A stretch of DNA of 64,000 nt from Buchnera aphidicola (Symydobius americanus). GTDB taxonomy: Bacteria > Pseudomonadota > Gammaproteobacteria > Enterobacterales > Enterobacteriaceae. This document shows, piece after piece, positions 1 through 64,000 of the stretch; position 1 is the stretch's first letter; every line of letters begins with the position of its first letter. Made by a program: the position numbers and the translations under genes. The stretch lies in the NCBI RefSeq assembly GCF_964059135.1, contig NZ_OZ060393.1, forward strand, positions 1 to 64,000. The letters are read 5' to 3'. The notes under the pieces were generated by a model. That model had not been told where the DNA came from and did no database searches. It saw only the letters and a program-made list of their open reading frames with translations.

Positions 1-19
1 AAAATATATATAAGAGAAA

Positions 20-1903
20 ATGTCTAATCATAATTTATTTTTTCAAACAATTGTTGTCGGAGGGGGTCATGCTGGGACAGAAGCAGCATTAGCTTCTGCT
101 AGAATGAAAAAAGATACTTTATTAGTTACTAAGTCAATTAAAACTTTAGGATGTCTTTCATGTAACCCAGCAATTGGTGGAATTGGAAAAAGTCATTTAG
201 TTAAAGAAATTGATGCATTAGGAGGAGTCATGGCAATTGCTGCTGATTACTCTGGAATACAATTTCGAACATTAAATTCTACTAAAGGAATTGCTGTACA
301 ATCAACAAGAGTACAAATTGATCGTGATTTATATAGCAAATTTATAAAAAAAACTTTAATAAATCAAACATATTTAAATATTATAGAAGAAGAGGTAGAA
401 GATTTAATTATAAGAGATAAAAAAGTTTTAGGAATTATAACAAAAAAAAATAATAATTTTTATGCATCATCTGTAATTTTAACTACTGGTACTTTTTTAG
501 GAGGAAAAATATATATAGGATTAAATAGTTATCAGGGAGGAAGAATAGGAGACCATACATCAATTAAATTAGCTGAAAAATTAAAGAAATTATCTTTTAA
601 AATTAATAGATTAAAAACAGGTACTCCTCCTAGAATTGATATTAGAACAATTAATTTTAATAATTTAGTTGAACAGAAAGGACAAATACCAAAACCGAAT
701 TTTTCTTTTATTCCAACTAATTCTAAATTTTCAGAACAAATATCTTGCTTTATTACTCATACAAATGAAAAAACACATGAAATAATTAAAAATAATCTCC
801 ATAAAAGTCCTATATACCAAAACTTGATTCAAGGTATTGGACCTAGATATTGTCCTTCAATTGAAGATAAAATTGTTAAATTTCCAACAAGAAAATCTCA
901 TCAAATTTTTATTGAACCTGAAGGAAGATCTTGTATTGAAGCATATCCAAATGGTATTTCTACTAGTTTACCAATAAAAATTCAAAAACAAATTATTTCT
1001 TCAATTAAAGGATTTGAACATGCAAATATTTTACGTCCAGGATATGCTGTAGAATATGATTTTGTAGACCCTAGAGGATTAAAACCAACATTAGAAAGTA
1101 AGTATATCAAAGGATTATTTTTTGCAGGACAAATTAACGGAACGACTGGATATGAAGAAGCTGCAGCACAAGGTTTAATAGCAGGTTTAAATGCAGTTCT
1201 TCGAACATCCCGAACTTATCCTTCAGGTTGGTTTCCTAAACGGCATGAAGCGTATTTAGGCGTCTTAATTGATGATTTGTGCACTAAAGGAGTAACCGAA
1301 CCATATCGTATGTTTACTGCAAGAGCAGAATACAGATTAAATTTAAGAGAGAATAATGCTGATTTAAGACTGACAAAAATTGCACATGAATTAAAATTAA
1401 TTAATCAATTAAGGTGGAAAGTATACCAAAAAAAAAATCAAGAAATAAAATTTATAACATCTAAAATTAAAGATCATACAGTTATACCAAATTCTGATTT
1501 AAGTTTAAAAATACAAAAAAAATTTAATATTAAAATTAAAAAAGAATCAAGCATAATAGAATTATTAAAGCGTCCTGAAATTAATATATCAATATTTCAA
1601 ATATTAAATTTATTTAAGGAACAAAAAATTAATTACAATGCATTATTAGAAGTAATTACTCAAATTAAATATAATGGTTATATTTTAAAACAAAAAAAAG
1701 AAATTGAAAAACAATTAAAATATGAAAATATTATATTACCAAAGCCGTTTAATTATAATAATATTATAAGTTTATCATTAGAGGTCATTGATAAGTTAAA
1801 TAAATATCAACCTATTTCTATTGGGCATGCATCTAAAATTTCTGGAATTACGCCAGCAGCAATATCAATTTTATTAATTTATTTGAAAAAGAGATCTATT
1901 TAA
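20..1903 (+). CDS. mnmG: tRNA uridine-5-carboxymethylaminomethyl modification enzyme MnmG (GidA)
   Basis: FAD-binding subunit that, with MnmE, modifies the wobble uridine (position 34) of several tRNAs. The 627-residue product matches the family length (629 in E. coli). The N-terminus carries the dinucleotide-binding glycine motif GGGHAG (about residues 14-19), followed by the family blocks CNPAIGG and KTGTPPR, and near residue 370 the block [18 protein letters not shown]. The ATG at 20 follows a purine-rich AAGAGA. Its partner mnmE lies at 14900. In E. coli rsmG and atpI sit between mnmG and atpB; here only a 275-base AT-rich spacer (1904-2178) remains, with no reading frame and no visible DnaA box. 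Certain assignment. Confidence 0.98.
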
Positions 1904-2139
1904 ATTAATAATTTTTAATTAATTTAATAAAATGTTGTATTAAAATAAATTCCTTTAAAATTTAAATATATAGTATAATATGTTTATTATTTTTTAAATA
2001 GATTAAAAAAAATATTTTTTAGAATTGAAGAATAATAAATTATAAATATTTAAACATTTTTAGTTATATAATTATAAATTACTGTTATATTTTTAAATTA
2101 TTTAAAATTCAATAATTTTGAACATAAAATTTTTCATAA

Positions 2140-3279
<1,140 letters not shown>

Positions 3280-3333
3280 ATATAAAAATTTATATTTTAA
3301 AAATATACATATTAATTTAAGGATAAATCATTT

Positions 3334-3807
3334 ATGGATTTAAATGCAACTATCATTGGTCAATCTATTTCATTTGTATTATTTATTTGGTTTTGTATGA
3401 AATATATTTGGCCAAATATTATCAATGTAATAGAAGATAGAAAAAAAGAAATTAATCTTGCAGTATTAAATATAGAAAATTCTAAAAAACAGATTGAAAT
3501 ATCTAAAATTCATGCCAATAACATTCTAAATGAATCAAAAAAAAAAGCACTTTCAATTATTGAAAAAGCAAATCAAAATAAATTAATCATTTTAGAACAA
3601 GCGCAATTATCTGCAAAATGTGAAAAAAACAAAATTCTTTCACAAGCAGAATCCGAAATTAATTTAAAAAAAGAAAAAATTCAATCTGAGTTAATACAAG
3701 AAATTAGTTCATTATCTATAATAATTGCAAAAAAAATTATTCAAGGTTCTATTCAAAATCATAATGAATTAGATGATTTAATTAAAAAATTAGAAATAAA
3801 TTTATAA
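3334..3807 (+). CDS. atpF: ATP synthase F0 subunit b
   Basis: Peripheral-stalk subunit that links the membrane sector to F1. The 157-residue protein (156 in E. coli) opens with MDLNATIIGQ and one transmembrane helix up to about residue 26. The rest is a long, lysine- and glutamate-rich, coiled-coil-like helix. The charged helix is much richer in lysine, asparagine and isoleucine than in free-living relatives, as AT mutation pressure predicts. Third F0 gene of the operon; atpH follows after 25 bases. Confidence 0.97.
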   Translation: MDLNATIIGQSISFVLFIWFCMKYIWPNIINVIEDRKKEINLAVLNIENSKKQIEISKIHANNILNESKKKALSIIEKANQNKLIILEQAQLSAKCEKNKILSQAESEINLKKEKIQSELIQEISSLSIIIAKKIIQGSIQNHNELDDLIKKLEINL

Positions 3808-3811
3808 GCTT

Positions 3812-3832
3812 TTGTGTATGAGGATAAAATCA
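3812..3832 (+). promoter_or_regulatory. Start-deciding region of atpH (SD-like GAGGAT)
   Basis: An in-frame TTG at 3812 and ATG at 3818 lie upstream of the GTG at 3833. The GAGGAT at 3820-3825 is seven bases before the GTG, and only the GTG start gives the family N-terminus and length, so I place the atpH start at 3833. Inference from spacing and family alignment. Confidence 0.55.
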
Positions 3833-4366
3833 GTGTTAAAAAATATTACTATAGCACGACCATATGCTGAAGCAATATTTGAATTTGCGATAGAAAAAAA
3901 TTCTTTAGAGAATTGGAAGAAATCATTATATTTATTTTCAGAAATATCTATACAAAAAGAAATTAAAATTTTTTTTTCCGAAATTTACCCACCTAATATT
4001 TTATTAGAAATTTTTTCCATTATATATCATGATAAAATGGATATTTATGAAAAAAATTTAATTAATTTATTAATTATAAATAAAAGATTTTTTTATTTAA
4101 AGGATATTTTCTTACATTTTTTAAAATTATATGATAAATATCGAAAGATTTTACATGTTAAATTAATATCTGCATGTAATTTTAACAATAAAAAAAAATA
4201 TCAAATTCATCAAATGTTAGAAAAAAAATTTAATAAAAATATTTATTTGAAATTTCAAGTAAACCCTATGATTTTAGATGGAATAATTATTTATGTAAAT
4301 GATTTAATTATTAATGATTGTTTAAATTATCATTTAAAAGAATTATCAAATTTTTTATTGTATTAG
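3833..4366 (+). CDS. atpH: ATP synthase F1 subunit delta
   Basis: Delta subunit, which caps F1 and attaches it to the b-subunit stalk. With the GTG start at 3833 the product is 177 residues, exactly the E. coli length, and the opening VLKNITIARPYAEAIFEF lines up residue for residue with the E. coli N-terminus (ITVARPYAKA). A longer frame exists from a TTG at 3812 but has no family support. The middle is poorly conserved, as is usual for this subunit, and very rich in Lys, Asn and Ile. Position between atpF and atpA confirms identity. Confidence 0.94.
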   Translation: MLKNITIARPYAEAIFEFAIEKNSLENWKKSLYLFSEISIQKEIKIFFSEIYPPNILLEIFSIIYHDKMDIYEKNLINLLIINKRFFYLKDIFLHFLKLYDKYRKILHVKLISACNFNNKKKYQIHQMLEKKFNKNIYLKFQVNPMILDGIIIYVNDLIINDCLNYHLKELSNFLLY

Positions 4367-4384
4367 CCGAGAATATATAAAAAC

Positions 4385-5932
4385 ATGAAATTCAATTCTA
4401 TTGAAATTAGTTCATTAATTAAACAACGTATTTCTAAATTTAATATAGTAAAAAACATTCATAGTGAAGGAATAATTATCTCTATATATGACGGAATTAT
4501 AAAAATTTATGGTATGAAAAAGGTCATGTTTGGAGAAATGTTATTAATATCAGACAATCAGTATGCATTAGCTTTAAATTTGGAAAGAGATGTTGTTAGT
4601 GCAGTCGTTATGGGTTCGTATCTTAATTTAACTGAAGGAATGTTAGTATATTCTACAGGTCGTATTTTAGAAATACCTGTAGGTTTAAGTTTGTTAGGAA
4701 GAGTTATTGATGTTTTAGGAAAACCCATTGATGGTAGGGGATCAATTATAAGTAATATATTTTTTCCTATTGAACAAGAAGCTCCTAATGTTATAGAAAG
4801 AAAATCTGTTACTGAACCTTTACATACTGGTTATAAAGCAATAGATGCTATGACACCAATCGGAAAAGGTCAAAGAGAATTAATTATTGGTGACAGACAA
4901 ACAGGAAAAACAACTCTAGCAATAGATACCATTATCAATCAAAAAGAATCTAATGTTTTTTGTATCTATGTTGCCATTGGTCAAAAACAATCTACTATAT
5001 TAAATGTTGTAAAAAAGTTAGAAGAATACAATGCATTATCATATACTATTATAGTAGTTGCTTCTGCATCGGAAGCCCCTGTTATGCAATATTTAGCTCC
5101 ATATTCTGGATGTGCAATAGGAGAATATTTTAGAGATCAAGGGAAAGATGCTTTGATAATTTACGATGATTTATCAAAACATGCAATTGCTTATCGACAA
5201 ATTTCATTATTATTAAAAAGACCACCCGGAAGAGAAGCGTTTCCTGGTGATATATTTTATTTACATTCAAGATTATTAGAAAGATCTGCACGTATTAACG
5301 AAAAAAGTGTTGAAAAACGAAGTAATGGATTGGTTAAAAATCAAACAGGATCATTAACTGCAATTCCTATTATTGAAACACAATCAGGTGATGTTTCGGC
5401 ATTCATACCAACAAATGTAATTTCTATTACTGATGGGCAAATTTTTTTAGAATCTAATCTATTCAATATTGGAATTAGACCTGCAATTAATCCAGGTATT
5501 TCGGTTTCTCGTGTTGGAAGTGCTGCTCAAACTGAAATTATTAAAAAATTATCTGGAACAATTAGAACATCTCTTGCTCAATATCGAGAACTGGCTTCAT
5601 TTGCTCAATTTTCTTCTGATCTTGATGAAAATACCAAAAAACAATTACAACATGGACAAAAAATTACTGAACTTTTGAAACAAAAACAAAATCATCCACT
5701 TTCTGTAGCTGAGCAATCGATTTTATTTTTTGCTGTTGAATATGGATTTATTGATGATATTGAATTAGAAAAAATGGTATTTTTTGAAGAATCAATATTA
5801 GCTTATTTTAATTGTCATTATTCCAAGTTAATTCAATTAATTAATTTAAATGGATTGTATACTCCAGATGTGCAATTTCAATTTAAAAAAATTATTAAAA
5901 AGTTTAAAAAATCTAATATTGGTCAATATTAA
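4385..5932 (+). CDS. atpA: ATP synthase F1 subunit alpha
   Basis: Non-catalytic nucleotide-binding subunit of F1. The 515-residue protein (513 in E. coli) starts [16 protein letters not shown], has the P-loop GDRQTGKT near residue 170, the block [16 protein letters not shown], the arginine-rich segment [11 protein letters not shown], and the late signature [17 protein letters not shown]. All expected blocks are present. It begins 18 bases after atpH. Confidence 0.98.
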
Positions 5933-5971
5933 TAATGTAAAAATTTATTAGAGTTACTAAATAGGTAAATT

Positions 5972-8273
<2,302 letters not shown>

Positions 8274-8318
8274 TATATTTTAAATATTCATGATTAATAA
8301 AAGGATATTATTAATTAT

Positions 8319-8729
8319 ATGAAGTGCTATTTAAATGTAGTAAATACATATAATAATTTTTTTTCTGATTATATTAAGAAAATACATATTAATAGTATAT
8401 CTGGAGAATTAGGTATTTATTCTGGACATTCTCCATTATTAACTATTATTCAACCCGGTCCATTATGTATTTTTCGAGATAATAAAAAAATTAAATATTT
8501 TTATATTTCTGGAGGTATTTTAGAAGTACAACCAGATCATATTAGCATTTTATCAGATATTGTAATAAATCATGATAATTTATGCTTTAAAAAATTACTC
8601 CAAGAAAAGATCTTTATAGGAAATAAAATAAAATTTTTACAATATTCTAAATCATATAAATTAAAAAAAACACTTTTAGAAATTAATGCAAAATTAAAAG
8701 TTTTAGAAATAGTTAAAAAATATAGTTAA
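8319..8729 (+). CDS. atpC: ATP synthase F1 subunit epsilon
   Basis: Regulatory subunit at the foot of the central stalk, last gene of the atp operon. The 136-residue product (139 in E. coli) contains the family block GELGIYSGHSPLLTIIQPG near residues 27-45, then the beta-sandwich repeat FYISGGILEVQPDHISIL. The C-terminal helical part is divergent and lysine-rich. It is followed by a GC-rich hairpin and then by gyrB on the other strand. Confidence 0.96.
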   Translation: MKCYLNVVNTYNNFFSDYIKKIHINSISGELGIYSGHSPLLTIIQPGPLCIFRDNKKIKYFYISGGILEVQPDHISILSDIVINHDNLCFKKLLQEKIFIGNKIKFLQYSKSYKLKKTLLEINAKLKVLEIVKKYS

Positions 8730-8739
8730 ATTTAAAATA

Positions 8740-8774
8740 CGGCAGGTAAATTAATATTATCAATCATCCTGCCG
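8740..8774. terminator. Bidirectional terminator hairpin between atpC and gyrB
   Basis: CGGCAGG (8740-8746) pairs perfectly with CCTGCCG (8768-8774) around a 21-base AT-rich loop. A seven-pair, GC-rich stem is exceptional in this sequence, and it lies between two convergent genes, so it most likely ends both transcripts. The flanks are AT-rich but without a long pure T run. Confidence 0.75.
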
Positions 8775-8817
8775 ACTTTATAAAATTAATAATATTATTT
8801 AATATAATTAATTTTTT

Positions 8818-11235
<2,418 letters not shown>

Positions 11236-11372
11236 TTATTTTCCTAATTTTTTATTTTTAATACAATATACAATATAAATACGTTATTTATATTAATTTA
11301 ATGAATTCATTTAATTAAATTTTAATAAATATTTTATTTTTTTTAATATATATTTAGTATAAGAATATATAT

Positions 11373-12473
11373 TTATATAATTAATGGCATAATTATATAA
11401 GTCGAATAATATTCGTTAATATTTTTTATATATATACTATTTGTTGATTGATTTAATAATATTTTAATATCATTTTCTTCAATTACGTTAATTACTTCCA
11501 TTATATAATGAATATTCATTGTTAATTCTATTATTTTATTTGAATAATTAATTCTAAATCGTTCTTGAATTTTTTCTTCATATTCATTATGAAAACTAAC
11601 AGTACATATCTGATTGTTAAAAGTTAATTTTACTCCTTTTGATTTATTACTAGATAATACGTAAGCTCGATTTAATGCGGATTGTAATTTATTACGATTA
11701 ATTATGATTGTTTGATCGAAATTATCAATTAATATACTTTTATAATCGGGAAAATCATGATCAATTAATTTACTCGATATAATGTATTCTTTTGTATAAA
11801 TTTGTAACATTTTTTTTCCGACTTTCATTTTAAATGTGTCATCAGTTTCTTTTAATATTTTAATTAATTCTGTAATAGTTTTTCGGGGTATAATCATAGA
11901 ATGATTTTGAATTGATTGTTCGATTTTTACAGTAGATATAGACATGCGATATCCATCTGTAGTAATTGCTGATATTTTATTTTTTTTGATTTCTAAATAT
12001 AATCCATTTAAATAATTTCTAACATCTTGTTTTGCCATTGAGAATTGTGTATTATGAATAATATCTCTAATTTTTTTTTGAGATACAAAAATTTCAATAA
12101 TATTATCTTCTGTTTTAAATTTTGGAAAATTTTTGCTTTCTGATATAGAAATTATAAAAAAGATATTTTGATAAAAAATTTTTATATAATTTCCTTGTAT
12201 TTTTATTTCAATCATAGCATCATTTGGAAAACTTCGGATAATATTTAATAATCTTTTTCCGGGTACGGTAATACTTCCATTTTTATAGTTTTTTTGACAT
12301 GGTATTTTAGATACTAATTCTATTTCTAAATTAGTACTAATCAAAAATAAATATTTCGATTGTACTTTTAAGAGTATATTATTTAGGATTGGATTTTCAA
12401 TATTAATTGATAATAAACTATTTAATTTTTGCAGTGGTTTTAAAAGTATTGTTTTTTCTATAATAAAGTGCAT
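11373..12473 (-). CDS. dnaN: DNA polymerase III sliding clamp (beta)
   Basis: Ring-shaped processivity clamp of the replicative polymerase. It has 366 residues, the E. coli length. Recognisable blocks are LLSINIENPILNNILL, the middle-domain YLNGLYLEI with TTDGYRMS, and the C-terminal YYSTYIIMPLII matching the family ending (YVVMPMRL). It is divergent between those blocks. dnaA, which normally follows toward rpmH, is absent: only 126 bases separate dnaN from rpmH. Confidence 0.97.
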   Translation of the reverse strand: MHFIIEKTILLKPLQKLNSLLSINIENPILNNILLKVQSKYLFLISTNLEIELVSKIPCQKNYKNGSITVPGKRLLNIIRSFPNDAMIEIKIQGNYIKIFYQNIFFIISISESKNFPKFKTEDNIIEIFVSQKKIRDIIHNTQFSMAKQDVRNYLNGLYLEIKKNKISAITTDGYRMSISTVKIEQSIQNHSMIIPRKTITELIKILKETDDTFKMKVGKKMLQIYTKEYIISSKLIDHDFPDYKSILIDNFDQTIIINRNKLQSALNRAYVLSSNKSKGVKLTFNNQICTVSFHNEYEEKIQERFRINYSNKIIELTMNIHYIMEVINVIEENDIKILLNQSTNSIYIKNINEYYSTYIIMPLII

Positions 12474-12599
12474 TTTTAATCTTCCTTTTTAAATTGGATT
12501 AAAAAATAATACTTTAAATAATTTATTAAATTCAAATTATAAAGTATAATATAATAATTTATTATTTTAATATTTATATCTTGATTTAGGTCTAGATTA

Positions 12600-12746
12600 A
12601 TGAAAAGAACTTTTCAACCTTCTATTTTAAAACGTAATAGAGTACATGGATTTCGATCTCGTATGTCAACAAAAAACGGTCGATATATTTTATCTCGCCG
12701 TCGAAATAAATCACGCATACGTTTAACTATATCTTCTAAGTCTTGA
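12600..12746 (+). CDS. rpmH: 50S ribosomal protein L34
   Basis: Small basic protein of the large ribosomal subunit. A 48-codon frame begins [18 protein letters not shown] and continues [17 protein letters not shown], matching the 46-residue E. coli protein nearly throughout, with a slightly longer tail ending SSKS. It is followed after 11 bases by rnpA, the universal bacterial pair. The frame reads 12600 ATG to 12744-12746 TGA. Confidence 0.96.
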
Positions 12747-12757
12747 TAAATATATAC

Positions 12758-13102
12758 ATGCGAAAGTTATCTTTTTCAAAAAAAATGCGTTTATTAAATT
12801 CTGATGATTTTAATAATGTTTTTAAGTGTTCTAAAAAATATGAAATATCTGAAATTATTATTTTGTATCGAAGTAATCAATTAAATTATCCTAGATTAGG
12901 TATAATAGTTTCTAAAAAAGTTTCAAAATATTCTCATCAAAGAAATTTATTTAAAAGATTAATTCGGGAGAGTTTTCGCTTAATTCAATATCGTTTAATG
13001 TATTTTGACTTTGTTATCATAGTTAAACCAAATATGTTGATACTTCAAAAAAATAAAATACAAATTCTTTTAAAACATTTATGGATGCGTTATTATATAT
13101 AA
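12758..13102 (+). CDS. rnpA: Ribonuclease P protein component
   Basis: Protein subunit of RNase P, which matures the 5' ends of tRNAs. I take the ATG at 12758 (114 residues, against 119 in E. coli), because MRKLSFSKKMRLLNSDDF aligns with the E. coli start; an in-frame TTG at 12743 would overlap rpmH. The RNA-binding motif RNLFKRLIRESFRL (RNxxKR type) is present, as is the PRLGIIVSKKV block. yidD, next in E. coli, is gone; the spacer to yidC is 99 bases. Confidence 0.95.
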   Translation: MRKLSFSKKMRLLNSDDFNNVFKCSKKYEISEIIILYRSNQLNYPRLGIIVSKKVSKYSHQRNLFKRLIRESFRLIQYRLMYFDFVIIVKPNMLILQKNKIQILLKHLWMRYYI

Positions 13103-13201
13103 TAATTCTTTTTTTAAATAAATTAATCATTGTTATTAATAATTGATTTAATTATGTATTTTTTTTAAAAATATTAAAATATTTTAAAATGTTTTAAAGA
13201 A

Positions 13202-14842
13202 ATGAGAATATTAATTATGTGTTTAAAACGTATTTTTTTGATTTTTTTATGTTTATTATTAATAATTTTTTCATGGAAACAATGGAATATCTCAATAAAA
13301 AATTTTAATTTTAAATCAGTAAAAGTTTCTCATAATTTAATAGAATCTTCGTTAAAAAATGATAGTCAAATAAATAATGTTCATGTTAAGACTGATGTAA
13401 TGAATGTAATAATTAATTTATCTAATGGTAATATTAAGGAAATTAAATTACTTCAATATCAAGAACATTTAAATTCATTTAAAAAATTTATACTATTTAA
13501 TAAACAAAAAACATCTATTTATAAAATCCAAGAAGGTTTATTAAGCAATGAATCTCTAAAATTCATAGATAAAAATTATGCAATTAATTTTAAACATTAT
13601 AAATTAGCAAATGATCAAAAAATATTACGTGTTCCAGTAGAATTCGTATCAAAAAATGGTGTACAATACATTAAAAATTTTATTTTTAAAAGAGGATCAT
13701 ATGATATACAGATTGAATATTACATACATAATTTAAATATATTTTCAGTAAATTTAAATTTATTTGGAAAAATTCAAGAAAAATTTTTAATTCAAAAGAA
13801 AAAAAATATTTTTCATATATCTTCAAATACTAATCATTTAAGTAATATATCTTATTATTCGGATAATAATAAGTATAATAAATTTTCATTTGATGATATT
13901 TATCGTGGTCGAAATATAAAAATTTTTTCTCATGATGGTTGGATTGGATCATCTCAAAAGTATTTTATTATTTCCTGGATTATGAATCCTAAAAATCAGA
14001 ATATGATGCATGCATATTATTTACATGATAATCAAGTAGTAATTGAATATCATACGTTAGATATTAGTATTTTTTCTGGCCAGAAAAAGATTTTAAGAAG
14101 TATATTATGGGCTGGTCCAAAAATTCAACACAAAATGTCATTAATTAATTCTTCGCTGGGTTTATCAATAGATTATGGATTTTTATGGTTTTTATCTAGA
14201 CCATGTTTTTTATTTTTAAATATATTACATAATATAACTGGAAATTGGGGTATTTCTATTATTATTATTACATTTATTATGCGATTTTTAATGTATCCTT
14301 TAACTAAATTTCAATATCTTACAATAGCTAAGATAAAATCTTTACAACCTCAAATTAATACTTTAAAAGAAAAGTTTAAAAATGATACGGTTAGATTAAA
14401 TCAATTTGTTTTAAAATTATATAAAGATGAAAATATTCATCCATTAGGAGGTTTTTTACCAGTACTAATTCAAATGCCAATTTTTTTATCGTTATATTCT
14501 ATGTTAGTAAATTCTATCGAATTACGCCATTCTCCTTTTTTATTTTGGATTTATGATTTGTCTGATCGTGATCCATTTTATATTCTTCCTATTATTATGG
14601 GAATTACTACTTTTTATATTCAAAAAACTTCCCCTCCAGATTTAGTTAAAAATGATAGTAGAACACAAAATATCATGAATCTTGTACCTATTTTTCTATC
14701 TTTTATTTTTTTATGGTTTCCATCAGGACTAGTATTATATTATCTTGTGGGTAATATTGTAACTATTATACAACAAATTATTATTTATAAAGAATTTCAG
14801 AATATAAAAAAAAATAAGAAAAATAATACAATTTTAAAATGA
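13202..14842 (+). CDS. yidC: Membrane protein insertase YidC
   Basis: Inner-membrane insertase that works alone or with SecYEG. The 546-residue protein (548 in E. coli) has an N-terminal membrane segment (about residues 8-22), a large, poorly conserved periplasmic domain, and the conserved C-terminal core starting near residue 330. The core includes GNWGISIIIITFIMRFLMYPLT with the functionally important arginine, and LGGFLPVLIQMPIFLSLY. A second ATG at 13217 could also be the start. The tail is lysine-rich, as expected for ribosome contact. Confidence 0.96.
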   Translation: MRILIMCLKRIFLIFLCLLLIIFSWKQWNISIKNFNFKSVKVSHNLIESSLKNDSQINNVHVKTDVMNVIINLSNGNIKEIKLLQYQEHLNSFKKFILFNKQKTSIYKIQEGLLSNESLKFIDKNYAINFKHYKLANDQKILRVPVEFVSKNGVQYIKNFIFKRGSYDIQIEYYIHNLNIFSVNLNLFGKIQEKFLIQKKKNIFHISSNTNHLSNISYYSDNNKYNKFSFDDIYRGRNIKIFSHDGWIGSSQKYFIISWIMNPKNQNMMHAYYLHDNQVVIEYHTLDISIFSGQKKILRSILWAGPKIQHKMSLINSSLGLSIDYGFLWFLSRPCFLFLNILHNITGNWGISIIIITFIMRFLMYPLTKFQYLTIAKIKSLQPQINTLKEKFKNDTVRLNQFVLKLYKDENIHPLGGFLPVLIQMPIFLSLYSMLVNSIELRHSPFLFWIYDLSDRDPFYILPIIMGITTFYIQKTSPPDLVKNDSRTQNIMNLVPIFLSFIFLWFPSGLVLYYLVGNIVTIIQQIIIYKEFQNIKKNKKNNTILK

Positions 14843-14899
14843 TGACTTTTATAAAATATGTTATTTTAATAATACAATGTTGATATTAATAAAAAATTT

Positions 14900-16261
14900 A
14901 TGTTTTATGATACTATAGTGGCTCCTTGTACACCATATGGACGATCCGGTGTAGGTATATTAAAAATATCTGGTATTCATTCTAAAAGAGTTGCTTATAA
15001 AGTATTAGGTAAAATTCCGATTCCTAGATATGCATATTATTCAAAATTTATAGATAATCTGGGTGCTGTTATTGATTCAGGAATTGCTTTATGGTTTCCA
15101 AAACCAAATTCTTGTACAGGAGAGGATGTTCTTGAATTGCATTGTCATGGTAATCCAACGATTTTAGATTTATTAATTAAAACTATTCTTTCTATTCATG
15201 GTATTCGTTTAGCAAATCCTGGTGAATTTTCTGAACGTTCTTTTTTAAATAATAAAATAGATTTAATTCAAGCTGAATCTATTATGGATCTAATTCATGC
15301 GAATTCTGAAGCAGCTGTAAAATCTTCATTAAGATCTCTGCAGGGTTTTTTTTCGAAGGAGATTAATAGTTTAATATTGCAAGTTAATAAAATTAGAGTT
15401 TTAGTGGAAGCTTCAATTAATTTTCCTGAAGATGATACTCGTATTCTTGATCATAAAATTACTCAAGATATTAATAATATTTTTTTGAAACTAATTGATA
15501 TTAATAAAATTTCCAATTCTGGATTTTTGTTACAAGAAGGAGTAAAAGTTTCTCTAGTTGGAAAACCTAATTCAGGAAAATCAAGTATATTTAACGCATT
15601 ATTATTAGATAATGCTGCAATTGTAACAGATATTGAAGGAACAACTCGCGATATTTTAAATGAAAGTTTTCAAATTGATGGAATAACATTTCATATTAGT
15701 GATACTGCTGGTTTACGATCCACAGATAATATTATAGAAATTTTAGGTATAAAAAAAACTATCGAACAAATTAAATTATCTGATCATATTCTTTTAGTTA
15801 TTGATGATACATCAGAAAAATTTAAAAAGAAAAAATATATTTCTGATTTTATAAAAAAATTTATTCTAAATCAACGAATTACTATTTTATTTAATAAATC
15901 AGATCTTTCCAAAAAAAAATCGTATATAAAAAAAAGTAATTTTGGCTATTCATGCATTTATCTTTCTGCAAAAACAGGATCTGGAATTGAAATTTTAAAA
16001 AATCATTTAAAAAAGCAAGCGCTTGGAAAAAATGTTATTCCAGGAGAAATTTTTTTAGCGCGTCGTCGACATATAGATATTTTATCACGCGTACAAAAAA
16101 AAATTAAAAATATTAAAAAGATATGGATGATTGAAAGAAACGTAGAATTATTAGCAGAAGATTTAAAATCTATTCAGAATATTTTAGGAGAAATTACAGG
16201 AAAAGTAACTTCTAATCAAATTTTGAATTCTATATTTTCTACTTTTTGTATTGGTAAGTAG
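14900..16261 (+). CDS. mnmE: tRNA uridine modification GTPase MnmE (TrmE)
   Basis: Partner of MnmG in wobble-uridine modification. The 453-residue protein (454 in E. coli) has the folate-binding N-terminal domain (TIVAPCTPYGRSGVGILKISG), a helical domain interrupted by a GTPase domain with GKPNSGKSS (G1), GTTRD (G2), DTAGL (G3) and NKSD (G4), and the C-terminal catalytic FCIGK with its cysteine. Nothing essential is missing. The gene is followed by tRNA-Phe on the other strand. Confidence 0.97.
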   Translation: MFYDTIVAPCTPYGRSGVGILKISGIHSKRVAYKVLGKIPIPRYAYYSKFIDNLGAVIDSGIALWFPKPNSCTGEDVLELHCHGNPTILDLLIKTILSIHGIRLANPGEFSERSFLNNKIDLIQAESIMDLIHANSEAAVKSSLRSLQGFFSKEINSLILQVNKIRVLVEASINFPEDDTRILDHKITQDINNIFLKLIDINKISNSGFLLQEGVKVSLVGKPNSGKSSIFNALLLDNAAIVTDIEGTTRDILNESFQIDGITFHISDTAGLRSTDNIIEILGIKKTIEQIKLSDHILLVIDDTSEKFKKKKYISDFIKKFILNQRITILFNKSDLSKKKSYIKKSNFGYSCIYLSAKTGSGIEILKNHLKKQALGKNVIPGEIFLARRRHIDILSRVQKKIKNIKKIWMIERNVELLAEDLKSIQNILGEITGKVTSNQILNSIFSTFCIGK

Positions 16262-16287
16262 ATGATAATAGTTTTTTAAAATTAATA

Positions 16288-16360
16288 TGCCCGAAGGTGG
16301 AATTGAACCACCGACACAGGGATTTTCAGTCCCTTGCTCTACCAACTGAGCTATTCGGGC
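16288..16360 (-). tRNA. tRNA-Phe (anticodon GAA)
   Basis: Reading the minus strand, the acceptor GCCCGAA pairs with TTCGGGC, the D arm is GCTCAGTTGGTAGAGC, and the anticodon stem GGGAC/TCCCT-type encloses the GAA anticodon. The T arm is GGTGGTTCAATTCCACC. The 73 bases end with discriminator A, and no CCA is encoded. It lies beside groE, as pheU does in E. coli. Confidence 0.97.
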
Positions 16361-16486
16361 AAATTAAACTATAGTATAAATTAAAGCATTAAATGTTAAT
16401 AAATGTCAATAGTTTTATTTTGTAATGTTTTAATTTAATTTTAGTGATATATATAAAATATTGTATTAATTTAATTTTTTGGTACT

Positions 16487-16513
16487 CTTGAAAATATATC
16501 GATCGATCCACAT
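16487..16513 (+). promoter_or_regulatory. Sigma-32 (heat-shock) promoter of groES-groEL
   Basis: CTTGAA (16487-16492), a 15-base gap and CCACAT (16508-16513) match the sigma-32 consensus (CTTGAA, 13-17 bases, CCCCAT) in sequence and spacing. It lies about 100 bases before groES, and the sigma-32 gene rpoH is itself retained at 22030. Seen in the sequence; activity is inferred. Confidence 0.75.
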
Positions 16514-16615
16514 ATATGAATATAATCACGTAACGTTTTTTTCAATAAAATTTTTAAATTTAAATATATTTTAAATATAATTAATTTGAGGTAATCAATT
16601 AAGGAGTATAATGTA

Positions 16616-16909
16616 ATGAAGATTCGTCCATTGCATGATCGAGTTATTGTTAAAAAACAGGAAGTGGAATCAAAATCAGCCGGTGGTATTTTTCTGACTG
16701 GATCTGCTGCAGGAAAATCTACTCGCGGAAAAATTATTGCAGTAGGTAATGGCCGTATTTTAGATAATGGTCAGTTAAAACCTCTAGATGTTAAAGTTGG
16801 TGATATTGTCATTTTTAATGAAGGTTATGGTGCTAAAACTGAAAAAATTGATAATGAAGATGTATTAATTTTAACTGAAAGCGATATTTTAGCAATTGTT
16901 GAAAAATAG
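16616..16909 (+). CDS. groS: Co-chaperonin GroES
   Basis: Seven-subunit lid for the GroEL folding chamber. It has 97 residues (E. coli length), starting [14 protein letters not shown], with the mobile loop [18 protein letters not shown] near residues 16-33 and the [15 protein letters not shown] end. A strong ribosome binding site AAGGAG (16601-16606) precedes the ATG. Base composition is less AT-biased than that of neighbouring genes, in keeping with a very highly expressed and constrained protein. groEL follows after 47 bases. Confidence 0.98.
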
Positions 16910-16953
16910 TATACTCTTTATAAATCCATTCAGAATATACAAGGAAAATATGA

Positions 16954-18600
<1,647 letters not shown>

Positions 18601-18630
18601 TTTTTTTTATACATTTTAGAATATATTAAT

Positions 18631-18671
18631 AATTACCCTTTATAATATAAAGAAAATTATTTAGGGTGATT
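18631..18671 (+). terminator. Terminator hairpin after groEL
   Basis: AATTACCCT (18631-18639) pairs with AGGGTGATT (18663-18671), nine pairs including one T-G, around a loop that can pair further. A T-rich run follows. It lies 31 bases after the groEL stop and before efp. Confidence 0.6.
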
Positions 18672-18788
18672 ATTAGATTTTTAAATACATATTAATTCCA
18701 AAAATTTTCTTATATAATAGTAAATATATAATATTTTTATTTTATTAAATATTTCATTTTAAAACATATTTATTTTACTTATAAATTT

Positions 18789-19364
18789 ATGATATTGTAT
18801 TATACTAATCATTTTAAATCTGGTTTAAAAGTAATTTTTGAAAATTTTCCTTATTGTATTGAATCTGTTCAGTTTGTTAAACCAGGAAAAGGACAATCAT
18901 TTTCTCGAGTTAAGTTAAGAAATTTATTAAATAAACAACTAATTGAAAAAACTTTTCGTTCTACTGATTGTTTAAAACATGCTGATATTATTGATATTAA
19001 TTTACTTTATCTTTATCATGATAGTAAATTTTTGTATTTTATGAATGAACAAACGTTTGATCAAATTTTAGTAGAAAAATTTATTATCCAAGATAAAATG
19101 AAATGGTTGATAGAACAACATAATTATTTAGTTACTTTATGGAATGATAAGCCAATTGGAATAATTATTAATAATTTTGTTGAACTTAAAGTGATTAATG
19201 TTACTCCAGAAGTTTCTTCAGATGTAATTTCTAATGTAAAGAATACTAAATTTTGTCAAGTAACCACTGGTGCAATATTAAAGGTTCCACTCTTTATACA
19301 AGAGGGAGATATCATTAAGGTGGATATTCGTACAGAAAAATATCATTCAAGAATTAATAGATAA
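18789..19364 (+). CDS. efp: Translation elongation factor P
   Basis: Relieves ribosome stalling at consecutive prolines. The 191-residue protein (188 in E. coli) has three beta-barrel domains. The first carries VKPGKGQ with the lysine that E. coli EpmA beta-lysylates (Lys34 there). The block RTEKYHSR near the C-terminus is the family signature region. epmB, next to efp in E. coli, is not beside it here. It is convergent with dnaC. Confidence 0.96.
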   Translation: MILYYTNHFKSGLKVIFENFPYCIESVQFVKPGKGQSFSRVKLRNLLNKQLIEKTFRSTDCLKHADIIDINLLYLYHDSKFLYFMNEQTFDQILVEKFIIQDKMKWLIEQHNYLVTLWNDKPIGIIINNFVELKVINVTPEVSSDVISNVKNTKFCQVTTGAILKVPLFIQEGDIIKVDIRTEKYHSRINR

Positions 19365-19421
19365 TTTTTTTTAAATATATTTATTATTTATTATTTATTA
19401 ATTATTAACTATTTATTACTC

Positions 19422-20153
19422 TTACTTAATTTTTCTTCGATAACTTTTCCAGCCAAAATTTAACCATAAACTATTACCGATACACATTCTATCCATTACT
19501 CTTTCTCCGAGTAATTTTTCCATTTGATTATAATCCAAATTAGATATCATACCGGTAGATTTTTTAGATGCAGCTCTTCTATCTATGATTTGATTGATAA
19601 TATTTTTTTCATATCTTGATGCTATTTGAATTCCGATTTCATCTAGAATTAGTAAATCCATTTGATTTAATTTATTTAATATTTTTTTTTCAGTTAGATG
19701 ATATTGATGATTATTAAAAGTATCTTTTAAGTTGGACATCAGGTCAGATATTGTTAAAATTAATACATTTTTTCCATATGATATTAAATAATTACTTATT
19801 GCGCAAGCCAGGTGATTTTTACCTGTTCCGGGTTTTCCGGAAAAAATAAAACTATCTTCATGTTTATCAAATTCCTTTGCATATTTTTTGGCAGATTCTA
19901 ATACTTTTCGATGACCCTCATGTTCGATATAATAATTTTTGAACGAACAATTGGTATACAGTTTTTGAATGCCAGATTTTTCTATAATAGATTGATGTTT
20001 GATTATTTGGTTATTCTTTTTAATTATCCGAGAAAGTAATTTACTTTGTTGTTCGTGCCATTTTAATAATTCATAATCATTGTAAAATTTTGGTTTAATA
20101 TGATTAGGAATAATTTTTTTTAGACGATTTAATATTGTGATATTTTTATTCAT
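19422..20153 (-). CDS. dnaC: Replicative helicase loader DnaC
   Basis: AAA+ ATPase that delivers DnaB helicase to single-stranded DNA. The 243-residue protein (245 in E. coli) has a basic N-terminal DnaB-binding part, the Walker A SGKPGTGKNHLA near residues 104-115, the Walker B LLILDEIG near residue 168, and the C-terminal SNLDYNQMEKLLGERVMDRM with the sensor/arginine-finger region. dnaT, its E. coli neighbour, is absent. Its retention beside the missing dnaA is notable. Confidence 0.94.
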   Translation of the reverse strand: MNKNITILNRLKKIIPNHIKPKFYNDYELLKWHEQQSKLLSRIIKKNNQIIKHQSIIEKSGIQKLYTNCSFKNYYIEHEGHRKVLESAKKYAKEFDKHEDSFIFSGKPGTGKNHLACAISNYLISYGKNVLILTISDLMSNLKDTFNNHQYHLTEKKILNKLNQMDLLILDEIGIQIASRYEKNIINQIIDRRAASKKSTGMISNLDYNQMEKLLGERVMDRMCIGNSLWLNFGWKSYRRKIK

Positions 20154-20233
20154 ATTTTCCTCAAAAATATATTAAAAAATATTTTAATTTATATTATTAT
20201 TCATACTTTAACGTTTTATAAAAAATATTTTTT

Positions 20234-20806
20234 TTATTGTGTACTTTCTTGATATATTGCATAACTTATTTTACTGGTATATTTTTTTTTCCATAATTTC
20301 CAGTTATTGGGTATTTTAATATTTTTGTTAGATATTAAATTTTCTATATATATATATCCTGATTTTTTTATGCAATGTGTTTTTTCTAATAAAAAAATAG
20401 TTTTTTGTAATGTATTTTCTTTAAATGGAGGATCTAAAAAAATAATATCATATTTTTTTTTATTAATTTTTAACCATGTTAGTGTATTTGTTCGAATAAT
20501 ATTAATATTCTTAATGTTTAATTGTTTTATATTATTGTATAAGTTATTATATATTTTTTGGTCTATTTCTAATAATGTTGCAAATTTAGCATATCGGGAG
20601 ATAGATTCAATACCTAAAGCACCACTCCCAGAAAAACAATCTAAACAATATGCATTATGAATTTTTTGGGATATCCAATTAAATATTGTTTCTTTCATTC
20701 TGTTAGTGGTTGGTCGTAATCTTTTATGATTAAATGTATTTATTATTCTTCCCTTTAAATATCCTGCAATAATATAGATTTTTCCGTTTTGATATTTATT
20801 TTTCAT
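20234..20806 (-). CDS. rsmD: 16S rRNA (guanine-966 N2) methyltransferase RsmD
   Basis: SAM-dependent methyltransferase acting on 16S rRNA G966. The 190-residue protein (198 in E. coli) has the N-terminal block IIAGYLKGR and LRPTTNRMKETIFNWI, the SAM-binding motif DCFSGSGALGIES near residue 60, and the catalytic DPPF near residue 126. It is divergent from ftsY, the same arrangement as in E. coli. Confidence 0.95.
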   Translation of the reverse strand: MKNKYQNGKIYIIAGYLKGRIINTFNHKRLRPTTNRMKETIFNWISQKIHNAYCLDCFSGSGALGIESISRYAKFATLLEIDQKIYNNLYNNIKQLNIKNINIIRTNTLTWLKINKKKYDIIFLDPPFKENTLQKTIFLLEKTHCIKKSGYIYIENLISNKNIKIPNNWKLWKKKYTSKISYAIYQESTQ

Positions 20807-20940
20807 AGTAGTAAAGATTTTATTGATTTTTATAATTTATGAAATCACAATTTATTTCAAAATACAAAACATCTAATGATTAATGTAAATCAAGTTAATA
20901 AATCTTGTTTAATTATGAACAATTATTTTTTTTAGGAACA

Positions 20941-21873
20941 ATGAATATTTTTAAAAATATACAACTTGGATTTAAACGCACTAGGGATGCTTTGTCATTC
21001 CAAATTAAAAATTTTTTTAAAACAGATAGTATTAATCATATTTTTTTTGAAAAATTAGAAGAACAATTGTTAATATCCGATTTTGGGGTACATACTACAA
21101 AAATTATTATTGATTATTTAATTCAACAAAATAAATCAGGTATTTTGAAAAATGAAGATAATTTATATGATCATTTAAGATATATTATGCTTTCTATTTT
21201 AAATAAACATGATCATTTAATTCAAAATAAATCAATTATTAATAATAATAAATTATATATTATATTAGTTATTGGTGTAAATGGTGTTGGAAAAACAACT
21301 ACAATAGGGAAATTAGCGTATTTCTATAAAAATTTAGGAAAATCTGTTGCATTATCTGCTGCAGATACTTTTAGAGCAGCTGCTGTTGATCAGTTAAATT
21401 TTTTTGGGAATAAAATTTCTATACCAGTTATTTCGCAATCATTTGGATCAGATCCAGCTTCTGTAGTATTTAATTCTATTAATTTTGCGCAATCTAATAA
21501 AATTGAAATATTAATTATTGATACTTCAGGAAGATTACATAATAAAAAAAATCTGATGGAAGAGTTAAAAAAAATTGTTCGTGTTATTAAAAAAAAAAAC
21601 TTTTCCGAACCAGATGAAATATTACTAATATTGGATGCATGTAATGGACAAAATTCTTTTCAGCAAACAAAGATTTTTAATCAATCAGTCAAGTTAACTG
21701 GTATTGTATTAACTAAATTAGATGGTACGGCAAAAGGTGGAGTAATATTTTCTATATTAAATGAATTTCCTATTCCAATTAAATATATTGGTTCAGGAGA
21801 AACTGTAAATGATTTAATAGTGTTTAATTCTCGAAAATTTATTAAAGGAATATTAAAAAAAAATAATATTTAA
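20941..21873 (+). CDS. ftsY: Signal recognition particle receptor FtsY
   Basis: GTPase that docks SRP-ribosome complexes at the membrane. The ATG at 20941, after TAGGAA, gives 310 residues; a TTG at 20905 would add 12. The NG domain is complete: GVNGVGKTTTIGKLA (P-loop), DTFRAAAVDQL, DTSGRLHNKKNLMEEL and TKLDGTAKGG. The long acidic N-terminal domain of E. coli FtsY (497 residues) is missing, as in other reduced genomes. ftsE and ftsX, which follow in E. coli, are absent. An A11 run (21589-21599) stays in frame. Confidence 0.96.
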   Translation: MNIFKNIQLGFKRTRDALSFQIKNFFKTDSINHIFFEKLEEQLLISDFGVHTTKIIIDYLIQQNKSGILKNEDNLYDHLRYIMLSILNKHDHLIQNKSIINNNKLYIILVIGVNGVGKTTTIGKLAYFYKNLGKSVALSAADTFRAAAVDQLNFFGNKISIPVISQSFGSDPASVVFNSINFAQSNKIEILIIDTSGRLHNKKNLMEELKKIVRVIKKKNFSEPDEILLILDACNGQNSFQQTKIFNQSVKLTGIVLTKLDGTAKGGVIFSILNEFPIPIKYIGSGETVNDLIVFNSRKFIKGILKKNNI

Positions 21874-22029
21874 ATGGGTATGTATACATTGATTTTAAAA
21901 GTTTTTATGTTTTATTATAAATACTTATATTTTAAATTAATGACTATTTATTGTTTTATATTTTAAAAATTTTTAAGATATTGAAAATTATAAGTATTAT
22001 ATGATCATTTATTAATATGGAAAGTGAAT

Positions 22030-22887
22030 ATGCTTAATAAGATTCAAACATTACATGCCATTCCTTTAAGAGATTTAAATTCTTATATTCGTACTGTTAA
22101 TAAATTAGATATGTTGTCAGCTGATCAAGAGCGTATTTTAACTGAGAAGTTATATTATAATGGTGATTTAAAAGCAGCACAGACTATTATCCTATCTCAT
22201 TTAAGATTTGTAGTATATATTGCAAAAAAATATTCTGGTTATGGATTATCTCAAGCAGATTTAATTCAAGAAGGAAATATTGGTCTTATGAAAGCAGTTC
22301 GTAGATTTAATCCTAATGTTAATGTAAGAGTAGTTTCATTTGCTGTGCATTGGATTAAATCTGAGATTCATGAATATGTATTGAAAAATTGGCGAATTGT
22401 CAAAATTGCAACAACAAAATCACAAAGAAAATTATTTTTTAATTTAAGAAAAAATAAAAAAAGATTAGGCTGGTTTAGTTCAAATGAAGTTAAATTGGTT
22501 GCAAATCAACTTGGTGTTAGCATTCAAGATGTTCAAGATATGGAAAAACGATTATCTGTACAAGATGTTACTATTTATCCAGCTACAGGCATACATAATC
22601 AAAGCTTTAATACTAATAATATAATTTCATATTTAAATGATTCAAAATCAGATTTTTCTTATACAATAGAAAAAGAGAATTGGCAAAAATATTCCAATAG
22701 TAAATTGAATAATGCCATGTTAGAATTAGATTCGCGTAGTCGATATATTATTCATGCTCGTTGGTTGAGATATCGTAATAAAATTACTTTACAAGAGATA
22801 GCTAATAATTATGGTATTTCAGCTGAGCGAGTTCGTCAATTAGAAAAAAATGCCATGAAAAAATTAAAATGTGCTATAGAAAATTAA
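22030..22887 (+). CDS. rpoH: RNA polymerase sigma-32 factor (heat shock)
   Basis: Directs RNA polymerase to heat-shock promoters such as the one found before groES. Starting at the ATG at 22030 (GGAAAG at 22019-22024 upstream) gives 285 residues, against 284 in E. coli; a GTG at 22024 would add two. Region 2 is clear ([37 protein letters not shown]), the RpoH box QRKLFFNLR is present near residue 132, and region 4 has the helix-turn-helix [22 protein letters not shown]. Intact. Confidence 0.97.
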
Positions 22888-23385
22888 ATATATTTTTTAA
22901 TATTTATTATTTATATATATAGGTATAATTTAAAAGATTTTTCATTTGTATAAAATATATTATTCAGTGCAAGTTGTTATCTTTATTCATATTTAATATT
23001 ATTTTTATATTTTATTATTTTTTAATAATTTTATTTTAATGTATTAATTATAAAAATATTTTTAAAAATTTGATTATGATTTTTTTAAAAAATGTAAAAT
23101 TATTTTTTTTAAATAGAATGTGTTTATTCAATATAGTTATAATGTAATCATAATATAAATTTTTATTTTTTATATGTTAAAATTTTTTTATTTTTATTAA
23201 AAATATTTTTAAAATTTTTAATTACATATATTTAATTTTTTTAAAATTTATTTAATAATATTAATTTAATTTATTTTTAATTTTAAATATTAATTTAAAT
23301 TGATAATTATAACAATAGTTATATAGTAAATATTCTAAATCGATTAATTTGTTGTAAAAATGTTATTTAATACGGGATATATTTT
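22888..23385. other. Long AT-only spacer between rpoH and metE
   Basis: About 500 bases made almost wholly of A and T runs. I see no reading frame of useful length, no tRNA and no GC-rich hairpin. There is no MetJ-type AGACGTCT box. It must hold the metE promoter. It is most simply the decayed remains of lost genes, but no residual homology can be recognised by eye. Confidence 0.6.
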
Positions 23386-25668
23386 ATGGATATTATAAAT
23401 CATATTCTAGGATTTCCTAGAATTGGTGCACATCGAGAATTGAAATTTGCTCAGGAAAATTATTGGTCTGGAAAAATTTCGAAAATCGAATTATTAAAAA
23501 TTGGGAAGAAATTAAGGTATAAAAATTGGAAAGATCAAAGTTCATCAGGAATTAATTTGATTTCGGTTGGTGATTTTTCGTGGTATGATCATGTTTTAAC
23601 TACAAGTATGATGTTGGGGAATATTCCCGAAAGACATCGTAATATTGATGGTTCAATTGATTTAGATACATTATTTTATATGGCTCGAGGCACAGCATTA
23701 AATAAATCTTCAGTTTTAGCTTGCGAAATGACAAAATGGTTTGATACGAATTATCATTATATTGTTCCAGAGTTTGTAAAAAATCAGGATTTTAATTTAT
23801 CTTGGAATCAGTTATTTGATGAAATTGATGAAGCAATTAATAAAGGTTATTCAGTAAAACCTGTAATTTTAGGTCCTATGACTTATTTATGGTTAGGAAA
23901 AATTACAGGAGTTAAATTTAATCGATTAAGTTTATTACCAAATTTATTAAAAGTCTATCAAAAAATTTTAAATAAAATTTATGAAAAAGGTATTGAGTGG
24001 ATTCAAATTGATGAACCAATTTTAGTTTTTGATTTACCATCTGATTGGATGCATGCATTTAAAATGACTTATGATATTTTAAAGAGTGATTTGAAGTTAC
24101 TATTAACTACATATTTTGAAAGTATTAATCATAATTTAAATGATATAGTAAATTTTCCCGTACAAGGTTTGCATATTGATTTAACACATGGAAAGTATGA
24201 TTTATCTGTTTTAAATCGAAAGATACCTCATGATTGGGTGTTATCTTTAGGTGTTATTAATGGTCGAAATATTTGGAAATCAGATTTAAAGTTTTGGTTT
24301 GATGTTATTCAAAATTTTTTAAAATTTAAAAGAAATGTATGGATTGGATCTTCTTGTTCTTTATTGCATAGCCCAGTTGATTTAAGACTTGAAAATAATA
24401 TTCCATTAGAAATAAAAAATTGGTTTTCTTTTGCTTTACAAAAGTGTTATGAATTAAATTTATTGACTTTAGCCTTAAACGATAATGATTCTAGTATATT
24501 ACAGTCCTGGACTGATTTATTACATAGTCATGCTAAATCAGAAATGGTAAATAATGATTTTGTAAAAAATCAACTAATGAATATTACTTATAATGATAAA
24601 AAACGACATTCAGTTTATTCAGTTCGTTCAAAAGTTCAAAAAAATACTTTCCATTTTCCTGTTTTACCTACTACTACTATTGGATCATTTCCTCAAACCG
24701 ATGATATTCGTGCATTACGTTTACAATTTAAGAAAGGAAAGATTGATTTCCATAAATATCAAAATGAAATTAAAAAACATATTCAATATGCTATTCAACA
24801 ACAAGAATTATTAGATATTGATGTTTTAGTGCATGGAGAATCTGAACGTAATGATATGGTAGAATATTTTGGTGAGCATTTAGCAGGTTTTATATTTACT
24901 AATTATGGATGGGTACAAAGTTATGGGTCAAGATGTGTTAAACCACCTGTAATTGTTGGGGATGTTTATCGTAAGAACCCAATTACAATAGAATGGTCTA
25001 AATATGCACAATCTATAACAAAAAAACCTGTTAAAGCCATGTTAACTGGACCTGTTACTATATTATGTTGGTCTTTTATTCGAGAAGATTTACCAAAACA
25101 AATAATATCTAATCAAATCGCATTAGCATTACGTGATGAAGTGTTAGATTTAGAAAGAGCTGGGATTAATATAATTCAAATTGATGAACCTGCTCTTCGG
25201 GAAGGATTACCTTTACGAAAAATAGATTGGAAAAAATATTTATCTTGGGCAACTCAATCTTTTAGAATTTCCTCTTCCAAAGTACAAGATACTACTCAAA
25301 TTCATACTCATATGTGTTATTGTGAATTTAGTGATATCATGGATGCTATTGTTCAATTAGATGCGGATGTTATTACTATTGAAACTGCGCGATCTCATAT
25401 GGATTTATTAGAATTTTTTAAAACTTTTGAATATCCTAATGAAATTGGTCCTGGTGTATACGATATACATTCACCAAATATTCCTAGCGTTGACCAGATT
25501 GTTTATTTATTAGAACAAGCTATAAAATATATTCCAATTAATCGTTTATGGGTGAATCCGGATTGTGGATTAAAAACTAGAAATTGGAAAGAAACTATAT
25601 CATCTTTAAAGAATATGATGATTGCTACTAAAAAAATTCGTAAAAAATTTGAAACATTAACTATATAA
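23386..25668 (+). CDS. metE: Cobalamin-independent methionine synthase
   Basis: Transfers the methyl group of 5-methyltetrahydropteroyl-triglutamate to homocysteine, the last step of methionine synthesis; MetF (41066) makes the methyl donor. The 760-residue protein (753 in E. coli) has the N-terminal [15 protein letters not shown], the catalytic-domain start [14 protein letters not shown] near residue 426, and zinc-ligand motifs HTHMCYCEF (His and Cys), then [11 protein letters not shown] near the end. It is needed because aphid sap diets are poor in methionine. Followed by a clear terminator. Confidence 0.98.
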
Positions 25669-25679
25669 CATTATTTAAA

Positions 25680-25711
25680 CAAAAGGGTTATATTTCCCTT
25701 TTGTTTTGTTT
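25680..25711 (+). terminator. Rho-independent terminator after metE
   Basis: CAAAAGGG (25680-25687) pairs with CCCTTTTG (25696-25703), eight perfect pairs with an eight-base loop, followed by a T-rich run (TTTTGTTT). This is a textbook intrinsic terminator. It may also serve purH, which converges from the other side. Confidence 0.88.
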
Positions 25712-25756
25712 CAAAAAGTAATATAAATATGTTTTTAATATGATTGTATTATAAAT

Positions 25757-27358
25757 TTAATGATAAAAACTTCTAACATGTGTAAATATCATAGATATAT
25801 TATTATCGTTAACTGTTTTGATGATTTCATGATCTCTAATTGATCCTCCTGGTTGTATAATGCATGATACTCCTGCATATATTGCTTCTTGAATACTATC
25901 TTTAAATGGAAAAAATGCATCTGAAGCCATGATAATATTTTTTTTATTTATTTGATTTTTTTGAAGTTTTTGAAAGTATTTATAGTTAGCAATTTTTACT
26001 GCATCTATTCGGCTTGTTTGTCCAGAACCTATACTTATTGTTTTAAAATCGTAACCATAAACAATTGCATTTGATTTACAAAATTTTGCTATTTTCCAAC
26101 AAAATATGGCAGTTTTTATTTCTGATTTGGTGGGTTTTTTTTTACTTACTATAGTTAATTTTTTTGTTTTACTAATTTCTACATTTGATTCTTGTACTAA
26201 TAAGCCATCATCGATAGTTTTAAATTCAATAAAAGGTATATTATTTTTATTTTTTTGATACTGACATATTAAAACTTTAATTTTATTTTTATTTCTTATT
26301 AATTCTAATGCTTCAGGAGTAATTTCTGGCCCAATAATTAATTCTACAAACTGTGTATTTAAAATTTGGTTGATAGTGTTCGAATCAATTATTGTATTAA
26401 AACCAATAATACCTCCAAATGCTGAAATTTCATCACTTTTATAGGCAGATAAATACGCAGAAAATATATTATCTGAAATTGCTGCTCCGCATGGTGTTCC
26501 ATGTTTAACAATAACACAAGATGGTTTTTGGAATTGATTAACACATTTTAATGCAATATATGCATCGTATATATTATTATAAGATAATTCTGCTCCATGG
26601 ATTTGACGTAAAGAATTAATTAATCCTGTTGTTTGTTCAGGATATAATGTATATAATGCAGATTTTTGATGTGGATTTTCTCCGTATTTTAATTTTTTTT
26701 GTTTATAGTAAATCAATTTTATTTTGTTAGGTAGTAAATTATTCGATTTTAATTTAAAGGTATTGTTTCTTTTTAAATTAAAATATTTTGTAATCATATT
26801 ATCGTATTTATTTACATATTTAAATGCTTTATAAGCCAATTGTAGTTTAGTTTCAAGTTTTACGTATCCATGTTGATTAATTTCGTTTAAAATTTTATCA
26901 TAATCTGATGGATCTGTTAAAACTACGGTATGTTTATAGTTTTTTGCTGCAGCTCGTACCATTGCAGGGCCACCAATATCAATTTGTTTTTCGATATTTT
27001 GATTTATATTTACATGATTAAATGGATAGAAATTCACTATTATCATGTCAATAGTGGTGATTTGATGATCTTTAATAAATTGTTGATCATCTATTTCATT
27101 ACTTAATATTCCGCTAAAAATTTTTGGATGTATTGTTTTGATTTGTCCATTCATAATTTCTGGATATTGAGTAATTTCAGATATTTGAGATGCCGTGATA
27201 TTATTTTCTTTTAATTTTTTTTCTGTTCCGTGAGTTGAAAATATTTTTATTTTTTTATTTTGTAATTCTTTACATAATTTGATGAGATTAGATTTATCAG
27301 ATACACTTATTAAAGCCGTTTGAATTATTTTGTTGTATAATTTCATAATTTTATCCAT
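25757..27358 (-). CDS. purH: Bifunctional AICAR transformylase / IMP cyclohydrolase
   Basis: Converts AICAR to FAICAR and then IMP. In Buchnera most of the de novo purine path is gone, so PurH is thought to recycle the AICAR made by histidine synthesis. The 533-residue protein (529 in E. coli) has the MGS-like cyclohydrolase domain (TALISVSDKSN, IDIGGPAMVRAAAKN) and the transformylase domain (LKYGENPHQKSALY, KHGTPCGAA, SDAFFPF). The family phosphate-loop STGGT reads STHGT here. A second in-frame ATG at 27346, preceded by GGAT, could be the real start. Confidence 0.97.
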   Translation of the reverse strand: MDKIMKLYNKIIQTALISVSDKSNLIKLCKELQNKKIKIFSTHGTEKKLKENNITASQISEITQYPEIMNGQIKTIHPKIFSGILSNEIDDQQFIKDHQITTIDMIIVNFYPFNHVNINQNIEKQIDIGGPAMVRAAAKNYKHTVVLTDPSDYDKILNEINQHGYVKLETKLQLAYKAFKYVNKYDNMITKYFNLKRNNTFKLKSNNLLPNKIKLIYYKQKKLKYGENPHQKSALYTLYPEQTTGLINSLRQIHGAELSYNNIYDAYIALKCVNQFQKPSCVIVKHGTPCGAAISDNIFSAYLSAYKSDEISAFGGIIGFNTIIDSNTINQILNTQFVELIIGPEITPEALELIRNKNKIKVLICQYQKNKNNIPFIEFKTIDDGLLVQESNVEISKTKKLTIVSKKKPTKSEIKTAIFCWKIAKFCKSNAIVYGYDFKTISIGSGQTSRIDAVKIANYKYFQKLQKNQINKKNIIMASDAFFPFKDSIQEAIYAGVSCIIQPGGSIRDHEIIKTVNDNNISMIFTHVRSFYH

Positions 27359-27599
27359 TAATTTTAATATATTAATAAATACCTAAAAGTTATTAATTAA
27401 ATAATATATTTTTTAAATTATTTATCTTGTAATCAAAATATTGCATTTGAATAAATTCATTTAATAAAATACCTAAAAATAATTTATGGATATATTATAT
27501 GTAATTAAAATTATTATGTACGTAATTTATTATTTTAAATTAATATGTTTTAAATTAGTTTTTAATATTTAATTTGTAATATTTTTAAAGAGGATAAAT

Positions 27600-28103
27600 A
27601 TGGAAAAAATTATTGAAAAAACCATTTATGCTTCTCGGTGGTTAATGTTTCCTGTATATATTGGTTTATCTTTTGGTTTTATATTATTAACATTAAAATT
27701 TTTTCAACAAATTATTTTTATTATTCCTGAAATTTTAATTATGTCGGAATCTGGATTAGTATTAATTGTATTATCATTAATTGATATAGCTCTAGTTGGT
27801 GGTTTATTAGTCATGGTCATGTTTTCGGGATATGAAAATTTCATTTCCAGAATGAATATTCAAGATAATAAAGAACGATTAAGTTGGATGGGCACTATGG
27901 ATGTTAATTCTATTAAAAACAAAGTAGCTTCATCAATTGTAGCAATTTCTTCTGTTCATCTTTTACGATTATTTATGGAAGCAGAAAAAGTCTTAGATGA
28001 TAAAATTATGTGGTGTGTAATTGTTCATTTAACTTTTGTATTATCAGCATTTGGTATGTCATATATTGATAGAATGAATAAAAAAATATTATGTTTTGAT
28101 TGA
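27600..28103 (+). CDS. yqhA: YqhA/UPF0114 family inner-membrane protein
   Basis: Function unknown. The 167-residue protein (164 in E. coli YqhA) is recognised by [34 protein letters not shown] and [18 protein letters not shown], all close to the family. It has about four hydrophobic helices (around residues 14-34, 47-75, 108-123 and 136-155). A strong AGAGGATAAAT precedes the ATG. It stands alone between purH and rpoC. High conservation in a genome this small suggests a necessary membrane role, but I cannot say which. Confidence 0.92.
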
Positions 28104-28304
28104 TCAAATTGTAAATTTAACATGTATATTTTTAAAAATATTTTAAAATATTGTTTTGTATCGATTTTATTGTATGAATATTTTGTAATTTATTATTTAA
28201 ATTAATTTAAAATTGGTGATTTATATGAAATTCATATACAACGATATTATATATCAATATATAGTTTGTATAATATTTTTTTTTAAATTTATACATAATA
28301 ATAT

Positions 28305-28340
28305 ATTTGTGATAGCTTATTAATAATAGCTCTCACAAAT
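28305..28340. terminator. Bidirectional hairpin between yqhA and rpoC
   Basis: ATTTGTGA (28305-28312) pairs with TCACAAAT (28333-28340), continued inward after one mismatch by AGCT with AGCT. This makes a 12-pair stem with a ten-base loop between two convergent genes, so it probably terminates both. Confidence 0.7.
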
Positions 28341-28378
28341 AAATATGTATTTTAATCTTAAATAATATATTTAATTCA

Positions 28379-31300
28379 TTACTTTATGATATCATCATTA
28401 GAAATGATAGATTCATTATGTGTTTTAGAATATTCATTAAGTATTTTATCTCTTTCATAAATTCTTTTATTATGATAAATATATCCAGTTCCAGCCGGAA
28501 TAAGTCTTCCAACAATAACATTTTCTTTTAATCCTTTTAGATCATCTTTTTTACCAGAAACTGCTGCTTCAGTTAATACTCTTGTTGTTTCCTGGAATGA
28601 CGCTGCGGATATAAATGATTCGGTTGCGAGAGATGCTTTAGTAATTCCGAGTAAATTTCTTTCAAATGTAGCTTTTATTTTTTTTAATTTTTTTAGTTTT
28701 CTATTCGTAATTTTAATTTTTGAATATTCTACTTGTTCTCCTTTTAAAAAATTAGAATCTCCTGGATTAATAATCGTTGCTTTTCTTAGCATTTGTTTTA
28801 CAATTACTTCAATATGTTTATCGTTGATTTGTACCCCCTGTAATCTATATACTTCTTGTACTTCATTAACGATGTATTTAGTTACTGCTTGCACTCCACG
28901 CAATCGAAGAATATCATGCGGTGATTCTGGTCCATGGGATATAATATCTCCTTTTTTTACTTTTTCTCCTTCAAATATGTTTAATTGTCTCCACTTGGGG
29001 ATCATTTCTTCATATGTATTATCTTCATCAATTGATTTAATTATTAATCTTCTTTTTCCTTTTGTTGCTTTTCCAAATGAAACAATCCCACTAATTTCAG
29101 ATAATATTGCAAATTCTTTTGGTCGTCGGGCTTCAAATAAGTCTGCAACTCTTGGTAATCCTCCTGTTATATCTCTTGTTCCTATTGATGCTTGCGGTAT
29201 TTTTGCTAAAGTATCTCCAGCATAAATTTTTGTTCCATTATTTAATTGAATAATAGCTCTTTTTGGTAGGAAATATATGGCTTGCATTTCTGTTCCTGGA
29301 ATAAAAATATCTTTTCCATCCTTTGTAACGATTTTTAATGCTGGTCTTGGATCTAATCCTGTATTACTTCTTTCAAAAACATCTAATATAATAATTGAGG
29401 ATAATCCAGTTAGTTCATCTGTTTGTTTAATAATTGTTTGTCCTTCAATCATGTCAATAAATTTTACATATCCATTTACTTCTGTGATGATAGGAATAGT
29501 ATGTGGATCCCATTGAGCTAACATTTCTCCAATATGAGATTTTTCTTTATTTTTTTTTTCTAATATTGTTCCGTAAGGTATTTTATAGTTTTCTTTAATT
29601 TGACCTGAATCGTCTATGATATTTAATTCAGAATTTCTTGAAATAACAATATTCTTTCCGCGAGAGTTCGTAATTAATTTTGTATTTTTTAAATTAATTA
29701 TTCCTTCGTGTTGCACTTCAATATTTGATTGTGTAACTGACCTAGAAGCTGCTCCTCCAATATGAAATGTTCTCATAGTTAATTGAGTACCAGGTTCTCC
29801 GATAGATTGCGCTGCTATCACACCGATAGCTTCTCCTTTTCGAACTAATTTTCCTTTAGATAAGTCTCTTCCATAACAATATGCACATACTCCAAAATCA
29901 GTTTTACAGTTAACAACCGATCTTACTTTAATATAATCTATAAAGTACTTTGTCAATAATTTGCATTTGTTTTCATTTAATAATGTATTTTTTGGGATCA
30001 GAATTTCAGAAGAATTTGGATATAATACATCTTCTGATGTTACTCTTCCAAGCGCTCTATCTTGTAGTGGTTCTTTTACAATGCTTCCCTCAATAATTGG
30101 AGTAATAATCATTCCATTTTTTGTTCCACAATCATTTTCTGTTACCACAAGATCTTGAGCTACATCTACCAATCTTCGTGTTAAGTAACCAGAATTAGCT
30201 GTTTTTAAAGCAGTATCTGCTAAACCTTTTCTCGCTCCATGCGTGGAAATAAAATATTGTAATACATTTAATCCTTCTCTAAAATTTGCAGTAATTGGGG
30301 TTTCTATAATTGATCCATCAGGTTTAGCCATCAGTCCTCTCATTCCGGCTAATTGTCTAATTTGGGCTGTAGATCCGCGAGCTCCTGAATCTGCCATCAT
30401 AAATATGTTATTAAAAGATTTTTGTGTTTGAAATTCTCCATTTTTGTTCACGACAACTTCAGTAGATAAATTTTTCATCATAGACTTTGCTATTTCTTCA
30501 TTAGATGCAGCCCAAATATCAATTACTTTATTGTATCTTTCTCCTGAAGTGACTAATCCTGATTCAAATTGTTCTTGAATTTCTAGAACTTCTTTTTTTG
30601 CTTCTCCTATAATTTGATTTTTTTGTTGTGGTACTGCCATATCATCAATACCAACTGATGCACCTGATCTTGCCGCATATTCAAATCCAGTATACATAAT
30701 ATTATCTGCAAATTGTACTGTCTCTTTTTGTCCCAATATTTGGTAACATATACTTAACATATGAGAAATTGATTGTTTTTCTAATGTTTTATTTATTATT
30801 TTAAATTGTAATCCCTTGGGAACAATCATCCAAAGTATCGCTCTACCAATGGTTGTATCAACAATTTTTGTAATTTTTGTAAAAGAATTATCTGAATTTT
30901 TAGAATATTCTATAATTTTTACTTTGATTATAGATTGTAGTTCTGTAAATCCTAATCGATATACTTTTTCTGCTTCTTGTACGCTGTTTAATATCATTCC
31001 TTCTCCTTTGCTGTTTTTTTTCTTTCTAGTCATATAATATAATCCTAGTACAACATCCTGAGAAGGTACAATAATTGGTTCTCCATTAGCTGGAGAAAGA
31101 ATATTTTTAGTAGACATCATTAAAGCACGTGCTTCCATTTGTGATTCTTGTGTTAAAGGTACGTGTACTGCCATTTGATCACCATCAAAGTCAGCATTAT
31201 AAGCAGCACATACTAATGGGTGTAATTGAATTGCTTTTCCTTCTACTAATATTGGTTCAAATGCTTGTATTCCTAATCTATGTAGAGTTGGTGCTCGATT

Positions 31301-32569
31301 TAATAATATAGGGTGTTTATGTATAATTTCATCAAGTATATCCCATACTATTGGCTCTTCATGTTCTACCATTTGTTTGGCGGTTTTAATTGTAGCTGCT
31401 AAACCTTGAGTTTCTAATTTTCCGTATACAAATGGCTTAAAAAGCTCTAAAGCCATTTTTTTCGGTAATCCGCATTGATTTAATTGAAGAGATGGACCAA
31501 CTGTAATTACGGAACGTCCAGAATAATCTACTCTTTTTCCAAGAAGATTTTGACGAAATCTTCCCTGTTTTCCTTTTATCATATCTGATAATGATTTTAA
31601 TGGTCTTTTATTAGATCCTAAAATAGCTTTCCCTCTTCTTCCGTTGTCTAACAATGCATCTACTGATTCTTGTAGCATTCTTTTTTCATTGCGTATAATA
31701 ATATCTGGTGCAGATAAATCTAATAGTCTTTTTAATCTGTTATTTCTATTAATTACTCTGCGGTATAAATCATTTAAATCGGATGTTGCAAATCTTCCGC
31801 CATCAAGAGGAACTAATGGCCTTAAATCTGGTGGTAAAATGGGTAAGACTTGTAGAATCATCCATTCTGGTTTATTATTTGATGATCGGAAAGATTCTAC
31901 AATTTTTATACGTTTAGTAATTTTTTTTCTTTTTGTTTCAGATTGTATACTTTGTAATTCTTTATGTAATTTTTTATATTCTAGAGATAAATTTAAATCT
32001 TTTAATAATAATTGTATTGCTTCTGCTCCCATTTTTGCTTCAAAATCATCTCCAAATTCTTCTAATGCATTTAAATATTGTTCTTCTGTTAAGACTTGTT
32101 TTTTTTTAAGATTTGTCATCCCTTCTTCTAAAATAATGTATGACTCAAAATATAATACTCTTTCAATATCACGTAATGTCATATCTAATAATAATGCAAT
32201 TCGTGATGGTAAAGATTTTAAAAACCAAATGTGTGCTATTGGAGCAGCTAATTCAATATGTCCCATTCTTTCTCTACGTACTTTGCTGGTTGTAATTTCT
32301 ACTCCGCATTTTTCACAAATTACACCTCGATGTTTTAATCGTTTGTATTTTCCGCATAAACATTCATAATCTTTCATTGGTCCGAATATTCTTGCACAAA
32401 ATAAACCATCCCTTTCAGGTTTAAAAGTACGATAATTAATAGTTTCTGGTTTCTTTACTTCTCCAAACGACCATGATCGAATGACTTCTGGAGACGCTAA
32501 TTCAATTTTAATAGAATTAAATCCTCCTATTTTTGTTTTTATTTTTAAAAAATTTAATAAATCTTTCAC
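28379..32569 (-). CDS. rpoC: RNA polymerase beta-prime subunit
   Basis: Catalytic subunit of RNA polymerase. I use the GTG at 32569: [13 protein letters not shown] aligns with the E. coli N-terminus and GGAG lies eight bases before it. A longer frame to 32629 has no family support. This gives 1396 residues (1407 in E. coli). Visible are the zinc site [20 protein letters not shown], the active-site [12 protein letters not shown], the trigger-loop region [16 protein letters not shown] and the second zinc site ([15 protein letters not shown]). It follows rpoB after 77 bases. Confidence 0.98.
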
Positions 32570-32646
32570 GAAATTACTCCGTTTTTGAAAAAAAATATAT
32601 TTAAATGTGATAAACAGTGAATTTTTCAATTCAATTGTTTAATTTT

Positions 32647-35600
32647 TTATTCTTCGTCAAGTTCAATATTAATTCCTAACGACCGAATTTCTTTCAATAA
32701 AACATTAAAGGATTCTGGCATTCCTGGATTCATATCATAATTATTTGATATTATGTTTTTATATATTTTTGTTCTTCCATTTACATCATCTGATTTTACA
32801 GTTAACATTTCTTGTAATGTGTAAGCAGCTCCATATGCTTCTAATGCCCATACTTCCATTTCACCAAATCGTTGTCCTCCAAATTGCGCTTTCCCTCCGA
32901 GAGGTTGTTGAGTAATTAAACTGTAAGATCCAGTGGAGCGAGCATGCATCTTATCATCTACTAAGTGATTTAATTTTAACATATACATATATCCTACTGT
33001 TACTGGTCTTTCGAATTTTTCTCCTGTTTGACCGTTAAATAATGTGATTTGTCCTGAAGATGGTAAACCCGCTAATTGTAAAAATTCTTTGATATCATTT
33101 TCATTAGCGCCATCAAAAACAGGAGTTGCAACTGGCATTCCTTCTTTTAAATTATGTGCTAATTCTGATATATCTAGATCAGAAAACGAATTTAAATTAA
33201 TTTTTTGAGAGATTTTTTTTCCTAAATTTAATGCTTTATTTATAAAACAACGTATTTCGGAAATATGTGTTTTATTTTTTAGCATTTTTTTAATTTTTTC
33301 ACCGATTTCTTTTGCTGCCATACCTAAATGTGTTTCTAATATTTGTCCAATATTCATTCGAGAAGGAACGCCTAATGGATTTAATACTATATCAACTGGA
33401 ACTCCATTTTCATCATATGGCATATCTTCTATAGGACTGATTTTAGATATTACTCCTTTATTGCCATGTCTTCCTGCTATTTTATCACCAGTTTGTATTT
33501 GCCTTTTGACCACGAGATTAATTTTAACAACTTTTAGTATTCCTGGAGACAAATCACTGTTTTGTAGGATATTCTTTTTTTGTAAATCTATTTTGGTTTG
33601 TAGTGATTTTTTTATTATTTTTCTGTTATTTAATAACTGTTTTATTTGATTAGCATATTTATTATTTTTTATGGGAATTTTTATCCATAATTTTCTAGGA
33701 TACATGCTTAAATAATCAATAGATACTCCACATTTAATTAATATACTTCTTATTTGATTAAATATTTGAATTTCAAACATTTTAAATTCTTCTATGAAAT
33801 TTTTTTCAATTTCTTTGATTTTCATAGATTCAATTTCTATTGTTCTTTGATCCTTTTTGACACCATCCCTAGTGAATATTTGGACATCCACTACAGTCCC
33901 AAAGATTCCGTTTGGAACTCGCAATGAAGAATCTTTAAAATCAGATTCCTTTTCTCCAAAAATAGCTCTTAATAGTTTTTCTTCTGGTGTTAGTTGTGTT
34001 TCAGTTTTGGGTGTAATTTTACCTACTAAAATATCTCCACCTATAACTTTTGCTCCAATATATACAATTCCAGATTCATCTAATTTTGATAATGCTGATT
34101 CACTAATGTTTGGTATATCAGTACTAATTTTTTCTGGTCCTAATTTTGTATCTCTTACGACACAGGAAAGTTCTTGTATATGAATAGTAGTAAACTGATC
34201 TTTTTGTATAATTTTTTCGGAAATTAGAATAGAGTCTTCGAAGTTATATCCGTTCCATGGCATAAATGCTACTCTAAGATTTTGTCCTAACGCTAGTTCT
34301 CCGAGATCAGTAGATGGTCCATCTGCTAAGACATCTCCTTTTTGTACAATCTCTCCTAAACGAATACATGGTGTTTGATTAATACAAGTATTTTGGTTAG
34401 ATCTATTATATTTAGCTAAATTATAGATATCGATTCCTGATTCTTTTGGATTTCTTTCATGTTGATTTACTGAAACAATAATTGTTGCAGAATCAACATA
34501 TTTTATCATTCCACCTCTTTTTGCTATTACTGCAACCCCGGAATCTATTGCGACTCTTCTTTCTATTCCTGTTCCAACGAGTGGTTTTTCAGATCTTAAA
34601 AGGGGTACAGCTTGTCTTTGCATATTTGCACCCATTAAAGCACGATTTGCATCGTCATGCTCTAAAAATGGAATTAATGCTGCTCCTACAGATGCAATTT
34701 GTTGTGCTGATATATCCATATAATTAATTTGATGTTTATAAAATAAGTTTGATTCTCCTTTATGTCGACATGTTATTAAGTTATCAAGAAATTTACCATC
34801 TTTATTAATTTTAGCATTTGCTTGAGCAATGATATAACTTCCTTCTTCTATAGCCGATAAATAATGTATTTTCTTAGATGCTATACCATTTTCTACGATT
34901 CGATAGGGTGTTTCTAAAAATCCATATTCATTTGTTTGAGCATATATTGATAGAGAATTAATTAAACCAATATTTGGACCTTCTGGTGTTTCAATTGGAC
35001 AAACACGTCCATAATGTGTTGGATGCACATCTCTTACTTCAAATCCTGCCCGTTCTCTTGTTAGCCCCCCTGACCCTAATGCCGAAATTCTTCTTTTATG
35101 TGTAATTTCTGATAATGGGTTATTTTGATCCATAAATTGAGATAATTGACTAGATGTAAAAAACTCTTTTATCGCAGAAGAAATTGGTTTTGCATTTATC
35201 ACATCTTGAGGCATAAGGAGATCAAGATCACCTAATGATAATCTTTCTTTTACTGTTCTTTCCACTCGAATTAAACCAATTCTAAATTGATTTTCGACCA
35301 TTTCCCCAATGGATCTTACTCGTCTATTTCCTAAATGATCAATATCATCTATTTCTCCTTTTCCGTCTCTTATATTAATTAATTTTTTAACAACATCAAT
35401 AATATCTTCTTTTGTTAAAATACTAGGTCCTGTTACACTATCGCGCTCTAATGATCGATTAAATTTCATTCGACCTACTAACGAAATATCATATCTCTCT
35501 TCAGAAAAAAATAAATTTTTAAACAAATTGTATGCAGACTCTGATGTTGGTGGTTCTCCTGGTCGCATCATACGATATATTTCTATTAATGCTTGTTCTT

Positions 35601-36675
35601 GATTTGGTGTAGAATCAATCTTTAATGTATCAGATATATATGGTCCATGATCTAAATCATTTGTAAAAATTGTTTCGATTCTATCATAATTTGCCTTTTG
35701 TATGCTATAAATATTTTCGAGACTAAGATTCATATTGGATAATATAATAGGATTATTTGTATTTGGATCAATATAATTTTTAAATACTGTTTTTCCTATT
35801 AAATATTCTATAGGAACTTCTATTAAAGTGATGTTATTTTCTTTTAGTTTTTTAATATGAAAAATAGTAACTCGTTTTCCTTTTTCAACATATATTTCAT
35901 TTTTGTGAGAAATATCGAATGATGCTATTTCTCCTCGTAATCTATCTGGTATTAGTTTGAGATATATTTTTTGATTGATGAATTTATAAGTATTTTTTTT
36001 AAAAAAAATACTTAATATTTCTTGTGTATTATATCCTAATGCACGTAAAATAATGCTAATCGGCATTTTTCTTCTTCGATCAATTCTCGCAAATAAATGA
36101 TCTTTAGGATCAAATTCAAAATCTAACCAAGATCCTCGATATGGAATAATTCGAGTACTATATAAAATTTTTCCAGAAGAATGTGTTTTTCCTCTATCGC
36201 TATCGAAAAATACTCCAGGACTTCGATGTAGTTGTGAAACTACTACTCTTTCGGTACCATTGATAATAAAAGTACCTGTTTCCGTCATAATTGGGATTTC
36301 TCCCATATATACTTCTTGTTCTTTAATATTTTTAATACTTAATTTTGTTCCATGTTTTTCATATATTATTAGCCTTAATTTTACTCGAATTGGTACGGAA
36401 TAAGTCATCCCTCTATTTTTACAGTCTTCGATATTAAATATTTTTTCTCCAATGGAATAATTTATGTATTTTAGTTCAGCATTTCCATTATAGCTTTTAA
36501 TTGGAAAAATTGATCGAAATGCAGATTCTAATCCTATTTTTCCATTTGGATCTTTTTTAATAAATCGTGTAAATGAATCTAATTGAATACCAAGAAGGTA
36601 CGGTATATTTAATAGTTTGGGATTTTTGCTAAAATCTTTTCGAATTCTTTTTTTTTCAGTATAAGAAGTGATCAT
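32647..36675 (-). CDS. rpoB: RNA polymerase beta subunit
   Basis: Second large subunit of RNA polymerase, 1342 residues, exactly the E. coli length. The N-terminus [12 protein letters not shown], the rifampicin-pocket region [22 protein letters not shown], the [14 protein letters not shown] block, and the C-terminal [19 protein letters not shown] are all present. One unusual residue is visible: the E. coli sequence [14 protein letters not shown] has a serine in place of the proline. It is preceded by a GC-rich hairpin in the rplL-rpoB spacer. Confidence 0.98.
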
Positions 36676-36874
36676 TTTATTCCTTATAAATTAGTTATAT
36701 TTTAAAATATATTACATTTTAAAAATTATTAAATGTAAATATTAATTGTAGTGATAAAAATTATAATTATTTTGATCTAATAGATAATATAGAATATAAT
36801 ATTTTATATTTTTAAAACTATTTCATATTTATATTATACATCTTTTAAATAATATTAGTTAATTTTATTAAAAA

Positions 36875-36904
36875 GGCTGGTGCTATTCCATTGATTCACC
36901 AGCC
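36875..36904 (-). terminator. Attenuator-like hairpin in the rplL-rpoB spacer
   Basis: GGCTGGTG (36875-36882) pairs perfectly with CACCAGCC (36897-36904) around a 14-base loop. In the direction of transcription the stem lies about 45 bases after the rplL stop and is followed by TTTTAATAAAATT. E. coli has a partial terminator (attenuator) at this place, which lowers rpoBC expression relative to rplJL; the same role is inferred here. Confidence 0.72.
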
Positions 36905-36948
36905 AATTGATATTTTAATATATTAATAATTTTAATCATAATATATTA

Positions 36949-37317
36949 TTATTTCATTTCAACTTCAGCACCAACTTTTTCTAAAGTCTCTTTTAGTGAT
37001 TCAGCATCTTTTTTATTAATTTTTTCTTTTAAAACTGTTGGCGCTGATTCTACTAAATCTTTAGATTCTTTTAATCCTAAACCGGTTGCACTTCTTACTG
37101 CTTTAATTACAGATATTTTATTAGCACCAATTGATTTTAATATAATATTAAATTCAGTTTGTTCTTCTTTTTTTTCTTTATTTTCAGAAGAACTATTATT
37201 TATTGGTATAATAGAAGATACTCCAAATTTTTTTTCCATGGCAGAAATTAGATCAACAATATCCATAACTGACATGTTTGATATGGATTCTAATATTTGT
37301 TCTTTAGTAATGGACAT
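36949..37317 (-). CDS. rplL: 50S ribosomal protein L7/L12
   Basis: Stalk protein that recruits translation factors. The 122-residue product (121 in E. coli) has the N-terminal dimer domain ([19 protein letters not shown]), a hinge that is rich in Ser, Asn and Lys instead of alanine, and the C-terminal factor-binding domain with [21 protein letters not shown]. It follows rplJ after 71 bases. Confidence 0.98.
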
Positions 37318-37388
37318 AACATGCTTCCTACAACAATGAAGTGAATTTTATGTAATATTTAATATGATTTTATATTTTTTACTGAATT

Positions 37389-37883
37389 TTATATACTTTT
37401 CATTTGTTTAATTTGTAATAAAATAAATTTTAATTTTCCGATTGTTGCAGTTTTAATAGTATGAATAAAACGTATTATAGCTTCTTTATAAGAAGGTAAA
37501 TTTGCTAATTTTTCAATTTCTAAACTTGATAATATTTTTCCATATAATGTAGCAGCTTTTATTTTAAAATTTTTATTTTTTTTAGAAAAATTATGAAATA
37601 GTTTTACTGCATTTTCAGGTTCTTTTAGGGAATATCCAATTAGTATTGATCCTGCGATTTTTTTTTTTAAACATTCTAGAGGTGTTTTATTAATAGACAT
37701 TTTTAATAATGTATTTTTGATTATATTTATTTTAACATTATTTTTGCGGCTTTTTTTTCTTAAAATATTAATTTTATTAACGTTAACTCCTGTTGAATCA
37801 GCTAAAACAGCAGATAATGTTTTATTAGCCATTTCATGCATTTTAAATACAATTTTTTTTTTTTGATCTAAGTTTAATGTCAT
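37389..37883 (-). CDS. rplJ: 50S ribosomal protein L10
   Basis: Base of the ribosomal stalk that anchors L7/L12 dimers. The 164-residue protein (165 in E. coli) starts MTLNLDQKKKIVFKMHEMA and contains ADSTGVNVNKINILRKKSRK. It is divergent and lysine-rich but its place between rplA and rplL is decisive. The 148-base leader (37884-38031) is where E. coli L10 represses its own operon; I could not fold it by eye. Confidence 0.96.
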   Translation of the reverse strand: MTLNLDQKKKIVFKMHEMANKTLSAVLADSTGVNVNKINILRKKSRKNNVKINIIKNTLLKMSINKTPLECLKKKIAGSILIGYSLKEPENAVKLFHNFSKKNKNFKIKAATLYGKILSSLEIEKLANLPSYKEAIIRFIHTIKTATIGKLKFILLQIKQMKSI

Positions 37884-38031
37884 TTCGTTTACTCTCCGAA
37901 ATATTTAGACTTATTTTTTTTTTTGAATTAAACATTGTTTTTTAAATATAAATATATATTTTATATGAATTTAATATATTGGTGTGTTTATTATTTGTAT
38001 AATATTAATTGTTGTATTGATTCAGATAAAA

Positions 38032-38730
38032 TTATTTTTCTATTATTTCGTTAATAGTACTAATTTCGATAGGTATTCCGATACCCATAGTTGTAGATAA
38101 TACAACTTGTTTGATAAATGTTCCTTTTAATTTAATTGGTTTTAATTTTTCTAAAGATTGTAATAGGTTTATTAGATTTTCTTTTATTTTTTTATTTGAA
38201 AAATTAATTTTTCCAATGGTAGAATGTATTATTCCATTTTTATCATTTTTATATTGGATTTGTCCTTTTTTTGCATTTTTTACTGCTTTAGTAATATTTT
38301 CTGTGATTGTTCCTAATTTTGGGTTAGGCATTAAACCTTTTGGTCCTAACATTGGTCCTAATTTTCCAACTGACTTCATAATATCTGGGGATGCAAGAAT
38401 AATGTCAAAATTAATATCATCTTTTTTGAATGTTTGTATTAATTCTTCTCCTCCTGCTAGATTTGCTCCGTATTTTTTTGCTAATTTAATGTTATCTCCT
38501 TGTGTAAAAACAGCTACTTTAATTTCTCTTCCAATACCATGTGGTAAGATAGTGGATCCTCGAATATTTTGATCAGACTTTTTAGGATTGATTCCTAGAT
38601 TTATTGCTATATCTATACTTTCAATAAATGTTTTTTTTTGGTTTTTTTTTAATAGATTAATTCCATCTTCAAGATTATATTTTTTTTTATTTTGCATATT
38701 ACTGTTTATATTTTTTATATTTTTTATCAT
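38032..38730 (-). CDS. rplA: 50S ribosomal protein L1
   Basis: Large-subunit protein of the L1 stalk and, in E. coli, the translational repressor of the L11 operon. The 232-residue product (234 in E. coli) has the conserved MKSVGKLGPMLGPKGLMPNPKLGT block near residue 118-141. Its ATG directly abuts the rplK stop codon; a GAGGATT inside the end of rplK serves as ribosome binding site, so the two genes are translationally coupled. Confidence 0.97.
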   Translation of the reverse strand: MIKNIKNINSNMQNKKKYNLEDGINLLKKNQKKTFIESIDIAINLGINPKKSDQNIRGSTILPHGIGREIKVAVFTQGDNIKLAKKYGANLAGGEELIQTFKKDDINFDIILASPDIMKSVGKLGPMLGPKGLMPNPKLGTITENITKAVKNAKKGQIQYKNDKNGIIHSTIGKINFSNKKIKENLINLLQSLEKLKPIKLKGTFIKQVVLSTTMGIGIPIEISTINEIIEK

Positions 38731-39159
38731 TTAATCCTCTATTTTTAATCCCATAGATTTTGCTGTTCCCTGAATAGATTTTTTATTTTTTTCGATATTT
38801 GATCCTGTCATATCAATAGATTTGATTTTAGCTATTTCTTCTATTTGTATTTTTTTAATTGAACCAACAATTTCTGTTTTTGCTTTACTAGAACCCGATT
38901 TAATATTAGCAAATTTTTTCAGTAAACTAGATGCCGGTGTAGTTTTTGTAATAAATGTAAATGATCGGTCTGAATAAACGGTAATAACTACTGGAATAGG
39001 TATTCCTTTTTCTAATGTATTTGTTTGTTTATTAAATAATTTACAAAATTCCATGATATTTACTCCTTTTTGTCCTAATGCGGGACCAATAGGAGGGCTA
39101 GGATTAGCCATTCCTGCTGGAATTTGTAGTTTTATATATGCTTGTATTTTTTTTGACAT
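38731..39159 (-). CDS. rplK: 50S ribosomal protein L11
   Basis: Protein of the GTPase-associated centre. The 142 residues equal the E. coli length. The N-terminal domain has [21 protein letters not shown], and the C-terminal rRNA-binding domain ends [14 protein letters not shown]. It starts the rplKA pair, 38 bases after nusG. Confidence 0.98.
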
Positions 39160-39197
39160 ATTATGTTTTACTTTTATAATGATTTAATTAAAATTAT

Positions 39198-39746
39198 TTA
39201 TAGTTTTTTTTGAACTTGTATAAAATCTAATTCAACTGGTGTAGATCTTCCAAAGATTGATACTAATACTTTTAACCTATTTTTTTCATAATCTACATTT
39301 TTTACTGTACCATTAAAATCGGTAAATGGTCCATGCTGAACACGTATTTTTTCTCCTATTTCAAATATCATTTTAGGTCGAGGTTTATTTTTTTTGTGAT
39401 TTAATTTTTTTAGAATGTTGTCTATTTCTTGATTATTCATTGGAGCTGGTTTTTCAGATGTACCTCCAATAAATCCAATTATTCTTGGAGTATTTTTTAT
39501 TAAGTGCCAGCTATTTTTATTCATTTGCATTTCAATAAAAATATAACCTGGGAAAAATTTTTTTTTATTTATTTTTCGTTTTCCCCGCTTCATTTCAATG
39601 ACGTTTTCGCTAGGGACAATTATTTTACCAAAAAATTGCTCCATATTATTTAATTTAATACGTTCTTTAATTGAATCTATTATACGTTTTTCGCATCCTG
39701 AAAATGCTTGTAAAACATACCAATCTTTATTTCTAATATTATGCAT
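39198..39746 (-). CDS. nusG: Transcription termination/antitermination factor NusG
   Basis: Elongation factor that binds RNA polymerase and couples it to the ribosome. The 182-residue protein (181 in E. coli) has the NGN domain ([28 protein letters not shown]) and the C-terminal KOW domain ([20 protein letters not shown]), ending [16 protein letters not shown]. Only one base separates it from secE upstream. Confidence 0.97.
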
Positions 39747-39747
39747 T

Positions 39748-40116
39748 TTACGACCTTAATCCAATTATTAATGACGTTATGTAAAATATACTTTTGTCTA
39801 ATATCCATAATATTGAAGAGATAATTAAATTAGCAATAAGAACGATCATTGTGATTTTTATTGATTCTTTTTTATTTGGCCAATGTATTTTTTTTCCTTC
39901 TAGGTAGATTTGACGTAATAGTTTTATTATGGATTGAATTTTTTGAACATATTTTGTATTTGCGATAGATATGAAAATTAATGTAATTATTATACTGTAT
40001 AAAGAGTATATTTTTTTTTGATATATTAAAAAAATTATGATATTTATAATCATTATAGTAAATATAATTAACCAATTAATTTTCTTGGTATGATTTTTTG
40101 TTTTTTTTATACTCAT
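39748..40116 (-). CDS. secE: Preprotein translocase subunit SecE
   Basis: Clamp subunit of the SecYEG channel. The 122-residue protein (127 in E. coli) has three hydrophobic segments (about residues 13-29, 33-52 and 90-118) like the E. coli form, and the conserved cytoplasmic loop [12 protein letters not shown] near residue 77. It is poorly conserved elsewhere. tufB, which precedes secE in E. coli, is missing; the upstream 237 bases (40117-40353) are AT-only. Confidence 0.95.
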
Positions 40117-40353
40117 ATATTTTTTTTAATATCATGTATGATTGAATTATGAAAAATAAATATTTTATTTAAAATATACTATTTTTTTTTAAATATATAA
40201 AGTAATAAAATGATATTAGTTTTAAATATTTTTTATAATATTGAAATATTAATTAATAATCAAATTTTATTTAATATTTTAAATTTTTTAAAATCTTTAG
40301 ATTATATAATATTTTACAATATGATATTTTATTATTATTTTATTAAATTTACA

Positions 40354-40427
40354 TGCTGATACCCAGATTTGAACTGGGGACCTCACCCTTACCAAGGGTG
40401 TGCTCTACCTAACTGAGCCATATCAGC
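40354..40427 (-). tRNA. tRNA-Thr (anticodon GGU)
   Basis: On the minus strand the acceptor GCTGATA pairs with TATCAGC, and CACCC/GGGTG closes the anticodon loop with GGT. The T arm is CCCAGTTCAAATCTGGG. It matches E. coli thrT with one extra base in the D loop. The 3' CCA is not encoded. Last of a four-tRNA cluster. Confidence 0.96.
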
Positions 40428-40433
40428 TTTTTT

Positions 40434-40505
<72 letters not shown>

Positions 40506-40512
40506 ACATTTT

Positions 40513-40595
40513 TGGTGGAGGAAGGATTCGAACCTTCGAAGTCAATAGACGGCAGATTTACAGTCTGCTCCCTTTAACCGCTCGGGAACTCCACC
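40513..40595 (-). tRNA. tRNA-Tyr (anticodon GUA)
   Basis: A class II tRNA of 83 bases with a long variable arm. Acceptor GGTGGAG pairs with CTCCACC, the anticodon arm is CAGACTGTAAATCTG with GTA, and the T arm is AGGTTCGAATCCT. It corresponds to E. coli tyrU. No CCA is encoded. Confidence 0.96.
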
Positions 40596-40612
40596 GTGTT
40601 TTAATATTTTTA

Positions 40613-40685
<73 letters not shown>

Positions 40686-41065
40686 TATCATGATTTTTTC
40701 TTTAAGTATATAATACTAATACATTATGTTTTATGCAATAATAAATTAATTATATTTTATATTATAATTTATTAAAAGTAAAAAATATTTTTTAATATTT
40801 TTTCATAAAAAATTAGAATGATTATATAATAAATTAAAATATGTTTTTTGTATATATTTTTAATTTATTTTTTATAATTGAACAAAATTATAAAATAGTT
40901 TTTTAAAAATTCGATATCTATTATAATTTGAAGTCATATTTTTGAATTTTTGATTTTTAATAATATTAAAATATTATTTTATTCTTAAATTTTAATATTT
41001 TTAAATTATTTTGATAATATTCTTAATATTTTAAGAATATTTAAAGATTAAATTTGGAATACATT
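40686..41065. other. AT-only divergent spacer between the tRNA cluster and metF
   Basis: About 380 bases without a reading frame. It must hold the promoters of the tRNA cluster (leftward) and of the metF-argBGH-cysE group (rightward). The only distinct structure is the perfect inverted repeat at 41017-41040, listed separately. No ARG box or MetJ box is recognisable. Confidence 0.6.
41017..41040. repeat. Perfect inverted repeat in the metF leader
   Basis: ATATTCTTAA (41017-41026) and TTAAGAATAT (41031-41040) are exact reverse complements around TATT. It lies 25 bases before the metF ATG. It could be an operator or an RNA hairpin, but a ten-pair AT-only palindrome is near what chance would give in a sequence this rich in A and T. 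Confidence 0.5.
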
Positions 41066-41962
41066 ATGGATTTTCCTTATAACAATAGTTATTATCGTAT
41101 ATTAGATGAAGGTATTTTTAATATCATTTCTAAGGTGCATATTTCTTTTGAATTTTTTCCACCTAAAATACAATCTATAGAAAATAGTAAATTTTTATCT
41201 TCTATTAATCGATTAAGTGTATTTCGTCCGGATTTTATTTCGATTACATGTACTTCTAATAGTAATTTAAATGATTTAACTTATCGTACTGTTCATAAAC
41301 TTCAAAATATGTTAAATATTAACATTTCTCCTCATATTACTTATATTAATTCTACTGACCATGAAATTAAACGACTTGCTAAAAATTATTGGGACATCGG
41401 GATTCGTAATATTGTTGCATTACGTGGTGATTTTTCAGAGCAAGGTAGTAATCGTATAGTATATGCTTCTGATTTAGTATCTTTATTAAAAGAAGTTGCT
41501 GATTTTGAAATTGCTGTTGCTGCTTATCCTGAAGTTCATCCAGAATCAAATAATTCTCAATTAGACTTAATTAATTTGAAAAGGAAAATTGATGCTGGAG
41601 CAAATAAAGCAATTACTCAATTTTTTTTCAATATAAATAATTATTTAAGATTTCGTGATCGTTGTGCTTCTATTGGTATTTACGCTAATATTATACCCGG
41701 CATATTACCAATATTAGATTTTAAACAACTTAAAAGATTTGCTTCTATGACAAACGTATGTATTCCAAAATGGATACGTAATTTTTTTGATAATTTAGAT
41801 CCAAATGATGTTTATACGACTCAAATGATTGGATTAGCGATATCAGTTAACATGATTAATCAATTGTATATTGCTGGAGTACGACATTTTCATTTTTATA
41901 CTTTAAATAAATCAGATATTATTTATTCTTTATGTCATATGTTAAATTCTTCTAGAAAATAG
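41066..41962 (+). CDS. metF: 5,10-methylenetetrahydrofolate reductase
   Basis: FAD enzyme that makes 5-methyltetrahydrofolate for MetE. The ATG at 41066, seven bases after TTTGGA, gives 298 residues (296 in E. coli); a TTG at 41054 is less likely. Family blocks are ISFEFFPPK with the catalytic glutamate, NIVALRGD, AVAAYPEVHPES, DAGANKAITQFFF and FHFYTLNKS. It heads a same-strand group with argB, argG, argH and cysE. argE and argC, which precede argB in related clusters, are missing after it. Confidence 0.97.
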   Translation: MDFPYNNSYYRILDEGIFNIISKVHISFEFFPPKIQSIENSKFLSSINRLSVFRPDFISITCTSNSNLNDLTYRTVHKLQNMLNINISPHITYINSTDHEIKRLAKNYWDIGIRNIVALRGDFSEQGSNRIVYASDLVSLLKEVADFEIAVAAYPEVHPESNNSQLDLINLKRKIDAGANKAITQFFFNINNYLRFRDRCASIGIYANIIPGILPILDFKQLKRFASMTNVCIPKWIRNFFDNLDPNDVYTTQMIGLAISVNMINQLYIAGVRHFHFYTLNKSDIIYSLCHMLNSSRK

Positions 41963-42022
41963 TATTTTTTTTTGCAATTTTAAATATTAATGATGTATTT
42001 TTTATATAGAGCGTTTTATATT

Positions 42023-42802
42023 ATGAAGACAGTAGTTATTAAAATAGGAGGTATGCTATTAAATAGTGATGCTTCTATGATTCGTCTATTTAATGGAATA
42101 TATTCTTATTATCAATCATATTATCACAATATATTAATTGTACATGGTGGAAATTATTGGTTTGAATCTATCATGAAAAATATATATTGTACTTTTAAAA
42201 AAGATGATTTAAATGCAATTAATTTAAATATTAATAATAATATTTATCATGATCTAAAAATTGGTATATTATCTGGAACAATTAATAAGTATTTAGTAAA
42301 TCAATCACGGTTATATAATATTAATGCAATTGGTTTATGTTTAACAGACGGAAATATGTTAATTTTTGATCAATATGATTTAAATAATCCTATGAAACCA
42401 ACGTGTGGTTCTTTAAGATTAATTAATTATTTTTTTAAATTAAAAATAATTCCAATTATTAGTTCAATAGGTATTAATCAGAATAATGATATAAATATTA
42501 TTGATTCTGATATTACGGCTATGATATTAGCGAAGTGTTTAAATGCAAGGTTAATTTTATTAACTGATGTTAGTGCAGTTTTAGATGGTAAGGGAAATCG
42601 CATTAAAGAGCTTTCAGAATATGATGCTAATAAATTAATTTCAGAAGGTATTATTACTGATGGTATGATTAGTAAAGTTCAAACTGCTTTACGTTTTGCG
42701 CGTGATTTAAATAAATCAGTTGATATTTCTGGTTTACAGGATATTATTCAACTAAAATTATTATTACAAGGACATTCCTCTGGTACTCGTATTTTTTGCT
42801 AA
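42023..42802 (+). CDS. argB: Acetylglutamate kinase, substrate site altered
   Basis: Phosphorylates N-acetylglutamate, second step of arginine synthesis. The ATG at 42023 (MKTVVIKIGG) gives 259 residues (258 in E. coli); the frame is open from 41990 but that part is not conserved. The E. coli catalytic residues Lys8 (KIGG), Asp162 and Lys217 (ITDGMISK) have counterparts. Other binding positions do not: Gly45 of HGGG is Asn (HGGN), Arg66 aligns with Asn, and Asn158 aligns with Ile. Arg66 and Asn158 bind N-acetylglutamate in E. coli. The protein may therefore be impaired. The fold blocks LTDVSAVLDGKGNRI and SGTRIFC are intact. Confidence 0.93.
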   Translation: MKTVVIKIGGMLLNSDASMIRLFNGIYSYYQSYYHNILIVHGGNYWFESIMKNIYCTFKKDDLNAINLNINNNIYHDLKIGILSGTINKYLVNQSRLYNINAIGLCLTDGNMLIFDQYDLNNPMKPTCGSLRLINYFFKLKIIPIISSIGINQNNDINIIDSDITAMILAKCLNARLILLTDVSAVLDGKGNRIKELSEYDANKLISEGIITDGMISKVQTALRFARDLNKSVDISGLQDIIQLKLLLQGHSSGTRIFC

Positions 42803-42825
42803 AATTAATGGATATTAATACTGTT

Positions 42826-44043
42826 ATGAATATAAAAGATAGTAGTAAAGTAGTATTAGCTTATTCTGGAGGATTAGATACTTCGGTGATTATTCCATGG
42901 ATTAAAGAAAATTATTCATTGGATGTAATTGCCTTTGTTGCTGATTTAGGACAATCTAAAGATGATTTAAATAGTATTTCAGATAAAGCATTTCAGTCTG
43001 GAGCATCAGATTGTTTTATTATAGATTTAAAAAAAAAATTTGTTGAAGAATATATTTTTCCAGTATTAAGTACTGGTGCTTTATATGAAGGAAGTTATTT
43101 GTTAGGTACAGCTATGGCTAGACCTTTAATTGCTAAAGAACAGGTAAAATTAGCTTTATCACTAAAAGCCATTGCTGTTTGTCATGGAGCAACTGGTAAA
43201 GGAAATGACCAGGTTCGTTTTGAAACAGCCTATGCTTCTTTAGCACCTCAACTTCAAGTTATTGCCCCATGGAGAGAGTGGAATTTTTCTTCTCGAGAAG
43301 ATTTGATTGAATATTTAAAAGTAAGAAATATTCCTAGTACTGCAACGGTTGATAAGATATATAGCAGAGATGAGAATATTTGGCATATTTCTACTGAAGG
43401 GGGAATATTAGAAGAACCTTGGAATGCCCCTAATAAGGATTGCTGGATTTGGACTACAGATCCTGTAGATGCTCCAAATATTCCAGAATTTGTTAGTATT
43501 CAATTAGATAAAGGTTGTCCTGTTGCTGTAAATGATCAATTTTTAGATTCTGTGCAATGTTTAAGTGTATTAAATTCATTAGCTTCTAAACATGGAATTG
43601 GTCGTATAGATATAGTTGAAAATCGTTTAATTGGTATGAAATCTAGAGGTTGTTATGAAACTCCAGGTGGAACATTATTAGTTCAATCTATTCGTGCTAT
43701 AGAACAATTAGTATTAGATCGAGATAGTTTTAAATGGCGAGAAAAAATTGGATTAGAAATGTCTTCTATAGTTTATAATGGATTATGGTTTTCTCCGGTT
43801 TGTGAATCTATTAAAGCTTCTGCGCGCGTCTTATTTAATTTAATTACCGGAAAGGTTGTGTTAAAATTATATAAAGGACATTCAATAGTTGTTCAGAAGA
43901 AATCTAAAAATTCTTTATATTCTCAAGAGTTCGCTACTTTTGGTTGTGATGATGTATATGATCAAAATGATTCGAAAGGTTTTATTAACTTATTTTCATT
44001 GTCTTCTAAAATTAGAGCAATGAAAAATTGTAATAAAATTTAA
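42826..44043 (+). CDS. argG: Argininosuccinate synthase
   Basis: Joins citrulline and aspartate using ATP. From the ATG at 42826 the product has 405 residues; an ATG at 42808, close after the argB stop, would add six. The P-loop-like AYSGGLDTS starts the protein and CHGATGKGNDQVRFE lies near residue 120. Length and sequence place it in the common 400-residue class found in argECBGH-type clusters, not the 447-residue E. coli K-12 form. Active-site blocks are intact. Confidence 0.96.
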   Translation: MNIKDSSKVVLAYSGGLDTSVIIPWIKENYSLDVIAFVADLGQSKDDLNSISDKAFQSGASDCFIIDLKKKFVEEYIFPVLSTGALYEGSYLLGTAMARPLIAKEQVKLALSLKAIAVCHGATGKGNDQVRFETAYASLAPQLQVIAPWREWNFSSREDLIEYLKVRNIPSTATVDKIYSRDENIWHISTEGGILEEPWNAPNKDCWIWTTDPVDAPNIPEFVSIQLDKGCPVAVNDQFLDSVQCLSVLNSLASKHGIGRIDIVENRLIGMKSRGCYETPGGTLLVQSIRAIEQLVLDRDSFKWREKIGLEMSSIVYNGLWFSPVCESIKASARVLFNLITGKVVLKLYKGHSIVVQKKSKNSLYSQEFATFGCDDVYDQNDSKGFINLFSLSSKIRAMKNCNKI

Positions 44044-44136
44044 TATTTTTTACAAATTCTATAATGCGAAATATTTATATAATATTTTAACATGATATTT
44101 TTAATATAATTTATTATTTGTGGAGTGTAATATTTT

Positions 44137-45579
44137 ATGAATTATCAAGATTCAAAATTGTGGGGAGGACGTTTTAATAAAGAACCCGATGTTTTTTTTC
44201 GTAAGTTTAATACCTCATTACGTGTTGATCATCGTTTAGTGATACAGGATATTATTAGCTCGATTGCATGGTCTAAATCTTTATTAGAATGTGAAGTACT
44301 TACGGTTGAAGAACAAGGTCGAATTGAATTAGAATTAAATAATTTATTACAAGAAGTGTCTCGTAATATTGAAATGATTCAAAATAGTTTACATGAAGAT
44401 ATTCACAGCTGGGTGGAATCAAAATTAATCGAAAGATTAGGTGATTTAGGAAAAAAATTACATACAGGAAGAAGTAGAAATGATCAGGTTACAACAGATT
44501 TGAAATTATGGTGTAAATATGCTATTCAAATTTTATTAAATCATTTACATCATTTAGAACGTGCTTTTTTTATTCAAGCAGATCTCACAACAGATGTTAT
44601 CATGCCTGGTTATACTCATTTACAAAGAGCTCAGCCTATTACTTTTTCGTATTGGTGTTTAGCGTATATAGAGATGTTTCGAAGAGATGAAAGTAGGTTA
44701 CAAAATGCTTTACAAAGATTGGATTTTAGCCCATTAGGTTCGGGTGCTTTATCTGGAACTTCTTGGTGTATTGATCGTGATAAATTAGCAGTTAGAATGG
44801 GATTTTCTTCTGCTACTAGAAATGGTTTAGATTCTGTTTCCGATCGCGATTATGTTTTAGAAATACTTTCTGCAGCTTCAATTAGTATGATTCATTTATC
44901 AAGATTTGCTGAGGATTTAATATTTTTTAATTCTGGTGAATCGAATTTTATTGAATTATCTGATACTATTACTTCTGGATCGTCTTTAATGCCTCAAAAG
45001 AAAAATCCAGATGCATTAGAGTTAATTAGGGGTCGATCTGGTAAAGTTCACGGATTATTAACAAGTATGTTAATATTACTTAAAGGTTTACCGTTATCTT
45101 ATAATAAGGATATGCAAGAAGATAAAGAGATTTTATTTAATGCTTTTGATATTTGGCGAGATTGTTTAAACATGTCTATTATAGTTTTAAATTCCATGAA
45201 AGTAAAAAAAAATACTTGTCTATATGCTGCAAAAATGGGATATTCAAATGCTACTGAATTAGCAGATTATTTAGTAAATAAAGGTGTTCCATTTAGGGAA
45301 TCTCATTATATTGTCGGAAAAATTGTTTTAGAAGCAATCAGTCGTAAATTTTCTTTAGAACAATTAGAATTATCAGTTTTCAAGAAATATCATGTATGTT
45401 TTGAAAAAGATGTTTATGATGTGTTAGATTTAAATTCTTGTATTAATAGCAGAAATGTGAAAGGTGGCGTTTCATTTCAGGAAGTTAAAAAATCTCTTGA
45501 TGAAGTAAAAAATTATTTAGATGAAAGAAAAAATATTTATTTATCTAAATATATGAATGATATAACATCCAGTGAATAG
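44137..45579 (+). CDS. argH: Argininosuccinate lyase
   Basis: Splits argininosuccinate into arginine and fumarate, the last step of the path. The 480-residue protein (457 in E. coli) has LWGGRF near the start, [22 protein letters not shown] with the catalytic histidine, and the fumarase-superfamily signature [12 protein letters not shown] near residue 280. A GTGGAGTG sequence precedes the ATG. The C-terminus has a lysine-rich extension. cysE follows eight bases after the stop. Confidence 0.97.
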
Positions 45580-45587
45580 GAAGATAT

Positions 45588-46409
45588 ATGTTATATGAAG
45601 AAGTGGAAATAATATGGAAAAAAATTTATTCTGAAACATCGATTTTAATTAAAGAAGAGCCATATTTATATAATTTTTATAATTCTTATATTTTAAAACA
45701 TAATTCTTTAATTGATTCAATGAGTTACATTTTAGCAGATAAGTTATTTGATGATTTTATATCACGAACTCAAATGAAAAAGATGATTTCAAAATTATAT
45801 TTACATAATCCTATTATGTCTATATATGCCGTACAAGATATTAATTTTATTATTCAAACAGATCCTGTAGTAAATTATTTTCATATACCTTTTTTATACT
45901 TTAAAGGTTTCCATGCTTTACAGGGATATCGTATTAGTAATTATTTATGGTCACAAGGTAGAAAATCACTAGCAATGTATTTTCAAAGTAAAATATCTCA
46001 GCGATTTTCGATCGATATTCATCCAGCTGCAAAAATTGGATCTGGAATTATTTTAGATCATGGTACTGGAATTGTTATTGGAGAAACTGTTGTAATCGAA
46101 AATCATGTTTCTATATTACAATCTGTTACTATAGGGAGTAGATATAGTATTTTAGGTAATCGACATCCCATCATTCGTGAAGGTACTATTATTGGTGCTG
46201 GCGCAAAAATTTTAGGAAATATTGAAATTGGTTCATTTTCTAAAATTGGTTCTGGTGCTGTTGTATTAAATTCAGTTCCAAGTTATTCTACGGTGGTTGG
46301 AATTCCTGGTAAAATTATCAGTAAATCTCATAATGAGGTTTTAAATCCTATAAATCAAAATAATTCTTTTTCTCATTCTATAGATTTTCAATATGGATCA
46401 GGAATTTAA
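45588..46409 (+). CDS. cysE: Serine O-acetyltransferase
   Basis: Makes O-acetylserine, the acceptor for sulfide in cysteine synthesis; CysK (56614) does the next step. It has 273 residues, the E. coli length. The N-terminal helical part is divergent. The C-terminal left-handed beta-helix shows hexapeptide repeats, with SIDIHPAAKIGSGIILDHGTGIVIGET (split by the active-site His/Asp region) and GAGAKILGNIEIGS. It ends the metF-arg group and is followed by a hairpin terminator. Confidence 0.97.
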   Translation: MLYEEVEIIWKKIYSETSILIKEEPYLYNFYNSYILKHNSLIDSMSYILADKLFDDFISRTQMKKMISKLYLHNPIMSIYAVQDINFIIQTDPVVNYFHIPFLYFKGFHALQGYRISNYLWSQGRKSLAMYFQSKISQRFSIDIHPAAKIGSGIILDHGTGIVIGETVVIENHVSILQSVTIGSRYSILGNRHPIIREGTIIGAGAKILGNIEIGSFSKIGSGAVVLNSVPSYSTVVGIPGKIISKSHNEVLNPINQNNSFSHSIDFQYGSGI

Positions 46410-46464
46410 TTATATTATTTTATTAAATCATTTTTTATGTAGAATGTTTATATTTTTATATTTA

Positions 46465-46494
46465 AAGCTTCCAATATTTTATTTTCGGAAGCTT
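46465..46494. terminator. Bidirectional terminator between cysE and rpoD
   Basis: AAGCTTCC (46465-46472) pairs exactly with GGAAGCTT (46487-46494) around a 14-base AT-rich loop. It sits between the convergent cysE and rpoD genes, with T-rich or A-rich flanks on both sides, and probably ends both transcripts. Confidence 0.75.
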
Positions 46495-46516
46495 ATAAAA
46501 TTATGTTTACCATTTT

Positions 46517-48367
46517 TTATTCTTCTAAAAAACTTTTTAATACATCTGATCTACTGGGGTGTCTTAATTTTCTTAAAGCTTTTGCTTCTATTTGACGTAT
46601 TCTTTCTCTTGTAACATCGAATTGTTTTCCAACTTCTTCTAATGTATGGTCAGTATGCATATCGATACCAAATCGCATTCTTAATACTTTTGCTTCTCGT
46701 TCCGTTAATCCAGATAAAATTTGATATGTTGTTGCTCTTAAATTTTTTGATGTTGCTGACTCTAATGGAAGCTCTAAATTAGTATCTTCAATAAAATCAC
46801 CTAAATGTGAATCTTCATCATCCCCGATAGGGGTTTCCATAGATATAGGTTCTTTAGCAATTTTTAATACTTTTCGAATTTTATCTTCTGGAATTAACAT
46901 TCTCACTGATAATTCTTCTGGTGTAGGTTCTCTACCAATTTCTTGTAATATTTGTCTGGAAATTCGGTTTAATTTATTAATCGTTTCAATCATGTGTACT
47001 GGAATTCTAATTGTTCTAGCCTGATCAGCGATACAACGTGTAATTGCTTGTCTAATCCACCATGTTGCGTATGTAGAAAATTTATATCCCCGACGATATT
47101 CAAATTTATCTACTGCTTTCATTAAGCCGATATTTCCTTCTTGAATTAAATCTAAGAATTGTAATCCTCGATTAGTATATTTTTTCGCAATTGAAATTAC
47201 TAATCTTAAATTTGCTTCTACCATTTCTTTTTTTGCTCTTTTTGATTTAGCTTCTCCTATTGACATTCGTCTGTTGATATCTTTAACTTGTCCTATACTA
47301 AGTCCTGTTTCTTTTTCAATTTGAATTAATTTTTTCATGATTAAAAAAATATTTTCTTTAAATAAACATATTTTTTTAGACCATGGTTTATTCATTTTTT
47401 CTGCGATATATATCCAATTTTTGTTTGTTTCATGACCAATAAATAAATTTATAAAACTTTTTTTAGGCATGTTACATTGTTCAATACATAATTTCATGAT
47501 TAATCTTTCTTGTTTTCGGACACGTTGTATCATATTACGCATGTTACTAATGAGATATTCAAATTGTTTTGGTACTAATTTAAATTGTTGAAATATATTT
47601 GATAATTTTTTAATCTCTTTAAAAACTGTTTTATGCGTATTATTTTTATTTGCAATAGTTTTTTTAGTTTTTATGTATTGTTTTTTTAATTCCAAAAATT
47701 TTTTACATACTAATTTTGTGTCGAGACTATTTTCTTCGAAATATTCATTAGTGATTTTTTTATCAATATTCTGTTTTTTATTTTTGGCTTGTTTTTTATT
47801 ATTTTTTCTTTTTGTTTTTTTATATTTAGTAATGGGCGTAATGATATCTTGTTGATTAGGATTAATGAATCCGGTGATCAATTCAGACAATCTTATTTGA
47901 TCAGATTGTACTCGTTCATATTGTTTTAATAAATAAATAATAGTTTCAGGATATTCGGATACAGAAGATTGTACTTGATTAATTCCTTCTTCAATTTTTT
48001 TTGCAATCTCAATTTCACCTTCTCTAGTTAATAATTCTACTGTACCCATTTCTCTCATATACATACGTACAGGATCTGTTGTTCTTCCAAGCTCTGATTC
48101 TACATTAGATAGTACTTGAGCTGCTTCTTCTACAATATCTTCATCTGTATCATTGTTTCCAGTTTTTAGTATTATATCATCAGAATCTGGTGCATGTTCT
48201 ACTACTTGAATACCCATATCATTTATCATTTGAATAATATCTTCAATTTGATCTGATCCGATAATATCTTCTGGTAAGTGATCATTGATTTTAGAATAAG
48301 TTAGATATCCTTGTTCTTTTCCTGTTTTAATTAATATTTTTAGTTGTATGTGTCGATTATTTTTCAT
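46517..48367 (-). CDS. rpoD: RNA polymerase sigma-70 factor (housekeeping)
   Basis: Main sigma factor. The 616-residue protein (613 in E. coli) has region 1.1 at the N-terminus, region 1.2 with [22 protein letters not shown], a lysine-rich non-conserved region near residues 180-330, region 2 with [37 protein letters not shown] (split), region 3 [16 protein letters not shown] and region 4 [20 protein letters not shown]. It ends the rpsU-dnaG-rpoD operon, 96 bases after dnaG. Confidence 0.98.
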
Positions 48368-48463
48368 AATATATTATTTCCTATAAATTATATTAAATAT
48401 GTATTTGAGTAACTGGATTAATTTTATTATTTTTATTTAAATATTATAAATTATTTTGAAGTT

Positions 48464-50212
48464 TTAAACGATGATTTTTTTTGATAGTATTTTATTAATT
48501 TTCCATAATTCATATTTTTCATATTTATTTAAATTACTTTTTTGATCTTTTAATATTAAAAAATTATATTTTTTTTCCAAGTTAAAACGATATATTTTAA
48601 TGATTAATTCTAGAAATACATTTTTTGTATTTTTTGAATCGATCATATTATCCCAATATGCTAATTTTTTAATGATATTAAAAATATTGTTTTTTTGTCG
48701 ATAAATTTCTATTAATTGTCCAGTATGAAATATATTATATTTCTTACATTTAGAAATTATATCTAAAAATATATCAAATCCTTTAATATCAATTGATTTT
48801 AATTTTTTAATTGATTTCGGTAATACATTAATTAGCGTTGGATTTTGAATAATGAGACTAATTAATATCTTGATATGCGTGAATCTAATTTTAATTATAT
48901 TATTATAGATATTATTATATTTTTTTTGTGAAAAAATTTTTTCTAATTGAAATGCATCGGTAATACCTATTTGATTTCCTATTTCTTTTTGAAAATATAA
49001 TTTTATTAATTGACTTGGAATCTGATTAATTAATGGTAAAGATTTGTTAAATAACTCCAATTTTCCATCTATAGAGGATAAATTAATTTTTTCTAGTAAT
49101 ATTGTTAAGAAAAAATCTATCATATTTATAGCATTTTTAATACGTGTTTTAAATTTTTTTTCTCCTTCTTTATGAATTATACTATCTGGATCTTCACCAT
49201 CCGGTAAGAATATAAATTTCATACTATAACCGTCATGCATATAAGATAATGCTATTTTAAAAGTGTTCCATGCTGCATTTTTTCCTGATTCATCTCCATC
49301 GTAACAGTAAATAATGTTTTGGCTAATATTAAAAAGTATTTGTATTTGTTTTTTTGTAGTTACTGTTCCAAGTGAAGCAACTGTATATTTAATATTATAC
49401 TGTGTTAATGAAATGACGTCAAAGTATCCTTCAACAACAATTAAATATTTTGGTTTTGAAAATTTTTTATATATTTCATAGATTCCATATAATTGATTTC
49501 CTTTATTAAATATACTTGTTGTAGGAGAATTAATATATTTTGAAGATGTTTTATTATTTATTGCTCTTCCCCCAAAACCGGTGATTCGACCATATTTATC
49601 TTTTATCGGAAATGTTATTCTACCTTGAAATCTATCATATTTATTATTTTCTTTATTATTTATTAGAACCCCTCCTAAGATTAAATTTGGTATTTGATTT
49701 TTATCAAATATTTTTTTTAAGAAATATTTTTCATAATTACAATATCCAATTTCAAAATATTTAATAGTATTATAATGAATATTTCTTTTTTTTAAATATA
49801 ATTGAGCTTTTTGAGAATTTTTTGATTGTATATTATCGCAATATATATTTGATATTATTTTCATACTTTGATATATTGCGATTTTTTCATAATATATTTG
49901 GTGATACTTTTTTTTATATGGAATTTTTAATCCATTTATATTTGCTAATTCTTTAACACTTTCTACAAATGTTAATTGATTATATTTCATTAAAAAATCA
50001 ATAATATTTCCATATGAGTGACAACCAAAACAATAAAAATATTGTTTTTCTGTATTTATTGTAAAAGATGGTTGATTTTCATTATGAAATGGACAAATTG
50101 CTTGATAATTTTTCCCGAATTTTTTTATTTTTATATGATTATGAATTATATCTATAATATTGGTTTTTTTTAAAATTTCTTGTATAAATTCTTTTGGTAT
50201 AAAATGATTCAT
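48464..50212 (-). CDS. dnaG: DNA primase
   Basis: Makes RNA primers for lagging-strand synthesis. The 582-residue protein (581 in E. coli) has the N-terminal zinc finger CPFHNENQPSFTIN...YFYCFGCHSYG (residues about 40-65), the RNA-polymerase basic region with GFGGRAIN, and the TOPRIM VVEGYFDVI plus CYDGDESG near residues 257-310. The C-terminal DnaB-binding domain is strongly diverged and lysine/isoleucine-rich. Middle gene of the macromolecular-synthesis operon. Confidence 0.97.
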   Translation of the reverse strand: MNHFIPKEFIQEILKKTNIIDIIHNHIKIKKFGKNYQAICPFHNENQPSFTINTEKQYFYCFGCHSYGNIIDFLMKYNQLTFVESVKELANINGLKIPYKKKYHQIYYEKIAIYQSMKIISNIYCDNIQSKNSQKAQLYLKKRNIHYNTIKYFEIGYCNYEKYFLKKIFDKNQIPNLILGGVLINNKENNKYDRFQGRITFPIKDKYGRITGFGGRAINNKTSSKYINSPTTSIFNKGNQLYGIYEIYKKFSKPKYLIVVEGYFDVISLTQYNIKYTVASLGTVTTKKQIQILFNISQNIIYCYDGDESGKNAAWNTFKIALSYMHDGYSMKFIFLPDGEDPDSIIHKEGEKKFKTRIKNAINMIDFFLTILLEKINLSSIDGKLELFNKSLPLINQIPSQLIKLYFQKEIGNQIGITDAFQLEKIFSQKKYNNIYNNIIKIRFTHIKILISLIIQNPTLINVLPKSIKKLKSIDIKGFDIFLDIISKCKKYNIFHTGQLIEIYRQKNNIFNIIKKLAYWDNMIDSKNTKNVFLELIIKIYRFNLEKKYNFLILKDQKSNLNKYEKYELWKINKILSKKIIV

Positions 50213-50266
50213 GGTATTTTATATTGTAATATTAATAGAAAAATATTTTTAAAAAAGAATTTTTTT

Positions 50267-50482
50267 TTAATACATTCGTATTTTTTTTGCATTTTCTCTA
50301 GATATTTTTTTTAGGAGTCTTTTGATAGCAGATGCTTTTGCTCTTTTTCTTTCTGTTGTTGGTTTTTCATAAAATTCTCGTCTTCTCATTTCGGCTAATA
50401 TACCAGCTTTTTCGCAAGCTCTTTTAAATCTTCTTAGAGCAATATCAAATGGTTCATTTTCACGTACTTTAATAACAGGCAT
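50267..50482 (-). CDS. rpsU: 30S ribosomal protein S21
   Basis: Small basic protein of the 30S subunit. The 71 residues equal the E. coli length and read [20 protein letters not shown] then [21 protein letters not shown], nearly identical to E. coli. It is first in rpsU-dnaG-rpoD, divergent from tsaD as in E. coli. AAGGAG upstream of the ATG is a strong ribosome binding site. Confidence 0.98.
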
Positions 50483-50660
50483 ATAAAATTATTAATCTCC
50501 TTTAAAATCGTTTATTTGTATTGATGATTAAATGATTTCATTATAAATCATTTTAATATATTTATCCTTTTAATATTTATATATTGAAGGTATATATTAT
50601 TATACACTTAATAAAAATTTTTTGTTATACTTTAAAATACATTAAAATTATGGATATATT

Positions 50661-51673
50661 ATGCGTATATTAGGTATTGAAACTTCTTTTGATGATACTG
50701 GTATTGCAATTTATGATGATAATATAGGTTTAATAATCAATGAAGTATATAGTCAATCGCATATACATTCTGTATATGGTGGGGTAGTTCCAGAGTTAGC
50801 ATCTAGAGAACATATATATAAATTGGTTCCTTTAATTAAATATGTTTTAAAAAAAAAAAAATTTTTTTAAACAATATTAATGCAGTAGCATACACTGCAG
50901 GTCCAGGATTACCTGGCTCATTACTTGTTGGGGCATCTATTGGTTGTGCGTTAGCTTTTGCTTGTAATATTCCTGCAATTCCTGTTCATCATATGGAAGG
51001 TCATTTATTATCTCCAATGTTAGAAAAACATTCTCCTCAATTTCCATTTATTGCTTTATTAGTTTCTGGAAAACATACTCAATTAATTCTTGCTCATGAA
51101 ATGAGTAAATATGAATTATTAGGAGAAACACTCGATGATGCAGTAGGAGAAGTGTTTGATAAAATTGCTAAAGCATTAAATTTAGGGTATCCTGGTGGTG
51201 CAGTTCTTTCTACTTTTGCAAAAAAAGGAATATCGGGTAAATTTAATTTTCCGCATCCTATGAAGTATCATTCGAATTTTAATTTTAGTTTTTCAGGATT
51301 AAAAACTTTTACTTTAAATCTTATCCGAAAAAATTTACATAATATTCAGTCTTTGTTTGATATTGCTCGTGGTTTTGAAGATGCTGTAATTAACATATTA
51401 TCACATAAATGTGATCAAGCATTAAAATATACAGGTTTTCGTCAATTAGTAATAGCAGGAGGAGTTTCTTCTAATAAAAATTTGATTTTACATTTAGAAC
51501 GTATGTTATATAAATATCGCGGTAAATTATTTTATGCTCGTCCTGAATTTTGTACTGATAATGCTGCTATGATTGCTTATACTGGAATGATGTATTTTAA
51601 AAAATATTCTTTTAAAAAAATTGATATTATTGTTCGTCCCAAGTGGAAAATTACAGAGATTCATCCAATATAA
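50661..51673 (+). CDS. tsaD: tRNA N6-threonylcarbamoyladenosine transferase TsaD, frame broken at A13
   Basis: Puts threonylcarbamoyl on A37 of ANN-decoding tRNAs; normally essential. The first frame (50661-50870) gives [20 protein letters not shown] and [12 protein letters not shown], then stops right after an A13 run (50849-50861). The remainder continues in another frame ([33 protein letters not shown] with the metal-binding histidines) to 51673. One added A restores a single protein of 337 residues, exactly the E. coli length. Such poly-A frameshifts in Buchnera are known to be partly rescued by RNA polymerase slippage. The family SGGHT motif reads SGKHT here. Confidence 0.9.
50849..50861 (+). 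repeat. A13 homopolymer, probable transcriptional slippage site
   Basis: Thirteen consecutive A residues followed by seven T residues inside tsaD. As written, the upstream frame stops at 50868-50870; fourteen A residues, or two fewer, would join the two parts of the gene. It could also be a sequencing length error. Confidence 0.8.
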
Positions 51674-51682
51674 TTTTTAATA

Positions 51683-52339
51683 TTAAAATTGTTTATTTGT
51701 ATTATCCTGAAGATATAATATCAAATCTTTTATAGTAATTAACGGCATAGCATGTATGTTTGAAAATTTAATTATTTCTTTTATATTAGGCATACTACCA
51801 TCTTTATTTGTTAATTCACAGATAACACTCATTGGTTTAAATCCAGCTAATTTCATAATTTCAATGGATGCTTCTGTGTGACCAGCTCTGGAAAATATTC
51901 CTCCTTGATGTGCACAAACAGGAAATACATGACCCGGTCTGTTTAAATCAGATGGTTTTGCTGTATCTGGTATAGTTGCTTGGATTGTTTTAAGTCGATC
52001 TTTTGCTGATACTCCAGTAGATATTCCTTTAGATGCTTCAATACTTACTGTAAATCCTGTTTGGTAGGTGCTAGTATTATTTTTTACCATCATTGGTAAA
52101 TTTAATTGTTTTCTTTTATTTTCTGTGATACACAAACATACAATTCCACTTCCATATCGAATAGTTAATGCCATTTGTTGAGTAGTCATATTTTCACATG
52201 AAAATACTAAATCTCCTTCATTTTCTCTATTTTTATCATCTAATATAATTATTCCATTTTTTGATTGTAAAGTAGAAATTGCTAATTTTATTCGATCTTT
52301 AAAATTTCCAAATTGTTTTAATGAATAGTCGTTCATCAT
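51683..52339 (-). CDS. ribB: 3,4-dihydroxy-2-butanone-4-phosphate synthase
   Basis: Makes the four-carbon precursor of riboflavin from ribulose 5-phosphate. The 218-residue protein (217 in E. coli) has the metal/substrate motif DDKNRENEGDLVF near residue 34-46, RPGHVFPVCAHQGGIFSRAGHTEA near residue 135-158 and the ELTNKDGSMPN block. All catalytic motifs are intact. E. coli ribB is controlled by an FMN riboswitch; the 143 bases before this gene (52340-52482) are AT-only and show no such structure. Only nine bases separate its end from tsaD. Confidence 0.97.
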   Translation of the reverse strand: MMNDYSLKQFGNFKDRIKLAISTLQSKNGIIILDDKNRENEGDLVFSCENMTTQQMALTIRYGSGIVCLCITENKRKQLNLPMMVKNNTSTYQTGFTVSIEASKGISTGVSAKDRLKTIQATIPDTAKPSDLNRPGHVFPVCAHQGGIFSRAGHTEASIEIMKLAGFKPMSVICELTNKDGSMPNIKEIIKFSNIHAMPLITIKDLILYLQDNTNKQF

Positions 52340-52482
52340 GATAACCTTAATATAGGTTTTTATGAATCTTCTTTACATAATTAAAATAATGTACAAAGAT
52401 ATTTTTAAATTATTGTAATTATACATTTTTTATGTTTTATATAAAATATAAATTTTATATTTTTTATTTTTGAATTCATTAT

Positions 52483-53709
52483 ATGGAAGTATATTTGGTT
52501 GGTGGTGCAGTACGGGATAAATTGTTAAATATCTCTAATTCGGATCAAGATTGGGTGGTGGTAGGTTCTACTCCAGAACAATTAATTAAAAAGAAATATT
52601 TGCAAGTAGGAAAAGATTTTCCTGTATTTTTACATCCTCATACAAAAGAAGAATATGCTCTGGCTCGAACGGAACGTAAATTTGGATCTGGACATACAGG
52701 ATTTGTTACATACTTTTCTGCTGATGTCACTTTAGAAGAAGATTTGATGCGTCGTGATTTAACAATTAATGCTATTGCACAAAAAAAAAATGGAAATTAT
52801 ATTGATCCATTTAATGGAATTTCTGATCTTAAATTAGGTATATTAAGACATATTTCTTATTCTTTTCTAGAAGATCCGTTGCGTGTTTTAAGGGTTGCTA
52901 GATTTTCTGCTCGGTTTTCAAATTTGGGATTTATGATTTCTTATGATACATTATCTTTAATGTCCTTAATTTCTACTTCTAGAGAATTAAAATCTTTAAC
53001 TGTAGAAAGAATATGGAAGGAAACAGAAAAAGCTTTCCAAACTTTTTATCCTCATGTGTATTTTCAAGTATTATATATTTGTGGTGCTTTATCTGTTTTA
53101 TTCCCAGAATTTATGTGTTTATTTAATCAACATTCTTTTAATGTAAATAAAAATTTTTTTTTTAAACATCCTATTTTATTTTATTTAGCTTCTATTGCTC
53201 AATTTACTTCAAGAGTATCAATAAGGTTTTTATTTTTTTGTTTTTTAATTGCTCAACAAAAATTTTTGTTTTTGTATAAAATTCATACTTTTTATGATAA
53301 ATATATTACATATTTTATAAAAAATTTTTGTATGCGTTATAAAGTTTCATCTTATTTAAGAAAACTTTGTATGAATTTTTCTGGATTTTATGTTTTTTTA
53401 AACTTTTCGCGGTCCCAATCTTCAGAAAATATTGTATTGTTTCTAAATAAAATTGATGTTTGGAGAAAACCAAAACAATTTTATGATATTTTGATCGTAA
53501 TAAAATTTTTTCAAAATTCTCTTTTTATTAAAAATACCTTATTTAATATTAATATTACAACATTTTTATTAAAAGCGTATCATATTATGAAATCCGTTTC
53601 AATTTCTTCTATTATAAAATTAGGATTTCAAGGGAAAGAAATTAAATATGAATTGACTAAAATTAGATGTTTATTATTTGATCGCTGGAGGCGTATAAAT
53701 TTTATTTAA
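52483..53709 (+). CDS. cca: CCA-adding tRNA nucleotidyltransferase, HD motif lost
   Basis: Adds CCA to tRNA 3' ends. The 408-residue protein (412 in E. coli) keeps the polymerase head: VYLVGGAVRDKLL, the metal-binding DQDWVVVG, RTERKFGSGHTGF, RRDLTINAIAQ and EDPLRVLRVARF. In E. coli the C-terminal half carries an HD phosphohydrolase domain (CHDLGKG and HHGH); here the aligned region reads CFLIAQQ and the histidine pair is gone, while the flanking KIDVWRKPKQF is kept. It is essential in this genome because no tRNA gene in the window encodes CCA. An A10 run (52781-52790) stays in frame. Confidence 0.95.
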   Translation: MEVYLVGGAVRDKLLNISNSDQDWVVVGSTPEQLIKKKYLQVGKDFPVFLHPHTKEEYALARTERKFGSGHTGFVTYFSADVTLEEDLMRRDLTINAIAQKKNGNYIDPFNGISDLKLGILRHISYSFLEDPLRVLRVARFSARFSNLGFMISYDTLSLMSLISTSRELKSLTVERIWKETEKAFQTFYPHVYFQVLYICGALSVLFPEFMCLFNQHSFNVNKNFFFKHPILFYLASIAQFTSRVSIRFLFFCFLIAQQKFLFLYKIHTFYDKYITYFIKNFCMRYKVSSYLRKLCMNFSGFYVFLNFSRSQSSENIVLFLNKIDVWRKPKQFYDILIVIKFFQNSLFIKNTLFNINITTFLLKAYHIMKSVSISSIIKLGFQGKEIKYELTKIRCLLFDRWRRINFI

Positions 53710-53740
53710 GTGGTTATTTTTTTTTGAAATAAAATATTTT

Positions 53741-53764
53741 AAACGGTACCTAAAAGCACCGTTT
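53741..53764. terminator. Bidirectional terminator between cca and crr
   Basis: AAACGGT (53741-53747) pairs with ACCGTTT (53758-53764) around a ten-base loop; T residues follow on the plus strand and A residues precede it. It lies between convergent cca and crr. Confidence 0.75.
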
Positions 53765-53781
53765 TTAAATTATATATCTGT

Positions 53782-54285
53782 TCATTTTTTTATTTTCATG
53801 ATTACTGTTTTTCCTGCAATTGCTTGACCTGAGTATTTTTTAATTTTTTGAATTTGATCAATGTTTGATATTACTATTGGTGTTAAAATAGATTTTGCAT
53901 GTTTTATAATAAATTTTAAGTCATATTTTATTATTATATCACCAGCACTAACTATTTGATTTTCAGATGCAATTTTCTCAAATCCTTTTCCTTTTAATAA
54001 AATTGTATCAATTCCAAAATGTACAAACAATTCGATTTGATTTTCTGTAACAATAGAAAATGCATGCATTGTTTTAAAAATTTTTCCAATTTTACCATTT
54101 ACAGGAGCTACTATTCTATGACCAGATGGTTTAATTGCTATTCCATCACCGATAATTTTTTTTGAAAATACTTCATCTGGAACGTCTTTTATATTTGTTA
54201 TTGTTCCTGATACGGGGGAGATGATATCAGTATATTGAGAAGAGTTGGTTTGTTTTTTTTTAAAAAAATTAGAAAATAAATTCAT
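53782..54285 (-). CDS. crr: PTS glucose-specific enzyme IIA
   Basis: Soluble phosphocarrier that takes phosphate from HPr and passes it to a glucose-type EIIBC. The 167-residue protein (169 in E. coli) has SPVSGTITNIKDVPD, and the active-site region ELFVHFGIDTILLKGKGF with the phosphorylated histidine in VHFGIDT. The ending PIVISN is typical. Last gene of cysK-ptsH-ptsI-crr; no EIIBC gene is in the window. Confidence 0.97.
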   Translation of the reverse strand: MNLFSNFFKKKQTNSSQYTDIISPVSGTITNIKDVPDEVFSKKIIGDGIAIKPSGHRIVAPVNGKIGKIFKTMHAFSIVTENQIELFVHFGIDTILLKGKGFEKIASENQIVSAGDIIIKYDLKFIIKHAKSILTPIVISNIDQIQKIKKYSGQAIAGKTVIMKIKK

Positions 54286-54327
54286 ATTTTACCTTTAAAA
54301 TAACATTTTAATAAATAATCAATATTA

Positions 54328-56043
54328 TTATGTAGAAATAAAATTATTTACTAAATGTACAATTTCTTGTGTGGTTTTTTTCTTTAACGCCATTTTTGCT
54401 AATTTTTCAGCATCCCTGAATTTAATTGTTCGAATAATTTGTTTTATTTTTGGTATAGAAGATGGATTCATGCTAAACTCGTCTAAACCCATACCTATTA
54501 GTAAAATAGCGGCTTGTTCATTACTTGCCAATTCACCACACATACCAGTCCATTTTCCGGATTTGTGGGATGCCTGAATTACTGTATGAATAAGTTTTAA
54601 AATAGATGGACTCATAGGTTGGTATAAATTTGCAATTAAATCATTTCCTCGATCTACAGCAAGAGTATATTGTGTTAAATCATTAGTTCCAATACTGAAG
54701 AAATCTACTTCTTCTATTAAATAATTTGCAATAATTGCTGATGCTGGAGTTTCGATCATAATTCCTATCTGAATTTGATGATCAAATAATATATTTTTTT
54801 TGTGTAGTTGATCTTTTAATTTATTAATTTCGTTTTTTAAAATTCTAATTTCTTCTACCGAAATAATCATAGGAAATAATATTTTTAATTTTCCAAAAAT
54901 TGATGCTCTTAAAATAGCTTTTAATTGTGTATGTAATATATCTTTTCTATCTAAACTAATTCTAATAGCTCTCCATCCTAAAAATGGATTTTCTTCCTTT
55001 GGGAGATTCATATATGGAATTTCTTTATCTCCACCAATATCCATAGTTCTGATAATAACTGGTTTATTTCCCATTTTTTCTGCTACTTCGCGATATGCAA
55101 AAAATTGCTCTTCTTCTGAGGGTAGTTCATTTCTTTCCATAAACAGAAATTCGGTACGATATAATCCAATTGATTCTGCTCCATATTTTTTTGCATTAAT
55201 TACATCTTGAATATTTCCTATATTTGCACTAATTTCGATTTGATGATTATCAATTGTAATAGCTTTCAGATTTTTGAATTTCTTTAATCGTACGTTTTCA
55301 AAATCATATTTATTCTTAATTTTTTTAATGTGTTCAATAATTTCTTTTTTTGGGTTAATATAAATATGATTTTGAATTCCATCAAGTACTAAAAAATCTC
55401 CATTTTTTACTAATTGAGTAATATTTCCAGTACCTACAATTGCTGGAATTTCTAATGAACGAGCCATAATTGAAGTATGTGATGTTTCTCCTCCAAGATC
55501 AGTAATTAATCCTAATATATATTTAAAATTAATTTGAGCTGTTTCAGATGGAGTTAAATCTTTTGAAATTAAAATCACTTCGTGTTGAATATTTTCTAGA
55601 TCAATAACATTTAAATTAAGTATATTTCTTAATAATCTATTACCAATATCTCGGATATCAATTGCTCTGTTTTTTAAATATTCATCTTCTATTTTTTCTA
55701 ATTCTTTAATTTGTTCAGATATTATAATTTTTATAGCATATTCTGAGGTATTTAGTTGATTTCGAATTAAATAAGTAATTTCATTTTCTAATTCTTTATC
55801 TGTTAAGAGCATGATATGTCCTTCAAAAATTTCTTCTTCTTGATTTTTAAACAGGATTTTTGATTTTTTTTTAATATTTTTTAGTTGTTGAATAGTTTTT
55901 TTTCTTGCATTAAAAAATTTTTGAAGTTCTTCTTCGATTTGGTTTTTTGATATATTTTGTTGATGAATAATAATCGGTTCTTCTTGTAATAAAAATGCTT
56001 TTCCTAAAGCAATTCCTTTGGATGCTAAAATACCTGAAATCAT
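54328..56043 (-). CDS. ptsI: PTS enzyme I
   Basis: Transfers phosphate from phosphoenolpyruvate to HPr. I use the ATG at 56043: [19 protein letters not shown] matches the E. coli start and AGGTGAT precedes it; the frame runs upstream to 56148 without conservation. The product is 571 residues (575 in E. coli). Motifs are [13 protein letters not shown] with the phosphorylated histidine near residue 189, the PEP-binding blocks [10 protein letters not shown] and [17 protein letters not shown], and the catalytic-cysteine MCGELA. Confidence 0.98.
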
Positions 56044-56195
56044 AATATCACCTTTATTTGTATTTGATATAAAATATATTCTATTTTTATACGGATATAT
56101 TACTTGTATCAGGTAAAAATAGTATGGATTAAATTCATTCTCAAACAATCTTGAAAAATTAGTTTAAAGAATATATTATTTTTTAAATTTAGAAT

Positions 56196-56453
56196 TTATT
56201 CCATTTCTAACAGAATTTTTTCTAGATTTTTAATAGCTTCTTTTTCATCAATTCCATTGGCAGATAATGTTATTATGGTTCCTTGACTTAATCCTAATGT
56301 TTGTAGTTTAAATAAACTTTTTGCGTTTACAGATTTTTTATTTGATGTTATTAGGATTTCAGATTGAAATTTTTGTGCAGCATGGACAAATTTTGCTGCT
56401 GGTCTGGTATGTAATCCATGTTCAGAAATAATTTTAATATCTTTTTTTATCAT
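56196..56453 (-). CDS. ptsH: PTS phosphocarrier protein HPr
   Basis: Small phosphocarrier between enzyme I and the EIIA proteins. The 85 residues equal the E. coli length. The active-site histidine lies in EHGLHTRPAAKFV (residue 15), and SVNAKSLFKLQTLGLSQG covers the residue-46 region. It precedes ptsI by 152 bases. Confidence 0.98.
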   Translation of the reverse strand: MIKKDIKIISEHGLHTRPAAKFVHAAQKFQSEILITSNKKSVNAKSLFKLQTLGLSQGTIITLSANGIDEKEAIKNLEKILLEME

Positions 56454-56613
56454 GTTATATCTCTTTATTTGAATAAATAAGTTATTAGATACATTTAATT
56501 TTTAAATAAAATAATAATTTGATTATAATTTGATTTAATTTTCATTACTAATATTATTTAATACGATTATTTTTTAGTTTTAAAATATTTAAATTTACAT
56601 TATACTATAATTA

Positions 56614-57573
56614 TCATTTTTTGTAATATTCATCGGAAAATAATTCTGTACTTAAATATCTTTCTGCAGATGAAGGGAGAATTACTACTATATTTTTTTT
56701 ATTAAAATTAGGTCTTTTTTGTATTTTTAAAGCTGCTGCAAGTGCTGCTCCGGAAGATATTCCGCTGAGAATGCCTTCTTTTTTCATAAGAGCATGAGAC
56801 ATAATGAATGCTTCTTCATTAGATACTTGAATTACTTCATCAATTAATTCTAGTTTTAAATTTTTTGGGATAAATCCCGCTCCAATTCCTTGTATTTTAT
56901 GTGGACCTGGTTTAATTTTTAAACCGTATAAGGTTTGTGAAATTACTGGAGAATCACTTGGTTCAACAGCAACACTAATGAGATTAGGTTTTCTCTTGAT
57001 ATTTTTAATGTATTTTGTTATTCCTGTAATTGTTCCTCCTGTTCCCACTCCAGCTACTAGTATATCAATTTTGTTATTTAAAGATTTCCAAATTTCGGGA
57101 CCTGTTGTGATTTCATGTATTTTAGGATTAGCTGGATTGCTAAATTGTTCTAATAGAATATATTTTTTTGGATTTTGTTTAGCTATTTTTTGGGCTTGAT
57201 TGATTGCTCCTTGCATACCATCAGATTTATTTGTTAATTGTAGTTTTGCTCCTAATGCAATTAGAAGTTTTTGTCGTTCTATTGACATAGTTTCAGGCAT
57301 AGTTAAAGTAATTTTATATTTTCTAGCTGCTGCTACATAGGCAAGCGCTATTCCTGTATTTCCACTTGTAGCTTCTATTAGATGTGTGTCTTTATTGATC
57401 AATCCCTTTTTTTCGGCTTCCCAAATCATATTTGCCCCAATTCTACATTTTACACTAAAACTAGGATTACGAGATTCAATTTTTGCAAATATTCGTTTAT
57501 TTCCTATACTTTTTAATCTGACTAGTGGGGTATTTCCAATAGTTAACGAATTGTCTTGATAGAATGTTTTCAT
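56614..57573 (-). CDS. cysK: Cysteine synthase A
   Basis: PLP enzyme that makes cysteine from O-acetylserine (from CysE) and sulfide. The ATG at 57573 gives 319 residues (323 in E. coli) and [20 protein letters not shown] aligns with the family; a TTG at 57585 would add four. The PLP lysine lies in [12 protein letters not shown] near residue 41, then [26 protein letters not shown], and [11 protein letters not shown]. It heads the cysK-ptsHI-crr block, as in E. coli. Confidence 0.97.
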
Positions 57574-57745
57574 GTTATTTCTCAATATTTTATATATATT
57601 TTTTATTTAAATATTTCTATTAATTATATTTAATAAATATTTGTACTATTATAATATTAATTATACATTTTAGTATGTATTGATATATTTATTAATTTTT
57701 TTATAATTTTTATATGTTAATATTCTAATTTTAGGTAATTTTATT

Positions 57746-59758
57746 ATGGAATCATTCAAAGAAAAAATTTTGAAGTTACGTATATTATTACGTTATCATG
57801 ATTATTTATATTTTTCTTTAGATAGTCCTATTATTTCTGATTTAGAATATGATATTTTATTAAAAAAATTAGAAAAATTAGAAACAAAATCAGGTCTTTA
57901 CTCGTTAGAAAAAAAATATCATCCAATTGGTTCAGTATTATCATATAATTTTGATACATGTAATCATATTGTTCCCATGTTATCATTAGATAATACTTTT
58001 ACTGTCCAGGGTTTGAAAAATTTTTACCGAAATATTTATAAGAAGATTAATAATAATCAAAAAATAAATTTTTTTTGTGATTTAAAATTTGATGGGTTAG
58101 CTTTAAGTTTATTATATAAAGACGGAAAATTTATTAGAGCATTAACTCGTGGAAATGGAATTAAAGGGGAGGATGTTACTCAAAATGCTAAATTTATAAA
58201 TAATATACCATTATTTTTATCTGGAGATGATATACCAGACTTATTAGAGGTTAGAGGTGAAGTATGCATGTTAAAGTCTGATTTTCATCGTTTAAATTCT
58301 TTAGCTATTAAAAATAATGATCGTATTTTTTCTAATACTCGTAATGCTGCGTCTGGCTCTTTACGTCAACATGATGTTTTAGTCACCAAAAAAAGAAATT
58401 TATTTTTTTATTGTTATGGATATAGTTATTTAAAAGGATTGCATAATTATTATTTTCATTCAGAACAATTAAAGATTTTACGTCAGTTTGGTTTTTTCAT
58501 CCATGATTATTGTTTATTGACTTCAACTATAGAAGAAATATTAGATTTTTATTTTAATACTATTAAAATACGTGAATCCTTAAGTTTTGATATTGATGGA
58601 GTTGTTATTAAATTGGATTCTATTATTTTACAAAATAAAATAGGATATACTTCAAAATTTCCAAAATGGGCAATTGCTTTTAAATTTTATTCAAAATCAG
58701 CATATACTAAGATTATTAATGTAAAGTATCAAGTGGGTCGAACTGGTATTATTACTCCAGTTGCTTATTTTCAGCCAGTATTTTTATCTGGTGCTTTTAT
58801 TCAAAAAGCTTCTTTATATAATAAACGGGAAATGAGTAAACTAAATCTCCGTTTTGGTGATACAATTATTATTGAAAGAATTGGAGATGTTATACCAAAA
58901 ATTACAGGTGTTCTTACTTCGAAACGTTCTTATAATATGAAAAGAATAGTTTTTACGAAATTTTGCCCTTCTTGTAATTCTATTTTGTATCATAATAAAA
59001 ATAACACATTTTCTAAATGTTATGCTTTCGATATTTGTATGGATCAAAAAGTACGAGTTATTGAACATTTTTTTTCTAAATTTGCATTGAATGCTGTAGG
59101 TTTTGGTATTAGTTTAATTCGTACTTTAGTATTTCAAAAATATATTAATAAACCTATCGATTGTTTTTATTTAGAAATAAATAATTTATCTAAATTAAAA
59201 CATTTAGGAAAAAAATCTCTTACAAAAATTGTTTATGCTATTAAAAAGTGTAAGTATACTACGTTAAATAGATTTATTTATGCTTTAGGTATCGATGACA
59301 TAGGAATAGAGTCTTCTAATTCTATTGCAAAATATTTTGGTTCTTTAGAGAAGATTATGAATTGTAATCTTCAACAGTTACATGATATTAAATATCTTGG
59401 ATCAGTCAGTGCTAATAATTTTTTTAAATTTATCCAGAATGATCGTAATATCAAAGATATAAATGATTTGATTTTACAGGTTGGAATTGTATTTATTCAA
59501 CAAGTCCCCTCGAAACTAATGCTTGAATCCAGTTTTTTATTGAATAAACGTGTTGTATGTACTGGAACTTTTAGTAGATTTTCTCGATCTCAAATAAAAG
59601 ATCGACTTTTAAATTATGGTGCTATTTTTTCTAACAATGTTTCTAAAAATACTGATTTTTTAATATCTGGAAAAAATCCTGGTTCAAAGATTTTACGAGC
59701 TCGTCAATTAAATATAAAAATTATTAAGGAAAACGAGATAGATGATTTAATAAAATAA
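57746..59758 (+). CDS. ligA: NAD-dependent DNA ligase
   Basis: Seals nicks during replication. The 670-residue protein (671 in E. coli) has the N-terminal NAD domain (HDYLYFSLDSPIISDLEYDIL), the adenylation lysine motif DLKFDGLALS near residue 113, the OB fold, the four-cysteine zinc finger (FCPSC and KCYAFDIC near residue 405-430), helix-hairpin-helix repeats, and a C-terminal BRCT domain (VVCTGTFSRFSRSQIKDRL). Complete. zipA, its usual upstream neighbour, is absent. Confidence 0.97.
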   Translation: MESFKEKILKLRILLRYHDYLYFSLDSPIISDLEYDILLKKLEKLETKSGLYSLEKKYHPIGSVLSYNFDTCNHIVPMLSLDNTFTVQGLKNFYRNIYKKINNNQKINFFCDLKFDGLALSLLYKDGKFIRALTRGNGIKGEDVTQNAKFINNIPLFLSGDDIPDLLEVRGEVCMLKSDFHRLNSLAIKNNDRIFSNTRNAASGSLRQHDVLVTKKRNLFFYCYGYSYLKGLHNYYFHSEQLKILRQFGFFIHDYCLLTSTIEEILDFYFNTIKIRESLSFDIDGVVIKLDSIILQNKIGYTSKFPKWAIAFKFYSKSAYTKIINVKYQVGRTGIITPVAYFQPVFLSGAFIQKASLYNKREMSKLNLRFGDTIIIERIGDVIPKITGVLTSKRSYNMKRIVFTKFCPSCNSILYHNKNNTFSKCYAFDICMDQKVRVIEHFFSKFALNAVGFGISLIRTLVFQKYINKPIDCFYLEINNLSKLKHLGKKSLTKIVYAIKKCKYTTLNRFIYALGIDDIGIESSNSIAKYFGSLEKIMNCNLQQLHDIKYLGSVSANNFFKFIQNDRNIKDINDLILQVGIVFIQQVPSKLMLESSFLLNKRVVCTGTFSRFSRSQIKDRLLNYGAIFSNNVSKNTDFLISGKNPGSKILRARQLNIKIIKENEIDDLIK

Positions 59759-59769
59759 TTTTTTTTTTT

Positions 59770-59842
59770 TGGGTCGTGCAGGATTTGAACCTGCGACCAA
59801 TTGATTAAAAGTCAACTGCTCTACCAACTGAGCTAACGACCC
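59770..59842 (-). tRNA. tRNA-Lys (anticodon UUU)
   Basis: On the minus strand acceptor GGGTCGT pairs with ACGACCC, the D arm is GCTCAGTTGGTAGAGC, the anticodon loop CTTTTAA has TTT, and the T arm is GCAGGTTCAAATCCTGC. No CCA is encoded; an AAAA run follows directly. E. coli has lysV with val tRNAs beside gltX. Confidence 0.97.
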
Positions 59843-59852
59843 GAAATTTTTA

Positions 59853-59925
59853 TGGGTAATGACGGGTTCGAACCGCCGACTTCCTCCGTGTAAAGGAGGC
59901 GCTCTACCAACTGAGCTAATCACCC
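59853..59925 (-). tRNA. tRNA-Val (anticodon UAC)
   Basis: Acceptor GGGTGAT pairs with ATTACCC (one T-G pair), CCTCC/GGAGG encloses the loop TTTACAC with anticodon TAC, and the T arm is GGCGGTTCGAACCCGTC. No CCA is encoded. It corresponds to the E. coli valUXY genes near gltX, reduced to a single copy. Confidence 0.96.
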
Positions 59926-60072
59926 GTAAAATAACAAATTATAATATATTTTAAAGGGCAAATAAAAACTAGTCAATCTTTTTAATTGAAAATATTGATT
60001 TTTTTTTATTTAATTTACAAAATTATTAAAACTCATTTGAAAATTTGATAATTTTTACAAGAATATTTATAT

Positions 60073-61476
60073 ATGAAAATTAAAACTCGATTTGCGCCTA
60101 GTTCTACGGGTTTTTTACACCTTGGAAGTATGAGGACCGCTTTGTATTCATGGTTGTTTGCAAAGCGTTTTAATGGATCTTTTGTGTTACGTATTGAAGA
60201 TACTGATATTAGTCGATCAAATACAGTATATATAAAAAATATTTTAAGTACTTTAAAATGGTTAGGTATTACTTGGGATGAAGGACCATACTTACAAAGT
60301 ACGAGATTAAGATTTTATAAAAAAGTTATTCATTATATGTTGGAATCAAATCTTGCTTATAAATGTTATTGTTCTATTGATAGACTAAATATGATTCGAA
60401 GAAATCAAATATTAAATGGAAAAAAACCTCGTTATGATAGAAAATGCAGAGAGATTTTTTTTAATAATCGTAATAATGAATCTTATGTTATTCGATTTAA
60501 AAATCCTTTAGATGGGCAAGTAATTTTTGATGATCAAATTCGAGGAAGAATTATTTTTAATAATCATGAATTGGATGATTTAATTATTCAACGTCGAAAT
60601 GGTATTCCAACTTATAATTTTTGTGTAGTTATGGATGATTTAGATATGCAAATTACTCATGTTATTAGAGGAGAGGATCATATTAATAATACTCCTAGAC
60701 AAATTAATATTTTAAAATCTTTAAATGCTAATATTCCAATTTATGCTCATGTTTCCATGATAATCAATCATGATAAAACTAATTTATCTAAACGAAAGAA
60801 TTCTGAAAGTCTCTTAGATTATAAAAAAGAAGGAATTCTTAAAGAAGCAGTTTTAAATTACTTATTAAAATTAGGATGGTCTCATAATGATCAAGAAATT
60901 TTTAGTCTTGAAGAAATGAAGCAATTTTTTTCTTTAAAAGGAATTAGTAAGTCTTCTAGTACTTTAAATAAAAAAAAACTTTTATGGTTTAATCATTATT
61001 ATTTGAACCATTTACCAATTGATTCTAATTTGATTGATAATTTTAAGAAATGTTTACATGCATTAAATATCTCTTTTGAAAATGGTCCAGATTTATTTTT
61101 GATAATTAGTATTTTACGAGATCGGTGTAATACTTTAAAACAAATGGCATTGCAATCCAAATATTTTTTTAGTGATTTTTTTGATATAAATACTAATTTA
61201 TTAAGAAAATATTCGTCAATACATTTCTATAATCTCTTAAGTATTATATATAACAAATTATCGTATTTTTCTATTTGGAATGCTAAACATATTATGTTAT
61301 TAGTTGACGAAATATCGTTAAAATATAAATTTTCTTTAAAAGATATATATGTATTATTACGTATATCAATTACTGGTTCAAGTGTTTCACCTAGTATAAG
61401 TAAAGTGATGGAAATTATTGGTCAATCATCTTCTTTAGTTAGAATTAAAAATATGTTGTTTCTTATTCAGGATTAG
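60073..61476 (+). CDS. gltX: Glutamyl-tRNA synthetase
   Basis: Charges tRNA-Glu. The 467-residue protein (471 in E. coli) has the HIGH-type motif PSSTGFLHLGSMRTALYSWLF near the start (HLGS), VLRIEDTDISRSN, RGEDHINNTPRQI, and the KMSKS-type NLSKRKN near residue 240. The insertion zinc site of E. coli (Cys-x-Cys, 24 residues, Cys-x-His) is CYC, 24 residues, CRE here, so the histidine ligand is glutamate. The C-terminal anticodon-binding half is divergent. Confidence 0.97.
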   Translation: MKIKTRFAPSSTGFLHLGSMRTALYSWLFAKRFNGSFVLRIEDTDISRSNTVYIKNILSTLKWLGITWDEGPYLQSTRLRFYKKVIHYMLESNLAYKCYCSIDRLNMIRRNQILNGKKPRYDRKCREIFFNNRNNESYVIRFKNPLDGQVIFDDQIRGRIIFNNHELDDLIIQRRNGIPTYNFCVVMDDLDMQITHVIRGEDHINNTPRQINILKSLNANIPIYAHVSMIINHDKTNLSKRKNSESLLDYKKEGILKEAVLNYLLKLGWSHNDQEIFSLEEMKQFFSLKGISKSSSTLNKKKLLWFNHYYLNHLPIDSNLIDNFKKCLHALNISFENGPDLFLIISILRDRCNTLKQMALQSKYFFSDFFDINTNLLRKYSSIHFYNLLSIIYNKLSYFSIWNAKHIMLLVDEISLKYKFSLKDIYVLLRISITGSSVSPSISKVMEIIGQSSSLVRIKNMLFLIQD

Positions 61477-61535
61477 TTTATTTTATTACATTTATTATAT
61501 TATAAATATTTCTTTAATTTTATGATGTATTTATA

Positions 61536-61609
61536 GGGGCTATAGTTCAATTAGGTAGAATTTTTGCATGGCATGCAAAAGGTTAGTGGTTCGAATCCGC
61601 TTAGCTCCA
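61536..61609 (+). tRNA. tRNA-Ala (anticodon GGC)
   Basis: Acceptor GGGGCTA pairs with TAGCTCC (one G-T pair), TTTGC/GCAAA encloses the loop ATGGCAT with anticodon GGC, and the T arm is AGTGGTTCGAATCCGCT. The G-T pair at position 3-70 expected for alanine identity is present. No CCA is encoded. E. coli alaW/alaX also lie near gltX. Confidence 0.96.
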
Positions 61610-61613
61610 AGAT

Positions 61614-61690
61614 GATTTTAATATATTATTTTTATAAGATTTTTAGAATAGATTTTAAATAATTTTTTATTCTTTTAATATATTAAAATC
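61614..61690. repeat. Perfect 15-bp inverted repeat between tRNA-Ala and rpmG
   Basis: GATTTTAATATATTA (61614-61628) and TAATATATTAAAATC (61676-61690) are exact reverse complements, separated by 47 AT-rich bases. It lies between a plus-strand tRNA and the minus-strand rpmBG operon, so it may help end both transcripts. The low complexity means chance is possible. Confidence 0.5.
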
Positions 61691-61701
61691 TTTGATGTAT
61701 T

Positions 61702-61869
61702 TTATTTAATTTTAGTTTCTTTGTATAAGACATGTTTTCGTTTAATTGGGTCATATTTTTTTAATTCTATTTTTTCTGATTTAGATTTTTTATTTTTAGT
61801 GGTAGTGTAAAAATGTTTAGTACCAGATGAAGAAATAAGTTTGATATTTTCTCTTTTACTTTTTGCCAT
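61702..61869 (-). CDS. rpmG: 50S ribosomal protein L33
   Basis: Small large-subunit protein. The 55 residues equal the E. coli length: [20 protein letters not shown], then [20 protein letters not shown], ending YKETKIK. It is the zinc-free form without cysteines. Its ATG (61867-61869) lies inside the end of rpmB, overlapping by 14 bases in another frame, so the pair is probably translationally coupled. Confidence 0.97.
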
Positions 61870-62101
61870 GTTTTTTTCCTATTTTATTCAGATTTTTTAT
61901 AGTTTCTTCAATACCTTTTTTATCAATTATTCTGATTCCTTTTGCTGAAATTTTTAATTTAATAAATTTTTTTTCTTTAGGTACCCAAAATCTGTGATAT
62001 TGTAAATTAGGTAAAAATTTTTTTTTTGTTGCATTCATTGCGTGTGACCGGTTATTTCCAAACATAGGTTTTTTATTAGTTACTTGACATTTTTTGCTCA
62101 T
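61856..62101 (-). CDS. rpmB: 50S ribosomal protein L28
   Basis: Large-subunit protein. The 81-residue product (78 in E. coli) opens [20 protein letters not shown] and continues [19 protein letters not shown], with VSAKG-type [15 protein letters not shown] later. The three extra residues at the C-terminus run into the start of rpmG, which does not happen in E. coli. Confidence 0.97.
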
Positions 62102-62171
62102 TTTTGATCTCTTTAAATAAATATATTATGATATGTAGTATTTTTTTATAATATTAGATATTCGTTTATTT

Positions 62172-62702
62172 TTATTTTTTTTTAAATCGATTAATTGATA
62201 AATTAATTTCTTTTTTTGCGGATTTAGAATCTTCAAATCCTATAATTTTTACCCATTTATTTTTTTCTAGATCTTTATAATGTTTAAAAAAATGAACTAT
62301 TTGATTTTTAATGTGATTGGATAAATCTTGAATATCTAAAATATTTTTAGATTCTGGATAGATTTGTTCATTGGGAATAGCAATAATTTTTGCATCTTCT
62401 CCCGATTCATCTACCATTTTTAATATTCCAATAGGTTTACATTGAATGACGCATTTTGGTTCTAACCGGTATGGTATAGGAATAAGTACATCTAATGGAT
62501 CTCCATCTTTAGAAATTGTTTGATTAATATATCCATAATTACAAGGATATAGCATTGGAGTAAGTATAAATCTATCTACAAATAATATTTCTGATTTTTT
62601 ATCAATTTCATATTTTACTGAGTGAGAATGTAGAGGAATTTCAATAATAACATATATATCATTTGGGATATTTATCCCTGATATAATATTTTTAAGATTC
62701 AT
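62172..62702 (-). CDS. ppa: Inorganic pyrophosphatase
   Basis: Hydrolyses pyrophosphate made by biosynthesis. The 176 residues equal the E. coli length. Visible are DIYVIIEIP, VKYEIDKKSEILFVDRF, YPCNYGYINQT, and the metal-binding DGDPLDVLIP near residues 65-74 with all three aspartates, then ESGEDAKIIA and HFFKHYKDLEKNKWVKI. Intact. Divergent from tldE. Confidence 0.98.
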   Translation of the reverse strand: MNLKNIISGINIPNDIYVIIEIPLHSHSVKYEIDKKSEILFVDRFILTPMLYPCNYGYINQTISKDGDPLDVLIPIPYRLEPKCVIQCKPIGILKMVDESGEDAKIIAIPNEQIYPESKNILDIQDLSNHIKNQIVHFFKHYKDLEKNKWVKIIGFEDSKSAKKEINLSINRFKKK

Positions 62703-62795
62703 AGTATTTTTTACTTTATTGAATATATAAATAAATTATTTTCATAATATCATAAACTTTAATTAAATACTATAATAATCTTTTAAGGGAATTTT

Positions 62796-64000
62796 ATGCA
62801 ATATGATCTTAATAAATTATGGAATAATCAAAGTGATTTTAAAGAACTAATTTTATATATTTTGAGTATTTTAAAAAAAGATACTCATAGTTCTGAAGTA
62901 GTTATTAAAAAAACTCTCGGTATTAGTTTAAATACTAGAAATTATAAAGTAGAAAATGTAGAGTTTCGGAATGATAATTTGATTTGTATTACTGTATATA
63001 AAAATTTTAAAAAAGGTGTTTCTTTTTCAACTGATTTAAGTATACAAGGTATTCAAAAAACAGTAAATGCTGCCTTAGATATTATGAAACATACTTCTGA
63101 AGATTATTTTTCTGGTTTACCGGATCCTAATTTATTATCTTTTAAAAGTGTTAAAATTAAATTATTTTATCCCTCGAATTTTAATATTTTAGAAGCAATA
63201 AAACGTTCTAATTTAATCGAAAAATATTCACGGGATTATGATTCCAAAATTTTAAATATTGAAAATATAAATTTTTCAAGTTATATGAATAGTTATGTTT
63301 TAGGTAACAGTTATGGAATGTTACAGGGGTATGAAACAACCTTACATTCAATTTCTAATACAGTTATTTCTCGAGCAAGTACAGGAATGGAGCGTGCTTT
63401 TTCTTATACTCTTTCGCGCGAATTATGTGATTTAAAAGATTGCAAATGGATAGCTCATGATGCTTCTAAGAAATCAATCTCTCGTTTATATTCTCGAAAA
63501 ATAAAAACAATTAAATCTCCAGTAATTATATCGTCTGAAATTACAGATGATTTTTTTTCATATTTTGTTTCTGCAATTAGCGGAATTAATGTTTATAGAA
63601 AATCTACTTGTTTATTACATTCTTTATACAAAAAGATTTTTCCAGATTGGTTAAGTATTACAGAAAATCCTCATATAGATAAAGGTTTATTTTCTAAACC
63701 TTTTGATTCTGAAGGAGTGATGACTCAAACAAGGATTATTGTCAAGAAAGGTATTTTAAATACTTGGTTGTTAAATAATTATTATGCAAAAAAGAATAAT
63801 CTTGTTACTACTGGTCATGCTGGTGGAATTTATAATTGGTTTGTATCGGGGTCTTCAAATATTAGTTTTAAAAATTTATTAAGAAAAATGTTCTCTGGAC
63901 TAATAGTTACTGAATTTTTGGGGGAGGGTGTAAATATCGTTACTGGTAATTATTCTATAGGAGTTTTTGGATATTGGGTGGAAAAGGGAGAAATAATTTT
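62796..64000 (+). CDS. tldE: Metalloprotease-associated protein TldE (PmbA), 5' part
   Basis: Partner of TldD in a two-subunit protease; the HExxxH metal site is in TldD, not here. The frame is open from the ATG at 62796 (after AAGGGA) to the window end, about 401 codons of the usual 450, so the C-terminus lies outside. It aligns with E. coli PmbA throughout: KVENVEFRND-like N-terminus, LGNSYGMLQGYETT, ISGINVYRKSTCLL, KPFDSEGVMTQTR, and TTGHAGGIYNW, then TEFLGEGVN. No interruption is seen. tldD is not in the window. Confidence 0.95.
   Translation, partial: MQYDLNKLWNNQSDFKELILYILSILKKDTHSSEVVIKKTLGISLNTRNYKVENVEFRNDNLICITVYKNFKKGVSFSTDLSIQGIQKTVNAALDIMKHTSEDYFSGLPDPNLLSFKSVKIKLFYPSNFNILEAIKRSNLIEKYSRDYDSKILNIENINFSSYMNSYVLGNSYGMLQGYETTLHSISNTVISRASTGMERAFSYTLSRELCDLKDCKWIAHDASKKSISRLYSRKIKTIKSPVIISSEITDDFFSYFVSAISGINVYRKSTCLLHSLYKKIFPDWLSITENPHIDKGLFSKPFDSEGVMTQTRIIVKKGILNTWLLNNYYAKKNNLVTTGHAGGIYNWFVSGSSNISFKNLLRKMFSGLIVTEFLGEGVNIVTGNYSIGVFGYWVEKGEII

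Follow-up and report, generated by a model that had tools for sequence, protein, structure and literature searches.

A tsaD gene split at a run of thirteen A in Buchnera aphidicola of Symydobius americanus, one of three such cases found in the genome

Can a gene that is interrupted within a long poly-A tract still provide its protein? This question is raised by tsaD of Buchnera aphidicola from Symydobius americanus, for which an earlier note, based on the letters of the DNA alone, had proposed that a frame broken at an A13 tract could be repaired by slippage. We analysed the locus within a window of 64,000 nucleotides, which is the start of a single contig of 453,427 bases (genome label G000; plasmids, if any, are outside it). 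The tract was found as claimed: thirteen A residues occupy exactly positions 50849-50861 of the plus strand and are adjoined by seven T residues at 50862-50868. The 5' piece of tsaD (50661..50870, plus strand) starts with an ATG at 50661 and encodes 69 aa until a TAA stop at 50868-50870, right behind the T run. The remainder of the gene (50870..51673, plus strand) lies in another frame, which is open from 50870 and encodes 267 aa up to its stop at 51671-51673. When compared with the TsaD profile TIGR03723, the 5' piece matched positions 1-65 (E 2.1e-22) and the 3' piece positions 70-313, such that both pieces together span the profile of 314 positions; the 3' piece alone exceeds the cut-off (302 bits vs 296.1). 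Both the change of frame just past the tract and the conserved sequence on either side of it had thus been described correctly.

The tract is one base too short for the frame of the downstream part of tsaD. Re-reading one of its A residues rejoins the two frames and yields 337 residues with a single terminal stop and no other stop or frameshift, such that translation reproduced the length and the direction (one A too few) that had been put forward. Skipping two A, or re-reading one T of the adjoining run, also leaves the frames open, the latter again with 337 residues, but the products differ from the full-length TsaD of the protein database (P0001, see below). Two ways around the lesion were rejected. 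Reinitiation would have to use the first ATG, GTG or TTG of the 3' frame, an ATG at 50993 within an HHMEGH stretch, and would not yield a working TsaD, as residues 1-111 would be lost; a second intact tsaD copy was found nowhere in the genome, the third match being TsaB.

The gene is flanked by two open frames from the ORF list, both on the minus strand: one of 71 aa upstream (50267..50482), which we take to be rpsU-like, and one of 218 aa downstream (51683..52339), presumably ribB-like. A promoter scan returned 14 predicted promoters compared to 12.2 in shuffles, and a terminator scan one terminator-like site, on the opposite strand, compared to 0.3 in shuffles. A distant DNA search of a plasmid collection gave 15 records, each with 60-80% identity and none named Buchnera.

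By itself, the A13 run is no more than the base composition gives: overlapping A10 matches were counted 25 times in the window compared to 21 expected, and A/T runs of at least 13 bases once compared to 1.15 per 64 kb in simulations (first-order Markov, 60 simulations). No other A/T run in the window is as long as the A13, however, and the gene that it interrupts is the sole one found to be split when the window was screened with the ORFs of four congeners, all four of which backed the split of tsaD. To be within reach of the screen, a gene must have an ORF of 70-80 aa or more within the initial 66 kb of G004, G005, G006 or G010. The coincidence of the longest run with the sole split gene found does not look like chance. 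A frameshift screen of the first 66 kb of these four congeners pointed to three weak places (G005 40759, G004 41368 and G004 60982), each from one query genome, and the last of them sits near a T11. Long runs also occur in these genomes: two A/T runs in the first 66 kb of G006 measure 28 and 25 bases, and over the corresponding stretch the maximum is 13-16 bases in G004, G005 and G010.

All ten congeners searched carry tsaD in one frame. At the position of the tract one of them has an A10 and another an A12, both in frame, which indicates that A runs tend to arise at the site. Since none of the ten shares the lesion, a role of selection in its maintenance cannot be demonstrated, and the lesion is probably recent. 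We further compared the rate of evolution of tsaD with that of other genes in the window, using G004 as reference together with three outgroups, for which 40 of the 50 window ORFs were comparable. The relative rate was 1.01 for the N-terminal piece (14 of the 40 genes were lower) and 0.76 for the C-terminal piece (2 of 40 lower), while for the 40 other genes the median was 1.06, with 0.77-1.60 as the 5-95% range. In a TsaD tree, in which the G000 row is the full-length P0001, the end branch of G000 was not long (0.16 vs a median end branch of 0.28). Neither piece evolves faster than other genes, and tsaD shows no sign of relaxed selection. Such a pattern is equally compatible with a recent lesion, with rescue of the gene and with a false lesion.

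To place tsaD in the context of the genome, all runs of at least 12 A/T were listed (n = 32) and each was examined. A match to a known gene family crosses the run in frame in 24 of the 32 cases, among which the longest tracts have 18 bases (rsmI, genome positions 64686-64703, frame kept), 17 bases (yebC) and 17 bases (grpE). For grpE this verdict rests on the lower-ranked family NF010738 (19-185), the best-ranked family beginning at residue 44, behind the tract. In-frame tracts close in length to that of tsaD include dksA (T13) and fabG (A14). For rplJ, bolA and hscA the tract is within an open frame but falls at the edge of the profile, and these three stay without a verdict. Two runs were taken as intergenic (59759-59770, beside a tRNA-Lys gene, and 289317-289332). 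Broken genes were found at the other three runs. In addition to tsaD these are ribE, encoding riboflavin synthase, with an A12 at genome positions 86194-86205, and erpA on the minus strand, with an A14 at 167347-167360 (T14 on the plus strand); both lie outside the window and both are one A short. RibE and ErpA are each read in one frame in ten of ten congeners. The poly-A lesion is thus not peculiar to tsaD; the search turned up three genes of this kind in the genome. The ErpA model has another match of lower strength elsewhere in the genome, in an open frame of 138 aa, which is perhaps an IscA-type relative that would soften the loss of erpA.

If the frame were unimportant at long tracts, one would expect it to be lost at about two thirds of the 27 judged tracts, while this is the case at only 3 (P about 3e-9). 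With 24 of 27 judged tracts in frame, the idea that the frame is irrelevant there is ruled out. Selection does maintain the frame at long tracts, which argues against a cheap and general rescue.

The explanation that we favour, though we hold it at a little less than an even chance, is that the short tract is real and that the addition of an A by RNA polymerase allows it to be decoded in part. Put as a mechanism, a long poly-A tract that encodes a run of lysines in tsaD would have become one A shorter, such that the lesion is present in the DNA. RNA polymerase would slip backward on the A13 and add one A in a fraction of the transcripts. These slipped transcripts would encode the full 337-residue TsaD, and the gene would be partly expressed. 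The same would apply to ribE at its A12 and to erpA at its A14. The explanation supposes that the tract lengths are correct in the DNA, that slippage takes place at these tracts and that enough protein is made.

Slippage of this kind can be compared with sequenced RNA of Buchnera LSR1. There, 151 of 157 insertions were located in homopolymers, and the frequency of insertion increased exponentially with the length of the run, which reached 11 bases at most in that study; homopolymer deletions were fewer (16 of 57) and also rose with length, and the passages of the study cited here state that no case of a restored frame was observed (PMC5574713). For frameshifted genes of aphid and ant endosymbionts a review gives 12-50% corrected transcripts (PMC5009743, in excerpt), and a figure of 30% for slippage-corrected transcripts is quoted in a passage of a Blochmannia paper (PMC3017870). 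All three lesions in our genome need one additional A. This is the direction that slippage mostly supplies, and we counted it for slippage. The common direction is nevertheless weak evidence: with both signs equally likely, three lesions would agree in sign by chance in 1 of 4 cases, and an assembly that undercalls long runs predicts the same. Also for slippage count the lack of any other lesion in tsaD, its unaccelerated evolution and the single frame of all three genes in the ten congeners. Against slippage we counted that only 3 of 27 judged tracts are out of frame, such that rescue is not cheap, and that the tsaD lesion is shared by none of the ten congeners, as well as the existence of full-length database entries that perhaps stem from DNA with one more A.

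The latter point leads to the alternative that holds up best, an error of the assembly or its consensus. The real tracts would then be A14 in tsaD, 13 in ribE and 15 in erpA, and tsaD would be an ordinary gene. We consider this a real possibility, if a rather unlikely one. It agrees with the finding that each of the three runs, 12-14 bases in length, lacks a single base. On the other hand, 24 of the 29 other tabulated coding runs (12-18 A/T) are in frame, the rest being ribE, erpA and the three unjudged tracts, which indicates that at long runs the consensus can mostly be trusted.

The database entries bear on this alternative in both directions. P0001 is a TsaD of 337 aa that is identical to the C-terminal piece over the length of that piece, and P0122 is a full-length ErpA of 113 aa; both come from a contig of 453,447 bases, which is 20 bases longer than the present one. 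Among the matches listed (120 of 7999 for TsaD and 120 of 167 for ErpA) no row was identical to a TsaD or ErpA fragment. The presence of both full-length proteins on one such contig, with fragment-identical rows absent from the matches listed, speaks for an assembly error. However, P0001 and P0122 equal, letter for letter, the products of re-reading one A in the present DNA, and the 20 additional bases need not be in the tracts. Two congeners, G003 and G008, differ from database contigs in a similar way (434,704 vs 434,724 bases and 421,582 vs 421,682 bases, i.e. +20 and +100), and their TsaD is identical in both versions, where the pairing with the database contigs rests on the base counts and the identical TsaD. 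Offsets of 20 and 100 bases thus occur while TsaD stays the same, and the 20-base difference does not decide. Two readings of the full-length entries remain: either one gene was annotated across the tract, or they derive from another version of the DNA with A14 and A15. We lean to a joined annotation as the probable source. Passages of several papers describe that Buchnera and Blochmannia curators annotate one gene across such tracts (PMC3890641, PMC3017870, PMC4389277), and in the cited part of one Buchnera re-analysis the author counts such frameshifted genes as present and likely rescued (PMC7245037), which likewise stands against an assembly error.

To judge whether TsaD is essential here, the remainder of the t6A pathway was examined. 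TsaC makes the known substrate of TsaD. With two models TsaC was not found in the G000 chromosome, while it is present in 7 of 11 Buchnera genomes. In the two TsaC-bearing genomes whose gene order was inspected, tsaC lies between aroE and def. In G000 the gap between the aroE and def matches measures about 100 bp (about 385.18-385.28 kb) and tsaC is gone; it is also gone from the corresponding gaps of G009 (about 135 bp) and G004 (about 220 bp), and G002 has a tsaC remnant with broken frames. On the TsaD tree the absence of TsaC needs three changes, two of which are forced by well-supported branches. No TsaC from the 453,447-base contig was among the 120 of 370 database proteins listed. For TsaE, none of the 11 genomes had a match above the PF02367 cut-off; weak matches below it were seen in four of the 11, three of them in frames of 361-371 aa and one in a frame of 174 aa, and a search with TIGR00150 found none in G000. 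TsaB is present in G000 (128 bits vs a cut-off of 69.3). Similar gaps in the pathway are described in excerpts for other symbionts: tsaC is absent from the Buchnera of Cinara cedri and present in its co-symbiont (PMC9035817), and the loss of tsaE is discussed for a Serratia symbiotica (PMC5013485).

The earlier note had called tsaD essential. TsaB, TsaC and TsaD are counted as products of essential genes in the passage cited (PMC9035817), but with TsaC deleted and TsaE not found in this chromosome, the essentiality of TsaD cannot be taken for granted here. TsaD stays in one frame in three Buchnera genomes that lack a working TsaC, and G000 keeps TsaB, such that losing TsaC is not in itself enough to release TsaD. 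It is conceivable, though doubtful, that TsaD is under selection and is made only from slipped transcripts despite the lost TsaC and the lack of a recognisable TsaE. It might then work together with TsaB on a substrate from outside, provided by the aphid or a co-symbiont, or have another task.

The same pathway data can be turned into a further alternative, in which tsaD is a very young pseudogene whose decay is under way and tolerated as the t6A pathway is already incomplete. The loss of tsaC between aroE and def, the failure to find TsaE in the searches above and the absence of the tsaD lesion from all ten congeners searched are in line with such a decay. We nevertheless regard it as unlikely: G002, G004 and G009 are also without a working TsaC and yet read TsaD in one frame, TsaB is kept, the evolution of tsaD is not accelerated, and the same lesion is found in ribE and erpA, which belong to other pathways.

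Least probable of the alternatives, and improbable in our view, is that the ribosome rather than RNA polymerase steps back one base on A AAA AAA, which would yield the same protein. The shift needed is -1 for all three genes, an A AAA AAA heptamer is present in the right register within the A13 of tsaD, and the last bases of the ribE site are A AAA AAG, the classical dnaX-type heptamer. A stimulatory fold was, however, absent from the about 90 bases downstream: in a comparison with shuffles, which has pseudoknots outside its reach, the z values were -0.73 for tsaD, -1.17 for ribE and +1.55 for erpA, and a downstream hairpin as stimulator was rejected as no better than shuffles. Moreover, the site is not conserved, as ten congeners read tsaD there without a shift. 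Ribosomal frameshifting has been proposed by an author for lipA, fabB and bioA of Buchnera (PMC7245037), while the published cases at long A runs are attributed to polymerase slippage in the cited parts of two other papers (PMC5574713, PMC5009743).

The lesion is a true observation that extends to three genes in one genome, and its meaning depends on the base count in the raw reads. If the tract is real, a near-universal tRNA modification gene would be made only from slipped copies, and tsaD would form, together with a riboflavin and an iron-sulfur assembly gene, a trio within a single genome on which to test what amount of slippage a cell can sustain. If the assembly is in error, the three genes caution against the annotation of pseudogenes wherever 12 or more A stand in a row. 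The retention of TsaD without TsaC poses a separate and testable puzzle on the origin of the t6A precursor. Taken with this puzzle, tsaD, ribE and erpA provide a fair test set.

That slippage-rescued poly-A frameshifts have precedents in print for Buchnera and Blochmannia, as had been claimed, is borne out by Tamas et al. 2008 and Wernegreen et al. 2010 as cited in passages of later papers (PMC3017870, PMC4389277, PMC3890641, PMC5009743). In the passages of later papers covered by this comparison, none of tsaD, ribE and erpA is listed among the slippage genes. The present tsaD resembles the published cases in having one indel in a long A/T tract of an otherwise intact gene of an AT-rich insect endosymbiont, and in being constrained on both sides of the tract without faster evolution (1.01 and 0.76 for the N- and C-terminal pieces vs a median of 1.06). 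Essential genes are part of the published set, with dnaX, dnaG and pth of Blochmannia vafer named in the cited section (PMC3017870). Unlike some published slippage genes, which according to the same source are conserved between populations and species, the lesion of tsaD occurs in none of the ten congeners. The lipA, fabB and bioA genes of the Buchnera of Pentalonia share the genus and the lesion type, being frameshifted at low-complexity sequence and counted as present, but they are other genes, and ribosomal frameshifting was proposed for them (PMC7245037, in excerpt). A further parallel is given by the Buchnera Mp genes that curators joined across poly-A indels, which in the passage cited are also conserved on both sides, with the tract unaltered and the gene in two frames (PMC3890641). 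The break in tsaD is thus a known kind of lesion, and a poly-A frameshift in Buchnera will not surprise a specialist.
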